The notes under the pieces: model-generated | Database searches by the model: none | Told to the model about the DNA's origin: nothing | What the model saw: only the letters and a program-made list of their open reading frames with translations | Program-made: the position numbers and the translations under genes | Source of the DNA: Terriglobales bacterium | GTDB taxonomy: Bacteria; Acidobacteriota; Terriglobia; Terriglobales; Acidobacteriaceae | Direction: 5' to 3' | NCBI GenBank assembly: GCA_035651995.1 | Contig: DASRER010000034.1 | Span: forward strand, 1-64,000 | Length of the DNA stretch: 64,000 nucleotides | Part shown: piece after piece, positions 1 through 64,000 of the stretch | Position numbering within the stretch: position 1 is the first letter of the stretch | How the letters are laid out: every line of letters begins with the position of its first letter

Positions 1-183
1 GTCGCGCAACTGCTTGGCCTCCTGCGCCTGCGTCGCGTCCATCCCGCCGTACTTCGCCTTCCAGGAGTACAGCGTGTGCTTGCTCACGCCCACCTCTCGC
101 GCCACATCCTCCGCCCGCCGCCCTGCGTCCATCTGCTTCAGTGCTGCGATCATCTCCGCTTCCGTGTGCTTGCTCCGAGACAT
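1..183 (-). CDS. IS3-family transposase OrfA, N-terminal part (runs off left edge)
   Basis: The reading frame starts with ATG at 183 and stays open to base 1 (61 codons), so only the N-terminal part is present. The visible protein begins MSRSKHTEAEMIAALKQMDA and continues with a helix-turn-helix (REVGVSKHTLYSWKAKYGG), the DNA-binding head of OrfA proteins of IS3-type elements. OrfA normally binds the element ends and is extended by frameshift into the OrfB integrase. The rest of the element lies outside the window. Its upstream flank (184 to about 248) should hold the IS terminal repeat, which I could not delimit. Immediately beyond lies a headless HEPN-like gene, suggesting this IS inserted into that gene. 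Confidence 0.85.
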   Translation of the reverse strand, partial: MSRSKHTEAEMIAALKQMDAGRRAEDVAREVGVSKHTLYSWKAKYGGMDATQAQEAKQLRD

Positions 184-248
184 GCTCCTCCCCTCGCTCT
201 CCGCTGCCTGCGAAGTGTGAAATCATACTCAGGAGTGTGTGGATCTAG

Positions 249-458
249 GGGAGCAGGTCACTCGCGCTCGGATCGGGAGCCGACAATTACGTCGATTATT
301 TCGAGACCTGCCGACGGAAGCGCAATGTGATCGACTACGCGCATTCCCACGTCGCCACCGAGACCGAGGCGAAAGAGATTGTGAAGCAGGCGGCTGCGTT
401 CTATGAGCTGGTGGAGACCTGGATTGCGATGCATCACACTGCTTTCAAGAAGGTGTAG
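249..458 (+). pseudogene. HEPN-like protein, C-terminal remnant truncated by IS insertion
   Basis: An open frame from 249 to the TAG at 456-458 has no usable start codon and an in-frame stop just upstream (246-248). It reads NYVDYFETCRRKRNVIDYAH followed by a helical segment ending ELVETWIAMHHTAFKKV. The R-K-R-N block followed by an aromatic residue resembles the C-terminal half of small HEPN proteins of the SAV_6107 kind, which often sit next to nucleotidyltransferase-like partners as toxin-antitoxin pairs. The N-terminal half is missing exactly on the side of the IS3-type gene, so I read this as a gene interrupted by that element. Family assignment is from motif memory and is moderate. Confidence 0.55.
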
Positions 459-505
459 AAGCTCGGATCATGGCCTTGCGGCCTCGGCTTCAAAGGGTGT
501 GACGA

Positions 506-1729
506 ATGCGCACGCGAATGCTCGATAGCACTACTGAACTGGCGCAAGTCTTCCGTAAATGGTGCCTGCTGGCTGAAAACATCCGCGTTGTCACGGCGTG
601 GGCGACGACCGACTGCTCCATATGTAATTGCCTGAGCGATGCGCGGGGCAAGATCGCGACTATGGTTGTAGGACTGGACTTCTACACAACATCGCCTGAT
701 TTCCTTCGTCAATTTCGCTCCGTGATTCGCATCGGCGATGCTCTGAACGGCGGCACTTTTCATCCGAAACTTTATGTGTTCCAAAACGGCGACAGATTCT
801 GTTGCGTGATCGGCAGTTCGAATTTCACAAGCGGCGGCTTTGGCAACAACAGCGAGCTGAATGTCTGTATCGAGGGCGCGACCTCGGAACCGTTTTTCAA
901 ACAGATTTCTGCTTACATTGATGAGCAGGAAAAGAACTCGGAGCCTCTGACAAAACCCGAGATCACCGATTATCGGAAGCAGTTCGAAAAGCTGCGGACT
1001 GCGCGCACACGCCTTGCCAAGTTTCATCCCACCCAAGCGGCCAAAACGAAAGCCAAAGAAAGAATCCAGCGGGAAAGCGCGGGCGAAGAGCCACCCGAAC
1101 AATTGAACAAGACGTGGCCTGAATTCGTGGGGCTTATTCTTGCTCCCAAGCGCCGCAAACGTATCGACGGAGGTAAAGGAGGAGAACCCGACTACCTGCA
1201 GACTGCGGAGCGCTGCCAAAAGCTGTTCGCGCAACACGGCACATTAGCAAAGATGCCGGCCAGCGACCGGCAATTTGTGGGCGGCACATCCCACGAAGGC
1301 GGCTGGTTTGGCAGCATGCGAGGAGCCGGTTATTTCAAGCAGAAGCTAAACCAGAATCCAGCCAGCCTGGATGCCGCGCTCGATCACATTCCCCGGACTG
1401 GCAAGATCAGTAAAGCGGTTTACGACAGATTTGCTGACGCTTACCAGTGGGAGCGCGCAGGCGTAGCGACAGCATCGCGCCTGCTAGCAATGAAACGGCC
1501 GGATCTGTTCATCTGCATTGATTCGAAAAACCGTTCCAGCGTCGCCGAAGCATTCGGCGTCTCGGCACTCTCGCTTCAGAGCTTCGATGGGTACTGGAGT
1601 CTCATGCAGAGAATTTGGCATTGTCCTTGGTGGCGCGCACCACGACCGCAGCACGCCCTTGAGCGCCGCATTTGGGATGCTCGCGTCGCTCTGCTCGATT
1701 CGGTCTACTACGTGGAGAACGTCACGTAA
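506..1729 (+). CDS. Phospholipase-D-fold nuclease-like protein, possible defence or restriction enzyme
   Basis: 407 aa. Residues 25-125 form a single PLD-type half: HPK at 86-88 and GSSNFTSGGFGNNSE at 103-117 supply the conserved His, Lys, Ser/Asn and Glu of an HKD active site. Family knowledge: single-HKD proteins act as dimers, as in the BfiI and NgoFVII type restriction enzymes. Residues 150-200 are charged and probably helical; 230-400 form a second domain I do not recognise, containing GVATASRLLAMKRPDLFICI. A TGA lies two codons upstream of the chosen ATG at 506, which fixes the earliest start; a second ATG follows at 518. The gene sits alone in a mobile-element end, the typical place for single-gene defence cargo. 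The nuclease fold is well supported; the defence role is inference. Confidence 0.7.
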   Translation: MRTRMLDSTTELAQVFRKWCLLAENIRVVTAWATTDCSICNCLSDARGKIATMVVGLDFYTTSPDFLRQFRSVIRIGDALNGGTFHPKLYVFQNGDRFCCVIGSSNFTSGGFGNNSELNVCIEGATSEPFFKQISAYIDEQEKNSEPLTKPEITDYRKQFEKLRTARTRLAKFHPTQAAKTKAKERIQRESAGEEPPEQLNKTWPEFVGLILAPKRRKRIDGGKGGEPDYLQTAERCQKLFAQHGTLAKMPASDRQFVGGTSHEGGWFGSMRGAGYFKQKLNQNPASLDAALDHIPRTGKISKAVYDRFADAYQWERAGVATASRLLAMKRPDLFICIDSKNRSSVAEAFGVSALSLQSFDGYWSLMQRIWHCPWWRAPRPQHALERRIWDARVALLDSVYYVENVT

Positions 1730-1829
1730 CTTAGTTTTCGATCAATTCGGCAGGAACTGACGATCGCCGAGTTTTCCGCATATCCTTTTGCCCTTCACGG
1801 CGTGCGTCGGTTATACAAGCCTCAGCTGC

Positions 1830-2081
1830 CTATTTGGGGGCAGCACCAGGTCGGATCACGAGCGTCGCAGCTGTCCACTGCGGTTGCCTCGCTTGCCGAC
1901 AGGTAGCCCAGTGCGATTCGGGCTCTAAATAGACTTCGCCGCCGGGCAACCGGCCAGTGGCGTATGCGGGCTGCGGCTGTACATGCCCTTCACGCAGCGG
2001 GGTGACACTCGCCGTGTCTTTACACGGCAGCAAAAGAAAAATCGTGCCAATGACGACCGGCAGATCGCCGGCCGTTTTCAT
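1830..2081 (-). CDS. Possible small exported protein (doubtful)
   Basis: An 83-codon frame starting at ATG 2081 has a good Shine-Dalgarno GGAG six bases upstream. The N-terminus (MKTAGDLPVVIGTIFLLLPC) is hydrophobic and ends in Cys, like a poor lipoprotein signal. The rest is featureless and I recognise no family. It would be divergent from the small gene starting at 2172. It may be chance; I list it because the start signal is good and nothing else explains this stretch. No gene is supported in 1730-1829. Confidence 0.25.
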   Translation of the reverse strand: MKTAGDLPVVIGTIFLLLPCKDTASVTPLREGHVQPQPAYATGRLPGGEVYLEPESHWATCRQARQPQWTAATLVIRPGAAPK

Positions 2082-2171
2082 TTCCGGCTCCATCTCATGC
2101 CCACGCAGACTCGCTCGAAGCGAAAGCTCCCGCCGATTGGCGCTGTTCCGGTGCAACTAAGCAGCTCCAGG

Positions 2172-2492
2172 ATGAGTGCCTCGAAATGTCGCCAGCTCCT
2201 CGGACCCAGTTGTCAGCTGACCGATGCTGAAATCGAACTACTGCGCGACCAGCTGTATGGTTTTGCCCACGTAGTCATCGAGGCCTGGCACGAGTGGGGC
2301 AAGGCTGACGCTAAGAAATCCGCTGCCGCTCGCCGCGCGGAGATTAACGAGGCCGTCACCGAGAGGGCAGCGATCATGGAGTTCGACGGCCGAGTGGGCC
2401 GCCGCGAAGCCGAACGGCGAGCGCGTTCGGACATCGGCAGATTCGGCAATTCGGGAAAGGACGCCTCGCTGCCCGGCGCCTTTGGCGATTGA
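2172..2492 (+). CDS. Small hypothetical protein preceding the recombinase
   Basis: 106 aa if started at ATG 2172; the frame is open further upstream (ATG at 2097 and 1983), so the N-terminus is uncertain. The centre reads LTDAEIELLRDQLYGFAHVV and is followed by a charged helical tail (ADAKKSAAARRAEINEAV). Short proteins with this L-T-D-x-E-I-x-x-L-R-D-Q-L-Y pattern occur beside site-specific recombinases in mobile elements, but I know no function. It lies 163 bp upstream of the serine recombinase in the same direction and may be co-transcribed with it. I chose 2172 because the protein from there onward has a coherent helical character. Confidence 0.5.
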   Translation: MSASKCRQLLGPSCQLTDAEIELLRDQLYGFAHVVIEAWHEWGKADAKKSAAARRAEINEAVTERAAIMEFDGRVGRREAERRARSDIGRFGNSGKDASLPGAFGD

Positions 2493-2655
2493 GCGGCTGC
2501 TTTTCTAAGCCTCGCCCCACACTGTGGGACCTCCAAAGTCTGCTTACTCCCCTTAAGTCAAGTCCTGAACGTAACCCGCTGGATTCTTCGCTTTTGACGT
2601 CGCCAATACGACGCTAACGTGTGTTCCGAACGAGCCATTCCCCTGGGAGATTGAA

Positions 2656-4182
2656 ATGGGGCAAGCCGTCGCCTATTGCCGGGTTTCGACTGAGGAACAG
2701 ACGCAGAACCTCAGCTTGGCCTCGCAGCGGAAGATCTGCCTCGAATGGTGCCAGCGGAACGACTACGAGGTCGCTGCGGTCTTCGTCGAAGAAGGCGAGT
2801 CGGCCAAGACGGCTGATCGCACGCAACTCAAAGAGCTGCTGAAGCTCTGTCGCGAGCGTAAGGACGTTGAGGTCGTCGTTGTTGCGCGGCTGGATCGCTG
2901 GGCGCGCAACAGCCTCGATCACGCGAACCTCAGGAGCGTTCTTGGCGCCATCGGCGTGACCCTTCGCTCCGCGACTGAGGCGATTGACGACACCTATACC
3001 GGCAAGTTCATGGAGACGGTGCTGTCGGCAGTCGCGGAATTGGACAACAGCATCAGGGCCGACCGCAGCATTAAGGGCATGAAGGGGCGGCTGGAACAGG
3101 GGCAGTGGACGTTTCCGCCGCCAATCGGCTACCTCGCCGCAATAGACGGGAAGGGCGAGAAAACCATCATGCCCGATCCAGAGCGGGCGCCGCTCGTTGA
3201 GAAGGCGTTTGGCTGGTTCTCAGCGGGTATCTACACGAAGGAGCAGGTCAGACGGAAGCTCGATCAGCTCGGTCTCAAGACCAAGCGCGGCCATAAGCTC
3301 TCGGCGCAGTCCTTCAACGCCCTTCTGCGCAAGCCGGTCTACGCCGGCTGGATCGTCGTGCCGAAGTGGGATATCAACGTTCAGGGACGGTTTACGTCGA
3401 TTGTTGATCGCGATACGTTTGATCGCGTCCAGGCACTGCTCCAAGGCCGCGCTCCTGCACTCTCGCCGCGCAAGCGCAATCATCCCGACTTCCCGCTGCG
3501 GCATTTCGTTCGATGCGGCGACTGCGGCAAGCCAATGACTGCCAGTTGGTCAACCAGCCATACCAAGCGCAAGTATGCGTTCTACCGATGTCAGCACCGC
3601 GGCTGCATTACGCCTCGCCGGAACGTCAGCAAGGCCGAGATGGAATCCGAGTTCTGCGAGTTTCTCCATCTGATCCTGCCAAAGCCGGAACATATGCGCC
3701 TTTTCCGAGCGGTCTTTTTGGACGTCTGCAAGGGCAGGCAGACTGACGCGGCGACCCTGCAAGACGCGGCCGAAAAGAAAGTCCTCGACCTGAGAGAGCG
3801 GAAGCGGAAGCTCGACGAAGCGTTCGTCTATCGCCATGCCATCGACGAGCGCACCTACCAGGAGATGAAAGCTGCCTTGCTGGAGCAGCTCAACCTAGCC
3901 GAGATGGAGCAGCGGGATGCCCGGAAGGAAGAATTGGATTTCGAGGCGATCCTCAATTTCGCCGAGTTCGTTCTGCGTGATGCTGGGAACTTCTGGAGCC
4001 ACTGCTCGCTGGAGCAGAAGCAGCGGTTCCAGCAGGTCCTTTTCCCCGCAGGCGTGTATTTTGCAAATGGCGCTTATCGAACCCCGATAACTACTTGGAG
4101 CTTTAGCGAGATAGCGGCAGCCGAGGACGAAAAGGAAGGTTTGGTAGCGCTACCGGGAATCGAACCCGGGTTTGAAGATTGA
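2656..4182 (+). CDS. Large serine recombinase (integrase of the left-hand element)
   Basis: 508 aa. The N-terminal resolvase domain (about 4-150) has the catalytic Ser11 in YCRVSTEEQ and the Arg-rich RLDRWARN strand. A recombinase domain follows (about 160-270), then a zinc ribbon (CGDCG near 285 and YRCQHRGC near 313), then a coiled coil (about 365-435), the usual order for large serine integrases. The last residues (LVALPGIEPGFED) are encoded by the antisense of the tRNA-Glu gene, so the 3' end of the gene overlaps 4142-4182 of the tRNA. This places the attachment core at the tRNA 3' end and marks this as the element's right border. Tyrosine recombinases use tRNA ends more often than serine ones, which makes this junction notable. 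Confidence 0.92.
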   Translation: MGQAVAYCRVSTEEQTQNLSLASQRKICLEWCQRNDYEVAAVFVEEGESAKTADRTQLKELLKLCRERKDVEVVVVARLDRWARNSLDHANLRSVLGAIGVTLRSATEAIDDTYTGKFMETVLSAVAELDNSIRADRSIKGMKGRLEQGQWTFPPPIGYLAAIDGKGEKTIMPDPERAPLVEKAFGWFSAGIYTKEQVRRKLDQLGLKTKRGHKLSAQSFNALLRKPVYAGWIVVPKWDINVQGRFTSIVDRDTFDRVQALLQGRAPALSPRKRNHPDFPLRHFVRCGDCGKPMTASWSTSHTKRKYAFYRCQHRGCITPRRNVSKAEMESEFCEFLHLILPKPEHMRLFRAVFLDVCKGRQTDAATLQDAAEKKVLDLRERKRKLDEAFVYRHAIDERTYQEMKAALLEQLNLAEMEQRDARKEELDFEAILNFAEFVLRDAGNFWSHCSLEQKQRFQQVLFPAGVYFANGAYRTPITTWSFSEIAAAEDEKEGLVALPGIEPGFED

Positions 4183-4216
4183 GAATCTTCCGTCCTAACC
4201 CCTAGACGATAGCGCC
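4142..4216 (-). tRNA. tRNA-Glu (anticodon CTC)
   Basis: The minus strand folds into a complete cloverleaf. The acceptor arm GGCGCTA (4216-4210) pairs with TAGCGCT (4152-4146) through a G-U first pair. The D-arm contains GTCTAGGGGTTAGGAC, the anticodon stem is GAAGA/TCTTC around loop TTCTCAA (anticodon CTC), and the T-arm is CCGGG-TTCGATT-CCCGG. The discriminator A and a genomically encoded CCA end at 4142. The 3' half is shared with the end of the serine recombinase gene and is the likely attachment core of the integrated element to the left. Confidence 0.96.
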
Positions 4217-4235
4217 ACCGATTGCGGGCTCGTTG

Positions 4236-4264
4236 ATTATAACAAAGCAGCAGTTTCGGTGTCG
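4236..4264 (-). promoter_or_regulatory. Promoter of tRNA-Glu
   Basis: On the minus strand a perfect TATAAT (4241-4236) lies about 20 bp upstream of the tRNA 5' end. A CCGACA box, 4/6 to the -35 consensus, lies 18 bp further upstream. Position and strength fit a housekeeping sigma-70-type tRNA promoter. Confidence 0.6.
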
Positions 4265-4275
4265 GCGGCTTCGGT

Positions 4276-4878
4276 TCACGCCGCCTGCGCCTGCAACTTT
4301 GGCGCCGACGGGTCCCGTTGGATCTCGAGCCACGACTCAATCTGATCCAAAAGATGCGTCGTCTGGTCGAAAGCCAGCTGCGCGGTGACCACTTCTTTAC
4401 GCCGGCGCTGCTTGACGATTTCCTGCGCCAGCTCGGCCAGGTTGCCGTGCAGCACCTCCTGTGCGCGCGAGATGAACTGTTCCGATTTGAGCCGGCGGTC
4501 GGCAGCTAGCAGCAAGCTTTGGACCAGAAGCGCGGACCCGCTGGCGCTGTCCTCGTCTCCGGCGCGTGCGCTTGCGCCGTAGTGGATCTCGGAGACGCCG
4601 ACTGTGTCGGTCACGTCGAACGAAGCGGCCTGCCGCGAGTCCGCGAGCTGATCCAAGGCGGCTGTTGACAGGGTGAGAAGCTCCCATGGCCAGGCGGTTC
4701 CGCCGCGCCACAGCGTGACGGCCATGCACATTCTTGGCTCGCCTTCCGCCGCCATCACCCACAGCGCCACAAAACCGGGCTGTCCAATTAATTCCTGCAA
4801 GATCACGTTCCTGATGTGCGACCGGAGTTCGTGTCCCACTTCTGGCTTGGCAACAAACTGAACGATGTGCGCTTTCAC
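4276..4878 (-). CDS. Hypothetical protein with C-terminal coiled coil
   Basis: 200 aa from GTG 4878, chosen because AAAGGGA lies six bases upstream and translation gives VKAHIVQFVAKPEVGHELRS, a sensible N-terminus. An ATG further upstream lacks such a site. Residues 1-65 resemble the short beta-alpha-beta of antibiotic-biosynthesis-monooxygenase-like (dimeric alpha-beta barrel) proteins, but only loosely. The C-terminal 70 residues are helical and charged (EIVKQRRRKEVVTAQLAF) and probably form a coiled coil. It is 59 bp downstream of the gas-vesicle-like gene on the same strand, so the two may be co-transcribed. Function unknown. Confidence 0.6.
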   Translation of the reverse strand: MKAHIVQFVAKPEVGHELRSHIRNVILQELIGQPGFVALWVMAAEGEPRMCMAVTLWRGGTAWPWELLTLSTAALDQLADSRQAASFDVTDTVGVSEIHYGASARAGDEDSASGSALLVQSLLLAADRRLKSEQFISRAQEVLHGNLAELAQEIVKQRRRKEVVTAQLAFDQTTHLLDQIESWLEIQRDPSAPKLQAQAA

Positions 4879-4937
4879 AAATCCCTTTCGAACACACAAC
4901 GACTCGTCACTTGGCCCGGTGGGATCAGCTGGCGGAC

Positions 4938-5387
4938 TCAGTGCTGCGGCGGTTTGCCAGGAGCTGCAAGGCCGTTGCGCGCAAGACCGATGACGGGAGA
5001 ATTGCGGGACGGAGCGGAAGCCTGGCCAGTGGCGCGAAGCGGACCGGTATGCTTCAGGTACGTTTCCAACGATGCCACCACCACTCGGGCCTCAACGGTA
5101 AGCAGGTCTACACCTGCCACGTAGAGCCTGAGCCAGGCATCGATCACGATGCCCTTCTCCAGCACGCGGTCGAGTACGTCAACCAGAGTCGCTTCGCTCG
5201 CGGCGCGCCGCCGAGCGCCGGAGGAAATGTGCCCGGCATTCGCACGCGACAAGGCCCGACCGCCCGTGGGTTCTTTCATGGAGTGCCGAAGTGGCGGATC
5301 AACCCTGGGGCTTTCCGCGTGGCGCGACGAGAAAGCGACGTCGGGAGCGTGAGATGCCGGACGCCCCCGGCGGGTTTGCTGACTCAT
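4938..5387 (-). CDS. GvpA/GvpJ-like gas vesicle protein domain with long disordered N-terminus
   Basis: 149 aa. Residues 66-113 (ATLVDVLDRVLEKGIVIDAW onward to VEARVVVASLETYLKH) match the conserved GvpA/GvpJ core: an amphipathic helix, the KGIVIDAW turn, a hydrophobic strand and the E-A-R-x-V-x-A-S-x-E-T-Y-L-K helix. Canonical GvpA is about 70 aa and starts almost directly with this core. Here a 65-residue Arg/Ser/Pro-rich leader precedes it, so the true start may be internal (ATG at 5279). No other gvp gene is visible nearby. An isolated copy could be a minor shell protein from a dispersed cluster or a repurposed GvpA domain. Confidence 0.75.
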   Translation of the reverse strand: MSQQTRRGRPASHAPDVAFSSRHAESPRVDPPLRHSMKEPTGGRALSRANAGHISSGARRRAASEATLVDVLDRVLEKGIVIDAWLRLYVAGVDLLTVEARVVVASLETYLKHTGPLRATGQASAPSRNSPVIGLARNGLAAPGKPPQH

Positions 5388-5494
5388 TCCCGCTCTGAAG
5401 ACTCGGCTTTCCGTGACCTCACATCCCGCCGAGTCTTAGGAGGGCTGGTCCTGGCGGCGGACGCCGGGGCATCATAAAGGGCGCCGGGAGCAGG

Positions 5495-6139
5495 ATGCTG
5501 GACCTTCTCAAGCACGACACGCTGCTGGCCATTGCCGTCGCGGCGGCATTCTCGGCCGGACTCAACGTGTACGCCACCGTGACGACGCTCGGGCTGCTGG
5601 CGCAGGCCGGCGTCGTGCAGCTTCCACCATCGCTCCACCTGGTGGAGAGCTGGCCAATCATCGCGGTGAGCCTGGCTCTGTTCGTGGCTGAATTCTTCGC
5701 CGACAAGGTTCCGGGCTTCGACCTGCTGTGGAATGCGCTGCAGACGTTCGTCCGCGTCCCGGTCGCGGCGCTGCTTGCCTATGGCGCGACCAGCAACTTC
5801 TCGCCGGGGGCGCAGATCGCGGTGGCGGTAATGGGCGCCGGCATCGCCCTGGTGGCGCACGGAGGCAAGACCGCCGTCCGCGCCACCGTGACGCCTTCCC
5901 CCGAGCCGCTTTCCAACACCGCGCTCAGCCTGGGCGAAGACGTGGTGGCGGTCGGGCTGACGTGGTTCGCCACGGCGCATCCGTGGATTGCAGCGTCGGC
6001 GACCATCGCGCTGATCGTGGCGACGATCATCGTCATTCGGAAGGTACTTCGCGCGATGCGGCGGGTGTTCGACGGCGCGCGGCGGCAGTGGCACGCGCTG
6101 GTCGCTACCAGATCTTCTCCGCCGTCTCCAACGCGCTGA
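5495..6139 (+). CDS. DUF4126 family integral membrane protein
   Basis: 214 aa, starting at ATG 5495 with GGAGCAGG immediately upstream. The protein is largely hydrophobic, with about five transmembrane helices (residues 8-35, 52-70, 85-130, 145-180) and the N-terminal pattern AAAFSAGLNVYATV characteristic of DUF4126 proteins. The acidic segment AEFFADKVPGFD lies between helices 2 and 3. The family role is unknown. The gene is divergent from the gas-vesicle-like gene (107 bp between starts). Its 3' end overlaps the convergent receiver-PilZ-RDD gene by 35 bp. Confidence 0.8.
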   Translation: MLDLLKHDTLLAIAVAAAFSAGLNVYATVTTLGLLAQAGVVQLPPSLHLVESWPIIAVSLALFVAEFFADKVPGFDLLWNALQTFVRVPVAALLAYGATSNFSPGAQIAVAVMGAGIALVAHGGKTAVRATVTPSPEPLSNTALSLGEDVVAVGLTWFATAHPWIAASATIALIVATIIVIRKVLRAMRRVFDGARRQWHALVATRSSPPSPTR

Positions 6140-7289
6140 AGTCGGTGCGGTGCCGCTCCAGGTCCCTGGCGGGACGGAAGCTCACCTGCGACGACGCCGG
6201 CGGCGGCGCGAAGCCGTCGGGCATTTCCATGCGCGCGCCCATGCGCGTCATGCCGCGCCAGAGCACACTCACCGGTGTGAGCAGCGCCGCGGCCAATGCG
6301 CTGTGGCGCGATGCCAGCGCCAGCGCGATGCGCCCGGCGAGGCGCGCTCCCGGCGTGACCCCGCGCAGGAACAAATACTGATACAGGCTCCAGAACAGGC
6401 ACGGGATGGCCAGCGCCGTTGCCTGGGCCATGAAGGGACGCGGCAGGCCGGCGGTCAGCGTGAGGACGATGACTTCGAAGATGGCGGTCGCAGCCAGCAC
6501 AATCAATCCATCGAACAGCGCGGCGGTGAGCCGTTGCGGCGGCGGCACGATCTTCAGCGTGCCCATGGAATCGGGATCGAAGGCCTGGCCTTGCGCGATG
6601 GCGGCGCCGGCCTCGACCGCGTCGCTCATCACCCACTGCCGCAGGCGCTCCCGCGAGACGTCGCTCATTTCGACGAAACGCACGCCCACGCGGCCGCTGG
6701 GGTCGGCCCAGGCGATGTCGCCGGTGGCTTCCACCAGCTCGTCGGTGCCGGGAATTTCGAACCGCAGTTGCAGCGTGCGCTGCACCTCGAGCGGCTCCAG
6801 CGCCTGCAGGCCCATGCCGCCTTCGCCGAGCTGCATCATCATGGCCTTCTCGGCGACGCCGTCAATCGTCACCATGGCCAGCGAACTCACGTTTTTTCGC
6901 GGAAACCTTCGCGCCATGCGGTGCAGTAGTCCGGAAACGGCGCGCAGCGTGCGCCGCGTCACTTCCGGCGCGAGCGGCTTGCTCAGCACGAAGCTGGCGC
7001 CCTCATGGAACGCCTTCTGCAGCAACGAGAGGTTGCCGACCACGCTGACCACCACGAGCTTGGAATTCAGCGTGACCTCGCGCATGTGGCGCAGCAGGTC
7101 GCTCAGGTAGTCGCCCGATTCGGCGTCGCAGTCGAGCACGGCGGCGTCGAACTTGTGGCGCGCCAATTCCAGCACGGCCGACGCGGGCTCGGGACAGATT
7201 TCCGCCGTGAAGCCGGCTTCGGCCAGCGCCGCAGCCAGCGCATCGCGGACTTCCGGATCACGCGAGAAAACCAGCGCACTCCAACCCAT
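6105..7289 (-). CDS. Receiver-PilZ-RDD fusion protein
   Basis: 394 aa with three recognisable parts. Residues 3-118 form a CheY-like receiver (phospho-acceptor Asp in FDAAVLDCD, Ser in VVVSVVG, Lys in VLSKPLAPEV). Residues about 125-225 form a PilZ-like beta-barrel (LGEGGMGLQALEPLEV, WADPSGRVGVRFVEM); the usual RxxxR c-di-GMP motif is not obvious, although RFPRKN lies at the domain start. Residues 250-345 form an RDD membrane domain with three hydrophobic segments (RLTAALFDGLIVLAAT, then FLRGVTPGARLAG). This ties a cytoplasmic signal input to a membrane domain on one chain. Transcription converges on the DUF4126 gene. Domain calls come from motif patterns; the fusion itself is directly visible as one frame. 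Confidence 0.75.
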   Translation of the reverse strand: MGWSALVFSRDPEVRDALAAALAEAGFTAEICPEPASAVLELARHKFDAAVLDCDAESGDYLSDLLRHMREVTLNSKLVVVSVVGNLSLLQKAFHEGASFVLSKPLAPEVTRRTLRAVSGLLHRMARRFPRKNVSSLAMVTIDGVAEKAMMMQLGEGGMGLQALEPLEVQRTLQLRFEIPGTDELVEATGDIAWADPSGRVGVRFVEMSDVSRERLRQWVMSDAVEAGAAIAQGQAFDPDSMGTLKIVPPPQRLTAALFDGLIVLAATAIFEVIVLTLTAGLPRPFMAQATALAIPCLFWSLYQYLFLRGVTPGARLAGRIALALASRHSALAAALLTPVSVLWRGMTRMGARMEMPDGFAPPPASSQVSFRPARDLERHRTDFSALETAEKIW

Positions 7290-7337
7290 GCAGCCGATGG
7301 TAGGCGCGTCGGCGACACCGGTGGGAGTGACTGAGTG

Positions 7338-7495
7338 AGTACCAGTTGCCGGTTGCCAGTTGCCCCTTGTCAGAAATCGGCGCTTAGCACCTGGCAGTTA
7401 GCACTTGGCCCCTCAGATCGGACCTGGACGGCCAATGCCAAGTACCAATTGCTAACTTCCCTTTCTGGCAACTGCCAACCGGCAACTGGCAACTA
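7338..7495. repeat. Heptad inverted-repeat element A (nested arms)
   Basis: Outer arms at 7338-7364 (units of GTTGCCA/GTTGCCG) and 7466-7495 (their reverse complement) enclose inner arms at 7383-7410 (TTAGCAC, CTGGCAG, TTAGCAC, TTGGCC) and 7430-7456. The centre is 7411-7429. All arms have a 7-bp period. The last bases supply the TAG stop of the SpoIIE phosphatase gene (7493-7495). Confidence 0.85.
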
Positions 7496-9673
7496 CCTCG
7501 CCCGCGCCAGCACCAGGGTGACATCGTCGGGCTGCTCCTGGCCGCCGATCCAGTCGCGCACAGCGGTGGTGACCTGTTCGGAGATGCGGTCCAGCGGCAG
7601 GTCGCGAATCTCCTGCACCAGCTCGATCAGCCGCTGCTCGCCGAACTCGCCGAATTCGTTCTCCGGCTCGGTGATGCCGTCGCTGAAGGCGAGGAAGATG
7701 TCGCCCGGCCGCAGCCGCACTAAGGCCTGCTCGAAACGCACGGTGCTGAACAGTCCGATGACGGTTCCGCCCACGTCGAGGCGGCGCACGGCGCCATCCG
7801 CGCTGAGGATGATGGGCGGCAGATGTCCGGCGTTGGAGTAGCGCAGGGTGCGCGCCGCGCCGTCGTACACGCCGAGAAAGAGCGTGGCGTACTTCTCCAT
7901 CGGCGTGCTGTGGTAGAGCTGGCGGTTGAGCAGCGCCAGCCATTCCGCCGGCGAAATACTTTCGCGATCGCCGCCGCCGAGACTCCCTCCGCCGGGCGAT
8001 GAGTACGAGTCGTCTTGGCCCACCGCCACAGTGGCATAGGCGGGAAGCTCCTGTCCGACAGCGAGCGGCGTGCGGTCCAGCGCGTAGGCGCGCACCGCCG
8101 AGTGCAGCGTGGCCATGAGCAGCGCCGCCGAGATTCCCTTGCCGCTGATGTCGCCCACGGCGATGGCCAGCTCATCGCGCGTAAGCGGCACAAAGTCGTA
8201 GTAGTCGCCGCTCACGGTGCGCGCCGGCAGGCACAAGCCGTGCACTGCCAGGGTTTCCAGGTCGCGCACCTGCTTGGGGAAGAGCTGCTCCTGCACTTCC
8301 TGCGCAATCGCCAGCTCGTTCTGGATGCGCTGCTTTTCCTTCTGCTCCAGCAGCAGCCGCTCGAGCGACTCGGCCATGGAGTTGAACGAGGTCTCCAGCG
8401 CGGCGAGCTGGTCGCGCGTCTTCACCTCGATGCGATGGCGCAATTCGCCGCGATTCACGTGCTGCGTGCCCTCATACAGCGCGGCAACCGATCGCGTGAT
8501 GCTGCGGGTGAGCCGCACGCCCACGAACAGCGCCAGCAGTTCGATGATGAACAGAAACGCAGCCAGGATCACCAGCCCCTGCGCGATGATGCCCGCGAAC
8601 GGACCGAGCGTCTGGAAAAGGCGCGCGTAGAGCATCGAGATGCGCGTCTGCACCGAAAGCAGCGGGACTTCGCCGACTTCTTTTTCGGACCGCTCGCCGC
8701 GGCGTTCGCCGGTCTCCCAGTTGATCACCGAAACCGGCGTGACGAACGAGACCACCGGGTCAAACTGCCAGCGCTCTTCCGGCAGCGTTCCGCCGCCGAC
8801 GCGGTGAATGTCGCGCGGCGCCGGGTTCTGCACGCGCGCGTCGTAAGTGACCGCGGCGCCAGGCTTGGTGGCGGTGAACAGCCGCGGATCGCTGAAAATG
8901 GTGACCGCGCCGAGGTTCGCGGCCACGCGATCGAGCAGCGGCTTCTCCACCGGCAGCGACGAGATCACGACCAGCGGCGTTTTGCCGTTGGCGAGCTTGA
9001 TGGCCGCGCGCAGCAGCAGGCCGTCCGGCGTCCAGACGACGCCGCGCATCCTGTCCTTGAGCCACGCCGGAAAGTCCACCGGTGGGCGCGCTGCCCCATC
9101 GGCAGTGACCACGTAAGGCTTGCCGTCAACCCAGAAGGTGACGTCGCGCTGCTCCTCCAGCTTGGCGTCGCGCAGCGCCTGCGCAATGCGTCCGGCGGGC
9201 TGTCCGCTGCGCAGTTCGCCGGCAATGTGCTCGGCCAGCACGGTGTTCGCTGCCTCCAGGCGGTTGGCTTCCGCCTGCATGTCGGCGGTCGCAAGAAACG
9301 TCGCGAACTGCGCCGACGCAAGATACCCGGCAATGCCCGCCATTGACGTGATGAGCAGCACCGGAATCACGCCGATGAAGACGTAGGTAACGATGAGCCG
9401 GTTGCGCAGCCGCCACAGCATGTGGTCGCGCGCCCAGCGCATGAGCAGAATGGCGCCGAGGACAACGAGAATAATCGTGAACAACACGACCCAGCTGCTC
9501 AGCGCCATCAGCGACGGCCAGTTCAGGTCCGCCAGCAGCGCCAGCCGGTGCACCACGAAGAAGGTGAGGTCCACCACCAGCAGGTACACGGTGAACCGCG
9601 CGAGGCGGCTCTGCGGCGCCAGGCCTGCTTCCGACAGCTTGCGGCGCACGTATCGGTAGGTGGAGAGGACCAT
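7493..9673 (-). CDS. Membrane HAMP-SpoIIE (PP2C-type) serine phosphatase, RsbU-like
   Basis: 726 aa. There are N-terminal transmembrane helices (about 25-45, 55-78, 92-115), an extracytoplasmic sensor region (about 125-345), another helix (about 355-380), a HAMP linker (about 382-435) and a coiled coil (LEQKEKQRIQNELAIAQEVQ). A SpoIIE phosphatase domain occupies about 470-725, with metal ligands in SGDYYDF, VGDISGKG and FSDGITEPEN. Such proteins dephosphorylate anti-anti-sigma antagonists in partner-switching stress pathways, but no partner is encoded nearby. Upstream, a minus-strand TATAAT at 9705-9700 gives a plausible promoter. The TAG stop is formed by the end of repeat element A. Confidence 0.9.
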   Translation of the reverse strand: MVLSTYRYVRRKLSEAGLAPQSRLARFTVYLLVVDLTFFVVHRLALLADLNWPSLMALSSWVVLFTIILVVLGAILLMRWARDHMLWRLRNRLIVTYVFIGVIPVLLITSMAGIAGYLASAQFATFLATADMQAEANRLEAANTVLAEHIAGELRSGQPAGRIAQALRDAKLEEQRDVTFWVDGKPYVVTADGAARPPVDFPAWLKDRMRGVVWTPDGLLLRAAIKLANGKTPLVVISSLPVEKPLLDRVAANLGAVTIFSDPRLFTATKPGAAVTYDARVQNPAPRDIHRVGGGTLPEERWQFDPVVSFVTPVSVINWETGERRGERSEKEVGEVPLLSVQTRISMLYARLFQTLGPFAGIIAQGLVILAAFLFIIELLALFVGVRLTRSITRSVAALYEGTQHVNRGELRHRIEVKTRDQLAALETSFNSMAESLERLLLEQKEKQRIQNELAIAQEVQEQLFPKQVRDLETLAVHGLCLPARTVSGDYYDFVPLTRDELAIAVGDISGKGISAALLMATLHSAVRAYALDRTPLAVGQELPAYATVAVGQDDSYSSPGGGSLGGGDRESISPAEWLALLNRQLYHSTPMEKYATLFLGVYDGAARTLRYSNAGHLPPIILSADGAVRRLDVGGTVIGLFSTVRFEQALVRLRPGDIFLAFSDGITEPENEFGEFGEQRLIELVQEIRDLPLDRISEQVTTAVRDWIGGQEQPDDVTLVLARAR

Positions 9674-9826
9674 CCGGGATTCCCAAGTGGAGACGTCCGA
9701 TTATACGGGCAAGGTCATGGCGCGCCCGTTCGGCCCATAACAGTCAATACGCGCCCGGCAGCGGCAAGGTTCTGCACGCAATCTCGATGGCACGCGAGAC
9801 GCTCCCACTCAAGCCAGAAGAAGCTT

Positions 9827-9850
9827 GCCGGGGCGCCCGCAGGCCCCGGC
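9827..9850 (-). terminator. GC-rich hairpin directly after the amine oxidase stop
   Basis: GCCGGGGC (9827-9834) and GCCCCGGC (9843-9850) form a perfect 8-bp stem with an 8-nt loop, starting one base after the TGA of the amine oxidase gene. There is no T-run, so this is a weak or factor-dependent terminator, or an mRNA 3'-end stabiliser. Confidence 0.45.
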
Positions 9851-11170
9851 TCAACCCGCGCGATGCGCCAGCACCTCTCGTGCGGCGCGGTATCCGCTGG
9901 CCAGTGCGCCGTGAACGGTGGCGGTATGTCCGTTGACGTCGGTGGCCTCGCCGGCGAAGTGCAGGGTGTCGTCCACCGGTCGCGCGAGTTCGTCGGGCGC
10001 CTTCGCCCCGTCCGCGCAGGAGTAGCTGTAGGCGCCCAGCGAGAGCGGGTCGGCAGCCCAATCGTGCGTGTGCGTGCTGCGCACGTGCGCCTGCACCGCG
10101 CGTTCGTCCACGCCGAAAATCTTTCCCAGGGAGGCGACGGCTGCCGCGGCCACTTCCTCGGCCGGCCTGCCGGCGAACGCGTCTGCCGCGGGGCCGGCCG
10201 TCCAGCCGGTCAGCAGCGGCGCAGAAAGCGGCGCATAGCTCCACCACGTCCGGAACAGCTTCTGGCCGGAAAACAGGAAGCGCAGGCTTCGCAAAGTTTC
10301 GCCCGCCGGCGATCGCAACGACGCCCAGAACGGCTCGTCGAAGACGATGCTGACCCGCACGGCGTCTCCCATCGCCAGCAGGTCCAGCGAGCGCTGTTTG
10401 CGTGTCAGCGGCGGCGAAAATTCGATGGCGCGCGCCTGCAGCACGCCAAGCGGCACCGTGATGACGGCGTGCATGCCCTCGAACTCGCGCTCGGCGGGCG
10501 GGGCGTTGGTGACGATGCGCGCGCGTCCGCGCTGCCACTCCACGCCGGTCACGCGGCAATCGAAAACAAACCGGACGCCGGCGGCCTCGCACTGCCGGTG
10601 GAGGAAATCCATCAATGCGCTGTAGCCCCGGCGCAGGCGAAAGGTGCGGTGGCCATCAATCTTCTCGTCGGCGCGCGATTGTTCCACCAGCGACTGCACG
10701 CTGATGCGCGCCGGATCAGCCGCGTTGAAGCCGGAGACAAAGGCCAGCGCCCACTCCACCGCCTGCCCCCACCGGGGCCCGCTGAAACGCTCGCGCACGA
10801 AGTCGAGGAAGCTGCGGTCGGGAGACTGGTGCTTCTCCATCTCCCCGAAAATCTCCTCCACTTCCGCGAAGAAGTCCGCGCGATGCAGGCCTTCGGGGCC
10901 GGCAAACCAGTCATCGCCGGCGCTCTCGTACAGCTCGAGCCGCGCCGCCCGCGCCAGTTCGGTGATCTCGGCCGGACGTCCGTGAACGAACTCGGCGCCA
11001 AGTTCGATGGGAAAGTCAGAGTCGGGAGTGTGCAGCGTGAGGATCCGCCCGCCCACCCGGCTGCGGGCTTCGAGCACGATCACGCGGCGGCCCTCGCGCG
11101 CCAGCCGGTAGGCGGCGGCGAGTCCCGCCGCGCCGGCGCCGATCACGATCACGTCCGCTACTTCGCTCAC
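9851..11170 (-). CDS. Flavin-dependent amine oxidase
   Basis: 439 aa. The N-terminal FAD-binding motif VIVIGAGAAGLAAAYRLARE is followed by LEARSRVGGRI, both diagnostic of the monoamine oxidase/LSD1 superfamily. The C-terminal FAD motif is LHFAGEATDVNGHTATVHGA. Length and motif order match bacterial flavin monoamine oxidases, which oxidise primary or secondary amines to aldehydes or imines with H2O2 release. There is no signal peptide, so the enzyme is cytosolic. The substrate cannot be read from sequence. The hairpin at 9827-9850 follows its stop. Confidence 0.88.
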   Translation of the reverse strand: MSEVADVIVIGAGAAGLAAAYRLAREGRRVIVLEARSRVGGRILTLHTPDSDFPIELGAEFVHGRPAEITELARAARLELYESAGDDWFAGPEGLHRADFFAEVEEIFGEMEKHQSPDRSFLDFVRERFSGPRWGQAVEWALAFVSGFNAADPARISVQSLVEQSRADEKIDGHRTFRLRRGYSALMDFLHRQCEAAGVRFVFDCRVTGVEWQRGRARIVTNAPPAEREFEGMHAVITVPLGVLQARAIEFSPPLTRKQRSLDLLAMGDAVRVSIVFDEPFWASLRSPAGETLRSLRFLFSGQKLFRTWWSYAPLSAPLLTGWTAGPAADAFAGRPAEEVAAAAVASLGKIFGVDERAVQAHVRSTHTHDWAADPLSLGAYSYSCADGAKAPDELARPVDDTLHFAGEATDVNGHTATVHGALASGYRAAREVLAHRAG

Positions 11171-11235
11171 CAGGTCCGGCGCACAGGCCGGCTACCACAG
11201 AGATGCAGGGCCGTTGAAGAGGGATTCTGCAGCGG

Positions 11236-11592
11236 CTAACGATACTCCTCGCGCGAGGGCGTGAACACGTCGAGGACCACGGAGCGCTCCACCGCGGCGG
11301 CCTCGTGCTCCATGCCGCCGGGGACCACGAAGCTGTCGCCGGCGCGGCACTCGAAGCTCTTGTCGCCGGCGCTGACTTTGATGTGGCCGGAAATCACATA
11401 CACGAGCTGCTCGTGCGGATGCGAATGGCGCGCGCCCTTCCATCCTTTTTCCATCACGTGCTCGGCCAGCATGAGCTTGTCGTTGAATGCCAGGATGCGG
11501 CGGCGCAGGCCAGGCTCGGGCGTGGAAGCCGACGCCTTTTTCTCGGGGACGACTACCACGCCAGGTGAGGCTGAGGGCTTCGATGAGGTCAT
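11236..11592 (-). CDS. kdgF: KdgF-like cupin (unsaturated uronate linearisation)
   Basis: 118 aa, started at ATG 11592, which has GGAGAAGTC directly upstream; the longer Arg-rich extension is unlikely to be translated. This is a single cupin: metal-binding HSHPHEQ (His-x-His-x4-Gln), the GD turn in CRAGDSFVVP and a late His in GMEHEA. It ends DVFTPSREEY, very close to the D-V-F-x-P-x-R-E-D/E-F/Y tail of KdgF. KdgF speeds ring opening of 4,5-unsaturated monouronates from pectin or alginate. It lies just downstream of eda and kdgK on the same strand, which supports the role. Confidence 0.75.
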   Translation of the reverse strand: MTSSKPSASPGVVVVPEKKASASTPEPGLRRRILAFNDKLMLAEHVMEKGWKGARHSHPHEQLVYVISGHIKVSAGDKSFECRAGDSFVVPGGMEHEAAAVERSVVLDVFTPSREEYR

Positions 11593-11617
11593 GACTTCTC
11601 CGTGATGAATCGAGCTT

Positions 11618-12325
11618 CTACGCGCGCGACGCCGCCAGCGGCGCCTTCTCGCCCGCGCGAAACTTCTGCGCGACCTCGGCGAGCCGGCGCGCACCTTCCA
11701 CGATCTTGCCGCGATCGCCCGCGCGCAAGGCTTTCAGGTCCACCAGGTCGCCGCCCAGTCCGAGGGCGAACGCTCCCGCCGCGAAATATTCGGCGGCGTT
11801 GTTGATGTTCACTCCGCCGGTGGGGACGAAGTTAATTTCCGGAAACGGCGCCTTCAGCGCCTTCATGTATGCCGGCCCCCCGAGGTTGCTGATGGGAAAC
11901 AGCTTCATCGTGCTGGCGCCGAGCGCGGCGGCGCGCATCACTTCGCTGGGCGTGAGCACGCCGGGGAGCGAGACCACGCCGGCTTCGGTGGCCAGCTTCA
12001 CGACCGCGTCGTCGAGCCCGGGGCTGACGAGAAATTGCGCGCCGGCATCGAGGCAGGCACGCGCCGCGGCGGCATTCTTCACGCTGCCGGCCCCGACCAG
12101 CGCATCGTTGCGGTGCCGCCTGGCCAGTTCGCGAATCACGTCGAGCGCGCCGGGGACGGTCATGGTGATCTCGAGCACGGCGAGGCCGCCTTCGCGGATG
12201 GCGGACGCTGCATCAAGCGCTTCTTCAGGGGAAGCGGCACGCACTACGGGAACGATCCCAATCTCGTAAATCCGTTGCCGCACCTGGTCATGGGTCATGG
12301 TTGGCTGTTGGTCTCCTGTTCGCAT
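11618..12325 (-). CDS. eda: 2-keto-3-deoxy-6-phosphogluconate aldolase
   Basis: 235 aa TIM-barrel class I aldolase. It has the N-terminal VPVVRA strand, the LEITMTVPGALDVI segment with the catalytic-region Glu, VGAGSVKNAAAARACLDAGA, the Schiff-base Lys in TMKLFPI, and the phosphate-binding FVPTGGVNINN. It splits KDPG to pyruvate and glyceraldehyde 3-phosphate, the last step of the uronate route encoded here. The first ATG (12325) directly follows the kdgK stop codon, so translation is probably coupled. An internal ATG at 12298 matches the usual family N-terminus and may be the real start. Confidence 0.9.
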   Translation of the reverse strand: MRTGDQQPTMTHDQVRQRIYEIGIVPVVRAASPEEALDAASAIREGGLAVLEITMTVPGALDVIRELARRHRNDALVGAGSVKNAAAARACLDAGAQFLVSPGLDDAVVKLATEAGVVSLPGVLTPSEVMRAAALGASTMKLFPISNLGGPAYMKALKAPFPEINFVPTGGVNINNAAEYFAAGAFALGLGGDLVDLKALRAGDRGKIVEGARRLAEVAQKFRAGEKAPLAASRA

Positions 12326-13423
12326 TCAGCGCGCAATACGCGCGCTCACGCCCGACATCACCGCCAGCACCTCGCTCAATGTCGCCATGGTCGTGTCGCC
12401 CGGCGTGGTCATGGCCAGTGCGCCGTGCGCCGCGCCGCACTCCACCGCCCACGACGCCGGCTTGCCTTCGAGAAACCCGTAGATCAGGCCCGAGGCAAAA
12501 GAATCGCCGCCGCCGACGCGGTCGTAAATCTCCAGGTTCTCGCGGCGCGTGGCCTCGTAAAACTGCCCGTCGTACCAGCAGACCGCGCCCCAGTCGTTGA
12601 CCGTGGCGGTCTTCGCGTTGCGCAGCGTGGTCGCGACAACTTTGAGGTTTGGGAATTCCTGCGTCACCTGCGCGATCATCTTCTTGAAGTTCGCCGGGTC
12701 GAGTTCCGACAGGTTTTTGTCGAGGCCCGGCACCTGAAAGCCCAGCGCGGCGCTGAAGTCTTCTTCGTTGCCCAGCATCACGTCTATATAAGGAGCGAGC
12801 TGGCGATTCACCGCCTGCGCCTGCTTCTGCCCGCCGGCACTTTTCCATAACGAGGCGCGATAGTTCAGGTCGTAAGAAATGATGACGCCGTGCTTCTTTG
12901 CCGCCTGCATCGCCTCGGCGGCGACCTTGGGCGAGTGCTCGCTCAGCGCGCAGTAGATGCCGCCGGTGTGGAACCAGCGCGCGCCCTCCTTGGCGAAGAT
13001 CTGCTCCCAATCCACTTCACCGGGCTTGAGCTGCGAGATGGCAGTATGTCCGCGATCGGAGACGCTGAGCGCAGCCCGCACGCCGAACCCGCGCTCCACG
13101 AAATTCAGGCCGTTGCGGACGCTGCGCCCAACGCCGTCGAAACTGGTCCAGCGCAGATGGCGCAGGTCGACGCCGCCCTGGAGCATGCAATCTTCCACCA
13201 GGCGGCCCACGGCGTTATCCGCAAGCGCGGTGACCACGGCGGCGCGCATGCCGAAGCAGCGGCGCAGCCCGCGCGCCACGTTGTACTCGCCGCCGCCTTC
13301 GGAAACCTTGAAGTGGCGCGTCGTGGCCACGCGGCCGTCGCCGGGATCGAACCGCAGCATCACTTCACCGAGCGCGACAATGTCCCACTGCTTGTCGCGA
13401 CCGTGGATCTTCAGTTCGGCCAT
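12326..13423 (-). CDS. kdgK: 2-keto-3-deoxygluconate kinase (PfkB family)
   Basis: 365 aa from ATG 13423 (AAAGG upstream); the longer frame starts inside repeat-derived sequence and is unlikely. PfkB ribokinase-fold signs are the N-terminal IVALGEVMLRFDPGD, the substrate-binding GGGEYNVARGL and the anion-hole/catalytic DRVGGGDSFASGLIYGFLEG. The conserved order and the neighbours eda and kduD point to 2-keto-3-deoxygluconate as substrate, phosphorylated by ATP to KDPG. Its stop abuts the eda start. The upstream gap to kduD contains heptad element B. Confidence 0.87.
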   Translation of the reverse strand: MAELKIHGRDKQWDIVALGEVMLRFDPGDGRVATTRHFKVSEGGGEYNVARGLRRCFGMRAAVVTALADNAVGRLVEDCMLQGGVDLRHLRWTSFDGVGRSVRNGLNFVERGFGVRAALSVSDRGHTAISQLKPGEVDWEQIFAKEGARWFHTGGIYCALSEHSPKVAAEAMQAAKKHGVIISYDLNYRASLWKSAGGQKQAQAVNRQLAPYIDVMLGNEEDFSAALGFQVPGLDKNLSELDPANFKKMIAQVTQEFPNLKVVATTLRNAKTATVNDWGAVCWYDGQFYEATRRENLEIYDRVGGGDSFASGLIYGFLEGKPASWAVECGAAHGALAMTTPGDTTMATLSEVLAVMSGVSARIAR

Positions 13424-13459
13424 TCGCCCGCCTTTGTACTCGCTGTGATCGTCCGTTCC

Positions 13460-13532
13460 GCACTTAGCAGTTGGCACTTCAGCGCCGCCGTTGACGGCCA
13501 AATGCTGATTGCTAATTGCTGAGTGCCAATGG
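13460..13532. repeat. Heptad inverted-repeat element B
   Basis: Left arm 13460-13477 (CACTTAGCAGTTGGCA) and right arm 13497-13532 (units TGCTGAT, TGCTAAT, TGCTGAG, TGCC) are reverse complements with a 7-bp period around a GC-rich centre. It fills the gap between kdgK and kduD, ending about 10 bp from the kduD stop. Confidence 0.75.
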
Positions 13533-13540
13533 CCGCTTTC

Positions 13541-14305
13541 CTACCTGCCCATCCACCCGCCGTCCACCACCAACACGTGCCCGTGCACGTAATCGCTCGC
13601 CGCCGACGCCAGAAAAACCGCGGCGCCGGCCACGTCTTCCGGCTCGCCCCAGCGCTGCGCTGGAATGCGCTCCATGATCTGCCGGCTGCGCACCGGGTCT
13701 TCGCGCAGCGCCGTGGTGTTCGTCGTCTTCATGTACCCCGGCGCGATGGCGTTCACGTTGATGCCCCGCGAAGCCCACTCGTTCGCCAGCGCCATGGTGA
13801 TCTGCGCCACGCCCGCCTTCGACGCCGAATATGCCGGCACGAACACGCCGCCCTGGAACGACAGCAGCGACGCGATGTTCACGATCTTTCCCGGCCGCTT
13901 CAGCTCCAGCAGCCGCCGGCCCACCAGCTGGCTCAGCCGGAAAACGCTGGTCAGGTTCACCCGCAGTACCAGCTCCCAGTCGGCGTCGGAATATTCCGAC
14001 GCCGGCGCTCGCTTGATGACGCCGGCGTTGTTCACCAGCACATCGATGGTGCCGATCGCCCGTTCGGCGGCGAGGAACAGCTCGTGCGCGCCGCCTTCGC
14101 GCGCCAGGTCGCACTGCACCGCGGTCGCGCGCCCGCCGGCGTTCACGATGCGCCCCGCCGTATCCGACGCAGGCCGCGAATTGCCGTGGCACGCCACGCT
14201 CGCGCCGGCCTCAGCGAGCGCGAGCGCAATCGCCGCGCCCAGTCCCGCCGACGCGCCCGTCACCAGCGCCGTTTTCCCGTCCAGCCGAAAACGATCGAGG
14301 ATCAT
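13541..14305 (-). CDS. kduD: 2-keto-3-deoxygluconate 5-dehydrogenase (SDR)
   Basis: 254 aa classical short-chain dehydrogenase. It has the NAD-binding TGASAGLG near residue 16, NNAG, the catalytic Ser in NIASLLSFQGG, and Tyr/Lys in PAYSASKAG. The start MILDRFRLDGKTALVTGAS and the segment APGYMKTTNT followed by RIPAQRWGEPEDVAGAAVFL are typical of KduD. KduD interconverts 2,5-diketo-3-deoxygluconate (the KduI product) and KDG. Position between kdgK and kduI supports this. A stem-loop (14321-14348) and heptad element C lie upstream, separating it from kduI. Confidence 0.88.
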   Translation of the reverse strand: MILDRFRLDGKTALVTGASAGLGAAIALALAEAGASVACHGNSRPASDTAGRIVNAGGRATAVQCDLAREGGAHELFLAAERAIGTIDVLVNNAGVIKRAPASEYSDADWELVLRVNLTSVFRLSQLVGRRLLELKRPGKIVNIASLLSFQGGVFVPAYSASKAGVAQITMALANEWASRGINVNAIAPGYMKTTNTTALREDPVRSRQIMERIPAQRWGEPEDVAGAAVFLASAASDYVHGHVLVVDGGWMGR

Positions 14306-14320
14306 GTCTGTAGGCGCCCC

Positions 14321-14348
14321 ACCCTTCCGCCCTCCTTTGGCGGAGGGT
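14321..14348. other. Stem-loop between kduI and kduD
   Basis: ACCCTTCCGCC (14321-14331) pairs with GGCGGAGGGT (14339-14348) with a single bulged T and a 7-nt loop. It lies 15 bp upstream of the kduD start and next to element C. It could act on mRNA processing between kduI and kduD; there is no T-run to call it a terminator. Confidence 0.4.
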
Positions 14349-14356
14349 GAAATAAA

Positions 14357-14466
14357 TCAGCAATTCGCAGCTAGCATTGGCCGCTCAAATCAGACCTGGA
14401 CGGCTGAATGCCAGGTGCCAATTGCCAATTGCCGGTCTGGCAACTGATAACTGACAACCGGCAACT
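14357..14466. repeat. Heptad inverted-repeat element C
   Basis: Left arm 14357-14382 (ATCAGCA, ATTCGCA, GCTAGCA, TTGGCC), right arm 14404-14466 with units TGCCAAT, TGCCAAT, TGCCGGT, then GGCAACT, GATAACT, GACAACC, GGCAACT. Its centre shares the motif GACCTGGACGGC with element A. The terminal CTA supplies the TAG stop of kduI. Confidence 0.82.
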
Positions 14467-15304
14467 ACTTCCTCGCCTGGTCGAGTCCCGAGCCGCCCGC
14501 GCCGAAGCCCGGCTGCACGTTGACCACGCCGAACTGCCGGTCTTCCACCTCGCGGTGCGCCGCCATCGCCCACAGGAATCCAATGCGATGTCCCGGCGCC
14601 GCCACGTTCGGGTGGTAGCCGCGCGGCATGAGCACCGCGTCGCCGTCGCGCACAATCGTGACCAGTTCCGGCTCGTGCGTGTTCGTGTACACCAGCTGTA
14701 ATCCAAACGCCGGAGGAGGCATGTGCGTATACACGTACAGCTCCTCGGCCAGCACGGCGTGCTCGTGCGGCGGCCAGCTCGTCCAGTTGCCGGGCTCGGA
14801 GAGCGTGAGGCCCGCCATGATGCGCCCCGCCTTCACGTTCTTCCCGAACATGATGTTCAGCTCGCGGCGCGTGGCGTCCGACCCGGTAACGAAGTGCAGT
14901 GTCTTGTCCTGCTTGAGGTCGGCATAGCGGACGACCTGGAGCGGATAGTCGTTGTCCACTTCGGCGGCGAATTCGGCGATGTCGCAACCGGCGGCGCTCG
15001 AGATGCTGACCTGCGAATTGCGCGGAATGTAGATCGCGTCATAGGTGCCGAGCGAAATCTTCTCTTCGTTGACGCGCAATTCGGCCGAGCCGCCCACAAC
15101 GATGAGTCCGGTTTCGCGCTTCCCTGTCTCGAAGCTCACCCCGTTGCCGCCGCGATCCAGGATGGTGCGCGCATAGTAAAGGTGCTGCATGCTGCTGTTG
15201 TGCGGTGTGACAACGACCTTGCGTCCCTTGTGCGCGTTGGTCGCGCGAAAGACGTTGCCTTCCTTCGTCACCGGTTCGGCCATAACTTGGGTTTGCGTGC
15301 TCAC
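14465..15304 (-). CDS. kduI: 5-keto-4-deoxyuronate isomerase (KduI/IolB family)
   Basis: 279 aa, the usual KduI length, with a two-cupin fold: YDAIYIPRNSQVSISS in the N-terminal barrel and metal-binding WPPHEHAVLAEELYVYTHMP (His-x-His-x5-Glu) in the C-terminal barrel. The family also includes IolB (5-deoxy-glucuronate isomerase) and some Acidobacteria annotations use that name. The neighbours kduD, kdgK, eda and the lyase argue for the uronate isomerase. Its start overlaps the heparinase-like gene stop by 4 bp, so the two are translationally coupled. Its TAG stop lies in repeat element C. Confidence 0.85.
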   Translation of the reverse strand: MSTQTQVMAEPVTKEGNVFRATNAHKGRKVVVTPHNSSMQHLYYARTILDRGGNGVSFETGKRETGLIVVGGSAELRVNEEKISLGTYDAIYIPRNSQVSISSAAGCDIAEFAAEVDNDYPLQVVRYADLKQDKTLHFVTGSDATRRELNIMFGKNVKAGRIMAGLTLSEPGNWTSWPPHEHAVLAEELYVYTHMPPPAFGLQLVYTNTHEPELVTIVRDGDAVLMPRGYHPNVAAPGHRIGFLWAMAAHREVEDRQFGVVNVQPGFGAGGSGLDQARK

Positions 15305-17331
15305 TGCGATTGTCCTCCTGCGAACCTGCTGCTCTCGGTTGTGTTCCGGATGGTGAAGTCGTAAACGAACTGAACGTCCTTTGCGGGCGTGGCGTTGGAG
15401 ATGCGCACGCGCTCGCCGCGCGCCTCGCGCTGCCCGCTGGCCACCGACCCGGGACGCCCGGGCGCAATCATCCAGTTGGGTTCCACTTGCGCGGAAATTT
15501 TCTCCGGCGAGAGGACGCGCACGTCGAGCCGCGCGCCGCTGCCCGAACCAAGCTCGATCTCGCTTCCGCGAGCGTTGGCTTTGTCATCGGAGTGCAGCAC
15601 CGAGGTGAACGTGCGCGCCTGCGCGGTTTCCAGCGTGTCCCACATCACGAAGCCGCGCGCGGTCAGCATCAGGCTGCGTTCGAAGCGGCGCACGCCGAGC
15701 GACGTGGCGTAAGCGGCGGTGGCGTCGCCGCGAACAAAGAAGCGATCGGGTCCGAAATCAACTTCAGCCATGCGGATCCTGTCGAGCTGCGAGTATGGGA
15801 AGTCCTGCCAGGCGCTGTGCCCTTCGCCTTCGTTGGCCTGGCCTTTGCCGTCCACCAGCACGGTGTTGTGCTGCTCGGTCATGGGAACGCCGGCGTAACC
15901 GGAGTCGCCGGTCAGATATTTGCCATCGGCGAAAACGATGAAGTGGTTGGCGTCGGGATGCGCGTGCCCGGCTTCGAGGCGCCAGTCGGGAAACTGCTGA
16001 ACCAGCGCGGCGGTGTGATGTCCCTCGGGCGGACCGCACTTGAACGCAATCGCTGTCGCGCGCGGGGACCAGTCGCTCCGCCAATAGGCGACCTCATGGT
16101 CCTTGAAGTAGTGCCACGGCTCGAGCTTTTCGATCGGCGTGGCGGGAAGCGACGCGTCGTACCAGGCGAGCGACCAGAAGTCTTCGGCGTTCACCTGCCC
16201 CATACCGGCCAGCCACGCCGCCACGCCCTGCGCGCCTTCGTCGCGGAAACGCGCCGCCAGGCGGTACAGGATGTTGTAGTTGGTGTTGAAGTGGCCGCCG
16301 GGATGCGTGCGCTTGCGGTCTTCGTCTTTGCCGGTGCGCGAGAGCGGGCCGAAGAAGACGTCGCCGAAGTCGAACGCGTCGTTGCCGCCGGGAAGCATGG
16401 AGTGCGCCGCGTACAAATGCGCCAACGCCAGGCCGGGCGCGCGCGCGTACAGGTCTTCGCCGGTCGCGTGCGCGTGCGCGTCCAGATAATGCACGATCCA
16501 CGGCGTGGAAAAAATCCAGTACTCCATGCCCTCGTAGTAGTAGCCGTCGGGCGAGTACGTGGCGAGCACGCGGTCGTAGATGGCGGCGGAGAGGCGCGCC
16601 CAATGGTCAGCCTCTGGCGCTTCGCCCTCTAGCGCGTAGGCCGCGACGGCGAGCCCGGCCATCGGGATGAAGACGTGGTTCTGACTGTAGGAGTACGTGC
16701 GGCCCGGCTTGGGCTTGTAGTACTCGTAGAGTTGCTGCCCCTGGCGGACGAGCTTGGCGCGATAGCGCTCCCGCTCGGCCGGCGTCAGCTCGTTGTAGAG
16801 CAGGTCATATGACCAGCCGAGCGCATAAAGAAGATGCCCGGCGGCGAGATCAACGTTGGGCTTGTTGTAGCTGTATCCCCAAACGTCGTAGCTCGTGGCT
16901 GCGTCCATGTACTTGCGGGCGGCGGCGAGATACTTCGGATCGCGCTCGATCGCGTAGGCAAACGCCGCGCCCGCCATGGAAATGCCGGCCGTGTTCTGCG
17001 CGCGGCGCTCTTCGGCAGGCGGAGGCGGCGGCGTTTCGGTGAGCGCCGGCAGGTTCCGCAGCGCGCGCTGCCACAACTCGCGATGCGATCCGCGCGCCCG
17101 CCCGCGAAGCTGCTCAAGTTCCGCAGCGGTGACGTACACCCGTGGATGCACGCCGCGCAGCTCGGGCTTGAGTTGCCAGGTGACCGACTGCATCAGCGCC
17201 GCCAGCGGATGCGGCTGAGTGCTCTTCGCGGGCTCGTCCTTCGGTCCGAGATTTTCGCGGGCATCCTGGGAGGCGGTGCTGATGCAGCAGACGATGAGCA
17301 CGAGGAGGGTTCGCGCCGGCGCACTTAGCAT
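15301..17331 (-). CDS. Secreted heparinase II/III-type polyuronate lyase
   Basis: 676 aa from ATG 17331, chosen because it gives a clear signal peptide (MLSAPARTLLVLIVCCISTA). The frame is open about 50 codons further upstream, but that part is repeat sequence. An alpha/alpha-toroid spans about 90-400 (YSYSQNHVFIPMAGLAVAAY, Asn-His pair; PDGYYYEGMEYW). A C-terminal beta-sandwich has HAHPDANHFIVFADGKYL and GDSGYAGVP, typical of the heparinase II/III fold shared with oligo-alginate lyases. It should beta-eliminate uronate-containing polymers in the periplasm or outside, feeding KdgF/KduI. The start codon lies inside the left arm of repeat element D, and no strong ribosome-binding site is seen. 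Confidence 0.85.
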   Translation of the reverse strand: MLSAPARTLLVLIVCCISTASQDARENLGPKDEPAKSTQPHPLAALMQSVTWQLKPELRGVHPRVYVTAAELEQLRGRARGSHRELWQRALRNLPALTETPPPPPAEERRAQNTAGISMAGAAFAYAIERDPKYLAAARKYMDAATSYDVWGYSYNKPNVDLAAGHLLYALGWSYDLLYNELTPAERERYRAKLVRQGQQLYEYYKPKPGRTYSYSQNHVFIPMAGLAVAAYALEGEAPEADHWARLSAAIYDRVLATYSPDGYYYEGMEYWIFSTPWIVHYLDAHAHATGEDLYARAPGLALAHLYAAHSMLPGGNDAFDFGDVFFGPLSRTGKDEDRKRTHPGGHFNTNYNILYRLAARFRDEGAQGVAAWLAGMGQVNAEDFWSLAWYDASLPATPIEKLEPWHYFKDHEVAYWRSDWSPRATAIAFKCGPPEGHHTAALVQQFPDWRLEAGHAHPDANHFIVFADGKYLTGDSGYAGVPMTEQHNTVLVDGKGQANEGEGHSAWQDFPYSQLDRIRMAEVDFGPDRFFVRGDATAAYATSLGVRRFERSLMLTARGFVMWDTLETAQARTFTSVLHSDDKANARGSEIELGSGSGARLDVRVLSPEKISAQVEPNWMIAPGRPGSVASGQREARGERVRISNATPAKDVQFVYDFTIRNTTESSRFAGGQSQ

Positions 17332-17447
17332 TTGGCAGTCAGCCCTTGGCCCCTGAACAGTGCGGTCGAACACAAAATGCCAAATGCGCCTTCTCTCGTC
17401 AGCACGACCCTTCACGGCCAAATGCCAATTGCTAACTGCTAAGTGCC
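17321..17447. repeat. Heptad inverted-repeat element D
   Basis: Left arm 17321-17352 (CACTTAGCATTTGGCAGTCA onward) and right arm 17417-17447 (GCCAAATGCCAATTGCTAAC onward to AAGTGCC) are reverse complements with a 7-bp period. A third partial right-type unit (AAATGCCAAATGC) lies at 17375-17387. The left arm contains the start codon of the heparinase-like gene. Confidence 0.85.
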
Positions 17448-17481
17448 GTGCCGGCCGGGATGTCGCTCGCATCGTCATCGC

Positions 17482-18240
17482 TTACGAAAAATACATCCCG
17501 CCATTGATGTCCACCGCCGCGCCGTTCACGAAGGGCGACGCGCCCGAGGCGAGAAACACGACCAGCGCAGCAACTTCCTCGGCCGTGCCTTCGCGGCCAA
17601 GCGGCGTCATGCCGGCCACGCGCTGGCGCACTTCCGGCTTGGTGAAGGTGTCGTGAAAGCTGGTGTTGATCAGCCCCGGCGCGACGGCATTCACGCGAAT
17701 CTTGCGCGGGCCGAGTTCCTTCGCCAGCCCGCGTGTAAACGTGAGCACGCCGCCCTTGGTGGTGGAATACGCAACCGCGCCCGTGCCGCCGCCGTCGCGT
17801 CCGGCCTGCGACGCCAAATTCACGATAGCGCCGCCCTCGGCCATGTGCGGCAGCGCCGCCTGCGTCGCCAGGAAGAGCGTGCGCAGGTTCAGCGCCATGA
17901 CTTCGTCCCAGAACGCGGCGTCCATCTCTTCCATCTTCTTGCGCGCCACGATCCCGCCCGCGTTGTTCACCAGGATGTGGATTTGGTCGCCCAGCGCCGC
18001 GCGCGTTTCCTTCACCAGCTTCGCGGCACCCTCGGGCCGGCGCAGGTCGGCGGCGACGGCAACCGCATTCCCGCCGCCCGCCTTGATCTCGTTCACGACT
18101 TCCGCGGCCCGATCCGCGCTTGCCGCGTAGTTGACCGCGACAGCGGCGCCGCTGCGCGCAAGTTCCAGCGAGATGGCGCGGCCGATGTCGCGCGCGCCGC
18201 CGGTCACGATGGCAACCTTGCCTTTCAGCCCGAGGTTCAC
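17482..18240 (-). CDS. SDR-family oxidoreductase of the uronate cluster
   Basis: 252 aa from GTG 18240, which overlaps the MFS stop (GTGA) and has GGAGG just upstream. It is a classical SDR with TGGARDIGRAI (NAD(P)-binding), NNAGG, Ser in NLASQAGRDGGG, and Tyr/Lys in AYSTTKGG, ending INGGMYFS. In alginate users an SDR of this type reduces DEHU (4-deoxy-5-hexoseulose uronate) to KDG. Next to a polyuronate lyase and a hexuronate carrier this is the leading assignment, but a second KduD-like activity is equally possible from sequence. Coupled to the transporter by the 4-bp overlap. Confidence 0.8.
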   Translation of the reverse strand: MNLGLKGKVAIVTGGARDIGRAISLELARSGAAVAVNYAASADRAAEVVNEIKAGGGNAVAVAADLRRPEGAAKLVKETRAALGDQIHILVNNAGGIVARKKMEEMDAAFWDEVMALNLRTLFLATQAALPHMAEGGAIVNLASQAGRDGGGTGAVAYSTTKGGVLTFTRGLAKELGPRKIRVNAVAPGLINTSFHDTFTKPEVRQRVAGMTPLGREGTAEEVAALVVFLASGASPFVNGAAVDINGGMYFS

Positions 18241-19568
18241 GCCGTCGCCTCCGCCGCGCCAAGGTCGAGCATTTCGATCTTCGGCGTCAGCCAGAACAGC
18301 ACCGCGGCGCCGATGGGCGCCAGCAGGCCGGCGGTGATCAGCACCGGGCGGTACGAGAAGTGGTCCACCACCCAACCCGTGGCCAGAATGAACAGCATGC
18401 TGCCAATACCCGCGCCCGAACCGCCGAGTCCCGCGACGCTGCCCACTGCCGACGCGGGAAACAAATCGCTCGGCATCGCCTGCAGGTTGTTGATCCACGC
18501 CTGGAAGCCGAACAGCACCACCGCAATCCACACGAGCGCGACCATGGCGCTCTCGGCGCGCTCTGCGAGAATTCCCGCGGGCATCATCGCCGCGGAAATC
18601 AGCATGACGGTCTTGCGCGCGCGGTCCACGCTCCAGCCGCGCCGCATCAGCACGCCCGAGGCGAATCCGCCCGCGAGGCTCCCCGCGTCGGCCGCCAGGT
18701 ACGGCGCCCACGCGAACAGCCCGATCTGCGCCAGGCTGAAGCCGCGGACTTTGTTCAAGTATTCCGGCAGCCAGAAGATGTAGAGCCACCACACCGGATC
18801 CACCAGCAGCCGCGCCGCAACAATTCCCCAGACCTGGCGATACCCAAACAGGTCCCGCCAGCGCGGGCGCGTCCGCGATGTCGAAGCTGACGCCGCGCTT
18901 CCCTCTTCGATCAGTGCGCGTTCCTTCTCACCAAGCCACCGATGCTCCTCCGGCCGCCGATACACCGCCAGCCACAGCGCGACCCACAGAAATCCGAGCG
19001 AGCCGGTGATGAGGAACACGGCCTGCCAACCGAAACGATATTGCAGCCACACAATGAGCGGCGGCGCGACCACCGATCCGAGCGCGGCGCCGCTGTTGAA
19101 GATGGCCAGTCCAAACGCGCGCTCGCGCGCCGGGAACCACTCGGCGACCACCTTCGCCGCACCCGGCCAGTTGCCGGCTTCGCCGAATCCGAGCAGCGCG
19201 CGAAACAAGCTCAGCGATCCCAGCCCGCGCGCCGCCGCGTGCAGCATCGCCGCGACCGACCAGACCAGCACCGAGCAGGTGAACCCGCGCCGCACGCCCA
19301 CCCGGTCGTAGAACTTGCCGGAGACGCTGTGGCTCACCGTGTACGCCAGCAGGAACCATGTCCCCAGCGTCGCGTATTGCAAGTTGGAAAGCTGCCAGGT
19401 GGCGCGCAGCACCGGCGACAAGACCGAGATCGTCAGCCGGTCGAGAAAATTGATGAGCGTGGCCAGGAAAACCAGCCCGATGATCCACCAGCGCAGGCCG
19501 GCAACGCGAAAATCTGCCTTGGTCGCGATCCTCTCCGGCGCTGTTGCCTGCACCTGCAAAACACCCAT
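18237..19568 (-). CDS. MFS hexuronate/anion:cation symporter (ExuT-like)
   Basis: 443 aa from ATG 19568, preceded by GGAG at correct spacing; a start 21 bp upstream has no such site. There are twelve transmembrane helices. The first is RWWIIGLVFLATLINFLDRL, with the N-D/F-L-D-R signature of the ACS family (hexuronate, galactonate and glucarate carriers). The loop motifs GFGEAGNWPGAAKVV and AEWFPARERAFG are typical of ExuT relatives. It probably imports unsaturated uronates or hexuronates by proton symport. Operon with the SDR downstream. An 11-bp inverted repeat of 7-bp units lies in its leader (19589-19621). Confidence 0.88.
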   Translation of the reverse strand: MGVLQVQATAPERIATKADFRVAGLRWWIIGLVFLATLINFLDRLTISVLSPVLRATWQLSNLQYATLGTWFLLAYTVSHSVSGKFYDRVGVRRGFTCSVLVWSVAAMLHAAARGLGSLSLFRALLGFGEAGNWPGAAKVVAEWFPARERAFGLAIFNSGAALGSVVAPPLIVWLQYRFGWQAVFLITGSLGFLWVALWLAVYRRPEEHRWLGEKERALIEEGSAASASTSRTRPRWRDLFGYRQVWGIVAARLLVDPVWWLYIFWLPEYLNKVRGFSLAQIGLFAWAPYLAADAGSLAGGFASGVLMRRGWSVDRARKTVMLISAAMMPAGILAERAESAMVALVWIAVVLFGFQAWINNLQAMPSDLFPASAVGSVAGLGGSGAGIGSMLFILATGWVVDHFSYRPVLITAGLLAPIGAAVLFWLTPKIEMLDLGAAEATA

Positions 19569-19588
19569 CCCCCGCTCCAGATCAAACA

Positions 19589-19628
19589 AGTGGAGAGTGT
19601 TCTAACTGTTCACTGTCCACTACTCACG
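19589..19628. repeat. Short heptad-type palindrome in the MFS leader
   Basis: AGTGGAGAGTG (19589-19599) and CACTGTCCACT (19611-19621) are reverse complements with one mismatch around an 11-nt loop. The right side continues in steps of seven (CACTGTC, CACTACT, CACGG). It sits 20 bp upstream of the MFS start, between IclR and the carrier gene. Confidence 0.6.
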
Positions 19629-19678
19629 GCCGGCGGTCTCGGTCTGTTCTGCCGGATGCGCCGCGCCCGGTACCTCGG

Positions 19679-20485
19679 CTAACGCGCCGCCCGCCGCTTC
19701 GCCATCCGGAATCCCAGCTCCGACGAGAGCGCTTCCGCCGCCGCCGTCACCGAGCGCGCCAGCAGCGGCACCTTTTCGTTGCTCACGCGGAACGACGGCC
19801 CTGAGACGCTGATGGCCGCCAGCGGCTCGTGCGTGTAGCCCCACACCACCGCGCCCACGCAGCGCACGCCCTCTTCGTTTTCTTCGTTGTCCACCGCGTA
19901 GCCCTGCCGCCGGACTTTCGTCAGCTCGTTGCGCAGCTCCGCCAGCGTGGTGAGGGTATGGCGCGTGAGCGGCCGCATGCCGATCCTCTGCACCGCGCGT
20001 TCCACCTCGGCGGCGGGCAGCGACGCCATGATCGCCTTGCCTACCGCGGTGCAGTACGCCGGCGTCCGCCGGCCGATGCTCGACGCCAGGCGCACACTGC
20101 GCTCCGGCTCGACCTTGTCGACGTACACAACCTCGCCGTCGTCGTAAACGCACAGGTGCGCCGTCTCGCCGGTTTCCATGACCACGCGCTCCAGGTACGG
20201 ACGCGCGCGCTCGCGAATATCGAGCTGCGAAACGGCGCGCGTGCCCAGCTCGAACAGCTTCAGCCCGAGCCGGTAGCGCCCCTCGCCGTTCTTCTCGATC
20301 AGACGATGGCGCTCCAGCACCATCAGCAACCGGTGCGCCGTGCTCTTGTGCAGCCCGAGCGCGCGCGACACTTCCAGCAGCGACATCCCGGGACCCTTTT
20401 CCGTTAGGATTCCCAGCACGCCGAGGGCGCGGTCAAGCACCTGGATCTGATAAGGAGAACGGGGTGTGGTTTTACTATGCGGCAC
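19679..20485 (-). CDS. IclR-family transcriptional regulator (KdgR-like)
   Basis: 268 aa. The N-terminal winged helix (about 15-75) contains SLLEVSRALGLHKSTAHRLL, the IclR recognition motif. The C-terminal effector domain (about 90-260) has SSIGRRTPAYCTAVGKAIMA and GYAVDNEENEEGVRCVGA, both typical. It is the last gene of the uronate cluster on this strand, and KdgR of enterobacteria is an IclR protein sensing KDG, so a KdgR-like role is inferred. The start GTG at 20485 lies only about 9 bp downstream of the -10 box, so the mRNA is probably leaderless. A palindrome (GGCACGGCGTGCC) overlaps the start and suggests autoregulation. Confidence 0.9.
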   Translation of the reverse strand: MPHSKTTPRSPYQIQVLDRALGVLGILTEKGPGMSLLEVSRALGLHKSTAHRLLMVLERHRLIEKNGEGRYRLGLKLFELGTRAVSQLDIRERARPYLERVVMETGETAHLCVYDDGEVVYVDKVEPERSVRLASSIGRRTPAYCTAVGKAIMASLPAAEVERAVQRIGMRPLTRHTLTTLAELRNELTKVRRQGYAVDNEENEEGVRCVGAVVWGYTHEPLAAISVSGPSFRVSNEKVPLLARSVTAAAEALSSELGFRMAKRRAAR

Positions 20486-20522
20486 GGCGTGCCATTATAT
20501 GAATCCGGGCGCCGCAGTTCAA
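20475..20522 (-). promoter_or_regulatory. IclR gene promoter with palindromic operator
   Basis: Minus strand: TTGAAC (20522-20517), 17-bp spacer, TATAAT (20499-20494), then the palindrome GGCAC-GCC-GTGCC (20493-20481) covering the expected transcription start and the GTG start codon. The same -10/operator block occurs at 52622-52646 upstream of the second hexuronate transporter (14 of 19 bases after the -10 identical). Confidence 0.75.
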
Positions 20523-20667
20523 GACGCGTTGCGCCAGCCACGCGCCAGTTCCGCAGACGGCCGAAAGAAACAGCCCGGCAGTCAGCCCGGCGGGTTTCGC
20601 CGGCTGAAGGGAAGGCCGTACGCCCACCGAGCCGGAGCGGCGAAGGAGACGCGCGGCAGAATAGAAA

Positions 20668-21438
20668 CTAGCTGATCGCCCGGGCCGCGAAGCGGTTCAA
20701 CCCTGCCATCACCAGCAGCGTGTCCACCACCACCAGCGCGCCCAGGACGACGGCGATCGGCATGTGGGGAAACTGCGGCGCCAGCGTTCCGCGCAGGCCT
20801 TCGTTGGCATAAACGAGCGGATTCAGCAGCACCACTTTTTGCAGGATGGGAAAACTGTTCAGCGCGCTCCACGGGTAGTAGGCGCAGCCGAAGAAGATCA
20901 TCGGAGCGAGCACCAGGCTGAACATCAGTCCGATGTGCGTCTGCCCCATGCTCACGCCGAGCGTGAGGCCGCCCGCGGCGGAGAACAGCGCCACCAGCAG
21001 CACCACCGCCGCAAACAGCCACGGACGCTCGAAGCTGATGCCCACGTTGCGTCCCAGCAGCAGCCACGCCGCCGGCACCACGATCGCGCCTGAGATCAGC
21101 GCCTGCACCATGCCGGCCAGGATTTTTTCCGCCACCAGCCACTCCATGCGCATGGGCGCCAGCAGCCGGTCTTCGATCTCGCGCGTGAACTGGAACTCGG
21201 CCAGCAGCGGCATGGCCACCGCCTGCACGCCGCTGAACGTCATGGCCACGCCCATGATGCCGGGCAGCAGGATGGCCTTGTAGCTGGAAACCATCATGCC
21301 GCTGCGCACCATCACTTGTCCGAAGACGAAGACGAACATCAGCGGCTGGAGCATGGTCTGCACCAGCACCACCGCCAGATTGCGCCGCGCCACGTGCGCG
21401 TCACGCGCCAGCATTGCCCGGAACGTTTTCCAGTTCAA
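20668..21438 (-). CDS. ABC-2 type transporter permease
   Basis: 256 aa with six transmembrane helices and the ABC-2 layout: amphipathic N-terminal helix (MNWKTFRAMLARDAHVARRN), TM pairs, and the re-entrant region QVMVRSGMMVSSYKAILLPG. The C-terminal part (IFFGCAYYPWSALNSFP, VVLLNPLVYANEGLRG) matches the drug/polysaccharide exporter permeases of this class. Its start overlaps the ATPase gene end by 4 bp, so both subunits are made together. The substrate is unknown. Confidence 0.88.
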   Translation of the reverse strand: MNWKTFRAMLARDAHVARRNLAVVLVQTMLQPLMFVFVFGQVMVRSGMMVSSYKAILLPGIMGVAMTFSGVQAVAMPLLAEFQFTREIEDRLLAPMRMEWLVAEKILAGMVQALISGAIVVPAAWLLLGRNVGISFERPWLFAAVVLLVALFSAAGGLTLGVSMGQTHIGLMFSLVLAPMIFFGCAYYPWSALNSFPILQKVVLLNPLVYANEGLRGTLAPQFPHMPIAVVLGALVVVDTLLVMAGLNRFAARAIS

Positions 21439-22523
21439 TCGCGCAGGCTCCTTCCCGTGTGGTGCAGGAACAGGTTTTCAAGGCTCGGCTCGGAGATGTG
21501 CACATCGGTGAGCTCCACCTGCAACTCGCCCAGCGCCGCCACCAGCTCGGGCACCAGCGACCCGCCACGATCGGCATAGACGTCGGCGCCGCCAATGTTC
21601 GACTGCACCTCGCGCACGCCCGCCAGCTGCTTCAGCCGCTGTTCGAGCGTGGCCGCGGTTCCGCTGAAGCGCAGGCGCACCACGTAGCCGCCGGGGATCG
21701 AGGTTTTCAGCTCGGCCGGCGTGCCCAGCGCGATCAGCTTTCCGTGGTCGATGATGGCGATACGCTGGCAGAGCGCGTCGGCCTCTTCCATGTTGTGCGT
21801 GGTCAGCAGCACCGTCTTCCCCGCCTGGTTGTACTCGCGGATGATGCCCCACAGCAGCAAGCGCGTCTGCGGATCGAGGCCCGTGGAGGGCTCGTCGAGG
21901 AACAGCACCGCCGGATCGTGCATCATGGCGCGCGCGATGGAGAGCCGCTGCATCATGCCGCCGGAAAAATTGCGTGCCGAATCGTCGGCCCGATCAGCCA
22001 GTTGGAAGCGCTCCAGCAGGTCGTTGGCGCGGCGCGCCCGCTCCTTCGGCCCAAGGCCGAAGTACGCCGCGTGGAAATGCAGGATTTCGCGGGCGGTGAG
22101 CGCAAAGTCGAGGTTCGGGCGCTGCTGCACCACGCCGATCAGCCGCCGCGCCTCCACCGGCTGGCGCCACACGTCGTAGTCGCCAATGAACGCGCGCCCG
22201 CCCGTCGGACGCACGCGCGTGGTCAGGATGCCGACGGTCGTGCTCTTCCCGGCGCCGTTCGGTCCCAGCAGCCCGAAGATTTCACCGGGTTCGACCTGGA
22301 GCGAGATGCCGTCGAGCGCCACCACGCCCGCCGACTTCTTCTTGTCTTTGTCTTTCTTGTCGGCGCTCTGCGCGCGTCCCAGCGGCATGATGCTCATGCC
22401 GGCGGGCGTGGCTGCCGGCCCTGCCGATGCGTAGACCTTGCGCAAGTCTTCGGTGCGCACACCGATGCGCGCGCGACTCTGAAATTCGCTGCGGGCTGCG
22501 TCTGGCAGTACCGCCGTTTGCAT
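21435..22523 (-). CDS. ABC-2 exporter ATP-binding protein with a charged insertion
   Basis: 362 aa from ATG 22523, preceded by GGGAGGAGTG; upstream in-frame starts would leave no room for the divergent regulator's promoter. It has Walker A (GPNGAGKSTT), Q-loop VVQQRPN, signature NFSGGMMQRLSIARAM, Walker B (VLFLDEPSTGLDP), H-loop (LLTTHNMEEAD) and a DUF4162-like C-terminal domain (about 270-360). Oddly, between the first strand (LRKVYAS) and VVALDGISL there is a roughly 33-residue insertion ending DKKDKDKKKSAG. This is absent in standard members, where these segments are nearly contiguous. Pairs with the downstream permease and is divergent from the GntR regulator. Confidence 0.9.
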   Translation of the reverse strand: MQTAVLPDAARSEFQSRARIGVRTEDLRKVYASAGPAATPAGMSIMPLGRAQSADKKDKDKKKSAGVVALDGISLQVEPGEIFGLLGPNGAGKSTTVGILTTRVRPTGGRAFIGDYDVWRQPVEARRLIGVVQQRPNLDFALTAREILHFHAAYFGLGPKERARRANDLLERFQLADRADDSARNFSGGMMQRLSIARAMMHDPAVLFLDEPSTGLDPQTRLLLWGIIREYNQAGKTVLLTTHNMEEADALCQRIAIIDHGKLIALGTPAELKTSIPGGYVVRLRFSGTAATLEQRLKQLAGVREVQSNIGGADVYADRGGSLVPELVAALGELQVELTDVHISEPSLENLFLHHTGRSLRD

Positions 22524-22600
22524 CACTCCTCCCGGGACAATGTGCTCCAACATGGCAGCCGGGGTCGCGCCCGTCAAGCCGCCATCGGTGAACGGACATA

Positions 22601-22606
22601 TATACT
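22601..22606 (+). promoter_or_regulatory. Putative -10 box of the GntR gene
   Basis: TATACT lies 48 bp upstream of the preferred GTG start of the GntR gene, in the divergent intergenic region with the ABC ATPase gene. No convincing -35 was found. Confidence 0.35.
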
Positions 22607-22653
22607 GGCCGCCACAGCTTGAGCGCCTTTCGCGTGTTGCAAAGAATCACTTC

Positions 22654-23613
22654 GTGCGCGCCGCTTCAACAGTACGCTTCAGCATCAACCCGCAGAGCCA
22701 GCTCTCTCCCGCTGAGCAGATCCGCGAGCAACTGCTCTATCACATCCATCTCGGCATTCTGCGCCCGGGCAGCCGCCTGCCCACGGTGCGCGACGTCGCC
22801 ACGCAAACCGGCCTCAACCTGAAGACCGCCTTCCGGGCTTACCGAAAGCTCGCAAAGGAGGGCGTGGTCGACATCAAGCCCACGCGCGGCGTCTTCGTGA
22901 AGTACTCCACCGCCGCCGCCGAGCGCTCCTACCGCCGCGACCTGGAGCGCTTCGCCCGCCGCGTGCTGCGCGAAGGCGAGCAGTACAGCCTCTCGCCGCG
23001 GCGCGTGGCTCAATCGCTGCTGCACGCCGCCGGCATCCGCGCTCCCGCTGTTCGCTGCGCCGTACTGGAGTGCAACCGCGAGCAGGCCGGACTGTTCAGC
23101 GAAGAAATCCACCGCAAGCTCGGCATCGAGGCCTTTCCGGTACTCACCACCGAACCGGCAAAAAAGTTACGCAGCCTGCTGCGCGACGCCGACCTGCTGG
23201 TGACCACCGATTTCCACTGGGCCGAAGCGACCGCCTGGGGCACGCGGCTGCGGCGCGAGCCGTTTCGCATCGGCTTGAACCCCGAGTTCCACCGCATATT
23301 GCTGCGCCACGCCCGCCGCCACGTCTTCCCCATGGTATTGAGCGACATTTCCTTCGAGCCGCAATTCCGCCAGGCGGTGGGCGGCACGGCCCCGGAGGCG
23401 GTGGTGAACAACCTGGTGTTCGTCCACTACCGCGACCACGCGCGGCTGGCACAGTTGCTCGCCGAAGCGCCCCGCGCCTACGTTTCCCCGCTTATCATGG
23501 ATGAAGTTGCCCGGCACGCGCCCGCCAGCGTGCAATTGGTGACGCTGCGCGACATGATCGCGCCCGAATCGCTCGCCCTGCTGCGTCACAAGCTGCTGCT
23601 CAACTCGCGCTAG
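22654..23613 (+). CDS. GntR-family (YtrA-like) regulator with large C-terminal domain
   Basis: The frame is open from 22540, but I prefer GTG 22654 (319 aa). The upstream part would overlap the promoter region and the real protein evidently begins VRFSINPQSQLSPAEQIREQ. A winged helix (about 15-80) has LRPGSRLPTVRDVATQTGLN and KEGVVDIKPTRGVFV, the GntR recognition pattern. The C-terminal 230 residues (EQAGLFSEEIHRKLGIEAFP, DLLVTTDFHWAEA) resemble the ligand-type domain found in YtrA/uncharacterised GntR proteins. Divergent from the ABC exporter, which it probably controls. Confidence 0.82.
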   Translation: MRAASTVRFSINPQSQLSPAEQIREQLLYHIHLGILRPGSRLPTVRDVATQTGLNLKTAFRAYRKLAKEGVVDIKPTRGVFVKYSTAAAERSYRRDLERFARRVLREGEQYSLSPRRVAQSLLHAAGIRAPAVRCAVLECNREQAGLFSEEIHRKLGIEAFPVLTTEPAKKLRSLLRDADLLVTTDFHWAEATAWGTRLRREPFRIGLNPEFHRILLRHARRHVFPMVLSDISFEPQFRQAVGGTAPEAVVNNLVFVHYRDHARLAQLLAEAPRAYVSPLIMDEVARHAPASVQLVTLRDMIAPESLALLRHKLLLNSR

Positions 23614-23672
23614 CGCGCTGCGCCCTGTATTCTGGAGAAAAGCGGCCTCACCATTCGCCGGTCCTTATCTTC

Positions 23673-23703
23673 GTGAAACGTGAAACGCGAAACGTGAAAC
23701 GTT
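23673..23703 (+). repeat. Tandem GTGAAAC heptads at the oxidoreductase start
   Basis: Four consecutive 7-bp units (GTGAAAC, GTGAAAC, GCGAAAC, GTGAAAC) form the apparent first codons of the molybdopterin oxidoreductase. The same unit recurs, inverted, at 53900-53927. Confidence 0.8.
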
Positions 23704-25919
23704 CTTCCCACTGGGTCAGCCTCGTCCCCTATGGCCTGAACCAGCAGCACCCCAACAACTACAAGGACATGCTCGACGCGTTCTGGGAGAACCGCGACAA
23801 CCTGGGCTACGCGTGGCGCATTCTCCGCGACGGCTGCTGCGACGGCTGCGCCCTCGGCACCAGCGGCATGCGCGACTGGACGATGAAGGGCGTCCACCTG
23901 TGCGCCGTGCGCCTGCAACTGCTGCGGCTGAACACCATGCCCGCCATGGACTGGCGCCTGCTCGAAGACGTGGAGCGGCTGCGCGGCCTCTCGGAAAAAC
24001 AACTGCGCAAGCTCGGCCGGCTTCCCGTGCCCATGATTCGCCATCGCGGCGCGAAAGGATTCCGCCGCATTAGCTGGGACGAAGCCCTCGATGCGGCCGC
24101 GCAGGGCCTGAAGCAGACCAACCCGCATCGCCTCGCCTGGTACGTCACCTCGCGCGGCCTCACCAACGAGGCCTACTACGCGCATCAGAAGGTGGCACGC
24201 TTCTTCGGCACGAACAGCGTGGACACCAGCGCCCGCGTCTGCCACGCGCCTTCGACCGCCGCCCTGAATGCGACGGTCGGGGTAGCGGCGACCACGTGCT
24301 CCTACTCGGACTGGATTGGCGCCGACCTGCTCGTCTTCGTCGGGTCGAACGTCGCGGCCAATCAGCCGGTCGCAACCAAGTACCTGTACTACGCGAAAAA
24401 GGCCGGCACGCGCATCTTCGTCGTGAACCCGTACCGCGAGCCCGGCATGGACCGCTACTGGGTGCCCTCAGTCACCGAGAGCGCGCTGTTCGGCACGCAG
24501 ATCGCCGACGACTTCTTCCTCATACGCACCGGCGGCGACATTCCATTCTTCTACGGTGTGCTCAAGCACCTGGTCGAAAACAACTGGCTCGACCGCGAGT
24601 TCATCGCCGAGCGAACCATCGGCTTTGCAGACGTCGAGGCCAAAGCCCGCGCGTTTTCCTGGGAAGAGCTGGAGCGCGGCTCGGGCCTCCCGCGCGCCGA
24701 CATGCTGCGCTTCGCCGAATCGTTCGGCCGCGCGCGTCACGCCATCATGGTGTGGAGCATGGGAGTCACGCAGCATCGCCACGGCAGCGACAACGTGCGC
24801 GCCATCGTAAACCTGCAACTGGCGCGCGGCTTCGTCGGACGCCCCCACACCGGTCTCATGCCCATCCGCGGACATAGCGGCGTCCAGGGCGGCGCCGAAA
24901 TGGGCGCCCAGCCCGGCGCTTACGTTTTGGGGTCAGCCGTAAACGAAGACAACGCCCGTCGCTTTTCCGCCCCAACCATGTGGGGCTTCGAGCCGCCCGC
25001 GTGGAAAGGAATGACCGCCACCGAGTGCATCCTCGCCGCCGAGCGCGGCGAACTCGACGCGCTGTGGCAATCGGGCGGCAATTTCGCGCAGACCTTACCG
25101 CAGCCCGACCGCGTGGACCGCGCCCTCGGACGCGTTCGCCTGCGCATTCACCAGGACATCGTCGCCAACCGCTCCATGCTCGTGGATCCCGGCGAAACCG
25201 TCGTGCTGCTGCCCAGTCGCACCCGCTACGAGCAGCGCGGCGGCGGCACGGAAACCAGCACCGAGCGCCGCGTCATCTACTCGCCGGAGATTCCCGGCCC
25301 GCGCCCCGGCGAAGCGCTCGACGAATGGGAGATCCCGGTCCTGGTTGCCCGCAGGGCCCACCCCGAGCGCGCCAACACTGCCTTCCCATGGCAAAACACG
25401 CAGGACATCCGCGGCGAAATCGACCGCGTGTGCCCCGCCTACCGCGGCATCGGGTCTCTCAAAAGAAAGGGCGACAACTTCCAGTGCGGCGGCCCGCGCC
25501 TGCTTGGCGAAAGCTTCCTTACTGCCGACGGCAAGGGCCACTTCAGCGCGGTCAACCTGCCCGATCAGAACATCCCCGCCGGCCGGTTTCTGCTGTCCAC
25601 CCGCCGCGGCCGCCAGTTCAACAGCATCGTGCACGCCGGCTTCGATCCGCTCACCGGCGCCGAGCGGGACCAGGTCTTCATGTCGCAGGTTGACGCCGAC
25701 CAGCTCGGCGTCGCCGATCGCGATCCCATCCTGCTGCGCAATGAACTGGGAGAATTTCACGGGCGGGTGAAGATCGCCGAAGTCCGCCCCGGCTGCCTGC
25801 AAGCCCACTGGCCTGAGGTCAACGGGCTGATCCCCGCGGGCCAGCTCGACACCAGCGGCGTGCCGGACTACAACGCAATCGTGGAAGTGGTTCCGGCGCG
25901 GCCGAGCTCCGGCACCTAG
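23673..25919 (+). CDS. Molybdopterin oxidoreductase, FdhF/YdeP-like
   Basis: 748 aa. The N-terminal Cys cluster DGCCDGCALGTSG with a later GVHLC supplies a 4Fe-4S site. A molybdopterin domain follows (KGFRRISWDEALDAAAQGL, LVFVGSNVAANQP, FVVNPYREPGMDRYWVPS). The presumed Mo ligand is Cys in SARVCHAPS. The C-terminal dinucleotide-binding domain includes LSTRRGRQFNSIVH and NGLIPAG. The family resembles formate dehydrogenase alpha subunits but most members have no known substrate. GTG 23673 and GTG 23694 are both possible starts; the first eight codons are repeat sequence. No partner electron-transfer subunit is adjacent. Its TAG stop is the first triplet of repeat element E. Confidence 0.88.
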   Translation: MKRETRNVKRSSHWVSLVPYGLNQQHPNNYKDMLDAFWENRDNLGYAWRILRDGCCDGCALGTSGMRDWTMKGVHLCAVRLQLLRLNTMPAMDWRLLEDVERLRGLSEKQLRKLGRLPVPMIRHRGAKGFRRISWDEALDAAAQGLKQTNPHRLAWYVTSRGLTNEAYYAHQKVARFFGTNSVDTSARVCHAPSTAALNATVGVAATTCSYSDWIGADLLVFVGSNVAANQPVATKYLYYAKKAGTRIFVVNPYREPGMDRYWVPSVTESALFGTQIADDFFLIRTGGDIPFFYGVLKHLVENNWLDREFIAERTIGFADVEAKARAFSWEELERGSGLPRADMLRFAESFGRARHAIMVWSMGVTQHRHGSDNVRAIVNLQLARGFVGRPHTGLMPIRGHSGVQGGAEMGAQPGAYVLGSAVNEDNARRFSAPTMWGFEPPAWKGMTATECILAAERGELDALWQSGGNFAQTLPQPDRVDRALGRVRLRIHQDIVANRSMLVDPGETVVLLPSRTRYEQRGGGTETSTERRVIYSPEIPGPRPGEALDEWEIPVLVARRAHPERANTAFPWQNTQDIRGEIDRVCPAYRGIGSLKRKGDNFQCGGPRLLGESFLTADGKGHFSAVNLPDQNIPAGRFLLSTRRGRQFNSIVHAGFDPLTGAERDQVFMSQVDADQLGVADRDPILLRNELGEFHGRVKIAEVRPGCLQAHWPEVNGLIPAGQLDTSGVPDYNAIVEVVPARPSSGT

Positions 25920-25996
25920 CATTCGGCAATTAGCATTGGGCCCCTGAAAGCCCGGGCGTTCGCGGCCAACTGCCAAATCCTAAGTGCTAAGTGCCA
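25917..25996. repeat. Heptad inverted-repeat element E
   Basis: Left arm 25917-25940 (TAGCATT, CGGCAAT, TAGCATT, GGG) and right arm 25964-25996 (GGCCAACTGCCAAATCCTAA onward to AGTGCCA) around a GC-rich centre. The first TAG is the stop codon of the molybdopterin oxidoreductase gene. Confidence 0.82.
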
Positions 25997-26006
25997 CCGC
26001 ACCCGA

Positions 26007-26183
26007 TCACCCGCGCCGGCCGATGCGGTCGCGGCGCCCAGCGCGGCGCCGTGGCGCAGTCCCCGCCAGGAACAGCGCCATCCCAATGTGCATGGGGTTG
26101 CGGACGTACTGGTAGAAATCACGCCAGACAAGCCGTCGCGGCGGGCCGAACGGAGCCGGTGTCCCGCGGCCTGCCCGGCCAAA
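26007..26183 (-). pseudogene. Remnant of an isoprenylcysteine-methyltransferase-like membrane protein
   Basis: A 58-codon open segment without a start reads FGRAGRGTPAPFGPPRRLVW followed by RDFYQYVRNPMHIGMALFLA and then a degenerate Arg-rich tail to a TGA. The GRGTPAPF-PPRRLV and Y-x-Y-V-R-N-P-M-x-I-G blocks are the conserved core of the ICMT/NnrU-like methyltransferase family (normally about 160-220 aa). N- and C-terminal helices are missing, so this is a decayed gene fragment. The rest of 25997-26395 has no coding signal, apart from a TATAAT at 26231-26236 in front of the next gene. Confidence 0.7.
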
Positions 26184-26395
26184 GTTTTTGTACGAACGAA
26201 TTTCGCGGCGCGCGGGTTCCCAGCCGGGGATATAATCTCGCCAGCCTCGTCCTCGTCAAAAAAGTTTTCCACCACTCGCCGGCCCGAGTTGCTGCATCCA
26301 ATCCAGCACAGGCCGCTGTCAGTCTCAATTGCCGGCATCACGCGACGCCGGGATGTACGCCACGTACTGCAATCCTGTCCCTCGGGAGGCCCGCC

Positions 26396-26716
26396 ATGCT
26401 ATCCAAGTGCGCCAATCCAGGCTGCTCGGCGAAGCTTCGTTATCTGAACCAGGGCAAGATCTTCCGCGTCGAGTCTGACGTACAGGGCTTCCCCGCGCGC
26501 CGCAGGCCCATGCAGCGCGCCCTCGCCCCAATCGCCACGGTGGCGCCCGCGCCGCAACCTGAAACCGTTGCGGACCTGATACGCAACGGCGCCCCTCGCG
26601 CCGAGTACTTCTGGCTTTGCGGCCCCTGCGCCCGCGAGATGACCGTCTCGGTGGTTGGCGAACAGGTCGTCCTCATGCCGGTCTGCGCGGCATCCGCCCA
26701 AGCGGCTGCGTCGTAA
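26396..26716 (+). CDS. Small Cys-rich (zinc-ribbon-like) protein
   Basis: 106 aa with GGGAGG seven bases upstream of ATG 26396. The protein starts MLSKCANPGCSAKLRYLNQG and later has YFWLCGPCAREMTV, so two C-x(2-4)-C pairs can bind one zinc. Proteins of this layout are frequent in Acidobacteria, usually as single small genes; the role is unknown. The linker between the pairs is Pro/Ala-rich. A plus-strand TATAAT at 26231-26236 may belong to it, giving a leader of about 155 nt. Element F begins 5 bp after its stop. Confidence 0.75.
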   Translation: MLSKCANPGCSAKLRYLNQGKIFRVESDVQGFPARRRPMQRALAPIATVAPAPQPETVADLIRNGAPRAEYFWLCGPCAREMTVSVVGEQVVLMPVCAASAQAAAS

Positions 26717-26721
26717 AACTT

Positions 26722-26818
26722 GCAGCAATTAGCACTTAGCATTTGGCCCCGGAACGACCGCGCCCGGCAACCTATCGTTTGCCAGGCGCCGATTGGCCGC
26801 TGCGAATCGCCAACTGCG
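26722..26818. repeat. Heptad inverted-repeat element F (right arm decayed)
   Basis: Left arm 26722-26748 (GCAATTAGCACTTAGCATTT followed by GGCC) is clear, with 7-bp steps. The right arm (about 26780-26818) is only partly recognisable (TTTGCCAGGCGCCGATTGGC, then CGCCAACTGCGG). It lies between the small Cys-rich gene and the LOG-family gene. Confidence 0.65.
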
Positions 26819-26822
26819 GTTT

Positions 26823-27740
26823 TTACGGCCTTGTCTTCGCGATCTCCGGCGACTTGGGTTTGCCGCCCGGCTTGCCCAGGTGGTATTTGGTCAGCCCGTC
26901 GCGCAGGAATTCAAACGCCTCTTCCGGTGAATCGGCGAAGCGGAAAAGGTTCACGTCGGTGGGCGAGATGGCCCCGCTGTCCACCAGCGCCTCGAAGTTG
27001 ATCACCCGCTTCCAGTAGTCCCGCCCGTAAATCACCACCAGGATCTTCTTCGCCAGCTTGTCGGTCTGCGCCAGCGTCAGGATTTCGAAGAGCTCGTCGA
27101 GCGTGCCGAAGCCGCCGGGGAAGATCACCAGTCCCTTCGCCAGATATGCGAACCAGTACTTGCGCATGAAGAAGTAGTGGAACTCAAAGTTCAGCGCGGG
27201 CGTGATGTAAGGGTTCGGCAATTGCTCGAAGGGCAGCCGGATATTCAGGCCGACGGTCTTTCCGCCCGCTTCCCACGCCCCCAGGTTGGCGGCTTCCATG
27301 ATTCCCGGACCGCCGCCGGTGGTGACCACGAAGCGGTTGCGCTTGAACGGAAGCTGGATCGACCACTTGGTCAGCATGCCCGCCAGTTGCCGCGCCGCCT
27401 CGTAGTAGCGCGCCATCTCGACCGCCGCCCGCGCCAGCTTGACCTGCAGTTCGTCGGCGTCGCCCTCGCCGCGCCCCGGCGTTTTGGGCTGCTGATCGGG
27501 CGCCGCCGGCTTCGCCGACCCGGGCTTTTCCAGCAGCTCAAGCGCATGCTGCGCGTCGGAGTGGCTGTGGAAGCGCGCCGAGCCGAAGAACACAACTGTG
27601 TCCTGGATGCGCTCGCGCCGGAACCGCGCCAGCGGCTCCAGGTACTCGGAGAGAATGCGCAGTGGACGCCCGTCCGGACTCTCCAGAAAGGCCCTGTTTT
27701 CGTATGCGAGCGGGGCGCGGAAGCTCTTAGGCTTGTCCAT
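26823..27740 (-). CDS. LOG-family (TIGR00730-like) protein
   Basis: 305 aa with the Rossmann-like core of the LONELY GUY family: VVFFGSARF at residues 48-56, VVTTGGGPGIMEAANLGAWE, and the signature FPGGFGTLDELFEIL. Several bacterial members release free cytokinin-type or other bases by cleaving nucleoside 5'-monophosphates; older annotations call them lysine decarboxylases. An extra Pro/Lys/Glu-rich loop (about 72-98, EKPGSAKPAAPDQQPKTPGR) separates the first strand from the helical region. The start (27740) is preceded only by repeat element G, with no clear ribosome-binding site. Confidence 0.87.
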   Translation of the reverse strand: MDKPKSFRAPLAYENRAFLESPDGRPLRILSEYLEPLARFRRERIQDTVVFFGSARFHSHSDAQHALELLEKPGSAKPAAPDQQPKTPGRGEGDADELQVKLARAAVEMARYYEAARQLAGMLTKWSIQLPFKRNRFVVTTGGGPGIMEAANLGAWEAGGKTVGLNIRLPFEQLPNPYITPALNFEFHYFFMRKYWFAYLAKGLVIFPGGFGTLDELFEILTLAQTDKLAKKILVVIYGRDYWKRVINFEALVDSGAISPTDVNLFRFADSPEEAFEFLRDGLTKYHLGKPGGKPKSPEIAKTRP

Positions 27741-27745
27741 GGAAG

Positions 27746-27893
27746 CAGTTGCCGGTTGCCAGTTGCCGGCCGTCAGGAGTTTACAGTTTACAGTTCACAG
27801 TTTGCGACACGAAAACGCAGCCCGATCCCGCGGTGAAGACGCGTGGAAGAGGATTGTGAATGTGAACTGTGAACTGACTGGCAACTGGCAACT
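27746..27893. repeat. Heptad inverted-repeat element G with two unit types
   Basis: Outer arms: 27746-27770 (GTTGCCG, GTTGCCA, GTTGCCG) and 27880-27893 (GGCAACTGGCAACT). Inner arms use another 7-bp unit: 27780-27804 (TTTACAG, TTTACAG, TTCACAG, TTTGC) and 27856-27876 (GTGAATGTGAACTGTGAACTG). The right end supplies the TAG stop of the small membrane protein gene at 27892. Confidence 0.82.
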
Positions 27894-28311
27894 ATTTCTC
27901 GCGGTAATGCACCGCTTCCCAGATGCCGATCCAGATATCGAGCAGTCCCATGCCCGACATGGCGCCGCGCACGAAGTTGTGCGCCGCCAGTTCCCGCAAG
28001 CCGGGGAAGCGCGCCAGCAAGCCATTGCTGGTCCACACCGGCAGCCAGGGCAGCACCACCAGCAGCATGCCCAACTCGATACAGAAGATGACGAAGATTA
28101 CCAGGAAGATGCGCTGCGTCCAGCGCGACATGCGGGGCACGGGCGCGCGTCCGGCGCCTCCTGCGGAGGAGCTGACCAGGTAGGGCTGGGCGGGCTCGGC
28201 GGTGTCGGTAAAAAGGCTCAACCGCGAATGGATGGGAGCTTCAGCCCGCGAGCTGCCGTCGTCAGCGGAGGCGCCGGTGCGCCTTTGAGGGGCCTGTGGC
28301 GTTGAGTCCAT
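27892..28311 (-). CDS. Hypothetical membrane protein
   Basis: 139 aa. The N-terminal 60 residues are polar and Ser/Ala/Pro-rich. One strong transmembrane helix follows (about 68-92, IFLVIFVIFCIELGMLLVVL) and a weaker hydrophobic segment (115-135, MSGMGLLDIWIGIWEAVHY). No family recognised. It lies 12 bp downstream of the large TPR gene on the same strand and is probably co-transcribed with it. Confidence 0.65.
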   Translation of the reverse strand: MDSTPQAPQRRTGASADDGSSRAEAPIHSRLSLFTDTAEPAQPYLVSSSAGGAGRAPVPRMSRWTQRIFLVIFVIFCIELGMLLVVLPWLPVWTSNGLLARFPGLRELAAHNFVRGAMSGMGLLDIWIGIWEAVHYREK

Positions 28312-28323
28312 CCAGACCGGATT

Positions 28324-31038
28324 CTACGCTCGCAGCGCCTTGATGCGCTCGGCCACGTCGCGGTAGTCGATGTTGCTGCCGTACACTTCCATGAACTGCT
28401 GCAGGGCCGCTTTCTTGTCGCCCGCCGCTTCGTGCGCCGCTCCCATCTCGTAGCGGATGGCCATGCGCGTCTCTTCATCCACCCCCGGGGACTTGATCGC
28501 CCTCTCGAACCACTTGATGGAAGCCTGTGGGACGCCCTTTTCCACGAAACAGTTGGCCAGCCACGTATAGGCCTGCACCCGATCGCTGAACTCGGCGCCG
28601 TTGTCGAGCGCGCGGCACACCTTTTGCAGCTCGCCGATGGCCTCGTCCAGCAGCCCCATCTCCTTGAAGGCGACCCCGAGGTTGTAGTGCGTTTGCGGAT
28701 CTTCGTCTTCGGGTGTGGCTTCTTCCACGCCCTCTTTGAATTCCTCGAACAAGTCGGAGAGCACCGACTTCTCTTCCGCGGCTGCCGCCGCAGCTGAAAC
28801 CGGCGCCCCTGCAGGGGCCGCTGGCGGGGCCGGCGGAGGCGCGGCCGGCGCTTTCGCTGCCGGCTTGGCGGGAGCCGGCGGCTCGGCCACGGCGAAGTCG
28901 TCGCCCAGCGACGATTCCAGGTCCGAAACCAAATCTCCCAGCGCGCTGGTCGACGCCGCCGCGGCCGCCTGCCTCTGCGGAGCCGGCGGAGGCGCGGCGC
29001 CTGCCGGTGGTGGCGGAGGCGGCGCAGCTTCCACAACGGGGGCGACCGGCTCCGGTGCAACCTGGGCCGGCACGCTGCCGGCTTCGATCTGTGCGCGCAG
29101 GTCACGAATTTCGGTGGACTCGGGCGCCGATTCAGCGGCCTTCGCCAGGGCCGAGCGCGCCTCGTTCCACATGCCCTGCGAAATGTAAAAGCGCGCCTCG
29201 TCGAGCAGATCGGTGACCGTTGAAGCGACCGGCGCGGCCCTGGCCGCGGCTTTCGCAGCGGCTTCGGCGGCGGCGGCTTCGGCGGCGGCCGCCTTGGCCT
29301 TGGCGGCTTCTTCCGCCTCGGGCGTGCCCGGCTCGGGCTCGGCCACGGCCATGCTCTCCCACTCGGAGGAGAGATCGATTTCCTTGTGCGTCGGCTGGGC
29401 TTTCGGAGGCGGCTCGGCAGCCGGCGCCTCGACGGCAAACTCGGCCGCCGCGGCAACGGCGGACACAGGTTCGGCCGGCCCGCGCGCGCGATAGCGAGTG
29501 GCCATCTCGCCGTACTGCGTCGCCTGGTCGGCAAATCCCGCCTCGGAGTAGACCTCGCTCAGCACGCTGCAGCAGCGCGCCGCGTCGGCGTACCGGCCCG
29601 CGCGCACGTACAGCGACGCCAGGCGGTGGTTCATGCGTGCATCGCGCGGCGCCTTGGGCAGCGCCGCCTCCAGCGGATCGATCGCCTTCTGCGGCATGTT
29701 GTAGGAATCGAGCAGCTCGGAATCGGTCAGCGCCGCCTTGATCGCATCGCCGGTCAGTTCGTCGTACTCCTGCACCAGGTTCGGCGCGGTGATCTCCAGC
29801 TCGTCGACCATGAAGGCCTGCGAGCCTTCTTCCTTGGAAAGCTCGCGCGTGGCCGGGTCTTCGCCGAGCTTGGAGACCATCTGGCGATAGTGCTGCATGT
29901 GGAGCGCGTTTTCCGGCTCCATCTTCGCCAGCTCCTGGTAGAGGTCGCGCGCCTTGGCGAGCTGGTTGGTCTGCACGTAAGCGTGCGCCAGCAGCTCGGT
30001 GACCTCGCCCAGGTTCGTGCTCTCCCCGGCGCGCTGATAGAGCGAAAGCAGCATCTCCAGCGCCGCCGGATTCTCCTTGATGCGCGCGATCGAGCCGTGC
30101 AGCGCCCGCAAGGTCGCAGCCGCGTTGCCCTTGAGCAGGCGGTCGGCATAATTTTCGTAAACCCGCAGCGCGCCTTCGAAGTTGCCGCCCGTCATCAGCG
30201 CCTCGGCATACGCGGTGATGCCCGCCGGATCGTTGTGCACCGTGAGCAGCTTCTTGGCCACCGGCTCGGCCTCGCCCAGGTTGCCGGTCATCAGCCTGGC
30301 CTTGAGCAGCAAAGTGAGCGCTTCGGGACGCGAATCAATGTTGGGGATCTGCTCCAGGTGCTTGACGGCGGCGGCCGAGTCGCCCGTTTCAACGGCAATC
30401 TTCCCGCGCAGCAGCAGCGCCGCCGTGTTCGTGGGCTCGATGCGCAGCACGCGGCCCAGCGCTTCGTCGGCCGAATCGTGCGCGCCGCGCTGATACAGCG
30501 ACTGCGCCGCCGAGAAGAAGATGTTGCGCGCTTCGTCCTTTTTGTCCAGACGCAGGTAGAGGTCGGCCAGCTTCGACTGCATGGCCGCGTTCTCCGGATC
30601 CAGTTCCAGCATCTTCTGGAAGATCTTCGCCGCCTGCTGCAGCTCGTTGACGCGCATGTACAGGTCGGCCACCTGCATGTAATGCGCGCGCGCATCGGAG
30701 TAGAGGCCCTGCTGCGTGTAAAGCTCAGCCATACGCAGGATGCAGTCGGTCGACGTGTTGCTGAGCTTGGTGATCTTCTTGTACATGGCGATGGCTTTCA
30801 CCGTGAAGCCGCCGCCCGCGTACGAATCGCCAACCTTCTTGAAGTAGCTGATGGCCTGCTCGGTCTGTCCCAGCCGCGCGTACAGGTCGCCGATGGTGTT
30901 CAGCACCGTCAGCTCTTTGGGGTCTTCCTTGGCGACCTTCAGGTACTCGTTGATGGCATTCTGCAGCTTGCCCTGCTGGACGTACTTCTCCGCCGCCGCC
31001 AGGACCTTCGTCTTGTTAAAACCGAAACCGAGCACCAT
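28324..31038 (-). CDS. Large TPR-repeat protein
   Basis: 904 aa from ATG 31038 (GGAG 9 bp upstream, MVLGFGFNKTKVLAAAEKYV). About a dozen TPR-like helical pairs fill residues 10-480 (for example NAINEYLKVAKEDPKELTVL and AAKIFQKMLELDPENAAMQS). An Ala/Pro/Glu-rich low-complexity linker spans roughly 500-730 with short helical islands (SDLESSLGDDF). Further TPRs follow (GVAFKEMGLLDEAIGELQKV) to the C-terminus. There is no signal peptide, so the protein is cytosolic. Such acidobacterial TPR proteins are scaffold-like; the partner is unknown. Codons for the linker are extremely GC-rich. No coding signal lies upstream in 31039-31303. Confidence 0.85.
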   Translation of the reverse strand: MVLGFGFNKTKVLAAAEKYVQQGKLQNAINEYLKVAKEDPKELTVLNTIGDLYARLGQTEQAISYFKKVGDSYAGGGFTVKAIAMYKKITKLSNTSTDCILRMAELYTQQGLYSDARAHYMQVADLYMRVNELQQAAKIFQKMLELDPENAAMQSKLADLYLRLDKKDEARNIFFSAAQSLYQRGAHDSADEALGRVLRIEPTNTAALLLRGKIAVETGDSAAAVKHLEQIPNIDSRPEALTLLLKARLMTGNLGEAEPVAKKLLTVHNDPAGITAYAEALMTGGNFEGALRVYENYADRLLKGNAAATLRALHGSIARIKENPAALEMLLSLYQRAGESTNLGEVTELLAHAYVQTNQLAKARDLYQELAKMEPENALHMQHYRQMVSKLGEDPATRELSKEEGSQAFMVDELEITAPNLVQEYDELTGDAIKAALTDSELLDSYNMPQKAIDPLEAALPKAPRDARMNHRLASLYVRAGRYADAARCCSVLSEVYSEAGFADQATQYGEMATRYRARGPAEPVSAVAAAAEFAVEAPAAEPPPKAQPTHKEIDLSSEWESMAVAEPEPGTPEAEEAAKAKAAAAEAAAAEAAAKAAARAAPVASTVTDLLDEARFYISQGMWNEARSALAKAAESAPESTEIRDLRAQIEAGSVPAQVAPEPVAPVVEAAPPPPPPAGAAPPPAPQRQAAAAASTSALGDLVSDLESSLGDDFAVAEPPAPAKPAAKAPAAPPPAPPAAPAGAPVSAAAAAAEEKSVLSDLFEEFKEGVEEATPEDEDPQTHYNLGVAFKEMGLLDEAIGELQKVCRALDNGAEFSDRVQAYTWLANCFVEKGVPQASIKWFERAIKSPGVDEETRMAIRYEMGAAHEAAGDKKAALQQFMEVYGSNIDYRDVAERIKALRA

Positions 31039-31303
31039 GTTGCAGGACTCCCTGCTGAAACCGCGCGCCCAGCCACGCTCCCAGGCGCAAAACGCACAGG
31101 CGTGCGCGAGGCACGCGGGCCGCAAAACGGCTGCCTGTGAAGCGCGTCGGACGGGTACCGGCCCTCCGGCCTTTGCTCGGCGCCGGCGCCGGTTCTGGGG
31201 GCCCATCCGTTCAGGGTTCACCCCGAACAGAGCCACTCTGGACGGGGTGTAAGGTAACACAGTTGGTAATGGGACAGGAAGGTGCGCGGGAGGGGTTTGA
31301 GCG

Positions 31304-31566
31304 AGTTGTCAGTTGCCGGTTGCCAGTTGCCAGTTAAACCCCTAGGACTGGAGCGAGGCTATCAAGCCGTTGATAATTCGGCCGTGCATCTCTTCGCGTG
31401 GGAAACAGGCGCTGGCGGCATAGACTTCTTTCACGAAAACGATTCCCTTCTGCCAGGCGACAGGGTCTCGATCACTGTTCGGCATGGTCCCCTCTCCCGT
31501 TCTGACAACCGCCAACTCTCGAGGGCGGTGTTTCAACCGGCAACTGGCAGCCGGCAACTGACAACT
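31304..31566. mobile_element. Heptad element H: 32-bp inverted repeats flanking a truncated four-helix-bundle ORF
   Basis: Left arm 31304-31335 and right arm 31535-31566 are reverse complements at 30 of 32 positions; both are made of GTTGYCA/GTTGCCG heptads (AGTTGTCAGTTGCCGG at the outer ends). The 199-bp interior carries the start of a four-helix-bundle protein gene in minus orientation. The right arm abuts the TAA stop of the sodium-solute symporter gene. Terminal complementarity plus a four-helix-bundle ORF is the layout of 23S rRNA intervening sequences, here in an intergenic position. Element status is inference; the inverted repeat is directly visible. Confidence 0.65.
31342..31485 (-). 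pseudogene. Four-helix-bundle (23S rRNA intervening-sequence-type) protein, truncated
   Basis: 47 codons from ATG 31485, which has an excellent GGAGAGGGG upstream. The protein (MPNSDRDPVAWQKGIVFVKE, then VYAASACFPREEMHG) matches the first helix and turn of the four-helix-bundle family of IVS-encoded proteins, whose full length is about 115-130 aa. The expected continuation (L-T-S-Q-x-R-R-A-A-V-S-x-P) is absent; the frame runs a few more codons into non-homologous sequence and stops. It is therefore a 5' fragment, enclosed between the two arms of element H. The same fold occurs in the Avd accessory protein of diversity-generating retroelements. Confidence 0.75.
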
Positions 31567-33402
31567 TTATCGTGTCGTTCGTGCGGACTTGCCCGCAGCG
31601 TTCTCCGCTCCCCACCCCTGCCGCTCCAGGTTCCAGTACAACCCGCCGGCGCACGCCGCCGCCACAACCATAAGCCCCACCCCAAGCCCCGCCTCGTGCA
31701 GCAGAATCTTCCCCACCCCAAACAGCGCCGCGTACACCATCCCGCAGCCCAGCACCCACGAGAGCAGGTTCGCTCCCAGGTCGCGCGTGCGCGGCACGTC
31801 GGGCGCTTTGGCCGCCACCGGATGCCATCCCGCCGCGTGCGGACGCACCTTCCGATAGAAGCGCATCAGCACGTCGTCCGGCTCCGGCCGCGTTGCAAAC
31901 GTGACGATGACCCAGACAATGCTGGTCACCGCCGTGGTCACGATCGCGTTCTCGGCCGACACCAGCGTTGCCGATCCATGAAATGGCTCGGCCATCCGCA
32001 GCGCCAGCGACACCACCAGCGCCGTCGCCATCGCCGCGATCTCGCTCCAGGCGTTAATGCGCCACCAGTACCAGCGCAGCAGATAGACCGCGCCCGTCCC
32101 CGCGCCCAGTTCCAGCACCCACTGCCAGCCGGCGCGAATCGACGTCAGCCCCCACGCCACCAGCCCTGATGCGATCACCAGCAGCACCGTCGCCACCCGC
32201 GACGCGTTCACGTAGTGCGCCTCGCTGGCGTCGCGCCGCAAAAAGCGCCGGTAGAAATCGGCCACCAGGTACGACGCGCCCCAGTTCAGCTGCGTCGCCA
32301 CGGTCGACATGAACGCCGCCAGAAATCCCGCGATCACGATTCCCATGAACGCATGCGGCACATGGTCGCCCACAATCCGCATGTATCCCGATTCCGGCTG
32401 CTCCAGGTTCGGATAGAGCACAATCGCCGCGAGGCCCGTGAGGATCCACGGCCACGGACGCAGCCCGTAGTGCGCCACGTTGAACCACAGCACCGAGAGC
32501 AGCCCGTGGCGCTCGTCGCGCGCGCTGAAGATGCGCTGCGCAATGTATCCGCCGCCGCCCGGCTCCGCCCCCGGATACCAGAACGCCCACCATTGCAGGC
32601 ACAGGAAAACCAGGAACGTCAGCACCGGCACCGTCCACAGCGGCGCTGCCGTGATCGCGCTGGAATGCGGCAGAAGCGCCGTCGGATCGCCAGCCCCCGC
32701 GCCGCCCGGCTGCGCGATCGCCACTTGCCGCGCCATGCTCAGCTTCGCCAGCAGCGCGCCCATTCCTCCGGCCGCGCTCACCGCGTAGTAGGCCACCACA
32801 ATCACGATGCCCATCTTCAGCACGAACTGGAACAGGTCCGTCCACAGCACGCCCCACAGTCCGCCGAGCGTGACGTAAATCCCGGTGAACGGCACCAGCA
32901 CGAGCACGCAGATGAGCGTGGCCTGCAAATTCGAAACCCCCAGCAGGTCGTGGAGGATGGTGATCATCGCCTTCGCCACCCATCCCAGGATGAGGCAGTT
33001 CATCAGCAGCCCGAGATAGACGGCGCGGAATCCGCGGAGGAACGCTGCCGGTTTGCCCGAGTAGCGCAGCTCGGCGAACTGCACGTCGGTGAGCAGCTCC
33101 GATCGCCGCCAAAGCCGCGCGAAGAGAAACACCGTCATCATTCCTGACGGCAGAAAACTCCACCACAACCAGTTCCCCGCGATGCCCTGCGTGTACACCA
33201 GCCCGGTGACCAGCAGCGGAGTGTCGGCGGCAAACGTCGTCGCCACCATCGAAGTGCCGGCCAGCCACCAGCTCACGTCGCGTCCGGAGACAAAGTAGTC
33301 CTCCGTGCTCTGCCCCGATTTGCGGCGGAAATACAGCCCTAGGATGAGCGTGATCAGCAGGTAGCCGGCAACGGCAGACCAGTCGAGGAGTGTGGGGCGC
33401 AT
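31567..33402 (-). CDS. Sodium:solute symporter (SSS family)
   Basis: 611 aa with 13-15 transmembrane helices. SSS marks: TM1 VAGYLLITLILGLYFRRKSG, the loop STEDYFVSGRDVSWWLAGTS, and GGLWGVLWTDLFQFVLKMGI in the family's signature region. Na-dependent uptake of a sugar, amino acid or similar solute is expected; the substrate is not readable. Long C-terminal extension (about 540-611) with two more helices. The neighbouring M28 peptidase on the same strand might supply its substrate, but this is a guess. Its stop codon directly joins the right arm of element H. Confidence 0.9.
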   Translation of the reverse strand: MRPTLLDWSAVAGYLLITLILGLYFRRKSGQSTEDYFVSGRDVSWWLAGTSMVATTFAADTPLLVTGLVYTQGIAGNWLWWSFLPSGMMTVFLFARLWRRSELLTDVQFAELRYSGKPAAFLRGFRAVYLGLLMNCLILGWVAKAMITILHDLLGVSNLQATLICVLVLVPFTGIYVTLGGLWGVLWTDLFQFVLKMGIVIVVAYYAVSAAGGMGALLAKLSMARQVAIAQPGGAGAGDPTALLPHSSAITAAPLWTVPVLTFLVFLCLQWWAFWYPGAEPGGGGYIAQRIFSARDERHGLLSVLWFNVAHYGLRPWPWILTGLAAIVLYPNLEQPESGYMRIVGDHVPHAFMGIVIAGFLAAFMSTVATQLNWGASYLVADFYRRFLRRDASEAHYVNASRVATVLLVIASGLVAWGLTSIRAGWQWVLELGAGTGAVYLLRWYWWRINAWSEIAAMATALVVSLALRMAEPFHGSATLVSAENAIVTTAVTSIVWVIVTFATRPEPDDVLMRFYRKVRPHAAGWHPVAAKAPDVPRTRDLGANLLSWVLGCGMVYAALFGVGKILLHEAGLGVGLMVVAAACAGGLYWNLERQGWGAENAAGKSARTTR

Positions 33403-33432
33403 GGGTGGCGCGATTAAACCACAAAAAATCCG

Positions 33433-33495
33433 CCACAGAGATACAGAGTCACTGAGCTGCTCCGTGTTTCTTCCTGATCCTGTGCCTCTGTGCTG
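33433..33495. repeat. Inverted repeat of octamer-like units
   Basis: Left arm 33433-33456 (CCACAGAGATACAGAGTCAC then TGAG, about 8-bp steps of CACAGAG) and right arm 33474-33495 (reverse complement with CTGTGCCTCTGTG) flank a 17-nt spacer between the symporter start and the M28 peptidase stop. Organised like the heptad elements but with a different unit length. Confidence 0.55.
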
Positions 33496-33504
33496 GACGT
33501 AGAA

Positions 33505-35775
33505 CTACTTCGCCGCCTGCTCCAGCTTCTCCGCCGCCGAATCGATCAGCGCCGCCGTGCCTTCCAGCATCTTGCCCACGCGCGCGGCCGCGGCGTCGGC
33601 TTCCGCCCAGTTCTTCTGCTCGATCGCTTCACGCACTGCGGGAATCGTCTTCACGCCGTAGCCGGTGTAGAACCCCGGCGCGTAGAGCTGGTGCTTGAAC
33701 CACGGACGAATCGGCAAGCCCGCATCCAGCGTCAGCTTGCGCTCGCTCAGGATGAGCTGCGCGTTCAGCGCCGCCATCGAACTCTGCGCCAGCGGCGCGC
33801 CGCCGTTCTTGCGCGCGCGCGTCATCGCCCGGTCGTAGCGCTCGGCGGCACGCGCCAGCGCGTCGGAACCGTTCTCCAGCGGCGCAAAGTTCAGGTGCGG
33901 AGGCGCCGGCTCCGCCTTCGGCGCCACCAGCGGACGCTTCACATCGTTGGTCGCCGCGAACACGCCTTCCTCAATCTCCTTGTTGGTCTCGCGGATCTTG
34001 TCGGCCTGGTCGTCGGCCAGCTTCTCGATCTCCTTGATGTACCGCTTCACCGTGTCGGAGAGATTGGTGAAGGCGAACGGCAGCACGTCGGCGTTGGCCA
34101 GCCGCATCACCGCCGTGCCCGCCGTCTGCGAAAGGGCGCGCCCGTACTTGAAGTCGGTGTCGGAAAAATGCGTGAACCAGTAGAAATCGTCGTAAATCGA
34201 GTGGTAGATCCCGCCGAAGTCCTCGCCGCCGAAGCCCAGGTTCAGCGACGCAATCCCCAGGTGGTCGAGGAACGCCGTGTAGTCGCTGCCCGAGCCCAGC
34301 GCGTTGATGCGCAGGTCGGCCTTCTTGCGCAGCGTCTCGCGGTCCTCCGCGTTCTTGGCTTCAAGGATCCGTTGCAGCTTCAGCCGCTGCCAGATCGGCA
34401 TGTCTTTTTCCGGGTCCTGGATGTCCCGCGCCACCTCGTTCACGAACTTCTCCAGCGAGTGCGACCCGACCGCCTGCAGATACCCTCGCCCGTTGCCGTC
34501 GCTGTTGATGTAGGCCACCGCTTTCTGCCGAAGCTCGTCGGCGTGCTGCTCGGCCCATTCGGTCGAGCCCAGCAGGCCCTCCTCCTCGCCGTCCCACGCC
34601 GCATAAATAATGGTGCGCTTCGGGCGCCAGCCCTGCTTCAGCAGCTCGCCGAACGCGCGCAGCTCCTCCATCATCGCCACCTGGCCGGAAATCGGATCTT
34701 CGGCGCCGTTCACCCACGCATCGTGATGGTTGCCGCGCACGATCCACTCATCCGGCAGCGTGCTGCCCGGGATGCGCGCGATCACGTCGTACAGTTTCAC
34801 CGTGTTCCAGTTCGACTTCACCCGCAGGTGCACCTTCGCCGGCCCCGGCCCGATGCGATACGTAATCGGCAGCGCGCCCCGCCAGTTCGCCGGAGCAACC
34901 GGCCCGGCCAGCGCCGCCAGCAGCGGCTGTGCGTCGCCGTAGCTGATGGGCAGCACAGGAATCTTGGTGAAGGTCTTCACGTCCTTCATGTCGAGCCGCT
35001 TCGCGCCCGGCACCGCGCCAATGCCCGGCGTCAGCGGATCGCCCGGATACAGCGGCATGTCCATCACGCTGCCGCGCTGCACACCGTCCGCCGGACGCCA
35101 TGCTCCCGCGGGAAACACCTCGCCCTGCGCGTAGCCATCGTCTTTCGGATCGGAGTAGATCAGGCAGCCGACCGCGCCGTGCTCGGCCGCGACCTTCGGC
35201 TTGATGCCGCGCCACGACTGCCCATAGCGCGCAATCACGATCGCGCCCTTCACCGAAACACCCTGCCGCTCGAGTTCCTCGTAGTCCGCTGGGATGCCGT
35301 AGTTCACATACACCAGTGGCGCGGTCACATCGCCGTCGGCGGAATAGGCATTGTAGGTGGGAAGCTGCTCTTTGATCTGGTCCGACGTCGGGTCCTGGGT
35401 CAGCGCCGGCTCCTGCAGCTTGGCCGTGAAGCGCGTTGGCTCCACCAGCTCCACTTCACGCTCGCGCGGCGTGGGAAAGAGCACGTCGAAGTTCTCGATC
35501 TGCGACTGGATGCCCCACGACTTGAACAGCTCGAAGATCCACTCCGCGTTCTCCTTGTCGAACGCAGTTCCAATGTGGTGCGGCCGCGACGAAAGCCGTC
35601 GCATGTATTCGCGCTGGTTGTCAGCCGAAGGGATGGCGCGAAACTTCGTTTCCCACTCGCGCTGGCTGCGCGCCGCAGCGTCGGAGTAGCCGAGCATGCC
35701 GTTGTCCTCGGCCGCGCCGGCGAAGCTGAAGACGGCAAGTACGAGCAAGAGAGCGGATGAAGCGCGTCGAAACAT
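33505..35775 (-). CDS. Secreted M28 metallopeptidase, glutamate-carboxypeptidase-II type
   Basis: 756 aa from ATG 35775, preceded by GGGAGGACTG and giving a signal peptide (MFRRASSALLLVLAVFSFAG). A protease-associated domain (about 140-280, VYVNYGIPADYEELERQGVS) is inserted before the catalytic domain. Zinc and catalytic residues are in GNHHDAWVNGAEDPISG, WDGEEEGLLGS and GSGSDYTAFLDHLG. The C-terminal 120 residues form a transferrin-receptor-like dimerisation domain (DAGLPIRPWFKHQLYAPGFY). This is the GCPII/PSMA layout: release of C-terminal Glu or Asp from peptides outside the cytoplasm. A minus-strand TATAAT at 35917-35912 could be its promoter. Confidence 0.9.
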   Translation of the reverse strand: MFRRASSALLLVLAVFSFAGAAEDNGMLGYSDAAARSQREWETKFRAIPSADNQREYMRRLSSRPHHIGTAFDKENAEWIFELFKSWGIQSQIENFDVLFPTPREREVELVEPTRFTAKLQEPALTQDPTSDQIKEQLPTYNAYSADGDVTAPLVYVNYGIPADYEELERQGVSVKGAIVIARYGQSWRGIKPKVAAEHGAVGCLIYSDPKDDGYAQGEVFPAGAWRPADGVQRGSVMDMPLYPGDPLTPGIGAVPGAKRLDMKDVKTFTKIPVLPISYGDAQPLLAALAGPVAPANWRGALPITYRIGPGPAKVHLRVKSNWNTVKLYDVIARIPGSTLPDEWIVRGNHHDAWVNGAEDPISGQVAMMEELRAFGELLKQGWRPKRTIIYAAWDGEEEGLLGSTEWAEQHADELRQKAVAYINSDGNGRGYLQAVGSHSLEKFVNEVARDIQDPEKDMPIWQRLKLQRILEAKNAEDRETLRKKADLRINALGSGSDYTAFLDHLGIASLNLGFGGEDFGGIYHSIYDDFYWFTHFSDTDFKYGRALSQTAGTAVMRLANADVLPFAFTNLSDTVKRYIKEIEKLADDQADKIRETNKEIEEGVFAATNDVKRPLVAPKAEPAPPHLNFAPLENGSDALARAAERYDRAMTRARKNGGAPLAQSSMAALNAQLILSERKLTLDAGLPIRPWFKHQLYAPGFYTGYGVKTIPAVREAIEQKNWAEADAAAARVGKMLEGTAALIDSAAEKLEQAAK

Positions 35776-35791
35776 CAGTCCTCCCGAAAAC

Positions 35792-35894
35792 AGCAGTTGG
35801 CAATCAGCAGTTAGCAATTGGCACGTGGCAGTCAGATTTGGCCGTCAAGCGCGGACCCTAACGGCCCAATGCCAAGCGCTAAATGCTAAGTGCC
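35792..35894. repeat. Heptad inverted-repeat element I
   Basis: Left arm 35792-35842 (CAGTTGG, CAATCAG, CAGTTAG, CAATTGG, CACGTGG, CAGTCAG, ATTTGGCC) and right arm 35862-35894 (GGCCCAATGCCAAGCGCTAA then ATGCTAAGTGCC). Centre 35843-35861. It lies in the divergent promoter region between two M28 peptidase genes. Confidence 0.82.
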
Positions 35895-36042
35895 GAAGTG
35901 GAAAAAGCCCGCCATTATAGAGGCTGCCCTGCGCCAGTGATATAGTTCTCTGGCCTGAATTCCTGATTGGAAATTTCCCGCCGCCAGAACGTTAGCGCGA
36001 CCTTTCTGTTCCGGTGCTCCGGGTCTTAAAGAGGAAATTGCC

Positions 36043-37812
36043 ATGTCCACGCAGTCGCAGCATCTGCGCCGCCTGCTGGCGGCGGTCGTCACCATTGCGC
36101 TCGCCCTCATTCCGGCCGCGACCGTTTACGCCGCAGCCGCCGCGAATTCCACCGACGATCCCGACCTCGACGTCCTCACCCGCATCCGCGACGAAGGCTT
36201 CCGCCGCTCCAAGGTGATGGAGATCATGAGCGAGCTCACCGACAACATTGGCCCGCGCCTCACCGGCTCACCCAACGTGAAGCGCGCCAACCAGTGGACG
36301 CGCGACCAGTTCGCCGCCTGGGGCCTGGCCAACGCGCACCTGGAGCCCTGGGGCCCGTTCGGCCGCGGATGGTCGCAGGAATACGTCAACGTCCGCATGA
36401 CCGCGCCTGACGTGGCGCCGCTCATCGCTTATCCGCTCGCCTGGTCGCCCGGGACCAACGGCGCGGTCAAGGGCAAGGCCATTGCCGTGAAAATCGAAAA
36501 GATCGAAGACCTGGAGAAATACCGCGGCAAACTCGCCGGCATGGTCGTGCTCAACGGCGACATGCGTGACGTGAAGCCGCACGAGAAGGCCGACCTCAGC
36601 CGCTACGACGACAAGTCGCTGGCCGAAGTCGCGGCCTACGATCCATCGCCGGAACGGCGCGGCGGGCCGCAGGGTCCGCAGACCCGCGAAGAGTTTGCCC
36701 GCCTCCGCAAGCTGCGCGAGGCCGTTCGCCAGTTTTGGGCCGATGAAAAAGTCCTCGCCGTGGTCGAGCCCAGCCGCGGCGACGGCGGCACCGTCTTCGT
36801 GCAGGGCGTGAGCAACGGCTGGCGCAACAACGGCCAGGCGCTGGTCCCCACCCTCTCGATGGCGATCGAGCACTTCGGTCGCATCTCGCGCCTTCTCAAG
36901 CGCGACGTGCCGGTCGAGCTTGAACTCGACGTCCGCACCAAGTTCTATGACGACGCCGCCACGCAGTACAACACCATCGCCGAAATCCCCGGCGCCGATC
37001 CCAAGCTGAAAGACGAAGTCGTGATGCTGGGCGCGCACCTCGACTCCTGGCACACCGGCACCGGCGCCACCGACAACGCCGCCGGCAGCGCCGTCATGAT
37101 GGAAGCCATGCGCATCCTTAAGGCGCTCGACCTGAAGCCGCGGCGCACCATCCGCATCGCGCTCTGGACCGGCGAAGAAGAAGGACTGCTGGGCTCGCGC
37201 GCCTACGCCAAAGAACACTTCGGCTCGCGCCCCGATCCGAGTCCGGAAGAGCGCGACCTTCCCGCCAACCTCCGGCGTGAGTCCGGCCCGCTCACCCTCA
37301 AGCCCGAGCAGGCCAAGCTCGCCGCCTACTTCAACGTGGACAACGGCACCGGGCGCATCCGCGGCATCTACTGCCAGGAGAACGCGGCGGTCGTGCCCAT
37401 CTTCGAGCGCTGGTTTGAGCCGTTCCGCGACCTGAGCGCCGGCGCCATCTCGCTGCGCAACACCAGCGGCACCGATCACCTCTCGTTCGACGCCGTCGGC
37501 CTGCCCGGCTTCCAGTTCATCCAAGACGAGGTCGAGTACTCCACCCGCACGCACCACAGCAACATGGACGTCTACGAGCGCATCCAGCGCGCCGACATGA
37601 TGCAGAACGCGGTCATCGTGGCGTCGTTCGTCTACAACGCCGCCATGCGCGACTCGATGCTGCCGCGCAAGCCGCTGCCGGCGTCCACGCCGGCCCGCGG
37701 CCCGGAGCAAAAACGCGCCGAAAACCCGACGCAGACCATCCTGCCGGCGACGCCGGCGTCAGGATCAGGGGCGGCGGCGGGAGCGGCGAGTGGAGGGGAG
37801 AACCAGAAATAG
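36043..37812 (+). CDS. Secreted M28 metallopeptidase
   Basis: 589 aa with a signal peptide (MSTQSQHLRRLLAAVVTIAL, cleavage near AAAAA) and AGAGGAAA upstream of ATG 36043. Zinc ligands: GAHLDSWHTGTGATDNAAGS (His, Asp), WTGEEEGLLGS (catalytic Glu and ligand Glu), and the late THHSNMD. A PA-like insertion spans about 140-260. Ala/Gly/Pro-rich tail. Family members are aminopeptidases or carboxypeptidases. A plus-strand TATAGT lies near 35941. Followed by a strong intrinsic terminator at 37873-37900. Confidence 0.9.
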   Translation: MSTQSQHLRRLLAAVVTIALALIPAATVYAAAAANSTDDPDLDVLTRIRDEGFRRSKVMEIMSELTDNIGPRLTGSPNVKRANQWTRDQFAAWGLANAHLEPWGPFGRGWSQEYVNVRMTAPDVAPLIAYPLAWSPGTNGAVKGKAIAVKIEKIEDLEKYRGKLAGMVVLNGDMRDVKPHEKADLSRYDDKSLAEVAAYDPSPERRGGPQGPQTREEFARLRKLREAVRQFWADEKVLAVVEPSRGDGGTVFVQGVSNGWRNNGQALVPTLSMAIEHFGRISRLLKRDVPVELELDVRTKFYDDAATQYNTIAEIPGADPKLKDEVVMLGAHLDSWHTGTGATDNAAGSAVMMEAMRILKALDLKPRRTIRIALWTGEEEGLLGSRAYAKEHFGSRPDPSPEERDLPANLRRESGPLTLKPEQAKLAAYFNVDNGTGRIRGIYCQENAAVVPIFERWFEPFRDLSAGAISLRNTSGTDHLSFDAVGLPGFQFIQDEVEYSTRTHHSNMDVYERIQRADMMQNAVIVASFVYNAAMRDSMLPRKPLPASTPARGPEQKRAENPTQTILPATPASGSGAAAGAASGGENQK

Positions 37813-37872
37813 CCATTGAACGGGTGGAGCGGGCCTTCAGGCCTGCTTTCGACCCGAATCTCGACGATGTAG

Positions 37873-37900
37873 CGGCGGGCGCCCTCGCCCGCCGTTTTTT
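37873..37900 (+). terminator. Intrinsic terminator after the M28 gene
   Basis: GGCGGGCG (37874-37881), loop CCCT, CGCCCGCC (37886-37893) with a flanking C-G pair, followed by six T (37895-37900). This is a perfect 9-bp GC stem plus U-tract, 61 bp after the stop of the plus-strand M28 gene. Confidence 0.85.
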
Positions 37901-38041
37901 CGCCGAATTCGGCCGCTCTTGCCTTCGGTGGGTGCGCGAATGCAGAAGCGGAATCTGCTTCCGGTCCGCTTCCAACCGCCCTATGACAAGGGCTTTGGTG
38001 ATAAGGATTCGGTCTGAAACCGCTTCCCGTTCTGAGAGAGT

Positions 38042-38716
38042 CTATTGAGAGTGTGGATGCTCAACTCGTGGCTTCGAACGCCGGGCCGTCTCGCGCGCTG
38101 TTGCCAAGAACGAATCTACCTCCACACCGTTCGTGCGGGCGTACAGTTTGCGGTTTAGCCCTGGCGTTGCGAAGGACCTGACGTTCCCACCTGAGCTGAT
38201 CTCAAAGATGCCCTGTCCGAGACCGGATGGACTGAACGAAGGCGAACCTCGCGCACCTTGCAAATAAAGAACGTAGCGGTGATCATTCAGCAGCCTGTGC
38301 AGGCTCGACATTTGGACCTCTGCAACACCCTCAGGGAATTGATACTTGCCTCCGGGCAAAGCAACGCGCAGAACGCCTCCCACCGGGACGTTTCCTTTCA
38401 GCGATTCGCTCACTCGAACGTCGTACACCGTAACGATCGTTCTACCCTGATCTGCAAGTTCGCAGGCATTGCTGATCGGCGCCCCGGCGACAACGATATC
38501 GCTATCATTTGATAAGGTCTCCAGGTCGTCATAGCTCATGAAACTCTCGCCTAACAGGTCGACCGAGTAGCTCCCTCCGCTAAGTCTGACAGCCTCCCGC
38601 AGTCCGCCCGGGCTTCGGAGTGCGTCAACGAGCTCGCGATTCCTGGGACCGGCAGTTTGTGCAGGTATCACCTGACAGCCAATTAAGACTGGAATCAGCC
38701 AACCGATCTTCTTCAC
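38042..38716 (-). CDS. Hypothetical secreted protein of lower GC content
   Basis: 224 aa if started at GTG 38716 (VKKIGWLIPVLIGCQVIPAQ), a plausible signal or lipoprotein leader; GTG 38722 is an alternative. The mature part (DLETLSNDSDIVVAGAPISN, LHRLLNDHRYVLYLQGARGS) looks beta-rich and has no motif I recognise. Codon use is clearly less GC-biased than its neighbours, suggesting recent arrival. It sits alone between two M28 peptidase genes. Confidence 0.6.
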   Translation of the reverse strand: MKKIGWLIPVLIGCQVIPAQTAGPRNRELVDALRSPGGLREAVRLSGGSYSVDLLGESFMSYDDLETLSNDSDIVVAGAPISNACELADQGRTIVTVYDVRVSESLKGNVPVGGVLRVALPGGKYQFPEGVAEVQMSSLHRLLNDHRYVLYLQGARGSPSFSPSGLGQGIFEISSGGNVRSFATPGLNRKLYARTNGVEVDSFLATARETARRSKPRVEHPHSQ

Positions 38717-38749
38717 AAGCACACTTCTCTGGACTTATCCAAGGCTCCC

Positions 38750-38959
38750 TTAACTGCAACTGAGGGGGACAAAACCGATCACGTCTTCTCTAGCGACGTG
38801 ATAGGTTCCATTCGAGTCTTGCTCATACACAACCAGCACGATCCAGTATCCATAACAAAATCCTCCTCCAATACCTGCACCCGCGCTATCACCGATCACC
38901 GGATCCCCGAGGGTCCTGTTTTGCAGGCAGAAAACGCGGGTTCGCGGCTTCGTCCGCAA
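38750..38959 (-). CDS. Small ORF, possibly the C-terminal remnant of a foreign gene
   Basis: An open frame ending at 38750 encodes a hydrophobic tail (GGGFCYGYWIVLVVYEQDSN, then GTYHVAREDVIGFVPLSCS). Its 5' part overlaps the end of the neighbouring M28 gene in another frame, so only 38750-38888 is free sequence. The lower GC content matches the preceding ORF. No start with a ribosome-binding site was found; it may be a gene fragment. Confidence 0.3.
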   Translation of the reverse strand: MRTKPRTRVFCLQNRTLGDPVIGDSAGAGIGGGFCYGYWIVLVVYEQDSNGTYHVAREDVIGFVPLSCS

Positions 38960-40523
38960 ACCTCCAGCCGGTGAGGTACGCGAGCCGGAGAATGTTGGCC
39001 ATCTTGGTGAAATTGATTTTCTCCACCGTGTCGCTGGGCTGGTGATAGTCGGGATGGAAACCGGTGAACCACCACACGGCGGGAACGTCGTGCAGCGCGA
39101 AGGGAAACTGATCGCTGCGCTGGAAGACGTTCAGAGCAGCGTCGTCGTCCCACTTGTAGGTGAGGCGCAGGCCAATGGCACGATTAGCTGCCTCGACAGC
39201 GGCGCGATAGTCCGGACTGTAGTTGGCGCCGATCAGGCCGAGTTCGTTCGACGTGTCGGGCGAAATCTGCGTGAGGCCTTCGGTCTGCGTGCTGGGCGCC
39301 TCGTTGCGGCCGATCATGTCGAAGTTGATCACGGCGCGCGTGGTTTCCAGCGGCCGCAGCGGGTGCGCCGCGTAGTAGTAGGAGCCGAGCAGGCCCCGTT
39401 CTTCGGCGGCGAATACCACGAACAGCAACGACCGCTTCGGCCGCGCAGGATTGGCGGCGAAGGCGCGCGCCAGCTCGACTACGCCGACGGTGCCGGAACC
39501 GTTGTCGTCGGCGCCGTGAAAGATTTTGCCGTCGCGCGCGCCGTCGTGGTCGAAGTGTCCGCTGTAGACGATGGTGTCGGCTTTCAGCGCCGGGTCGCTG
39601 CCCTCGAGCAGGCCGACGACGTTCCGCGTCGTACCGCGGCGCGTGGAGGCGTTGGCGATCGTCATCTCGACGACCGTGTCGGGCAGCGGCATGGAAGCGG
39701 GCTTGAGCGTGGAATCGATTGAGGATTGAAGTTCGGCGGGCGTCTTCCCCGCGGTTGCCAGGAGCTGGTTAGCGACCGCGTCGCTGATGTTGTAGAGCGG
39801 AATCTTCACCTCGCTTTCGGCGATGGCTTGCGACGGCATCTTCTGGAAGCGCTCCATGAAGCCGGGGATGCGCGCCAGTCGCTCGATGTTCGACGGGTGC
39901 TTGCGATTGGGCTCGGGCGCGAGCAGCACGCCGATGGCGCCGTGGCGCTGCGCGTTCAGCGTCTTCAGGCGCGCGTTGGCGTGGCGCGTGTTGCCGACCC
40001 CGTTGAAGACGGAACCTGGGTCTGTCTCTTGCGGTTCATGATCAAAGATGAGGACGATCTTGCCGCGCGCGTCGAGCCCCGAGTAGTCGTCGTAATTGAA
40101 CTCGGGCGCGGTGATGCCGTATCCGGCGAAAACGACCGGCCCGCGGACGGTGCGGTCGTAGGGAAAGCCGCCGTAGAAGTCTTTGAAGTACTCGAAGCTC
40201 TGCATCTTGCCGCCGCGCTCGAGCGCGACGCGGGAAGCCGCGGGATCGGTGTGGTATTCGATCAGCGGCACCGCCTGGAAGTAGCTGTTGCCTGCGGCCG
40301 GCTTCAGGCCCGCCTTGGCGAACTCGGCGGCAATCCACTCGATCGCGGCCTCCGAGCCCGGCTGCAGCGACATGCGGCCCTCGAGCGCGTCGCAGGCGAG
40401 GAAGGTGAGATCGGCGCGCAGGTCCTGCTCGCGGATGCGGTTGTAGCCGGGCGCGAAGCGCGCGTCGGGAGCGGTTTGGGCTGCGGCGGTGGCGAGGAGC
40501 AGGAAGAGCGCGAGTCGTTTCAT
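38889..40523 (-). CDS. Secreted M28 metallopeptidase with PA-like domain
   Basis: 544 aa with a short signal peptide (MKRLALFLLLATAAAQ). PA-like insertion at about 125-260 (VVFAGYGITAPEFNYDDYSG). M28 zinc site: YSGHFDHDG (His, Asp context), GADDNGSGTVGVVELARAFA, FAAEERGLLGSYYY and the last His in FHPDYHQPSDTVEKINF. It resembles bacterial leucyl/glutaminyl-type M28 aminopeptidases. It is the third M28 gene within 7 kb. No operon partner is obvious. Confidence 0.9.
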   Translation of the reverse strand: MKRLALFLLLATAAAQTAPDARFAPGYNRIREQDLRADLTFLACDALEGRMSLQPGSEAAIEWIAAEFAKAGLKPAAGNSYFQAVPLIEYHTDPAASRVALERGGKMQSFEYFKDFYGGFPYDRTVRGPVVFAGYGITAPEFNYDDYSGLDARGKIVLIFDHEPQETDPGSVFNGVGNTRHANARLKTLNAQRHGAIGVLLAPEPNRKHPSNIERLARIPGFMERFQKMPSQAIAESEVKIPLYNISDAVANQLLATAGKTPAELQSSIDSTLKPASMPLPDTVVEMTIANASTRRGTTRNVVGLLEGSDPALKADTIVYSGHFDHDGARDGKIFHGADDNGSGTVGVVELARAFAANPARPKRSLLFVVFAAEERGLLGSYYYAAHPLRPLETTRAVINFDMIGRNEAPSTQTEGLTQISPDTSNELGLIGANYSPDYRAAVEAANRAIGLRLTYKWDDDAALNVFQRSDQFPFALHDVPAVWWFTGFHPDYHQPSDTVEKINFTKMANILRLAYLTGWRFADEAANPRFLPAKQDPRGSGDR

Positions 40524-40635
40524 CGGCGGAATTCTACCCCGGCTGCCAACGTCATAAAGCGTTCACACCAGGGACACCAAAAGCATAGGCAATGCTCGTC
40601 GTTGGGCGCGCCGATTGCTGGTAGGCTGAGGGTGG

Positions 40636-41946
40636 ATGTCTGCACACGCAAATCGGCGGCTGCTGCTGCTGACCAGCAAGACCGGCTACCAGACGCGCGC
40701 CTTCGTTGACGCCGCGCGGGAGCTGGGACTCGACGTCATGTTCGGCAGCGACCGCTGCCACGTCCTCGACGATCCCTGGGCCGACGGCGCGGTGGCGCTG
40801 GAGTTCCAGGATCCGGACGACGCGGCGCGGCGCCTGCTGAACGCCATCGGCGAGCGGCGGGTTGACGCCGTGGTCGCACTGGGCGATCGTCCAACGCCGG
40901 CGGCCGCTCGCGTGTGCCAGGCGCTCGGACTGCCGCACCATCCGCCCGAAGCGGCGGATGTTTGCCGGGACAAATACCGCTCGCGCGAGCGGCTGCGCCA
41001 GGCGGGAATGAACGTGCCGGCGTTCGCGCGCGTTCGCCTCGGCGCTTCCTGCGACGACCTGCTCGGCGCGGCGGCGGCGCTCGGCGTCCCGTGCGTGCTC
41101 AAGCCGCTGGCGCTTGCGGGCAGCCGCGGCGTGATTCGGGCCGACAACGCGGCGGAAGTGGTCGCCGCTTTCCAGCGCATTCGGGCGCTGCTCCGCGGCC
41201 CCGATGTCCGCGTGATGCGTGAGGAAACCAGCGACTACATCCAGCTCGAATCCTATGTTGACGGGAGCGAGGTTGCCGTCGAGGCGCTCATGCAGCACGG
41301 CCGGCTGCGCGTCCTCGCCATCTTTGATAAGCCCGACCCCCTGCTGGGCCCGTACTTCGAGGAGACGATCTATGTCACGCCATCGCGGCTGCCGCAGAGC
41401 ACGCAGGCAGAAATCGTTGCCACGCTGGAGCAAGCCGTTGCGGCACTCGGGTTGCAGCACGGGCCGCTGCACGCCGAACTGCGGGTGAACGATCAGGGAG
41501 CCTGGCCGCTGGAAGTGGCGGCACGGCCCATCGGTGGATTGTGTGCGCGCGCGCTGCGGTTCCGGGTGGGCTCGGAAGAAAACGTCTCACTGGAAAGCGC
41601 GATCATTCGGCTGGCGCTGGGAGACGATCTGCTGGGCCTGGAGCGCGAGAAAAATGCCGCCGGCGTGATGATGATTCCCATTCCCGAAGCGGGCATTTAC
41701 CGCGGCGTTGACGGACTCGACGGGGCCGCAGCCACTCCCGGAATTCGCGAAGTCCGCATCACCGCGAAGCCGGAGCAGAAGCTCGTGCCGCTGCCGGAGG
41801 GAAGCAGCTACCTGGGCTTCATTTTCGCGAGCGCGGAGCGGCCTGAGCAGGTGGAGCACGCGCTCCGCCAGGCGCACGCGAAGTTGCGCTTCCACGTGGC
41901 CGCCGAACTGCCTGTCTTGAGTCACCACGGCCAGCCAGGAACGTAA
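40636..41946 (+). CDS. ATP-grasp ligase/carboxylase-like enzyme
   Basis: 436 aa. The N-terminal pre-ATP-grasp domain (LLLLTSKTGYQTRAFVDAAR) is followed by the ATP-grasp core (about 115-320: CRDKYRSRERLRQAGMNVPA, VLKPLALAGSRGVIRADN, Mg-binding LHAELRVNDQGAWPLEVAAR). A C-terminal domain (about 330-430) is similar to L-amino-acid ligases. The enzyme should join a carboxylate to an amine via an acyl-phosphate. Candidate products are dipeptides or modified amino acids; nothing nearby decides. It is cytosolic and monocistronic, divergent from an M28 gene. Confidence 0.82.
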   Translation: MSAHANRRLLLLTSKTGYQTRAFVDAARELGLDVMFGSDRCHVLDDPWADGAVALEFQDPDDAARRLLNAIGERRVDAVVALGDRPTPAAARVCQALGLPHHPPEAADVCRDKYRSRERLRQAGMNVPAFARVRLGASCDDLLGAAAALGVPCVLKPLALAGSRGVIRADNAAEVVAAFQRIRALLRGPDVRVMREETSDYIQLESYVDGSEVAVEALMQHGRLRVLAIFDKPDPLLGPYFEETIYVTPSRLPQSTQAEIVATLEQAVAALGLQHGPLHAELRVNDQGAWPLEVAARPIGGLCARALRFRVGSEENVSLESAIIRLALGDDLLGLEREKNAAGVMMIPIPEAGIYRGVDGLDGAAATPGIREVRITAKPEQKLVPLPEGSSYLGFIFASAERPEQVEHALRQAHAKLRFHVAAELPVLSHHGQPGT

Positions 41947-42072
41947 CGAAAGCCGTTGCCCCTCCCGATTTGGGATATCCTTCGTTTACGTTTTCGCTCA
42001 CTTCTCGGTTCACAAGCGCCCGGCAATTGCGATAGCATTCCCGCCAAAACAGAGGAGATTGGGGACCAGGGA

Positions 42073-42945
42073 ATGAGTAAAGTGGAGCCCGTGGGGGGCA
42101 CGCCTGCGACGCCCTCCGCCCCGAAAGAGTGGGGCGGCGCCCCGGAGGTGCCGGCGCCGGTCCGCGAACTTCAAGAAAGCCTGAAGAAACTCGACCGCCG
42201 CGACTGGTGGTTGTGGGCCACGGCCATCGTCATCCTGCTGCTGCTGTGCGTGGCGGTGTTCAGCCTGTCGTTTCCCAGCTTCTGGCAGAAGGAAGAATTC
42301 TTCTTCCAGACGCGCATCGAGCTGGGTGTGCGCGGGCTGCTGGGAATGGTGCTGCTGTTCAGCACGTTCGCGCTCTATCAGCAATTCCTGATCAAGCAGC
42401 TGCGGCACAAACTGGCTTCGCAGATCGGCGTGGTGGCTGATCTGCACGGACGCGCCGAGGTCTTCGAGCGGCTGGCGATCCTCGATCCGCTGACGGGACT
42501 GTTCAACCGGCGGTTCGCCACGCAGCATCTGCCGGGCGAGGTGGCGCGCTCGGAGCGCCACGGATATCCGTTCACCGTGCTGATGGTGGACCTGGACGGC
42601 TTCAAGCGAATCAACGACACCTACGGACATCCGGCGGGCGACGCAGCGCTGGAAGCGTTCGCGCGGCACATGAAGCGCTGCATCCGCTCGAGCGACCTGC
42701 CGGTGCGCATGGGCGGCGACGAATTCATGGTGCTGCTGCCGGAGTGCGACACCCAGCAGATACAGAATCCGCTCACCCGCATGCGAACCTGCCGGTTCGA
42801 GTACCTCGGTCACAGCATCCCGATTCAATTTTCCGCGGGATGGGCGCAACACAAGCCAGGCGAGATGGTGGCCGAGTTGCTTCAGCGCGCCGACAACGAA
42901 CTCTACAAAGACAAGCGGCGCGAGGCGGCCGCGGTGTCCGTCTAG
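42073..42945 (+). CDS. Membrane diguanylate cyclase (GGDEF)
   Basis: 290 aa from ATG 42073 (purine-rich CCAGGGA upstream); the longer frame is not needed. There are two transmembrane helices (about 47-70 and 88-106) and a short coiled linker. The GGDEF domain (about 130-285) has the intact active site MGGDEFMVLL and an I-site RxxD (RSSD) exactly five residues before it, so c-di-GMP synthesis with product inhibition is expected. The N-terminus is Pro-rich. It is convergent with the following secreted protein gene. Confidence 0.92.
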   Translation: MSKVEPVGGTPATPSAPKEWGGAPEVPAPVRELQESLKKLDRRDWWLWATAIVILLLLCVAVFSLSFPSFWQKEEFFFQTRIELGVRGLLGMVLLFSTFALYQQFLIKQLRHKLASQIGVVADLHGRAEVFERLAILDPLTGLFNRRFATQHLPGEVARSERHGYPFTVLMVDLDGFKRINDTYGHPAGDAALEAFARHMKRCIRSSDLPVRMGGDEFMVLLPECDTQQIQNPLTRMRTCRFEYLGHSIPIQFSAGWAQHKPGEMVAELLQRADNELYKDKRREAAAVSV

Positions 42946-42993
42946 GCATTCAACAGCGCTTGAGGGGCGTAGCAAGCTGGGTCTCTACAGCGG

Positions 42994-44847
42994 CTACTGC
43001 CAGGCAATCTCGCAGACGAACTTCACCGGCTTCCGCGGCGCAATCGCCACGTCGCTTGCTTCCATCTCAAGGTGAAGCGGAATTGGGCCGAGCGGGCTGC
43101 GTCCGAGCGGCGAGTTGCCGCCGGCGATGATCCGCTCATTCAGCGGCCAGGGGGACTGCGTTACGGTGAAGTGGACGGCGCCTTCTTTCGAGCGGAACAC
43201 GTCCGAGCGCTGAGACTTGCTGAAGCTGGTGGCAACGGAGCCGAAGGTGGACGGAAAGACCATTGACCAGTTCCTGATGTGAACCGGTTTGATCGCGGTG
43301 AGCACTTCGCTGCGGCGCAGGCGCGCGCCGTCCCATGTCCAGGTGACCTCGCTGCGCAACCCGGGATCGGTGAAGGCGGCGGCCTTGCCGCCGACGATGG
43401 CCCAGTTCTTCCAGACGGCGGTGACCGAACGCCCGTCGGCGGCGGGGCGGATTTCGTCGGCGCCATCGGCGGCGGCGATGACCGGGCCGTCGTCGAGCTC
43501 GACATAGGGGACAAGCGCTGGATACTTCTGCTCGACCGGCGCGGCGAATCCCGGAAGTCCGTGCGGTGCGGGGAGATAGTCGGTGATGGCGCCGTGCTCG
43601 CCGGTGGTAAACGGCACGGCGAAGCGCTTACCGTTGCGGCGAACGATCCACACGCCGGCCGGGCGCGCGCCCTGGCGGAACCACTGGAAGCGCTGCACGT
43701 CGGCGAGCGTGGCGCGGGGGGGAATGGTGGTGATGTGCTCGCGGGCGAGCGCCTGCGAGAAGACGATGTGCGCCGTCAGGATTTTCCCCAGGCCGCTGGT
43801 TGTCTGCTGCCACTCGCGCTGGGGCGTGATGTAGGAGTAGTTGCCGCGCCCGAAGGCGAAAACCGAGAGCAGGTGCCGCTGATCGTTGTAGTCGTGGCGC
43901 AGCCAGGTCCACGCCGCGTAGTACGCGCCGGCGAGCTGCTCGAGCGGCGCGGGACGGAACTGTGGATGCTCTCCGAGGAAGGCGGCAATCTCCATCGTGT
44001 CCAGGTAGCCGATGGCCCCCTGGCTGCGGCCCCAGGGATAGCCGTAGCCGTCGGGCGTCTGGAGGTCCCACCACAAGCGCATCTGCGTCTTCAGCGTGGG
44101 CTCGAGGGCCTGCAACAGGTCTTTGCGGCCGGCGGTTTCGGCGGCTTCGTAGACGTAGCGCGCGTACTCCTGTGAGTAGCGGTCGTAGCGGCCCGTGGGT
44201 TGGGAGTCGTCGGCAAAGAGCGCGCCGGAAGTGAATTGTTTGGCGGCGGCGTTGAGGAGGTCATCCACGTCGGCGCGGCTGGTTTCCACGCCGAGCTGGA
44301 AGCTGAGCGTGGCAACGCGCGCGGCCACGCCATGATAATTCTCGGCGAGATTGATCACGTGGTGCTCGCGGCGATCGTAGAAGCGGCCCACGTCGAGCAG
44401 CGAACGCCAGGCCGTCTTTTCTTCCGGCGTGAGCGATTGCCAGAGCGGGTTCGAGTTCAGGTCAGCGCCGAAGCTGCGCAGCGCCAGCGCGGCGTAGAGC
44501 TGCGAAAATGCTTTGCCTCCCTGGCGGGACTCGATCAGCCCGATCTTGCCGATCAGTTCGGCGAGGTCGCGGCCGGCAAGCTGATTTTCGCCGGTGAGCT
44601 CGTGGTAAGCGGAAAGCGCGCGCATGAACGTGCCCCAGGAGAAGTCGCCTGTGGTGGGCACGCCGAGAATGCGGTCCTGCGGCGGCGAGAGCGAGTGAAT
44701 GTCGGCCACGTGGGCTGCGAGTTCGCGCGCAAGGAACGCACGGATGTCGCGGTCGAGGTCGGCGGTGGACACGGTGGACCGCGCCGGCTGCGCCAGGAGC
44801 GGCGCACTGAGGGCGAGCAAGAGCAGAGGGATCAAGATGCGTCTCAT
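42994..44847 (-). CDS. Secreted protein of unknown family, candidate polysaccharide-active enzyme
   Basis: 617 aa with a clear signal peptide (MRRILIPLLLLALSAPLLAQ). The middle (about 60-350) is helix-rich with repeating aromatic/His segments (HHVINLAENYHGVAARVATL, SQEYARYVYEAAETAG, GYPWGRSQGAIGYLDTMEIA), suggesting an alpha/alpha toroid. The C-terminal 230 residues look beta-rich (VTWTWDGARLRRSEVL). This two-part layout is common in polysaccharide lyases, and the neighbours are an alginate lyase and mannonate dehydratase on the same strand. I do not recognise the family. The start codon is directly preceded by five ATCRCAA-type heptads. Confidence 0.7.
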   Translation of the reverse strand: MRRILIPLLLLALSAPLLAQPARSTVSTADLDRDIRAFLARELAAHVADIHSLSPPQDRILGVPTTGDFSWGTFMRALSAYHELTGENQLAGRDLAELIGKIGLIESRQGGKAFSQLYAALALRSFGADLNSNPLWQSLTPEEKTAWRSLLDVGRFYDRREHHVINLAENYHGVAARVATLSFQLGVETSRADVDDLLNAAAKQFTSGALFADDSQPTGRYDRYSQEYARYVYEAAETAGRKDLLQALEPTLKTQMRLWWDLQTPDGYGYPWGRSQGAIGYLDTMEIAAFLGEHPQFRPAPLEQLAGAYYAAWTWLRHDYNDQRHLLSVFAFGRGNYSYITPQREWQQTTSGLGKILTAHIVFSQALAREHITTIPPRATLADVQRFQWFRQGARPAGVWIVRRNGKRFAVPFTTGEHGAITDYLPAPHGLPGFAAPVEQKYPALVPYVELDDGPVIAAADGADEIRPAADGRSVTAVWKNWAIVGGKAAAFTDPGLRSEVTWTWDGARLRRSEVLTAIKPVHIRNWSMVFPSTFGSVATSFSKSQRSDVFRSKEGAVHFTVTQSPWPLNERIIAGGNSPLGRSPLGPIPLHLEMEASDVAIAPRKPVKFVCEIAWQ

Positions 44848-44884
44848 CTGTAATTTGCGATGGGCGATTTGTGATTTGCGATTA
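44848..44884 (-). repeat. Tandem ATCGCAA-type heptads abutting a start codon
   Basis: Minus strand from 44882: ATCGCAA, ATCACAA, ATCGCCC, ATCGCAA, ATTACAG, then the ATG (44847). Five 7-bp units run without interruption into the start codon of the secreted protein gene. The same unit occurs at 59590-59610. Confidence 0.8.
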
Positions 44885-44937
44885 TGCGGGCTGTCCGCCC
44901 TGAGGATTCCCGTTGCCTGCTGCAGGCGAACTGCATA

Positions 44938-44974
44938 GGTCCTGGGGCGGCAAACGACGCGGCCCCAGGATGAC
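44938..44974 (+). repeat. GGTCCT-CAGGATGAC repeat, copy 1
   Basis: Starts GGTCCTGGGGC and ends GCCCCAGGATGAC; CCTGGGGC and GCCCCAGG form an 8-bp stem. One of four same-orientation copies of a dispersed hairpin repeat (others at 46313, 48487 and 61584). Confidence 0.7.
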
Positions 44975-45004
44975 CTTTCCGTGAAAAATTGTGGTTCTTG
45001 ATCT

Positions 45005-46219
45005 TCACTTCGCTGCTTTCCTTACGCGTGCAACTCTGACCGGCACGCGTGCCAGCACCGCTTCGAGGCTGCGCGGCGCGTCGGCGTCGATGCGCGCGGC
45101 GGCCTGCGTGTATCTCGGATCGTTGTAGCGGACGGCAGCGGCGAGAAGTGCCGGCACGATGTCGTCGGCATGGAAGTCGGCGATCTGTTCGTAGGGCCAC
45201 TTCTCATCGCCGCTGGTGAACGGTATCAGGAAGTCGAGCGCGGCGCGCAGGCTGCGTCCGTCGGCGGTGCGGGCGTTCCAGAGATCGATGCCGGGCCCTT
45301 CGCCGAGACGCGCCAGTTGAACGAGAGCATTGAGGTTAAAGACGCTATAGCCGAATGATTTTGTCCGCGCCAGCTCCAGGGGCTGGCGGCCGTCGGGCTC
45401 GATCTGGACGGCGATGCGCTTCGACCGAACTTCGTTGAGGACGGCGCGCGCGATGGCGCGCTGATGCGTGAACAGCGCGAGCGCGACGAGCTGTCCGTCG
45501 TACCACGTGCCGTGATTGTTCTTCGCGGCGGCTTCGTCTTTGCCGTTCTTGCTCTCACGCAGCCACTTCACGAACTCGGCGCACCAGCGCTCCATTCCCC
45601 GCTGGTCGGCAGCGGTCCATGACCTGGAGCCGGCGAGCATGCCGACCGCGTCGACGATGCGAGGGAAGCCGCGCGTTTCGATGAGGCCGATGCCACGCCC
45701 GTCGTTGATGCCGCGGATGGCCTGCGCGTACGTCAGGTTGGGATTCATGCGCGTGGCGGGTGTGAGAAACCACGCGCGGAGCAGTTCGGCGGCGTGCGCG
45801 GCGTAGCGCTCGTCGCCGAGCAGGTAGTAAGCGAGCGCGAGCGTGTGCGTGGCTGAGACGAGGCGGCCGAAGTTGTCGTGGTCGGAGATCTTTCGGATCT
45901 CGGGATTGGTCTCCCCATCGCGGCGGATATAGGGGAGCCCGTCGGGCTTGGATGGATCGGGCCACCAGTAGGGGGCCATGGACATGTAGTCGTGCTTGTC
46001 GCCGCTGGGCGGGGTGAGCGACTTGTCCACAACGCTCATGAGCGGCTGTTGCAGCGCTTTTTCGGCGTCGGCGCGGAGCCTGGCGGCGACGGCGGGGGCC
46101 AGCGTGGTGCGGGCCGACATCAGGGTTGCGGGATTGACCAGGAAGACCCGGGGCGCGCTTTGCGCGTCAGTCAGGGCGGAAGCGAATATGAGGCTGACGA
46201 CAATGACTCGTTTCATCAT
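45005..46219 (-). CDS. Secreted alginate lyase family protein
   Basis: 404 aa from the double ATG at 46219/46216, giving a signal peptide (MMKRVIVVSLIFASALTDAQ). The alginate-lyase (PF05426-like) toroid motifs are MSMAPYWWPDPSKPDGLPYI, the catalytic-region AAAKNNHGTWYDGQLVALAL (Asn-His) and RTKSFGYSVFNLNALVQLAR. It should beta-eliminate alginate-like or other polyuronate chains outside the cytoplasm. It lies in a minus-strand run with mannonate dehydratase upstream and the unknown secreted protein downstream. Confidence 0.87.
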   Translation of the reverse strand: MMKRVIVVSLIFASALTDAQSAPRVFLVNPATLMSARTTLAPAVAARLRADAEKALQQPLMSVVDKSLTPPSGDKHDYMSMAPYWWPDPSKPDGLPYIRRDGETNPEIRKISDHDNFGRLVSATHTLALAYYLLGDERYAAHAAELLRAWFLTPATRMNPNLTYAQAIRGINDGRGIGLIETRGFPRIVDAVGMLAGSRSWTAADQRGMERWCAEFVKWLRESKNGKDEAAAKNNHGTWYDGQLVALALFTHQRAIARAVLNEVRSKRIAVQIEPDGRQPLELARTKSFGYSVFNLNALVQLARLGEGPGIDLWNARTADGRSLRAALDFLIPFTSGDEKWPYEQIADFHADDIVPALLAAAVRYNDPRYTQAAARIDADAPRSLEAVLARVPVRVARVRKAAK

Positions 46220-46312
46220 GCTTTGGTTCTCTTTGAACCTGGCTACGGCAGCGTGACCCTTGTTCGCGCCTCGTACGCGCGTTTGTGGCCAAGAAGCGAT
46301 GGGCAGCTCGCA

Positions 46313-46344
46313 TCCGCGGCGTCTTTCGCTGCGCCCAGGATGAC
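46313..46344 (+). repeat. GGTCCT-CAGGATGAC repeat, copy 2 (5' part diverged)
   Basis: GTCTTTCGCTGCGCCCAGGATGAC retains the right half of the family consensus; the GGTCCT end is not recognisable. Located between the alginate lyase start and the mannonate dehydratase stop. Confidence 0.5.
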
Positions 46345-46368
46345 TCAAATCAAACGAACACTTTTCTG

Positions 46369-47577
46369 CTACCAACTGTGCATCGTGCCGTCGAGCTTGC
46401 GGTTCACCGGCAGGTAGGCGCGCTTGTACGGATACTGCGCCGCGAGTTTCTCGTCGATGTCCACGCCAAGTCCGGGTTTGTCGCCCGGGTGCATGGAGCC
46501 GTCCTTGAATGTGTAGGCGTGCGGAAAGACCTTGTCGGTTTCTTCGGTGTGGCGCATGTATTCCTGAATGCCGAAGTTGTGCACGCTCAGGTCGAAGTGC
46601 AGCGCGGCGGCCATGCAGACGGGCGAAAGGTCGGTGGCGCCGTGGCAGCCGGTGCGCACCTGGTAAAGCTCGGCGAGCGAGGCGATCTTGCGCAGGTGCG
46701 AGATGCCGCCGGAGTGGACGACCGTGGCGCGGATGTAGTCGATGAGCTGCTCCTGGATGAGCTGATGGCAGTCGAAGATCGTGTTGAACACTTCGCCCAC
46801 GGCGATGGGTGTAATGGTATGCCTGCGGATCAGGCGGAATCCTTCCTGGAGCTCAGCGGGCGTGGGATCTTCCAGCCAGAACAGGTGATACGGTTCCAAC
46901 GCTTTGCCGGCGCGCGCCGCCTCGATGGGCGTGAGGCGGTGGTGGACGTCGTGCAACAGGTGGACATCTTCGCCAAATTCCTTGCGCAGGCGCGCGAAGA
47001 GCGTGGCGACGAAGTTCAGGTAGGCTTCGGTGCTCCACGCGTTTTCCGGCGGCGCGTCTTTTTCGGCGGGCTCGTAGTACATCTTGCCGCGGCCGACGCC
47101 GTAGGTTGAGGCCAGGCCGGGAACGCCGGACTGCGCGCGGATGGCCTTGTATCCGAGCTTGAGGTAATAGGCGACGGCGGAGACCGTGGACTCAACGTCG
47201 GTGCCGCTGGCGTGTCCGTAGACGAGGACCGACTCGCGCGACGCGCCGCCCAGCAACTGATACAGCGGCTGGTTGGCAGCCTTCGCCTTGATGTCCCACA
47301 AAGCGGTATCGACGGCGGAGATCGCCGCCATGGTGACCGGCCCGCGGCGCCAGTACGCTCCTTGATAGAGGTACTGCCAGGTGTCTTCGATGCGCCGCGC
47401 GTCGCGGCCGATGAGCAGCGGGCAGACGTGATCGTTGAGGTAGCTGGCGACGGCCAGCTCGCGGCCGTTCAGCGTGGCGTCGCCGAGGCCGTGGATGCCG
47501 TCTTCCGTACTCAGCTTCAAGGTGACGAAGTTGCGCCCCGGACTGCAAACGATCACTTTGGCGTCGGTGATTCTCAT
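46369..47577 (-). CDS. manD: D-mannonate dehydratase (ManD, enolase superfamily)
   Basis: 402 aa from ATG 47577 ([20 protein letters not shown]). Mandelate-racemase/enolase superfamily with ManD hallmarks: the [13 protein letters not shown] loop, [15 protein letters not shown], metal ligands in [20 protein letters not shown] and [25 protein letters not shown], and the late [19 protein letters not shown]. ManD converts D-mannonate to KDG, which enters the KdgK/Eda steps encoded at 11.6-13.4 kb. Some family members prefer D-gluconate. It is divergent from an SDR gene (54 bp apart), a probable partner that makes or uses mannonate. Confidence 0.88.
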
Positions 47578-47631
47578 GCCTGCGTTTATCCTACTTTGCC
47601 GTGCGAAATTGCCAAGGGACAAGGAGAAGGG

Positions 47632-48405
47632 ATGGCGTATCCGCAGCTTGACCTGACCGGGAAGACGGCGGTGGTAATTGGCGGCACCAGCGGCATCGGG
47701 CTGGCGCTCACGCGCGCGCTGGCGCTGGCGGGCGCCGACGTGGCGCCGACCGCGCGCCGCAGCAAGGAAGTGGAGGCTGCGGCGGAGGAAGTGCGCAAAG
47801 CCGGACGGCGGTCACTGGCAATTTCCTCCGACGTGACCGATGCCGTAAGCATGGAGAAAGTGCTGGCGGCGGCGAAGAAGGAGTTCGGCGGCGTGGACAT
47901 CCTGGTGAATTGCGCCGGACGCACCAAGCGCACGCCCACCCTGGAAGTGAGCGACGAAGAGTGGAATGGCATCATGGAAACGAACCTGACCGGCATGATG
48001 CGCGCGTGCCGCATCTTCGGCCGGCACATGATTGAACGCCGCTGGGGACGGATTATCAACATCGGGTCGCTGTCATCGTTTGTCGGGCTGCACGAGGTGG
48101 CGGCGTACGTCGCCAGCAAAGCGGCGGTGCTGGGACTGACCAAGGCGCTGGCCATCGAGTGGGCGAAATTTGGCGTGTGCGTGAACTGCATTGCGCCGGG
48201 AGTTTTTCGCACCCCGCTCAACACCGGACTGCTCGACAGCGACCGCGGACGCGAGTTCCTGGTGCGAACGCCAATGGGCCGCTTCGGAAAAGTTGAAGAA
48301 CTGGGCGGCGCGGCCGTCTTCCTGGCCTCTGACGCGGCGAGTTTTGTGACCGGGACGGCGATCATTGTCGACGGCGGATTTTTGGCGAGCGGGGTCAATC
48401 AGTAG
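47632..48405 (+). CDS. SDR oxidoreductase next to ManD (fructuronate reductase-like role likely)
   Basis: 257 aa with AAGGAGAAGG directly upstream of ATG 47632. Classical [35 protein letters not shown] (Ser), [13 protein letters not shown] (Tyr/Lys), ending VDGGFLASG. It resembles gluconate-5-dehydrogenase/KduD-type enzymes. Divergent pairing with manD suggests it reduces fructuronate (or an analogous ketouronate) to mannonate, a step otherwise done by UxuB, which is not seen in the window. The exact substrate is inference. Confidence 0.82.
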
Positions 48406-48486
48406 TTCCGGTTGCTCCTGCTTCGCCCTGCGCGCAGTTGTGTCCGAATTCCCTGGATCGGTCTCGGTCGCGCCCGCGCTCGCGGG

Positions 48487-48522
48487 GTCCTTCGCCCGCA
48501 AAGAACGCGGCCTCAGGATGAC
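48487..48522 (+). repeat. GGTCCT-CAGGATGAC repeat, copy 3
   Basis: Reads GGTCCTTCGCCCGCAAAGAA followed by CGCGGCCTCAGGATGAC. This version resembles a repeat widespread in acidobacterial intergenic regions (recognised from memory). It lies between the convergent SDR and GH88 genes. Confidence 0.7.
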
Positions 48523-48550
48523 TGGCCGAGGATGTTCGTGACATCGAACA

Positions 48551-51130
48551 TTACTTCTGCGCGGCGGCGCTCCGCGTTGCCGGCGCGTTCTTGTGCGCGT
48601 CGAGCCAGAGCAGCGCGTCGAGCAGATAGTACTGGCCGTAAATCAGCATGCCATCGTGCGGGCGGGTGCTGGAGCCGTGGCGCAGCACCCCCGGCGGAGT
48701 CGTGTCGCCCTGCGCGACCGGCGTCAGGTAGCGATCAATCAGGCTCTGCGCTATGGCCTCGCCCTGCCGGCGGTAACGCGAGCGGTCTTTTTCCGGCGCC
48801 AGTTCTGAAAGCCGCAGCAGGCCGCCGGAGATGAGGGCGGCGGCCGAGCTGTCGCGGTTGCGGAAGCGCACGCCCTCGTCATAGAAGTCGTACCAGGGGA
48901 CGCTGTCTTCGGGGAGGTTCTGCACGACGAAGTCGGCGATGCGCTGCGCGGCGGAAAGCAGCCGCGGATCGCGCGTTTCCCCGTAGGCGACGGTGAAGCC
49001 GTAGAGCGCCCACGCCGTGCCGCGCGACCACGGCGTATCGGCGGCGAAGCCCTGGTGCGTGTGAGTGAAGATCCATTCGCCCGGCGCGGCGCTGTTGGGC
49101 GCCGTCACCTTGTTGTTGAACGGCGCGCCACCGCGGAGCGTGAACTCCTGGCGGTTGTCGCCGGGATTGTAGTGCACGCTCTGGATCACCGACCCATCGG
49201 GCCGAATGAGCCACTCGGCCGAGCGCAGCGCGTGCTTGAGGCCCATGTCGCGCCACTTCTGTTCGCCGGTCTGGCGAGTGGTCCACCAGAGCAGTTGCAG
49301 GTTCATCATCGTGTCGATGATGGTGTCGTCGCCGTTCACGTCCCACGCGGGAATGAGCTGCGTGGTCGGGTTGTACAGCTGCTCCAGCCGGGCGGCGGCG
49401 CGGAGCGCGCTCTCGCGATCGGCGGGCCGCTTCGTCAAGTCGAAGCCGAGCGCAGTGGAGTAGAAGTAGAGGAAGCCGGCGTCATGGTTTTGCTCTTTTT
49501 CGTGGCCGGCGAGGCGCGACGTCCACAGCTCGGCCCAGCGGCGATACTTTTCGTCGCGCGTGCGCTCGTACATACGCCAAAGTTCGGCCGTCCAGAACGA
49601 TCCGGTCCAGAAGAACCCTTCGCGGCGCGTCCACTCGCCGGTGGAATTGTCGCCCTCGGTGAAAAAACCGGGGCCTCGGTTGGTGGCAGAGGCTTCGGGC
49701 GCAGTGGCGGAGACGACCGGCTCCCACTTCTGCGCGGTGCGGTCAATTTCCTGACGGAGAAGATCAATTGCCTCGGCCACGGTCTTGGTGTGCGCCGGGT
49801 GGAGCGTGTCAGGCGGCGCTGACTGCGCGGCGGCGGACTTGGAGAGCATTGTGACACGCGCTGGATGGGCCATGGCGTCCGCCTGCGCACGGACCACGGC
49901 GAGGAAGGCGTCGCGTGTCTTCATCGCGGTGCTCGGCAGCACGTACGACTGGCGCTCGCGCTGCTCGTTCTGCGCCCCGAAGCCGTGGCGGTTGTTGCTC
50001 CCCTCTTCGCTCCACGCGGCCATGGTGTACCACTCGGCCCCGCCGTTGTTGAGGGCGAAGCGGACGAGAAAATTTTCCTTGTCGCTGGTGAAGCTGGCGC
50101 CGGGTGCGGCAGTAAGGACGGCGAGACCGAGGTTCTGTCCGGCGATGGCTTCGGTCGCGGTCGGTCCGGGCGCGACAACCTGCTCGCCCCACGTGGCGAG
50201 CCACGCGATGGGCGCGGTCGATGCAGTTTCAGGATTCAGCCCGGCCTTGAGCGGAAGGCCGGTCACGTAGGTCGCGGGAAACGCCGGCTGCGCCGAGATT
50301 GCCTGCGTGAATCCGCGCTCGCCCGCCCACTGCGTTATGCGCGACGTCAGCGTGACCTTTTGTCCGCCAACGCTCCAGCCGCCGTACTCCAGCTCGACGA
50401 TGGCGCGCACGGGCCCTGACGAGAGAATGCGCCACTGGCGATTGGCAACATCGGCGACCTTGACAACCTTGCCGTCGACCAGCGCCGCGACCGAGCCGAT
50501 GCCGATGGCGTCGCCCACCTTATAGATGTCGCGGCCCTCGGGCGATTCGTAGTGGTAGCCGTAGTCGGGCGAAGCGAAAATGTGGAGCTGCATCGTCAAT
50601 CGCCGCTTGCCGTAGAGGTCAATCGCGTTGCGCGGATCGAAGTACACGCGCCAGGCGTTCAGGTCCGATTCCCATCCGAGGCCCTCGATCTTGCGGCTGA
50701 AGAGCGCGTTGGTGCGCGCAGGATAGTCGGCGCGCAGGCGCCAGATGCGGTCTTCGTCGCCGTAGGAAATGGTGACGACGCGTTTCTGGCGCGGCTTGAG
50801 CGGAACCTGGAAGGCGAACTCCTCGGCCTTGCCGTCGGCGTCCAGGTCGTCGGCCTGCGAGGGCAGTTCGGCGGCCTGGAGGACGGCGGCGTCGCCTTCG
50901 ATGCTGTCGGCATCGGTGACGGTCACGATGGCCGAGCCGGGCTTGAAGTCGGGCGCGACCGCGCGGAGGTCTTTGATCGGAACCACGACGTCCGCGGTGC
51001 GCGCGGCATCGCCGGGATTTTCGACGAGCAGCTTCACGCCCTTGATGTGGCCGGCAGCAAGGGCGGGCACGGCAAGCAGCAGCGCAGCGGCAACAGCGAG
51101 CGGTTTTCTCATGATGTGAGTCGGCGTCAT
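48551..51130 (-). CDS. Secreted DUF4861-GH88 fusion, unsaturated uronyl hydrolase
   Basis: 859 aa with a signal peptide ([20 protein letters not shown] from the ATG at 51112; ATG 51130 also possible). Residues about 30-400 form a DUF4861-like beta-rich domain ([39 protein letters not shown]). Residues about 465-850 are a GH88 alpha6/alpha6 barrel with [16 protein letters not shown] and [20 protein letters not shown] carrying the family's catalytic Asp residues. GH88 removes 4,5-unsaturated uronic acid from oligosaccharides made by lyases. DUF4861 proteins occur in pectin/uronate loci; the two are usually separate genes. Co-transcribed with the MFS carrier 6 bp upstream. Confidence 0.85.
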
Positions 51131-51136
51131 GCGACG

Positions 51137-52444
51137 TTACTCGATGCGCGCGGGTTCCAGGCGGGGCGCAAGCAGGTGAATGATCGCGAGCGCCGTCAGG
51201 TAGGCGCATCCGGCGATGATGAACGGAACGGTATAGCTATGCGTGCGCTGCAAAATCGGCCCGACGATGGCGGCGATGGTCATCCCGCCCACCGCGCCCG
51301 CCATGCCGCCAATCCCCACAACGGAGCCGACCGCCTTGCTTGGAAACATGTCTGACGGGAGCGTGAACAGGTTGGCGGAGAACCCCTGGTGCGCGGCGGT
51401 GGCGAGTCCGATGAGCAGCACCGCCGTCCACATGCCCTGAACGTGCGGCGCCATCACAACGGGAAGGACGCACAGCGCGCAGATCGCCATGGTGAACTTG
51501 CGGGCGCGGTTCACGTTGTTGCCGCGCTTGATCATGGCGGAGGAGAGCCACCCGCCGGCCACACTGCCCACGTCGGCAATGATGTAAATCACCATGAGCG
51601 GCACGGCGATCTGGGCCAGCGAGAGGCCGTGCTGCGACTGCAGGAACCCCGGGACCCAGAAAAGGTAAAACCACCAGACCGGATCGATGAGGAACTTGCC
51701 GATGCCGAAGGCCCACGTCTGGCGATGCGGAATGAGGCCTGCCCAGCGGATTTTTTCCACGGGCGGCTGCGGATCGCTGCGGATGTATTCCAGTTCGGCG
51801 CGCGAGCAGTTCGGGTGGTCCTCCGGTTTGCGATACAACCACAGCCAGAAGATGAGCCACACGAAGCCGACGGCGCCGGTGACGATGAACGCCCAGCGCC
51901 AGCCAAGGTGCAGCGTGATCCAGGGAACGATGAGCGGCGTGACGATTGCGCCCACGTTCGTCCCGGCGTTGAAAATGCCGGTGGCGAAGGCGCGTTCTTT
52001 CTTCGGGAACCACTCGGAAACGGCTTTGAGGCTGGCGGGAAAGACGCCGGCTTCACCGAAGCCGAGCGCGGCGCGGGCGGCGCCGAAGCCCGCGACGGAG
52101 CCGGCGAAGGCGTGCGCCATCGAGGCCAGGCTCCAGAAGACCATCGCCGCGGCGTAGCCGATCCGCGTGCCGAGCCGGTCCATGAGGCGTCCCATCGCCA
52201 GCATGCCGGCGGCATACGCGGCCTGGAAGAAGAGCACCAGGTTGGCGTAGTCCACTTCGGTCCAACCGAGATCGTGCTGCAGCGTGGACTTGAGGACGCC
52301 CAGCACCTGGCGGTCCATGTAATTCTTGGTGGTGCCGAGCAGGAGCAGCGTGCAGATGACCCAGCGAAACCACCCCACGCGCGTGGCGGGAGACACCGAT
52401 GCAGGAGCGGCGACGGCGGCAGCGGCAGTGCGTTCGGTGTCCAT
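51137..52444 (-). CDS. MFS hexuronate transporter (ExuT-like), second copy
   Basis: 435 aa from ATG 52444; the frame is open to 52516 but that part lies in leader sequence containing no ribosome-binding site. Twelve transmembrane helices with ACS-family motifs: RWVICTLLLLGTTKNYMDRQ in TM1, ARAALGFGEAGVFPASLKAV and SEWFPKKERAFATG. Paralogous to the carrier at 18237-19568 (same family, low-level identity by eye). It probably imports the uronate released by the GH88 enzyme encoded 6 bp downstream. Transcription should start near 52634 and must pass the terminator-like hairpin at 52535-52554 to reach it. Confidence 0.88.
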   Translation of the reverse strand: MDTERTAAAAVAAPASVSPATRVGWFRWVICTLLLLGTTKNYMDRQVLGVLKSTLQHDLGWTEVDYANLVLFFQAAYAAGMLAMGRLMDRLGTRIGYAAAMVFWSLASMAHAFAGSVAGFGAARAALGFGEAGVFPASLKAVSEWFPKKERAFATGIFNAGTNVGAIVTPLIVPWITLHLGWRWAFIVTGAVGFVWLIFWLWLYRKPEDHPNCSRAELEYIRSDPQPPVEKIRWAGLIPHRQTWAFGIGKFLIDPVWWFYLFWVPGFLQSQHGLSLAQIAVPLMVIYIIADVGSVAGGWLSSAMIKRGNNVNRARKFTMAICALCVLPVVMAPHVQGMWTAVLLIGLATAAHQGFSANLFTLPSDMFPSKAVGSVVGIGGMAGAVGGMTIAAIVGPILQRTHSYTVPFIIAGCAYLTALAIIHLLAPRLEPARIE

Positions 52445-52521
52445 CGATTCGGCCAAACAGCGCGATGCGCGCGGCGACCCGGCGATACTGCATTGCGGTA
52501 CGGAGTTTTGCCGCACGCGCG

Positions 52522-52634
52522 AAACAAATAAAATGCTCGGCTATTCTGCCGAGCGCGAACAACCGCTGCAAGTTGCGGACTGATTCATCGGGGTCCCGGC
52601 CGCACCCGCAAGCGCGTCTTACGATGCGGCACAG
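52522..52634 (-). ncRNA. Attenuated leader or small RNA upstream of the hexuronate MFS
   Basis: A strong minus-strand promoter (-10 at 52646-52641) predicts transcription from about 52634. At 52554-52535 the RNA forms GCTCGGC-AGAATA-GCCGAGC, a perfect 7-bp stem, followed by ATTTTATTTGTTT (52534-52522), a good intrinsic terminator. The resulting RNA would be about 110 nt. It contains a 15-codon leaderless-type ORF (GTG 52632 to TGA 52585). Either it is a transcription attenuator of the MFS-GH88 operon or an independent small RNA; sequence alone does not decide. Confidence 0.6.
52535..52554 (-). terminator. Intrinsic terminator in the MFS leader
   Basis: A 7-bp perfect stem with a 6-nt loop and a T-rich tail (ATTTTATTTGTTT) on the minus strand, located between the promoter at 52641-52668 and the MFS start codon at 52444. 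Confidence 0.7.
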
Positions 52635-52668
52635 CACGGCATTATACGAGACGCTGACGCAGAGTCAA
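52622..52668 (-). promoter_or_regulatory. Promoter-operator of the MFS-GH88 operon, shared with the IclR gene
   Basis: Minus strand: TTGACT (52668-52663), 16-bp spacer, TATAAT (52646-52641), followed by GCCGTGCTGTGCCGCATCG. The IclR promoter has TATAAT followed by GGCACGCCGTGCCGCATAG. The core GTGCCGCAT is invariant and similarity continues a few bases further (GTAAGAC versus GTAAAAC). Probable binding site of the IclR regulator. Confidence 0.72.
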
Positions 52669-52697
52669 TTCATTTCTTCCTGCAGAGGAGCGACGCG

Positions 52698-53882
52698 ATG
52701 AATGGGTTTCGATCCGCACGCCGGCTTGCCGTGACGATGATTGTTTTCACGATGTGTTCCGCGGTTTGCGCGCAACAGCCGGCGGCGATCGCGGCCACGC
52801 CGCCGATGGGATGGAACAGCTGGAACCACTTCAACAAGAGCGTGGACGACGCTACCATCCGCGCGCAGGCCGATGCCATCGTGTCCAGCGGCATGCGCGA
52901 TGCCGGCTATCTCTACGTGAACATTGACGACACCTGGGAAGGCGAGCGCGACGCAAACGGCGTGCTGCGCTCCAATAGCAAGTTTCCCGACATGAAGGCG
53001 CTGGCCGACTACGTCCACAGCAAGGGACTGAAGATCGGCATTTATTCGACTCCCGGTCCGAAGACGTGCGCCGGCTTCGAAGGCAGCTACGGACACGAAG
53101 AGCAGGACGCACAGACGTGGGCCGACTGGGGCATCGATTATCTGAAATATGACCTGTGCGGACTGCGCGACATGATGAAAGCCGCACCGTCGCCGGAAGC
53201 CGCGCACAAGCTGATGGTGGATTCCTACATCAAGATGCGCGATGCGCTGCGCAAGACGGGGCGCCCGATCGTTTACAGCCTGTGCCAGTACGGTAATGAC
53301 GCGGTGTGGCGCTGGGGCGCCGACGTGGGCGGCAACCTGTGGCGCACGACCGGCGACATCAGCGACCGCTACGCGCGCATGGAGACGATCGGCTTCAGCC
53401 AGGCGGGACTGGCCAGGTTCGCCGGCCCGGGACACTGGAACGATCCTGACATGCTCGAGGTCGGCAACGGCGGCATGAACACGGAGGAGTACCGCACCCA
53501 CATGAGCCTGTGGGCCATTCTGGCGGCGCCGCTGCTGGCCGGCAACGACCTGACCAAAATGTCGCCCGATACCATCGCGCTGCTGACCAATAAGGAAGTG
53601 ATCGCGATTGACCAGGACCCGGCGGGCATGCAGGGCGACCGCGTCTGGGCCGAGGGATCGATGGAGATTTGGGCGCGTCCCCTGGCCGATGGCTCGAAGG
53701 CGGTGGGCCTGTTCAACCGGCATCCACAGCCGATCCAGATGGAGGTGAAGTTCAAGGACGTGGGCTTCGCCGGAAAGCCGAAGGTCCGCGAAGTGTGGGC
53801 CGCGAAAGACCTGGGCGCGCTGGAGAGTTTTTCGGCGCGAGTACCGGCGCACGGCGTAGTGCTCTTGCGCGTGTCGAAGTAG
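52698..53882 (+). CDS. Secreted alpha-galactosidase, GH27
   Basis: 394 aa with GAGGAG upstream of ATG 52698 and a signal peptide (residues 1-25). The GH27 barrel has PPMGWNSWNHF, YVNIDDTWE, IGIYSTPGPKTCAGFEGS, the nucleophile Asp in DYLKYDLCG, and the acid/base Asp in GHWNDPDMLEVG. The C-terminal beta domain (about 310-394) is complete. It hydrolyses terminal alpha-galactosides (melibiose-type or galactomannan side chains). The galactose released would be taken up and used by the symporter, GalK and GalT encoded downstream. Confidence 0.94.
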   Translation: MNGFRSARRLAVTMIVFTMCSAVCAQQPAAIAATPPMGWNSWNHFNKSVDDATIRAQADAIVSSGMRDAGYLYVNIDDTWEGERDANGVLRSNSKFPDMKALADYVHSKGLKIGIYSTPGPKTCAGFEGSYGHEEQDAQTWADWGIDYLKYDLCGLRDMMKAAPSPEAAHKLMVDSYIKMRDALRKTGRPIVYSLCQYGNDAVWRWGADVGGNLWRTTGDISDRYARMETIGFSQAGLARFAGPGHWNDPDMLEVGNGGMNTEEYRTHMSLWAILAAPLLAGNDLTKMSPDTIALLTNKEVIAIDQDPAGMQGDRVWAEGSMEIWARPLADGSKAVGLFNRHPQPIQMEVKFKDVGFAGKPKVREVWAAKDLGALESFSARVPAHGVVLLRVSK

Positions 53883-53899
53883 CTCGTGCAGTGTGCTGT

Positions 53900-53930
53900 A
53901 GTTTCAGGTTTCCAGTTTCACGTTTCGAAA
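53900..53930 (+). repeat. Tandem AGTTTCA-type heptads after the GH27 gene
   Basis: AGTTTCA, GGTTTCC, AGTTTCA, CGTTTCG in succession; the reverse complement is the GTGAAAC unit found at 23673-23703. Located 18 bp after the GH27 stop. Confidence 0.7.
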
Positions 53931-54036
53931 TGCATTCGAATCGGCCCGCGGCGTTCTCTTTGACGCGAACGGCGTTGGCAGATAAGGTCGGTCAGCGGCG
54001 GGGGCCGCAAAGACGCGAGGGCTGGTCCTTTCTCCT

Positions 54037-55863
54037 ATGCAACTCACCGCGATTGACTGGCTGATTATGGCGGTGTACTTCGCCTTTGTGCTCGGCATCG
54101 GCGTGGTGCTGCGCCGTTACACCAAGACGAGCACCGACTTCTTTCTGGCGGGTCGGTCGATTCCCGCGTGGGTGGCGGGCCTGGCGTTTCTCTCCGCAAA
54201 TCTTGGCGCGCAGGAAGTGATCGGTATGGCGGCGAGCGGCGCCAAGTACGGTATCGCCACCAGCCACTTCTATTGGATCGGCGCCATCCCCGCGATGGTG
54301 TTCGTTGGCATCTTCATGATGCCGTTCTACTACGGCTCGCGCGCGCGCTCGGTGCCCGAGTATCTGCGCCTGCGCTTCGATGAAAAAACGCGCGCGCTGA
54401 ACGCGATCTCGTTCGCGGTGATGACGGTGTTTTCCTCGGGCATCTCGATGTATGCCATGGCGAAGCTGATCCAGACGCTGCGCGTGCTGGATGCGCCGTT
54501 CGCGCGCATGGGGATTGATCCGGGCTGGATTTTTCACGTAGGCATCATCGTCTCAGCGGTGGTTGTGCTCTGCTACATCCTGCTGGGCGGGCTGAGCAGC
54601 GCGATCTACAACGAAGTGCTGCAGTTCTTTCTGATCGTGGCCGGATTGCTGCCGCTGGTGTTCCTCGGGCTGAAGAACGTGGGGGGTTGGGAGGGCATCA
54701 AGGCGAAGCTTGATGCAGGCTACGTGCACTCGTGGGCGGGCTTCGGCAGTGCTTCCACCAACCGCATGGGCGTGGAGTGGTTCGGATTGGCCATGGGCCT
54801 GGGATTCGTGCTCTCGTTCGGCTACTGGTGCACCGATTTCCTCGTGGTGCAGCGCGCCATGGCGGCCGACTCGATGCGCTCGGCGCGGCGCACGCCGCTC
54901 ATCGCAGCCGTGCCGAAGATGCTGTTTCCGTTCATCGTGATCTTGCCGGGGTTGATCGCAATCTCGCTGCCCGGCACACGCATGGTACCGGTGTTGATGT
55001 CGGCGGGCACGGCGCCGGCGCAGGCCGGCGTGCAGCGTGCGCTATCGCAGGGTGCGCCCATCTACCAGTCGCAGGGACTGATCCCGCCGAAAATGGAAGC
55101 CGGTGCGCCGGTCGTAGACAAAAACGGTAACGTGCAGCTCGATTATGATCTGGCGCTGCCCAACATGCTGCTGCACTACTTCCCTACCGGCATCCTCGGG
55201 CTCGGACTGACGGCGCTGCTGGCCAGCTTCATGTCGGGCATGGCGGGCAACGTGACCGCCTTCAACACCGTTTGGACCTATGACATCTACCAGTCGTACA
55301 TGCGCAAGGGCGCGAGCGACCAGCACTACTTGTGGATGGGGCGGATGGCGACGGTGTGGGGCATTGCGCTGAGCGTGGGTGCCGCATACATGGCCAGCCG
55401 GTTCAACAACATCATGGACATGCTGCAGCTGGTGTTCGCCTTCGTGAACGCGCCGCTGTTTGCCACGTTCCTGCTCGGCATGTTCTGGAAGCGAACCACC
55501 GGGCACGGCGCGTTCAGCGGACTGCTGGCGGGAACGGCTGCGGCGGCGATTCATCACGGGCTCACGCTGCCGGCGGGCGCCGCGCCGGGAGTGAAGGGCG
55601 GATGGTTGGGCGCGGTGCACATCTATCCGAGCGAGATGGCGCAGAATTTTTGGGCGGCGATTTTCGCCTTTACCGCGTGCTTCCTGGTGACAATTGCTGT
55701 GAGCGTGGTGACCGCGCCGCGCAAAGACGACGAATTGCGCGGGCTCGTCTATTCCCTCACGCCAAGGCCCGAGGAGCACGACCTCCACTGGTGGCAGAAG
55801 CCGGCCACGCTGGCGGTGGCGGTGCTGGCTGCGACGATGCTTTTAAACATTGTTTTCTGGTAG
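54037..55863 (+). CDS. Na+/sugar symporter (SSS family, vSGLT-like)
   Basis: 608 aa, about 14 transmembrane helices. SSS marks: WLIMAVYFAFVLGIGVVLRR, the loop TSTDFFLAGRSIPAWVAGLA, ANLGAQEVIGMAASGAKYGI (sugar and Na site region, as in sodium-galactose carriers), and FNTVWTYDIYQSYMRK in the core. Length and motifs match the SGLT-type branch, and the position between GH27 and galK points to galactose. A TTGACG at 53960-53965 could be a -35, but no good -10 was found. Confidence 0.9.
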   Translation: MQLTAIDWLIMAVYFAFVLGIGVVLRRYTKTSTDFFLAGRSIPAWVAGLAFLSANLGAQEVIGMAASGAKYGIATSHFYWIGAIPAMVFVGIFMMPFYYGSRARSVPEYLRLRFDEKTRALNAISFAVMTVFSSGISMYAMAKLIQTLRVLDAPFARMGIDPGWIFHVGIIVSAVVVLCYILLGGLSSAIYNEVLQFFLIVAGLLPLVFLGLKNVGGWEGIKAKLDAGYVHSWAGFGSASTNRMGVEWFGLAMGLGFVLSFGYWCTDFLVVQRAMAADSMRSARRTPLIAAVPKMLFPFIVILPGLIAISLPGTRMVPVLMSAGTAPAQAGVQRALSQGAPIYQSQGLIPPKMEAGAPVVDKNGNVQLDYDLALPNMLLHYFPTGILGLGLTALLASFMSGMAGNVTAFNTVWTYDIYQSYMRKGASDQHYLWMGRMATVWGIALSVGAAYMASRFNNIMDMLQLVFAFVNAPLFATFLLGMFWKRTTGHGAFSGLLAGTAAAAIHHGLTLPAGAAPGVKGGWLGAVHIYPSEMAQNFWAAIFAFTACFLVTIAVSVVTAPRKDDELRGLVYSLTPRPEEHDLHWWQKPATLAVAVLAATMLLNIVFW

Positions 55864-55866
55864 CTC

Positions 55867-56151
55867 ATGGATATGGGAATCGACATTCGACTGCCGATTG
55901 GCATGCTGTTCACCGCGCTGGGTGGGATCCTCGTGGTGTTCGGCGCCCTCAGCGACAGCGCGCTCTACCAGCGCTCGCTGGGCATCAACGTGAACCTGGG
56001 GTGGGGCGCGGTGCTGCTGGCGTTTGGCATTGTGATGCTGGTGCTCGGTCGGGCCGCGGGCGCGCCGCGCCCTCACTCCACCACGCCAAAACCGGGCCCG
56101 GCGGGGACCCCCCGCGCCGGGGAGCAGACGCGTGCCACCGGCTCCAACTGA
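55867..56151 (+). CDS. Small two-helix membrane protein between symporter and galK
   Basis: 94 aa, starting 3 bp after the symporter stop and overlapping the galK start by 20 bp, so translation is probably coupled. Two transmembrane helices (about 10-30 IGMLFTALGGILVVFGALSD and 42-62 LGWGAVLLAFGIVMLVLGRA) and a Pro/Thr-rich cytosolic tail. Family not recognised with certainty. It may be an accessory subunit of the symporter; this is inference from spacing only. Confidence 0.7.
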   Translation: MDMGIDIRLPIGMLFTALGGILVVFGALSDSALYQRSLGINVNLGWGAVLLAFGIVMLVLGRAAGAPRPHSTTPKPGPAGTPRAGEQTRATGSN

Positions 56152-57310
56152 CGCCCCCCTGGCCGGCGTTGACCTGGCGCAGAGTTTTCGCCGGCGATTC
56201 GGCGCCGACCCTGTGGTATTTCGCTCGCCCGGGCGCGTGAACCTGATCGGCGAGCACACCGATTACAACGACGGCTTCGTGATGCCGGCGGCGATCGAGT
56301 TTTCTTGCCGCGCCGCCGCCGCGCCGAGAAGCGATCGCACGCTGGCGGTCCATTCGCACAATTTTCAGGAGACATTCGAGTTCAGCCTGGACGATCCGCA
56401 TCCCGCGGCGGCACGGCGATGGAGCGACTACGTTTTCGGCGTCGCTGTGATGCTGGAGCGCGCGGGCCATCGCCTGCGCGGCGCCAACCTGCTGGTCAGC
56501 GGCGACGTCCCGCTGGGCGCGGGGCTGAGTTCGTCGGCGGCGATCGAAGTCGCGACCGCGCTTGCGTTACTGCGAGTGAGCGGGACTGAGCTGGGTCGCA
56601 CCGAGATTGCGCGCATCTGCCAGCGGGCGGAGAACGAGTTTGTGGGCGCCCGCTGCGGCATTATGGACCAGTTCATCGCTTGCCATGGCCGCGCCGAACA
56701 CGCCCTGATGCTCGACTGCCGCACGCTCGAGTTCCGCCTGCTGCCTGTGCCGGAAGGCGTGCGGATGGTGATCGCCAACACCATGGTGAAGCACCAGATT
56801 GCCGGCGGCGAATACAATCGCCGGCGCGCCGAGTGCGAAGAAGGTGTGCGGCGGCTGGCCGAGGTTCGGCCGGAAATCCGCGCCCTGCGCGATGTTTCGC
56901 CGGACGAGCTGGAGCGCGAGCGGGGGCGGCTTCCCCAGCTCGTCTATCGGCGCTGCCGTCATGTGCTCACCGAGAATGCGCGCGTCGAGGCCGCGGCGGC
57001 CGCCATGGAGCGCGGCGACGTGAATGCGCTCGGCCCGCTGATGGCCGAGTCGCATCGCAGCCTGCGCGACGACTACGAGGTGAGCGCGCCCGAACTCGAC
57101 CTGATGGTGGAACTGGCGTTGAAGCAGGACGGGGTCCTGGGATCGCGGATGACCGGCGGTGGTTTTGGCGGTTGCACGATCAGCCTGGTGGAATCGGGCG
57201 GCGTGGAGAGCTTTTGCCGGGAGGTCGCGGCGGCCTACGCGCGCGAAACGGGGAAGCACCCGGAAATTTATGTTTCGGCGGCGGCGCAGGGGGCGGGACG
57301 GAGCGAGTGA
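56132..57310 (+). CDS. galK: Galactokinase
   Basis: 392 aa from GTG 56132 with GGGGAG upstream. GHMP-kinase motifs: galactokinase signature GRVNLIGEHTDYNDGFVMP, ATP-binding PLGAGLSSSAAIEVATALAL, catalytic-base region CGIMDQFIACHG, and MTGGGFGGCTISLV. It phosphorylates alpha-D-galactose at O1 with ATP, the first committed Leloir step. It overlaps the small membrane protein gene and is followed by galT. A possible mutarotase (galM) or epimerase (galE) gene is not in the window. Confidence 0.95.
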   Translation: MPPAPTDAPLAGVDLAQSFRRRFGADPVVFRSPGRVNLIGEHTDYNDGFVMPAAIEFSCRAAAAPRSDRTLAVHSHNFQETFEFSLDDPHPAAARRWSDYVFGVAVMLERAGHRLRGANLLVSGDVPLGAGLSSSAAIEVATALALLRVSGTELGRTEIARICQRAENEFVGARCGIMDQFIACHGRAEHALMLDCRTLEFRLLPVPEGVRMVIANTMVKHQIAGGEYNRRRAECEEGVRRLAEVRPEIRALRDVSPDELERERGRLPQLVYRRCRHVLTENARVEAAAAAMERGDVNALGPLMAESHRSLRDDYEVSAPELDLMVELALKQDGVLGSRMTGGGFGGCTISLVESGGVESFCREVAAAYARETGKHPEIYVSAAAQGAGRSE

Positions 57311-57425
57311 ATTCGGCGCGCCCGGACCGGGCGCCGCCCGGGCCCGCGGACGAGATTGTGCTGGGAGTAGGGATGCTTCGACCCGCGCTTCGCGCTTGCT
57401 CAGCATGGCTGGATGGGTAGCAGGT

Positions 57426-57447
57426 GCGCGGACGAGGGCGTCCGCGC
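57426..57447 (+). other. Strong hairpin just upstream of galT
   Basis: GCGCGGACG-AGGG-CGTCCGCGC is a 9-bp perfect stem with a 4-nt loop ending 13 bp before the galT ATG, so it could cover or replace a ribosome-binding site (none is visible). Similar GC hairpins around the word GCGGACGAGGGCGTCCGC are common in acidobacterial spacers as I recall. Confidence 0.5.
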
Positions 57448-57460
57448 CACGCGCGCGACA

Positions 57461-58474
57461 ATGGACCTGAAGAACACACCGCATCGGCGCTTCAACCCGC
57501 TCACGCGCGAGTGGGTGCTGGTGTCACCGCACCGCACGGTCCGGCCGTGGACCGGGCAAGTGGAGCAGCCGCCGGAGGCGAAGGTCCTGCGGTACGACCC
57601 TGAGTGCTATCTATGCCCGGGCAATGCGCGGCACGGTGGCGCACGCACTCCAAGCTACGAGGGCACATTCGTCTTCGACAACGATTACCCGGCCATGCTG
57701 CCTGAGACCGGCGACGCAGCGCTCGATCGGGACGGATTGATGGTGGCACGCGCCGAGCGCGGGTTGTGCCGTGTGCTGTGTTTTTCACCGCGTCACGATC
57801 TGACGGTTGCGACCTTGAGCACGGAAGATCTGCGGCGCGTGGTGCAGGTGTGGACGGAGCAGTATCGCGAGATCGGCGAGCTGCCGTGGGCGCGGTACGT
57901 GCTCATCTTCGAGAACCGCGGCGTGATGATGGGCGCGAGCAATCCGCATCCGCACTGCCAGATCTGGGCGAACGCGACGCTGCCGAACGAAGCGGCGGCT
58001 GAGCAGGCCGCGCAACTGCAGCACATGCAGACGCGGCGCTCGTGCCTGCTGTGTGATTACCTGCGGCTCGAGCAGACGCAGCGCGAGCGCCTGGTGTGCG
58101 AAAACCAGAGCTTCGCGGCGCTGGTGCCGTTTTGGGCGGTGTGGCCGTTCGAGATCATGGTGATCAGCAAGCGGCACACCGGCGGCATGGACGATCTGGG
58201 CGCGGGCGAGCGCGATGCGCTGGCCGACATCCTGCAGCAGGTCACGCGGCGCTACGACAATCTCTTTGGCGTCACGGTCCCCTACTCGATGGGTTTCCAT
58301 CAGCGGCCCACGGACGGCGAGCCGCATCCGGAGTGGCATTTTCACGCGCACTACTATCCGCCGCTTCTGCGCTCGGCGACCGTGCGGAAGTGGATGGTGG
58401 GATACGAAATGCTGGGCTCGCCGCAGCGCGACCTGACGCCGGAAGTGGCGGCGGAGCGGCTGCGAACCACCTGA
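57461..58474 (+). CDS. galT: Galactose-1-phosphate uridylyltransferase
   Basis: 337 aa from ATG 57461 (MDLKNTPHRRFNPLTREWVL). HIT-superfamily GalT: zinc pair CYLCPGN, VLIFENRGVMMGASNPHPHC with the catalytic HPH, the second-domain Cys pair CLLCDY, and PEWHFHAHYYPP. Transfers UMP from UDP-glucose to galactose 1-phosphate. Third gene of the galactose block after the symporter and galK. A 9-bp hairpin lies where a ribosome-binding site would be expected. The stop is followed directly by a heptad-type hairpin (58475-58542). Confidence 0.94.
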   Translation: MDLKNTPHRRFNPLTREWVLVSPHRTVRPWTGQVEQPPEAKVLRYDPECYLCPGNARHGGARTPSYEGTFVFDNDYPAMLPETGDAALDRDGLMVARAERGLCRVLCFSPRHDLTVATLSTEDLRRVVQVWTEQYREIGELPWARYVLIFENRGVMMGASNPHPHCQIWANATLPNEAAAEQAAQLQHMQTRRSCLLCDYLRLEQTQRERLVCENQSFAALVPFWAVWPFEIMVISKRHTGGMDDLGAGERDALADILQQVTRRYDNLFGVTVPYSMGFHQRPTDGEPHPEWHFHAHYYPPLLRSATVRKWMVGYEMLGSPQRDLTPEVAAERLRTT

Positions 58475-58542
58475 CGCAAAAGGAAAAAGTAAAAAGGCAG
58501 ACCGCTCTCGAAACGCAGCCCTTTTTTTCGCCTTTTGCCGCT
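58475..58542. repeat. AAAAGG-type heptad hairpin between convergent genes
   Basis: Left arm 58477-58497 (CAAAAGGAAAAAGTAAAAAG, 7-bp steps) and right arm 58519-58537 (CCCTTTTTTTCGCCTTTTG) are reverse complements with a short GC spacer. It occupies the whole gap between the galT stop and the stop of the convergent oxidoreductase gene and can act as a bidirectional terminator (T7 at 58522-58528). Confidence 0.7.
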
Positions 58543-59589
58543 TCAAGGCTTCCCTGCGCCGGCAGCCGCCCTCACGCGTTCCAACGCGCCGCTCTTGGCG
58601 GCGGCGTAGATCGCTTCTACAACGGCGACGCTGCGGCGCCCTTCATGTCCATCGCAGCGCGGCGGGCGATTGTCACGGACGGCTTCCAGAAAATCTTCGA
58701 GTGCGGCTTTGTGTCCGCGAATGTCGGAGACGACGGGAGAGGTTGCGCTCGGGTTGGCGTCGGCCGATTCGCTGCTTATTTCAAAGCGCGGGCTGCCGAA
58801 CCGCAAGTCGGCGGCGATGACGCGGTCGTTCTCGATGACCAGTGTGCCGTTGTCGCCGGAGATTTCGACGCAGCGCGGGTAGCCGGGGTAGATCGAAGTT
58901 GCCGCCTGCAAAATCCCCTGTGCGCCGGAGCGAAATTCCAGCAGGGCAGTGAGCGTGTCTTCGACTTCGATGTTGTGCAGCGCGGTGCGCGACTGTGCCT
59001 GGACGGTCGCGACGTCACCGAGCAGCCAGAGGACCAGATCAACGGTGTGGACTCCCTGGTTCATGAGCGCGCCGCCGCCGTCGAGCGCGCGGCGTCCCCG
59101 CCACTTCGAGCCGGAGTAGTACTCGGGCGGGCGGAACCATTTGACGCGCGCGTCCACCAGATGGATGCGGCCCAGGCCGCCGGAGGCAAGAAACTCACGG
59201 GCGCGCTTCAGCTCGGGCTTGAAGCGGTCCTGAAAAAAGACGCCGAGCTTCACGCCGGCTTGCGTTGCGGCGGAGATGAGCGCGTCGGCGCGGGCGACGC
59301 TGACGTCAATCGGCTTTTCGGTGAGGACGTGCAGGCCGCGGCGGGCGGCGGCGATGCCCTGCTCGGCGTGCAGCGCCGAAGGGCTGCCGATGGCGACCAT
59401 GCTCATGGGGCGGTGCGACAGAAAACGATCGAAATCGAAATAGGCCGCGGCGCCGAATTCCTTCGCGAACGCCGGGACGCGCTCCGGGTTCGTGCCGAAG
59501 ACGGCGGTGACTGGAATTCCAAGCGCCTGTGCGGCCTGCGCATGCGTCTGGCTGATGTTGCCGCCGCCGATGATGCCGAGAGAAACCAT
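58543..59589 (-). CDS. Gfo/Idh/MocA family sugar oxidoreductase
   Basis: 348 aa, cytosolic (no leader). Rossmann GxGxxS variant at the N-terminus (LGIIGGGNISQTHAQAAQAL), the conserved EKP motif (HVLTEKPIDVSVARAD), and the substrate-domain motif LDGGGALMNQGVHTVDLVLW. NAD-dependent oxidation or reduction of a sugar or inositol derivative. It follows two xylose-isomerase-like barrel genes on the same strand and is separated from the nearest one by exactly three 7-bp repeats. Confidence 0.88.
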   Translation of the reverse strand: MVSLGIIGGGNISQTHAQAAQALGIPVTAVFGTNPERVPAFAKEFGAAAYFDFDRFLSHRPMSMVAIGSPSALHAEQGIAAARRGLHVLTEKPIDVSVARADALISAATQAGVKLGVFFQDRFKPELKRAREFLASGGLGRIHLVDARVKWFRPPEYYSGSKWRGRRALDGGGALMNQGVHTVDLVLWLLGDVATVQAQSRTALHNIEVEDTLTALLEFRSGAQGILQAATSIYPGYPRCVEISGDNGTLVIENDRVIAADLRFGSPRFEISSESADANPSATSPVVSDIRGHKAALEDFLEAVRDNRPPRCDGHEGRRSVAVVEAIYAAAKSGALERVRAAAGAGKP

Positions 59590-59610
59590 TTGCGATTTGT
59601 GATTTGTGAT
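59590..59610 (-). repeat. Three exact heptads filling a stop-to-start gap
   Basis: Minus strand: TAG stop (59613-59611), ATCACAA, ATCACAA, ATCGCAA, then ATG (59589). The 21-bp gap between two genes consists of nothing but three heptads. Confidence 0.85.
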
Positions 59611-60483
59611 CTATGACGCGGCGCCGGCTTTGATCAACAGCTCGCGCATGCCGGCCCAGCTTTGCCGCGTGGATTCTTCCGGCGTGCCGGCGCCGCGCCA
59701 GTGCGTTTCGAGGCTCACGGCGAGACGGTAGCCGTCGCGTTTGAGCGCGCGGAACTGGCCAAGCCAGTCCACAAGGCCGCCATTCATCGGCGCCCAATCG
59801 CGCTCTCCGCCAGGTTTCTGGAGAACGTCTTTGCAGTGCACGTGTCCGATGCGGTCCTTGGGAAGCTTCTTGTATCCGTCGGGGAAAGGCAGGTCGCCAA
59901 TCCGGGCCGCGTTGCCGGGGTCCCAGTTGAGCTTGAAGTTCGGCGAGCGGACTGCGTTGAGCGTTCGAACGGCTTCGTCGGCCGTGGCGGTGTTGCAGGC
60001 GTGCTCGTTTTCGAGAATGAGGATGACGCCCTTCTTGGCCGCTCTCTCGGCTGCTTCGTTGAGTTTGGCGTCCATGGCGGCGCGAAACGGCGCGGGGTCC
60101 TGGATGCGCCAGAAGTCGAAGCCGCGCAGGCGATCGGTGTTGAAGGCGCGGCATAGTTCGAGCGCGCGCTCCAGGACTTCGTCCTGTTGCTCGTAGGTAA
60201 AATCGGCGCCGAAGCGGTCTTTGGGGGCGTTCGAGGGCGGTGCGCCCCGGAAATCGCACTTGAACAGCGGCGAGGCAACGTCCGTGACGCGCAGTTTGTA
60301 CTTCTCGAGCAGCGCGCGAGCCGAAGCGATCTCGGCGGCGTCGAGCAGCATGATGTTCTTGTTCCACAGCGTGCGCAGCTCGACCCACTCAAGGCCGAAG
60401 TCGCGCGCGATGATACTGAGGCCGCGATCGAAGTCCTGCGTGATCTCGTCGGAGATGACGGCGACACGGAAGTCGGATCTCAT
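59611..60483 (-). CDS. Sugar phosphate isomerase/epimerase (xylose-isomerase-like TIM barrel)
   Basis: 290 aa from ATG 60483 (MRSDFRVAVISDEITQDFDR). TIM-barrel family of AP-endonuclease-2/xylose-isomerase-like enzymes: metal ligands in VILILENEHACNTA (Glu), KLNWDPGNAA (Asp), IGHVHCKDV (His), AVSLETHW (Glu). Epimerises or isomerises a sugar or sugar acid in the cytosol. The ATG lies two bases after the stop of the preceding Tat-exported relative, so expression is coupled. Confidence 0.85.
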   Translation of the reverse strand: MRSDFRVAVISDEITQDFDRGLSIIARDFGLEWVELRTLWNKNIMLLDAAEIASARALLEKYKLRVTDVASPLFKCDFRGAPPSNAPKDRFGADFTYEQQDEVLERALELCRAFNTDRLRGFDFWRIQDPAPFRAAMDAKLNEAAERAAKKGVILILENEHACNTATADEAVRTLNAVRSPNFKLNWDPGNAARIGDLPFPDGYKKLPKDRIGHVHCKDVLQKPGGERDWAPMNGGLVDWLGQFRALKRDGYRLAVSLETHWRGAGTPEESTRQSWAGMRELLIKAGAAS

Positions 60484-60485
60484 CG

Positions 60486-61454
60486 TTAGCTGACCTTGTA
60501 ACCCAGCTTCTTTTCCAGATAGTCCTTGCTGGCCACCGCCGACTCGGCGGGCGTGTGGATGGGCGCGAGCTGGCCGTCGAGTTCCACGATGGCCCATCCG
60601 CGGAACCGCGCTTTCTTCAGCGCGGCAAAGACGCCCGGCAGGTCAACGCGCCCGCGGCCGAGTTCCACGAACTCGTAGTTCTTGCTGCTCCCCTCGCGCG
60701 GCGTGACGTCGTGCACATCCTTGATATGCAGGAAGAGCAGGCGGTCGTGGTAGCGCCCGATGGCTTCGGCGGGGTCGCCGCCGCCCTGCGCGTAGTGCGC
60801 AATGTCGAGCTCGAGCTTGACCCACCGCGGGTCAGCGAGCGCGAGCAGGCGGTCCACTTCCTCGGGGCGCTCCCCCATGCTGTTCATGTGGTTGTGGTAC
60901 CCGAGCTGCACGCCCAGGTCGGCGGACTGCTTGGCGATTTCCGTCATCAAGCGGGCCAGGCGCTTGTAGTCGTCGAGTGTGGCGGCACGGTCTTTGGGCT
61001 TGGTGTCGGTGACCTGGAGATAGAGGCCGCCGGCGTCGTGCAGGAATTTTGCGTTCGCCACGTGCCTGGCGATTTCGTCTTTTTCGTCGGCCGTGTCGGC
61101 GCGCACGCCGCCCGAGGAGAGCGCGACAAACGTGAGCTTGTGCTTCTCCAGGTCGGCGCGCAGTGCGGCGGGATCGTTGTTGTACTCGGCGATGACGTTG
61201 GAGCGGATTTGAATGCCGGGATAGCCTGCCGCGGCGATCTCCCGCATTGCCTTGCGGTCGTCGCCGTTCCAGGTGATGGCGGCGTAACCGAAGCGAATGG
61301 CGCTTGGCCCCTTGGCAATCCGCTTCTGGAAATAGGAGAGGTCGAGCGGCGGGTAGAGCAGGCCGGGCGCGGCGTGCAGGCGCAAAGGAACAGCCGATGC
61401 GGCGGCGACCGCGCCGGCGCCGATGAGGAATTCGCGGCGGTTGAAGCGATTCAT
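60486..61454 (-). CDS. Tat-exported xylose-isomerase-like TIM-barrel protein
   Basis: 322 aa, strong GGAGGT 7 bp upstream of ATG 61454. A twin-arginine leader (MNRFNRREFLIGAGAVAAAS) directs a folded, probably metal-loaded enzyme to the periplasm. Barrel motifs: LGYHNHMNSM (His), KLELDIAHYAQG (Asp), FLHIKDVHDV (His), AIVELDGQL (Glu). Substrate unknown; exported members occur with Tat-exported Gfo/Idh/MocA proteins, as here. A hairpin (61466-61481) lies immediately upstream of the ribosome-binding site. Confidence 0.86.
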   Translation of the reverse strand: MNRFNRREFLIGAGAVAAASAVPLRLHAAPGLLYPPLDLSYFQKRIAKGPSAIRFGYAAITWNGDDRKAMREIAAAGYPGIQIRSNVIAEYNNDPAALRADLEKHKLTFVALSSGGVRADTADEKDEIARHVANAKFLHDAGGLYLQVTDTKPKDRAATLDDYKRLARLMTEIAKQSADLGVQLGYHNHMNSMGERPEEVDRLLALADPRWVKLELDIAHYAQGGGDPAEAIGRYHDRLLFLHIKDVHDVTPREGSSKNYEFVELGRGRVDLPGVFAALKKARFRGWAIVELDGQLAPIHTPAESAVASKDYLEKKLGYKVS

Positions 61455-61465
61455 TGGGTGACCTC

Positions 61466-61515
61466 CGGGGCCAAAGCCCCGACTCTTGTGTCCTAAAGCG
61501 CGCGGCTGAAGCCGC
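61466..61515. other. Two GC hairpins in the leader of the Tat isomerase gene
   Basis: CGGGGC-CAAA-GCCCCG (61466-61481) and GCGGC-TGAA-GCCGC (61502-61515). The first touches the GGAGGT ribosome-binding site (61461-61466). Such GGGGC/GCCCC and GGCTGAAGCC hairpins look like dispersed acidobacterial spacer repeats. Confidence 0.45.
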
Positions 61516-61583
61516 CCTCCCCAAAAGTGATTTCTGTGTGCGGCGCCGCCCTTGGCTGTACGGCACGGTGAAACAACTACATT

Positions 61584-61620
61584 GGTCCTGAGCGCGCAGA
61601 ATACGCGCGCTCAGGATGAC
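61584..61620 (+). repeat. GGTCCT-CAGGATGAC repeat, copy 4 (perfect hairpin)
   Basis: CCTGAGCGCGC (61587-61597) and GCGCGCTCAGG (61605-61615) form an 11-bp perfect stem with a 7-nt loop. Starts GGTCCT and ends CAGGATGAC like the other copies. Lies between the Tat isomerase start and the Gfo/Idh stop. Confidence 0.75.
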
Positions 61621-61662
61621 CTCAAAGATCGAACGACCCGGAAACAGAGGTCAACGCAGCCG

Positions 61663-62916
61663 CTACGCCGGCTTCTTCACATGCTCGGCGAACACGATGC
61701 GCTGCCCGCTTTCAATCGCCTCGTTGCCGAGTGCAACGGCCACGCCGGAGATCCATCCCCACATCTCGTCGGCGCCGGGCTTCTTGTTGTTGCGCACGCA
61801 GTCAATAAACGAAGCGCACGCGAGATAGTCGGCGTTACCGCGCACGTCTTCGGGGACTGGCAATGGCGTTCCCTGCCCGCCGTATGGCTTTTCCGCGCGG
61901 AAGCTGGCCGTGGTGGTGACGCCGCGCTCCACCACGAGTTCCTGCGGGACGGCTGAGTTGGCGCCCTGCGCCGGCTCGTAATACGACATACCGTCGGCCT
62001 GCGTGAACACAATCGTGCCCCCCGTGCCGTACACCTTGATCTGCGCGCCTTCCAGGCGGTTGGTGGTAATCGCGCTGAAGAAGAGCGTGCGCCCGCCGGG
62101 ATAGCGATAGACGACCTGCACGTTGTCAGCGACTTCGCGCCCGTCCTTCCAATAGTCGATGCCGCCGGCGCCGATGACCGACTCGGGCACGTCGCCGAAG
62201 ACCTGGTTCGCAAGGTGGATGTGGTGTGTGCCGAGTTCGGCGAGAAGTCCGCCGGAAAACTCCTTGTACATGCGCCAGTTGAACAGGCGCTCGAGCTTGG
62301 GGTCCTTGGGATCGGGCACGGCGCGGCGCCAGTTGTTGTTGCGGTGCCAGTAAGCGTAAATCTGCGTGACCTGTCCGATCTTGCCGGCGCGAATCTGGCG
62401 CAGGCCTTCCTGGTACCAGGGCGCGTAGTGATATTGCAGCCCCACCTGGTAGAGCTTGCCGGTGCGGCGCACCGTGTGAACGACTTTGTCGCATTCGGCG
62501 ACGGTCTTGGCCTGGTCTTTCTCACCGTAAACGTGGCGCCCGCTTTCGAGGGAGTCGGTGACGTGCGCTGCGTGGAACGAAAGCGGTGTCGCGATGACGA
62601 TGGCGTCGAGATCTTTGGCTTCGAGCAGACGGCGGTAGTCGGCGAACCCCGGCGTGTCCTCGCCGGTGATCTTGCGGGCGGCGGCCAGGCGCGGCTCGTA
62701 GACGTCGCACAGCGCGCGGAACTTCACGCCGGGCACGCGCAGGAATGCGCGCATCAGTGCTGAGCCGCGGCTGCCCGGGCCGATGATGCCGAGGTTGACC
62801 TGATCAGACGGCGGAACGGCCGCGGCCGCTCCTGAAGATGCCGCCAGCGCGCCGGCGAGCGCGCCAGCCGATGTGCCGATGAATTCGCGACGATTGATCC
62901 GAAAGTGATCGTTCAT
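61663..62916 (-). CDS. Tat-exported Gfo/Idh/MocA oxidoreductase
   Basis: 417 aa from ATG 62916 (AGGAAGG upstream), with leader NRREFIGTSAGALAGALAAS (twin Arg). Rossmann motif LGIIGPGSRGSALMRAFLRV, catalytic-site EKD (VYGEKDQAKTVAECDKVVH, a variation on the usual EKP), and FSGGLLAELGTHHIHLANQV. Periplasmic NAD(P)- or cofactor-tight sugar oxidoreductase; the substrate is unknown. Its start overlaps the stop of the ApbE gene (ATGA), so they share a transcript. Confidence 0.88.
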   Translation of the reverse strand: MNDHFRINRREFIGTSAGALAGALAASSGAAAAVPPSDQVNLGIIGPGSRGSALMRAFLRVPGVKFRALCDVYEPRLAAARKITGEDTPGFADYRRLLEAKDLDAIVIATPLSFHAAHVTDSLESGRHVYGEKDQAKTVAECDKVVHTVRRTGKLYQVGLQYHYAPWYQEGLRQIRAGKIGQVTQIYAYWHRNNNWRRAVPDPKDPKLERLFNWRMYKEFSGGLLAELGTHHIHLANQVFGDVPESVIGAGGIDYWKDGREVADNVQVVYRYPGGRTLFFSAITTNRLEGAQIKVYGTGGTIVFTQADGMSYYEPAQGANSAVPQELVVERGVTTTASFRAEKPYGGQGTPLPVPEDVRGNADYLACASFIDCVRNNKKPGADEMWGWISGVAVALGNEAIESGQRIVFAEHVKKPA

Positions 62917-64000
62917 TGCGGTTGCGTCCTTCCTGCATGTTTGCGTTCGTTCGAAGAAACGGCGGGCCCGGAGGCGCGCCACGGCAGCCCCGCCTCGGTG
63001 GGCCAGCGGAACGAATAGAACGCCGTGGAGTGCTCGGAGCCCGCGTCGCCGGTGATGAACAGCGCCCGCGCGCCGGGGATCGTTTTCAGCAGCGCGGCGC
63101 CGCGCTCGCGCCCCATGACGAACGTCGCGGTGGAGAGCGCGTCGCTGTCAGTGGCGCTGGGAGCGATGACGGTGGTCTGCATCATGCCCTGCACCGGCTC
63201 GCCGGTGCGTGGATCCATGATGTGGCAGTACATGCGCCCGCCGAGGCGGAAGAATTTCTCGTAGTTGCCCGACGTGGAAAGCGACTCGTCGCGCAGCAGG
63301 ACGTCCGAGACAACGGCTTCGCGACGCTCGGGTTGCGAGATGTGCACCAGCCATCCGGCTTTGCCGGGCGGCGTTCCGATGGCGTAGAGCGTGCTGCCGC
63401 CGGCGTCAATGAGCGCGGCGGTAACGCCTGACTCGCGCAGCAGCGCGGCGGCGCGGTCCACGGCGTAGCCCTTGCCGATGCCGCCGGGATCGAGTTCCAC
63501 ACCGCGGCGGGCAAAGCGGACCGTACGCGCGGCCGGGTCGAGCGCGACCAGTTGCCAGCCGACTTTGGAGCGGGCGGCCGCGAGCGCTTCGGCGCTGGGA
63601 TAGCTTCCCTGTCCGCGGAAAAATCCCCAGGCGCGCATGAGCGGCCCCACGGTGATGTCGAACGCGCCATCGCTCCGGCGGGAGAAGTCGAGGGAGCGCT
63701 GGAGTAGCGCGAAGACTTCAGGGTCCGTGGTAACGGATACGACCGCGGCATCGCGGTTGATGCGCGAGAGCTCGCTCGACGGGCGATAGTTGCTCAGCGC
63801 CTCCTCGATGCGCTCGACCTCGTCGAACGCGGCGTCGAAGTGAGCGGAGGCCTGCCGTGCGTCCGGCGCGTAGAGGTGGATGGTGAAGATGGTGCCCATC
63901 GCCGGGCGCGAGTCGGTGAAGAGCCGGGGCTGCTGCGCGTGGGCGAGCGTGGCCAGCGCGAGCGCCACGCATGCTATCCGAGTTGGTCTTCCTCGCAGCA
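62913..64000 (-). CDS. apbE: FAD:protein FMN transferase (ApbE), 5' end at the window edge
   Basis: About 360 aa visible; the frame is open to the last base. The edge reads (A)TG-CTG-CGA, so an ATG one base outside the window would give the leader LRGRPTRIACVALALATLAH followed by AQ, a good signal peptide. ApbE motifs: RPAMGTIFTIHLY, LDPGGIGKGYAVDRAAALL (FAD and Mg binding), IDAGGSTLYAIG, and the late ATDSDALSTATFVMG. Covalently attaches FMN to Thr of exported flavoproteins such as Nqr/Rnf subunits. Coupled to the downstream oxidoreductase gene; why an FMN transferase sits there is not clear. Confidence 0.9.
   Translation of the reverse strand, partial: LRGRPTRIACVALALATLAHAQQPRLFTDSRPAMGTIFTIHLYAPDARQASAHFDAAFDEVERIEEALSNYRPSSELSRINRDAAVVSVTTDPEVFALLQRSLDFSRRSDGAFDITVGPLMRAWGFFRGQGSYPSAEALAAARSKVGWQLVALDPAARTVRFARRGVELDPGGIGKGYAVDRAAALLRESGVTAALIDAGGSTLYAIGTPPGKAGWLVHISQPERREAVVSDVLLRDESLSTSGNYEKFFRLGGRMYCHIMDPRTGEPVQGMMQTTVIAPSATDSDALSTATFVMGRERGAALLKTIPGARALFITGDAGSEHSTAFYSFRWPTEAGLPWRASGPAVSSNERKHAGRTQPQ

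Follow-up and report, generated by a model that had tools for sequence, protein, structure and literature searches.

Genes of the PF05635/S23 family of four-helix-bundle proteins are flanked across bacteria by inverted arrays of short tandem units, usually 7 nt long, whose word differs between protein lineages, and in closely related plasmids the edges of these cassettes coincide with the edges of empty sites. The window analysed here, a stretch of 64,000 nt from a Terriglobales genome, carries a decayed cassette of this kind together with gene-less pairs of the same arrays. We consider it probable that the cassettes form a DNA-level class resembling REPIN–RAYT systems, in which an Avd-fold protein would bind its own word and spread both its cassette and gene-less pairs of arrays. 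On a wider claim we are evenly divided: that PF05635 proteins and short tandem arrays constitute a hitherto unrecognised class of mobile DNA that spans the bacteria and has a readable code, in which the lineage of the Avd-fold ring sets the 7-nt (sometimes 8-nt) word and the ring mobilises cassette and gene-less pairs, and that both the unexplained heptameric repeats of Xanthomonas, Nostoc, Beggiatoaceae and others and the intervening sequences (IVSs) of 23S rRNA derive from this class.

An internally deleted cassette between two protein-coding genes

The repeat search returned two heptad arms of 35 nt each, at 31304–31338 (plus strand) and 31532–31566 (minus strand), the right being the reverse complement of the left at 32/35 positions (91 % complementary). 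The left arm has a period of 7 and reads AGTTGTC, AGTTGCC, GGTTGCC and AGTTGCC, followed by AGTT; the unit can be written as (CAGTTGC) heptads with variants (C/G)AGTTG(C/T), and C/T and A/G changes occur. Heptad-built inverted arms around a four-helix-bundle ORF had been claimed in the original prediction and were confirmed, with pairing at 30/32 positions over the 32 bp considered there. The right arm directly precedes the TAA stop codon (31567–31569) of a sodium:solute symporter gene (PF00474, SSF; 31567–33402, minus strand), and a TPR-repeat protein gene (28324–31041, minus strand) lies downstream of the cassette; the symporter, the gene remnant between the arms and the TPR gene are all co-directional. 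The cassette sits between the SSF and TPR genes and outside 23S rRNA, as predicted, and the sole Rfam match in the window is a tRNA gene (4145–4216, minus strand).

Between the arms is an open frame (31342–31557, minus strand) in which the ATG at 31485 is the credible start codon and yields a product of 47 aa, MPNSDRDPVAWQKGIVFVKEVYAASACFPREEMHGRIINGLIASLQS*. Its first 35 codons (31381–31485, minus strand; MPNSDRD...FPREEMHG) align as the ordinary N-terminus of intact PF05635 homologues, and the final 12 codons plus stop (31342–31380, minus strand; RIINGLIASLQS), fused to them in frame, align as the ordinary C-terminus, the homologues ending ..GRILNGLLAS.... As both segments align to intact homologues, the roughly 70 missing middle codons represent an in-frame internal deletion; the ORF had been described as truncated, and of that description the family assignment stood (NF008911 and alignment) and simple truncation did not. 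Decayed inner heptads (about CTGACAACCGCCAACTCTC; 31501–31519, minus strand) lie between the gene start and the right arm. With its middle codons gone, the remnant lacks the complete four-helix fold that is present in intact relatives, and the window copy is a relic: a decayed, internally deleted small insertion cassette. Complementary ends around an S23p-type ORF were found both here and in intact relatives.

Taken alone, the profile score of the 47-aa remnant is weak (PF05635: E value 0.02–0.055, under the curated cut-off), and that score is what could be said for a chance resemblance or an annotation artefact; the match to NCBIfam NF008911 is better (E value 1e-4). We give this reading a negligible chance, as both ends of the remnant align to intact homologues, making it a family member despite the weak score, and as the probe, mis-pair and shifted-flank controls described below refute it.

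AGTTGCC arrays in the host genome

Arrays in the host genome (3.66 Mb, 48 contigs) were counted by pattern search, and stretches were then taken around each match. A 17-nt heptad probe, allowing 2 mismatches, gave 88 matches falling into roughly 40 loci, compared with 0 for the reversed probe, indicating that the heptad inverted repeat is not a product of chance. Four inverted AGTTGCC pairs lie in the window itself. Besides the pair around the gene remnant (31303–31567), these are gene-less pairs at 7343–7495, which we read as a non-autonomous copy, at 14412–14467, where AGTTGCC-type arrays have nearly no spacer, and at 27746–27894. In the last of these, AGTTTAC/AGTTCAC heptads are nested within the arms, and the outer AGTTGCC and the inner arrays are both inverted; this may reflect a change of word along one arm or the insertion of one element in another.

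Stray AGTTGCC arrays less than 400 nt apart showed plus–minus order in 16/19 neighbouring pairs (other orders, 3), suggesting that what is dispersed is an inverted pair whose polarity is fixed and equals that around the gene remnant, with spacers that vary from copy to copy. The host AGTTGCC family resembles an amplified population in which the copy with the gene, the window remnant, is now broken.

Two further PF05635 loci (L001 and L002) are present in the host genome. A search for AGTTGCC around both genes found no such arms, a misleading result because these loci carry arrays of other words, (GTTTCAC)n at L001 and (AAAATGC)n at L002. The L002 gene is broken by a TGA, and its word is likewise dispersed as inverted pairs in the host genome.

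Inverted arms around PF05635 genes in many phyla

Two sets of loci were assembled. For the first, comprising 86 distinct PF05635 genes from 61 relatives, the upstream flank of each gene was aligned to the reverse complement of its downstream flank, and the arm score of a gene's own pair exceeded the 99th percentile of mis-paired flanks for 52/86 genes. The second consisted of 80 loci from a scan of bacterial genomes across many phyla (Acidobacteriota, Planctomycetota, Clostridia, Bacteroidales, several proteobacterial classes, Verrucomicrobiota, Cyanobacteria, Chloroflexi, Patescibacteria and others), of which 64/78 exceeded the 95th percentile of mis-paired flanks. When the sets were pooled, with identical proteins removed and a few near-duplicate loci possibly remaining, 122/162 genes scored above the 99th percentile of shifted controls in the inverted orientation versus 14/162 in the direct orientation. 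About a quarter of PF05635 genes have no detectable inverted repeat.

The pooled arms showed an excess of autocorrelation at lags 7 and 14 and a small one at 8, the remaining lags being at control level, and an arm usually has four units (mostly 3–5). Variant heptads of the two arms matched in register at 0.874, compared with 0.784 at a 7-nt shift, the alignment having been chosen to maximise the former value, and we give this difference no weight. Heptad arms were present in 8/8 cyanobacterial plasmid copies inspected. A divergent PF05635 clade of 20 genes also has arms (19/20 above the 95th and 12/20 above the 99th percentile of mis-pairs), built from ATT-core units of 7 or 8 nt. Units of 8 nt stand beside units of 7 nt in this clade (L349–L368; ATTGGGTA, ATCGGATC). 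The Pfam and fold results revealed no enzymatic family between the arms, where the PF05635 gene was the only gene in the copies inspected, and no phage copies were found in INPHARED.

It had been suggested that intact four-helix-bundle genes should be flanked by heptad repeats, and this was upheld by the 122/162 genes with inverted arms. No single word is shared by all elements, as it changes with the lineage, and an AGTTGCC-only search consequently misses most of them. The accompanying suggestion of a mobile family is supported well beyond Acidobacteriota.

The heptad word follows the protein lineage

When units are read outside-in, (C/T)AG is present in 113/173, compared with 43.7 expected from shuffled units, and the other positions vary. 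Protein identity predicts word similarity (Mantel r 0.30; 0/2000 permutations reached r): the same word is shared by 48 % of pairs with at least 65 % protein identity and by 0.1 % of pairs at 30–40 %, and paralogues within one genome, which are at most 63 % identical, carry different words. A point against reading the cassettes as mobile is that this link could reflect plain co-inheritance of a gene and its linked arms. At such divergence one would expect non-coding arms to become blurred, from which we infer, on the sequence comparison, that the word is probably under selection or actively maintained.

Stray arrays are associated with resident genes of the matching type. The association covers three words with 3–4 carriers each among 61 genomes, and for each tested word the non-carrier genomes have a median of 0 probe matches. 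Carriers of CAGTTCT-type genes have 13–89 matches (p 1.8e-4), carriers of TAGTGGY-type genes 12–41 (p 2.1e-5) and carriers of the AGTTGCC type (one intact, one broken and one remnant gene) 18–35 (p 3e-4). Genomes without PF05635 averaged 1.9 matches over the three words versus 20.7, about tenfold fewer (p 0.002). Exceptions, with many arrays and no matching gene, include G006 and G028 for CAGTTCT and G057 for TAGTGGY. Inverted dispersed repeats matched to a single-copy resident gene, a trait of REPIN–RAYT systems, are thus found here as well.

Insertion sites and empty sites

In cyanobacterial plasmids that are 94–98 % identical, empty-site boundaries coincide with arm boundaries, and the empty sites contain no arrays. 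The clearest case, site C (L332 versus L335, 98 % identity), is an insertion at a TAA stop codon, TAAT (perhaps GTAAT) being present on either side: the empty site reads ..AAAGTTAAAAAGTAATTAACAAATAAATATG.. and the filled site ..AAAGTAAT-[ AAATCAGAATTCAG ... TTCTTCTTTG ]-TAATTAAC... The site C element recurs in another context (L337, 82 % identity) with matching ends. At two Nostoc sites, one an insertion in a 3-nt gap between two genes (site A) and the other an insertion at a TAATG overlap that leaves ATG on either side (site B), the target duplication is ambiguous, at site A in its length; it is clear at site C. At site B, 36 extra nt lie between the right arm and the duplicated target ATG (L333, about 3408–3443). 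A decayed cassette at site C of a Nostoc plasmid (L336, about 949–1080) ends right after FPKSEIY; its break point falls at approximately the same protein position as that of the window remnant, possibly marking a preferred deletion point.

At the gene junction where a rumen Prevotellaceae genome (L244) carries its cassette, congeners lack it; one of them (L302) has a bare short spacer there and others arrays of different words. In Prevotella relatives (L298–L326), arrays of several unrelated words occupy, in different species, a single intergenic site that follows a peptidase-like gene. Just outside the left arm of L244 (about 2887–2930), the final part of the host CDS is duplicated as a perfect 20-bp inverted copy (GACGCTGCCGTCAAAGTGCT g AGCACTTTGACGGCAGCGTC), a possible trace of fold-back synthesis at insertion.

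Operons are also interrupted. In Anabaena sp. 90, a heptad-armed PF05635 gene splits cas6 and cas4 of a type I-D CRISPR operon (L330, 2992–3360), and a cassette on a Nostoc plasmid sits between nrdB and nrdA. A near-identical stretch containing an integrase gene and a PF05635 cassette recurs on two Calothrix brevissima NIES-22 plasmids (L327 and L328) whose surroundings otherwise differ. In four genera (L099, L107, L112 and L191), an AGTTCTC-type cassette stands right after what by eye appears to be the same GTPase (ychF-like) gene, either because the insertion is orthologous and old or because the site is preferred.

The genomes compared gave no sign of a recent multi-copy burst of gene-carrying cassettes (protein identity within a genome peaks at 0.63), and the case for mobilisation accordingly draws on empty sites, on stray arrays and on copies that recur in another context. 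For the window's own site there is no syntenic counterpart, as no relative keeps the SSF/TPR gene pair together. The search for empty sites and target duplications proposed in the original prediction hence succeeded in relatives, where the edges are the arms and (G)TAAT is duplicated at site C, and not at the window site; its idea that the heptad elements are remnants of a gene-carrying mobile family was borne out by armed intact genes and by empty-site edges in those relatives.

The same comparisons bear on whether the arrays could be slippage microsatellites, in or beside which four-helix-bundle genes merely insert. Heptameric simple repeats are described as over-represented in many bacteria, with slippage as the proposed cause, in work cited in PMC4692102, and very long uniform arrays exist at L191 and L204. 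This account is already contradicted, and we hold it to be highly improbable, given that arms are inverted rather than direct (122 versus 14 of 162), that the word tracks the protein lineage, that empty sites are entirely free of arrays and that gene-less arrays pair in one polarity.

Orientation relative to neighbouring genes

Most intact genes have an upstream neighbour that runs in the same direction and whose stop codon lies no more than about 20 nt from the outer arm. Where the surrounding genes are in tandem, the cassette gene was co-directional in 60 cases and opposite in 8 (p 5.7e-11), counts that are approximate because a simple ORF rule was used to call neighbours. Selection for read-through expression could by itself account for this bias.

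Arrays that abut stop codons would also suit a regulatory pair that is not mobile, in which TRAP- or CsrA-like binding of arrays in 3′ UTRs sets transcript ends or stability and arrays are selected at gene ends. The heptad arrays of Xanthomonas and Nostoc are near gene ends too (PMC4692102), and the conservation of the word along the protein lineage is in keeping with such a role. We nevertheless regard it as improbable: cassettes are present or absent between near-identical plasmids and between congeners, they lie within unrelated operons (cas6–cas4 and nrdB–nrdA), and sister species have several unrelated words at one intergenic site.

DNA- or RNA-level spread

A link to the 23S rRNA IVSs had been drawn at the outset, and it holds: the Coxiella IVS is closed by a terminal stem of 28 bp and carries tandem GACAGAT heptamers beside its S23p ORF, the number of heptamers varies by strain and RNase III cleaves at the first repeat (PMC4990558). 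This raises the alternative that the cassettes act at the RNA level, their arms forming a dsRNA stem cut by RNase III and their spread proceeding via RNA, for example by Avd-like-aided reverse transcription. The protein family and layout shared with rRNA IVSs, the heptamers and RNase III cleavage at the stem of the Coxiella IVS (PMC4990558), a fold near that of Avd in the reverse-transcriptase RNPs of diversity-generating retroelements (DGRs) and the strong co-directional bias with the upstream gene all speak for it. The arms themselves do not bear the expected signature, as sense-strand G.U-type mismatches (173) are balanced by A.C-type mismatches (162; p 0.58), without wobble bias; the site C junction is clean at the DNA level, with a short target duplication, and a motif search found the conserved 23S motif in none of the PF05635 loci collected. 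Consequently, we consider spread at the RNA level rather unlikely, and the RNase III and RNA-stem part of the original prediction is unsupported by the arms and by the DNA-like junction.

Protein fold and proposed mechanism

AlphaFold predicts a confident four-helix bundle for an intact relative (pLDDT 94.7), the nearest structures being 2GSC (XCC0516; Z 21.8) and 2RLD (Z 17.4). Avd scores Z 15.5 in the DGR RNP (8UB7) and Z 15.2 in 4DWL, above the best unrelated bundles (Z 13.1), and the likeness to the Avd fold noted earlier is thereby substantiated. To our knowledge, PF05635 has no catalytic domain, so the protein alone would not be a transposase by any known chemistry. XCC0516 is reported to form a toroidal homopentamer (Lin et al. 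2006, cited in PMC4990558). A correspondence of one heptad to each subunit of a pentamer was considered and rejected, since the usual arm has four units, not five.

In the DNA-level reading that we favour, a cassette consists of inverted arrays of about 3–5 short tandem units, usually of 7 nt, around one PF05635/S23 gene, each protein lineage across the bacterial phyla having its own unit word. Insertion is into short intergenic gaps, as a rule at a stop codon, and in most cases the cassette points the same way as the gene upstream of it. We infer recognition of the word by the protein and mobilisation in trans: the Avd-fold ring, a pentamer in solved relatives, would bind arrays of its own word and promote the copying of its cassette into new intergenic sites, and gene-less inverted array pairs would be copied in trans by the same protein. 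The DNA-level reaction may borrow host enzymes, as RAYT proteins do for REPINs.

If recognition and mobility hold, the claim of such a class would be categorically new. It would provide a testable function and context for PF05635, a family with solved structures (2GSC and 2RLD) and no known role, and rRNA IVSs would become one branch of a wider class of elements. Protein lineages that specify 7-nt words, if confirmed, would offer a natural series of repeat-binding specificities. There is also a warning for annotation, as 'conserved neighbourhoods' of PF05635, such as cas loci, may be insertions; the presence of PF05635 in cas loci has been read earlier as a functional association (PMC3936711), and may instead reflect cassette insertion rather than partnership.

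Comparison with known systems

The 23S rRNA IVSs with an S23p/IVP ORF (Leptospira and Coxiella) are similar in having PF05635 as the one small gene between complementary ends, over about 0.4–0.8 kb. They differ in location, as the present cassettes lie between protein-coding genes, and in their arms, which here are generally heptad-built, lineage-specific and also dispersed without a gene, and from which the RNA-stem signature is absent.

Avd of DGRs shares the fold (Z 15.5 and 15.2) and the pentamer of solved relatives, whereas sequence identity is about 14 % and the present cassettes are single-gene. Among the annotated neighbours of eight cyanobacterial plasmid copies, none was labelled as a DGR part.

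The gene-less pairs recall MITEs, which are likewise short, gene-less inverted-repeat copies of a gene-carrying element. Of the features of DNA transposons and MITEs, empty sites and target duplication were found in relatives and a transposase gene was not; in contrast to MITEs, no transposase family is present and the terminal repeats are made of tandem units that differ in word from lineage to lineage.

Heptameric intergenic repeats have been left unexplained in surveys of Beggiatoaceae (TAACTGA; PMC4679880) and of Xanthomonas (GGGAATC) and Nostoc (GGGGA(C/T)T; PMC4692102). They resemble the present arrays in their 7-nt tandem units, internal variants and positions near gene ends, and PF05635 cassettes are a possible source. 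Xanthomonas campestris pv. campestris ATCC 33913 has such repeats (PMC4692102), and the solved XCC0516 comes from the same species; the arms of the Nostoc plasmid cassettes, GGGAACA/GGGAGTA, can be set beside the published Nostoc word. PMC4679880 and PMC4692102 tie the repeats neither to PF05635 nor to inverted cassettes, and in the literature covered (bioRxiv and most subscription journals apart) no link between heptad arrays and PF05635 was found beyond the Coxiella IVS heptamers. We predict that the repeats of Xanthomonas, Nostoc and Beggiatoaceae are linked to PF05635.

REPIN–RAYT systems have a single-copy gene per type, several types per genome and closest relatives in other genomes, and the gene is flanked by its own repeat, which is dispersed as inverted intergenic pairs (PMC3116915); all of this is like the present cassettes. 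RAYT, however, is a relative of tyrosine (HUH-type) transposases, whereas PF05635 is a four-helix bundle without a known catalytic site, and the present repeats are tandem heptad arrays rather than REP palindromes. By this analogy, the cassettes appear to work like REPIN–RAYT systems but are not members of them, their gene being PF05635.

Follow-up and report, generated by a model that had tools for sequence, protein, structure and literature searches.

The segment ahead of the MFS transporter gene in the 64,000-nt window (the whole stretch of DNA that was analyzed) is very probably what remains of a KdgR-like regulator gene of the iclR family, which formerly stood before the transporter and has lost its body. 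Its promoter and start codon are homologous to those of intact iclR genes, the gene body with its HTH and effector domain is missing, and a terminator and then a predicted operator follow in the order seen behind intact iclR copies (Table 1). The initial annotation had interpreted these parts as an attenuator or a small RNA gene. The TTGACT-16-TATAAT promoter on the minus strand, the short GTG-started frame and the 7-bp stem with its T-rich tail, all of which it had reported, were confirmed, and its transcript of about 110 nt is plausible, at about 114 nt by the positions of promoter and terminator. This part of the window has the look of an ordinary gene relic and is best explained as one, rather than as a purpose-built attenuator or small RNA.

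Table 1. Features of the transporter leader and of related genes in the window.
Feature	Position	Strand	Remarks
Sigma-70 type promoter, TTGACT-16-TATAAT	52641..52668	-	11/12 consensus matches; taken as iclR-derived
Conserved iclR start block, TATAATGCCGTGCTGTGCCGCATCGTAAGAC	52616..52646	-	-10, leaderless GTG start and codons 1-6; pattern search in 348 genomes
15-codon GTG frame, VPHRKTRLRVRPGPR	52585..52632	-	First ~7 residues match IclR N-termini
57-nt remainder from iclR start to terminator	52555..52611	-	iclR body, including SPYQIQVLDRAL and HTH, absent; presumed deletion scar
Second 15-codon frame, ATG, MNQSATCSGCSRSAE	52541..52588	-	Stop codon within terminator loop
Intrinsic terminator, GCTCGGC-AGAATA-GCCGAGC	52535..52554	-	Tail ATTTTATTTGTTT at 52534-52522; taken as former iclR terminator
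Predicted IclR operator, GTACCGCAATGCAGTAT	52485..52501	-	Centre 49 nt upstream of transporter ATG; PWM score without own site 24.1
MFS transporter (D-galactonate/hexuronate type)	51137..52444	-	ATG 52444; orthologues align from residues 1-26 on
iclR1, intact KdgR-like regulator	19679..20485	-	Start block shared; TTGAAC-17-TATAAT, GTG start

The match to iclR was first reached by comparing the leader with the regions upstream of other genes in the window, in which the start of iclR1 at 20485 (TATAATGGCACGCCGTGCCGCATAGTAAAAC) matched the leader block. When the 31-nt pattern was searched in 348 family genomes with zero to three mismatches allowed, it gave 11 matches, against none for the control; nine of the 11 stand at the start of a full-length iclR gene, including two in the window's own genome, and the remaining pair consists of the window site and a stub in another genome (G028:C50). 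A genome-wide scan with the 17-nt core returned two exact matches (the window site and iclR1) and one with a single mismatch, at the start of iclR2 on contig C4, while matches with three mismatches were mostly at background level. Both hexamers and the 16-nt spacing are identical ahead of iclR in G077, G167 and G194, and iclR orthologues in other genera share the same -10 element, with the GTG start 8 nt behind it. Because the GTG follows the -10 so closely, these genes would be leaderless. In leaderless genes the -10 box precedes the start by about 12 bp, and Acidobacteria are among the groups listed as having such genes (PMC3160421); the window and the iclR genes, each with the GTG 8 nt behind TATAAT, agree with this arrangement, except that the frame in the window is cut to 15 codons.

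The reading frame carries the same signal. Its N-terminus, VPHRKTR, matches IclR N-termini (VPHSKT, or VPHRKTR itself in G028:C82), and when both IclR proteins of the genome were compared with the window remnant by tblastn, VPHRKTRLR, the nine N-terminal residues, was alone in register. In the 57 nt that separate start from terminator, we looked for the 3' end of iclR and recognized none. The ATG-started second frame at 52588-52541 is probably due to chance. The sequence of the stub differs from both other iclR copies of the genome, which can be set against the worry that a misassembly in the 48-contig draft produced it, and a second copy of the whole segment, as expected of a repeated element, was not found in that genome.

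A separate stub lies at G028:C50:6692-6722 (minus strand; L279), where an iclR start block that belongs to no iclR gene opens a 58-codon frame and is followed by the operator-like ATACCGCAATACGAAAC (score 17.5) and then by a TonB-receptor-like gene. It is apparently an independent stub of the same design as the one in the window.

The downstream end of the segment was compared with intact iclR genes of four relatives (G077, G167, G194 and G213). In each, a T-tailed hairpin lies behind the iclR stop codon, and a 17-bp palindrome that is GTACYGCAATGCGGTAC or closely resembles it lies 32-33 nt beyond the stem; the distance in the window is 33 nt. The scanner likewise called two of these terminators, in G167 and G194, and was silent on those of G077 and G213, which were read by eye. 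Alignment of terminator plus operator to G194 was equalled or bettered by only three of 2000 shuffles, and the operator aligned significantly with that of G077. G213 and G167 do not align at the terminator or the operator, so that in these two cases order and spacing carry the argument. A position weight matrix built from the other sites ranked the window operator first in 814 kb of the genome; the next site outside the training set scored 14.8, and the sole other high-scoring site, behind iclR2, was part of that set.

The palindrome has the properties of an IclR-type operator, lying upstream of target genes and being shared with other regulon members, and we predict from its sequence that 52501-52485 is the IclR operator of the transporter gene. 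Its location agrees with the range of -20 to -80 given for IclR-family operators (PMC8222616). Like the group 1 operators of that family, which are of the GTNCG-N5-6-CGNAC type (PMC8222616), it is a palindrome with GT..C..G half-sites, but its half-site, GTACYGC, corresponds inexactly to the GKTYCRY of that source, whose text does not mention Acidobacteria. Nor is it the same as the KdgR site of gamma-proteobacteria, RWWGAAACGNCGTTTCAKKA (PMC8222616). The initial annotation gave no definition of its operator-like block: the only perfect dyad within 52522-52668 is the terminator, and the convincing predicted operator lies just outside that span.

Two further observations concern these palindromes. 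Behind the iclR gene of G028 (L282:5002-5018, G028:C6), the palindrome reads ATATCACGATGTGATAT, not GTAC..GTAC, which suggests a diverged operator. At L274 and L275 (G167 and G194), tandem half-sites, TGCGGTAC-n3-GTACCGCA and similar, lie beside the operator and possibly form a multi-box IclR site.

We also considered that the start block is itself a mere IclR operator, which happens to precede the transporter as well, so that no gene was lost. The block and the operator motif overlap in register (GTGCCGCAT... versus GTACCGCAA..., score about 10), and the block is conserved at noncoding positions upstream of the GTG, as an operator would be. However, it includes the GTG and six in-frame codons, elsewhere it is confined to iclR starts and one other stub, and the terminator and second operator come in iclR order and spacing, all of which make this explanation improbable.

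The terminator was evaluated against the rest of the genome, for which all statistics rest on 809-814 kb of a 3.66-Mb draft in 48 contigs. It consists of a 7-bp stem (six G-C pairs), a loop of 6 nt and the tail, and both its stem energy (-13.1 kcal/mol) and its tail score fall inside the range of the genome's gene-end terminators. It is one of 44 strict terminators in 809 kb and the sole one found there between two divergent genes; most of the other noncoding ones directly follow a gene of the same orientation. The hairpin therefore looks genuine, given its gene-end-like energy and tail, yet its place in a divergent gap is odd, and a terminator stranded in such a gap is what would be expected of a gutted gene. 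One candidate relationship of the hairpin was discarded: its palindrome shares 13 of 14 bases with the region upstream of iclR1 (CTATTCTGCCG..), but two matches against 0.3 expected were unconvincing.

Promoters matching the consensus at 11 or more of 12 positions number only four in 809 kb, and a promoter and terminator 30-200 nt apart occur together once, in the window (86 nt from the near-consensus promoter to the terminator), and never in three shuffles. This unique unit would suit a free-standing small RNA, about 114 nt long and carrying one hairpin at its 5' end and another at the terminator, and the predicted 116-nt RNA folds better than its shuffles (z -2.9). With the terminator removed, however, z is only -1.2, and the first bases of the RNA are the start of a protein gene. 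An Rfam covariance-model search of the leader matched no riboswitch or other known RNA, and BLAST searches of 61 and 398 genomes gave short chance matches only, with a sequence homologue in none of the 398 family genomes. A dedicated small RNA is thus not supported. We regard a small RNA gene as the least probable of the readings weighed here.

In attenuators of the trp and his type, a promoter is followed by leader-peptide frames, a terminator and then the operon, and the window has this order of parts. A conditional attenuator would start transcription at about 52635 and stop it at the terminator unless translation of the leader or another signal blocks the hairpin. Besides the gene-end quality of a terminator that stands between a strong promoter and an operon, such an attenuator could draw on the ATG frame, which ends in the terminator loop, on a weak alternative pairing that is possible before the 3' arm is made, and on the strong promoter that also precedes the transporter in three relatives (G091, G177 and L064). 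Against this, the alternative fold is less stable by about 10 kcal/mol (-36.8 versus -47.2 kcal/mol for the terminator fold), so the window lacks the stable antiterminator of the known systems; a regulatory codon run, with which a leader peptide might sense uronate, is not obvious in either 15-codon frame; and the parts are accounted for by their homology to a regulator gene. Moreover, the leader terminator is absent from all 31 close transporter orthologues (at least 62% identity), among which two pattern matches both fell within upstream coding sequence. Our literature search on attenuation at hexuronate genes and on small RNAs in Acidobacteria yielded nothing relevant. We thus consider attenuation very unlikely. 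The initial annotation had proposed two control layers, of which the repressor is plausible in view of the IclR-type operator and attenuation is unsupported.

Across the leader, the transporter gene faces a divergent alpha-galactosidase gene of family GH27 (52698-53882). Next after it comes a gene for a DUF4861 protein, and a ManD-type dehydratase is encoded nearby. The proposed MFS-GH88 operon stands as to the MFS gene; for the downstream protein the match to DUF4861 is strong and that to Glyco_hydro_88, at 17.2 bits, is below the 26.6-bit cut-off. This protein (859 aa, 48551-51130) has DUF4861 at its N-terminus and the sub-threshold Glyco_hydro_88 match in its C-terminal half, and two polysaccharide-processing domains may be fused in it.

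A divergent pair of GH27 and transporter genes like that of the window was found only in G091, L064 and G177 (the G177 sequence equals that of L064); related loci of the same family are annotated as Terriglobales/Acidobacteriota. These three have TTGACA-18-TATATT ahead of the transporter, with unrelated leaders that lack the leader terminator. Neither an iclR remnant nor the operator was found when both were sought at these syntenic loci, and the arrival and decay of iclR may therefore be confined to the lineage of the window. Homology between the GH27-transporter gaps of L064 and G091 and that of the window was rejected, since the promoters align with scores within those of shuffles (303 and 81 of 1000).

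The initial annotation had noted that a separate promoter between 52520 and 52444 would speak against it; no consensus promoter is visible there. This, together with the strong promoter kept directly before the transporter at the related loci, raises the possibility that the transporter has captured the iclR promoter and is driven by it through a leaky terminator, without controlled attenuation. Although compatible with a relic, such a capture seems unlikely, as the terminator looks as strong as gene-end terminators and an operator centred 49 nt before the start points to a controlled promoter belonging to the transporter itself, such as the genes behind iclR in relatives seem to possess.

An iclR start followed by elements of iclR-like order, form and spacing, with no body in between, is most simply accounted for by an internal deletion. 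We propose that a third iclR copy stood before the transporter and that the deletion removed its coding body, leaving the strong promoter, the leaderless GTG start, about seven codons, the terminator and, 33 nt on, the operator. The old iclR promoter may still, and probably does, produce a stub RNA of about 114 nt, ending where the old terminator stands, and the transporter operon would most likely be regulated at its operator by the surviving paralogues, iclR1 and iclR2.

The intact regulators of the genome and of its relatives have matches to the IclR HTH and C-terminal domains and, weakly, to the NCBIfam models KdgR and BhcR. No regulator score reaches the curated cut-off of either model (iclR1 scored 179 bits against the 275 of the KdgR equivalog NF011671), and "KdgR-like" is consequently used as a description, not as a claim of membership. 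A kduI-kduD-transporter-aldolase cluster begins with iclR in G077 and G028, which fits a uronate regulator. In domains and in this gene context the proteins resemble the KdgR-like IclR regulators of pectin and uronate use; the window differs in that it keeps only the gene start and, presumably, the terminator.

iclR1 lies immediately ahead of another MFS transporter gene (window 18237-20485), whose product is 37% identical to the 51137 transporter. A cluster of kduI, SDR, PfkB-kinase and KDPG-aldolase genes lies at 11618-15304, and no good operator copy (three mismatches or fewer) was found ahead of it. The intact iclR2 (G000:C4:48427-49369; L234, L285) is followed, 54 nt past its stop codon, by GTACCGAATTGTGGTAT and then by a TonB-receptor-like gene, which is likely to be a member of the same regulon.

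It is doubtful that gutted iclR genes are kept as cassettes, making a short RNA or titrating IclR ahead of regulon genes; such cassettes would need at least two origins (the window and G028:C50), with an almost perfect start block preserved in the window, and we hold this to be a slim prospect. More generally, a regulator gene in decay can be mistaken for an attenuator or a small RNA gene, with promoter, mini-frame and terminator being leftovers of a lost body. Our results suggest that regulator copies ahead of regulon genes come and go, and they provide GTACYGCAATGCGGTAC as a testable candidate operator for the IclR protein regulating uronate use in this family of Acidobacteriota.
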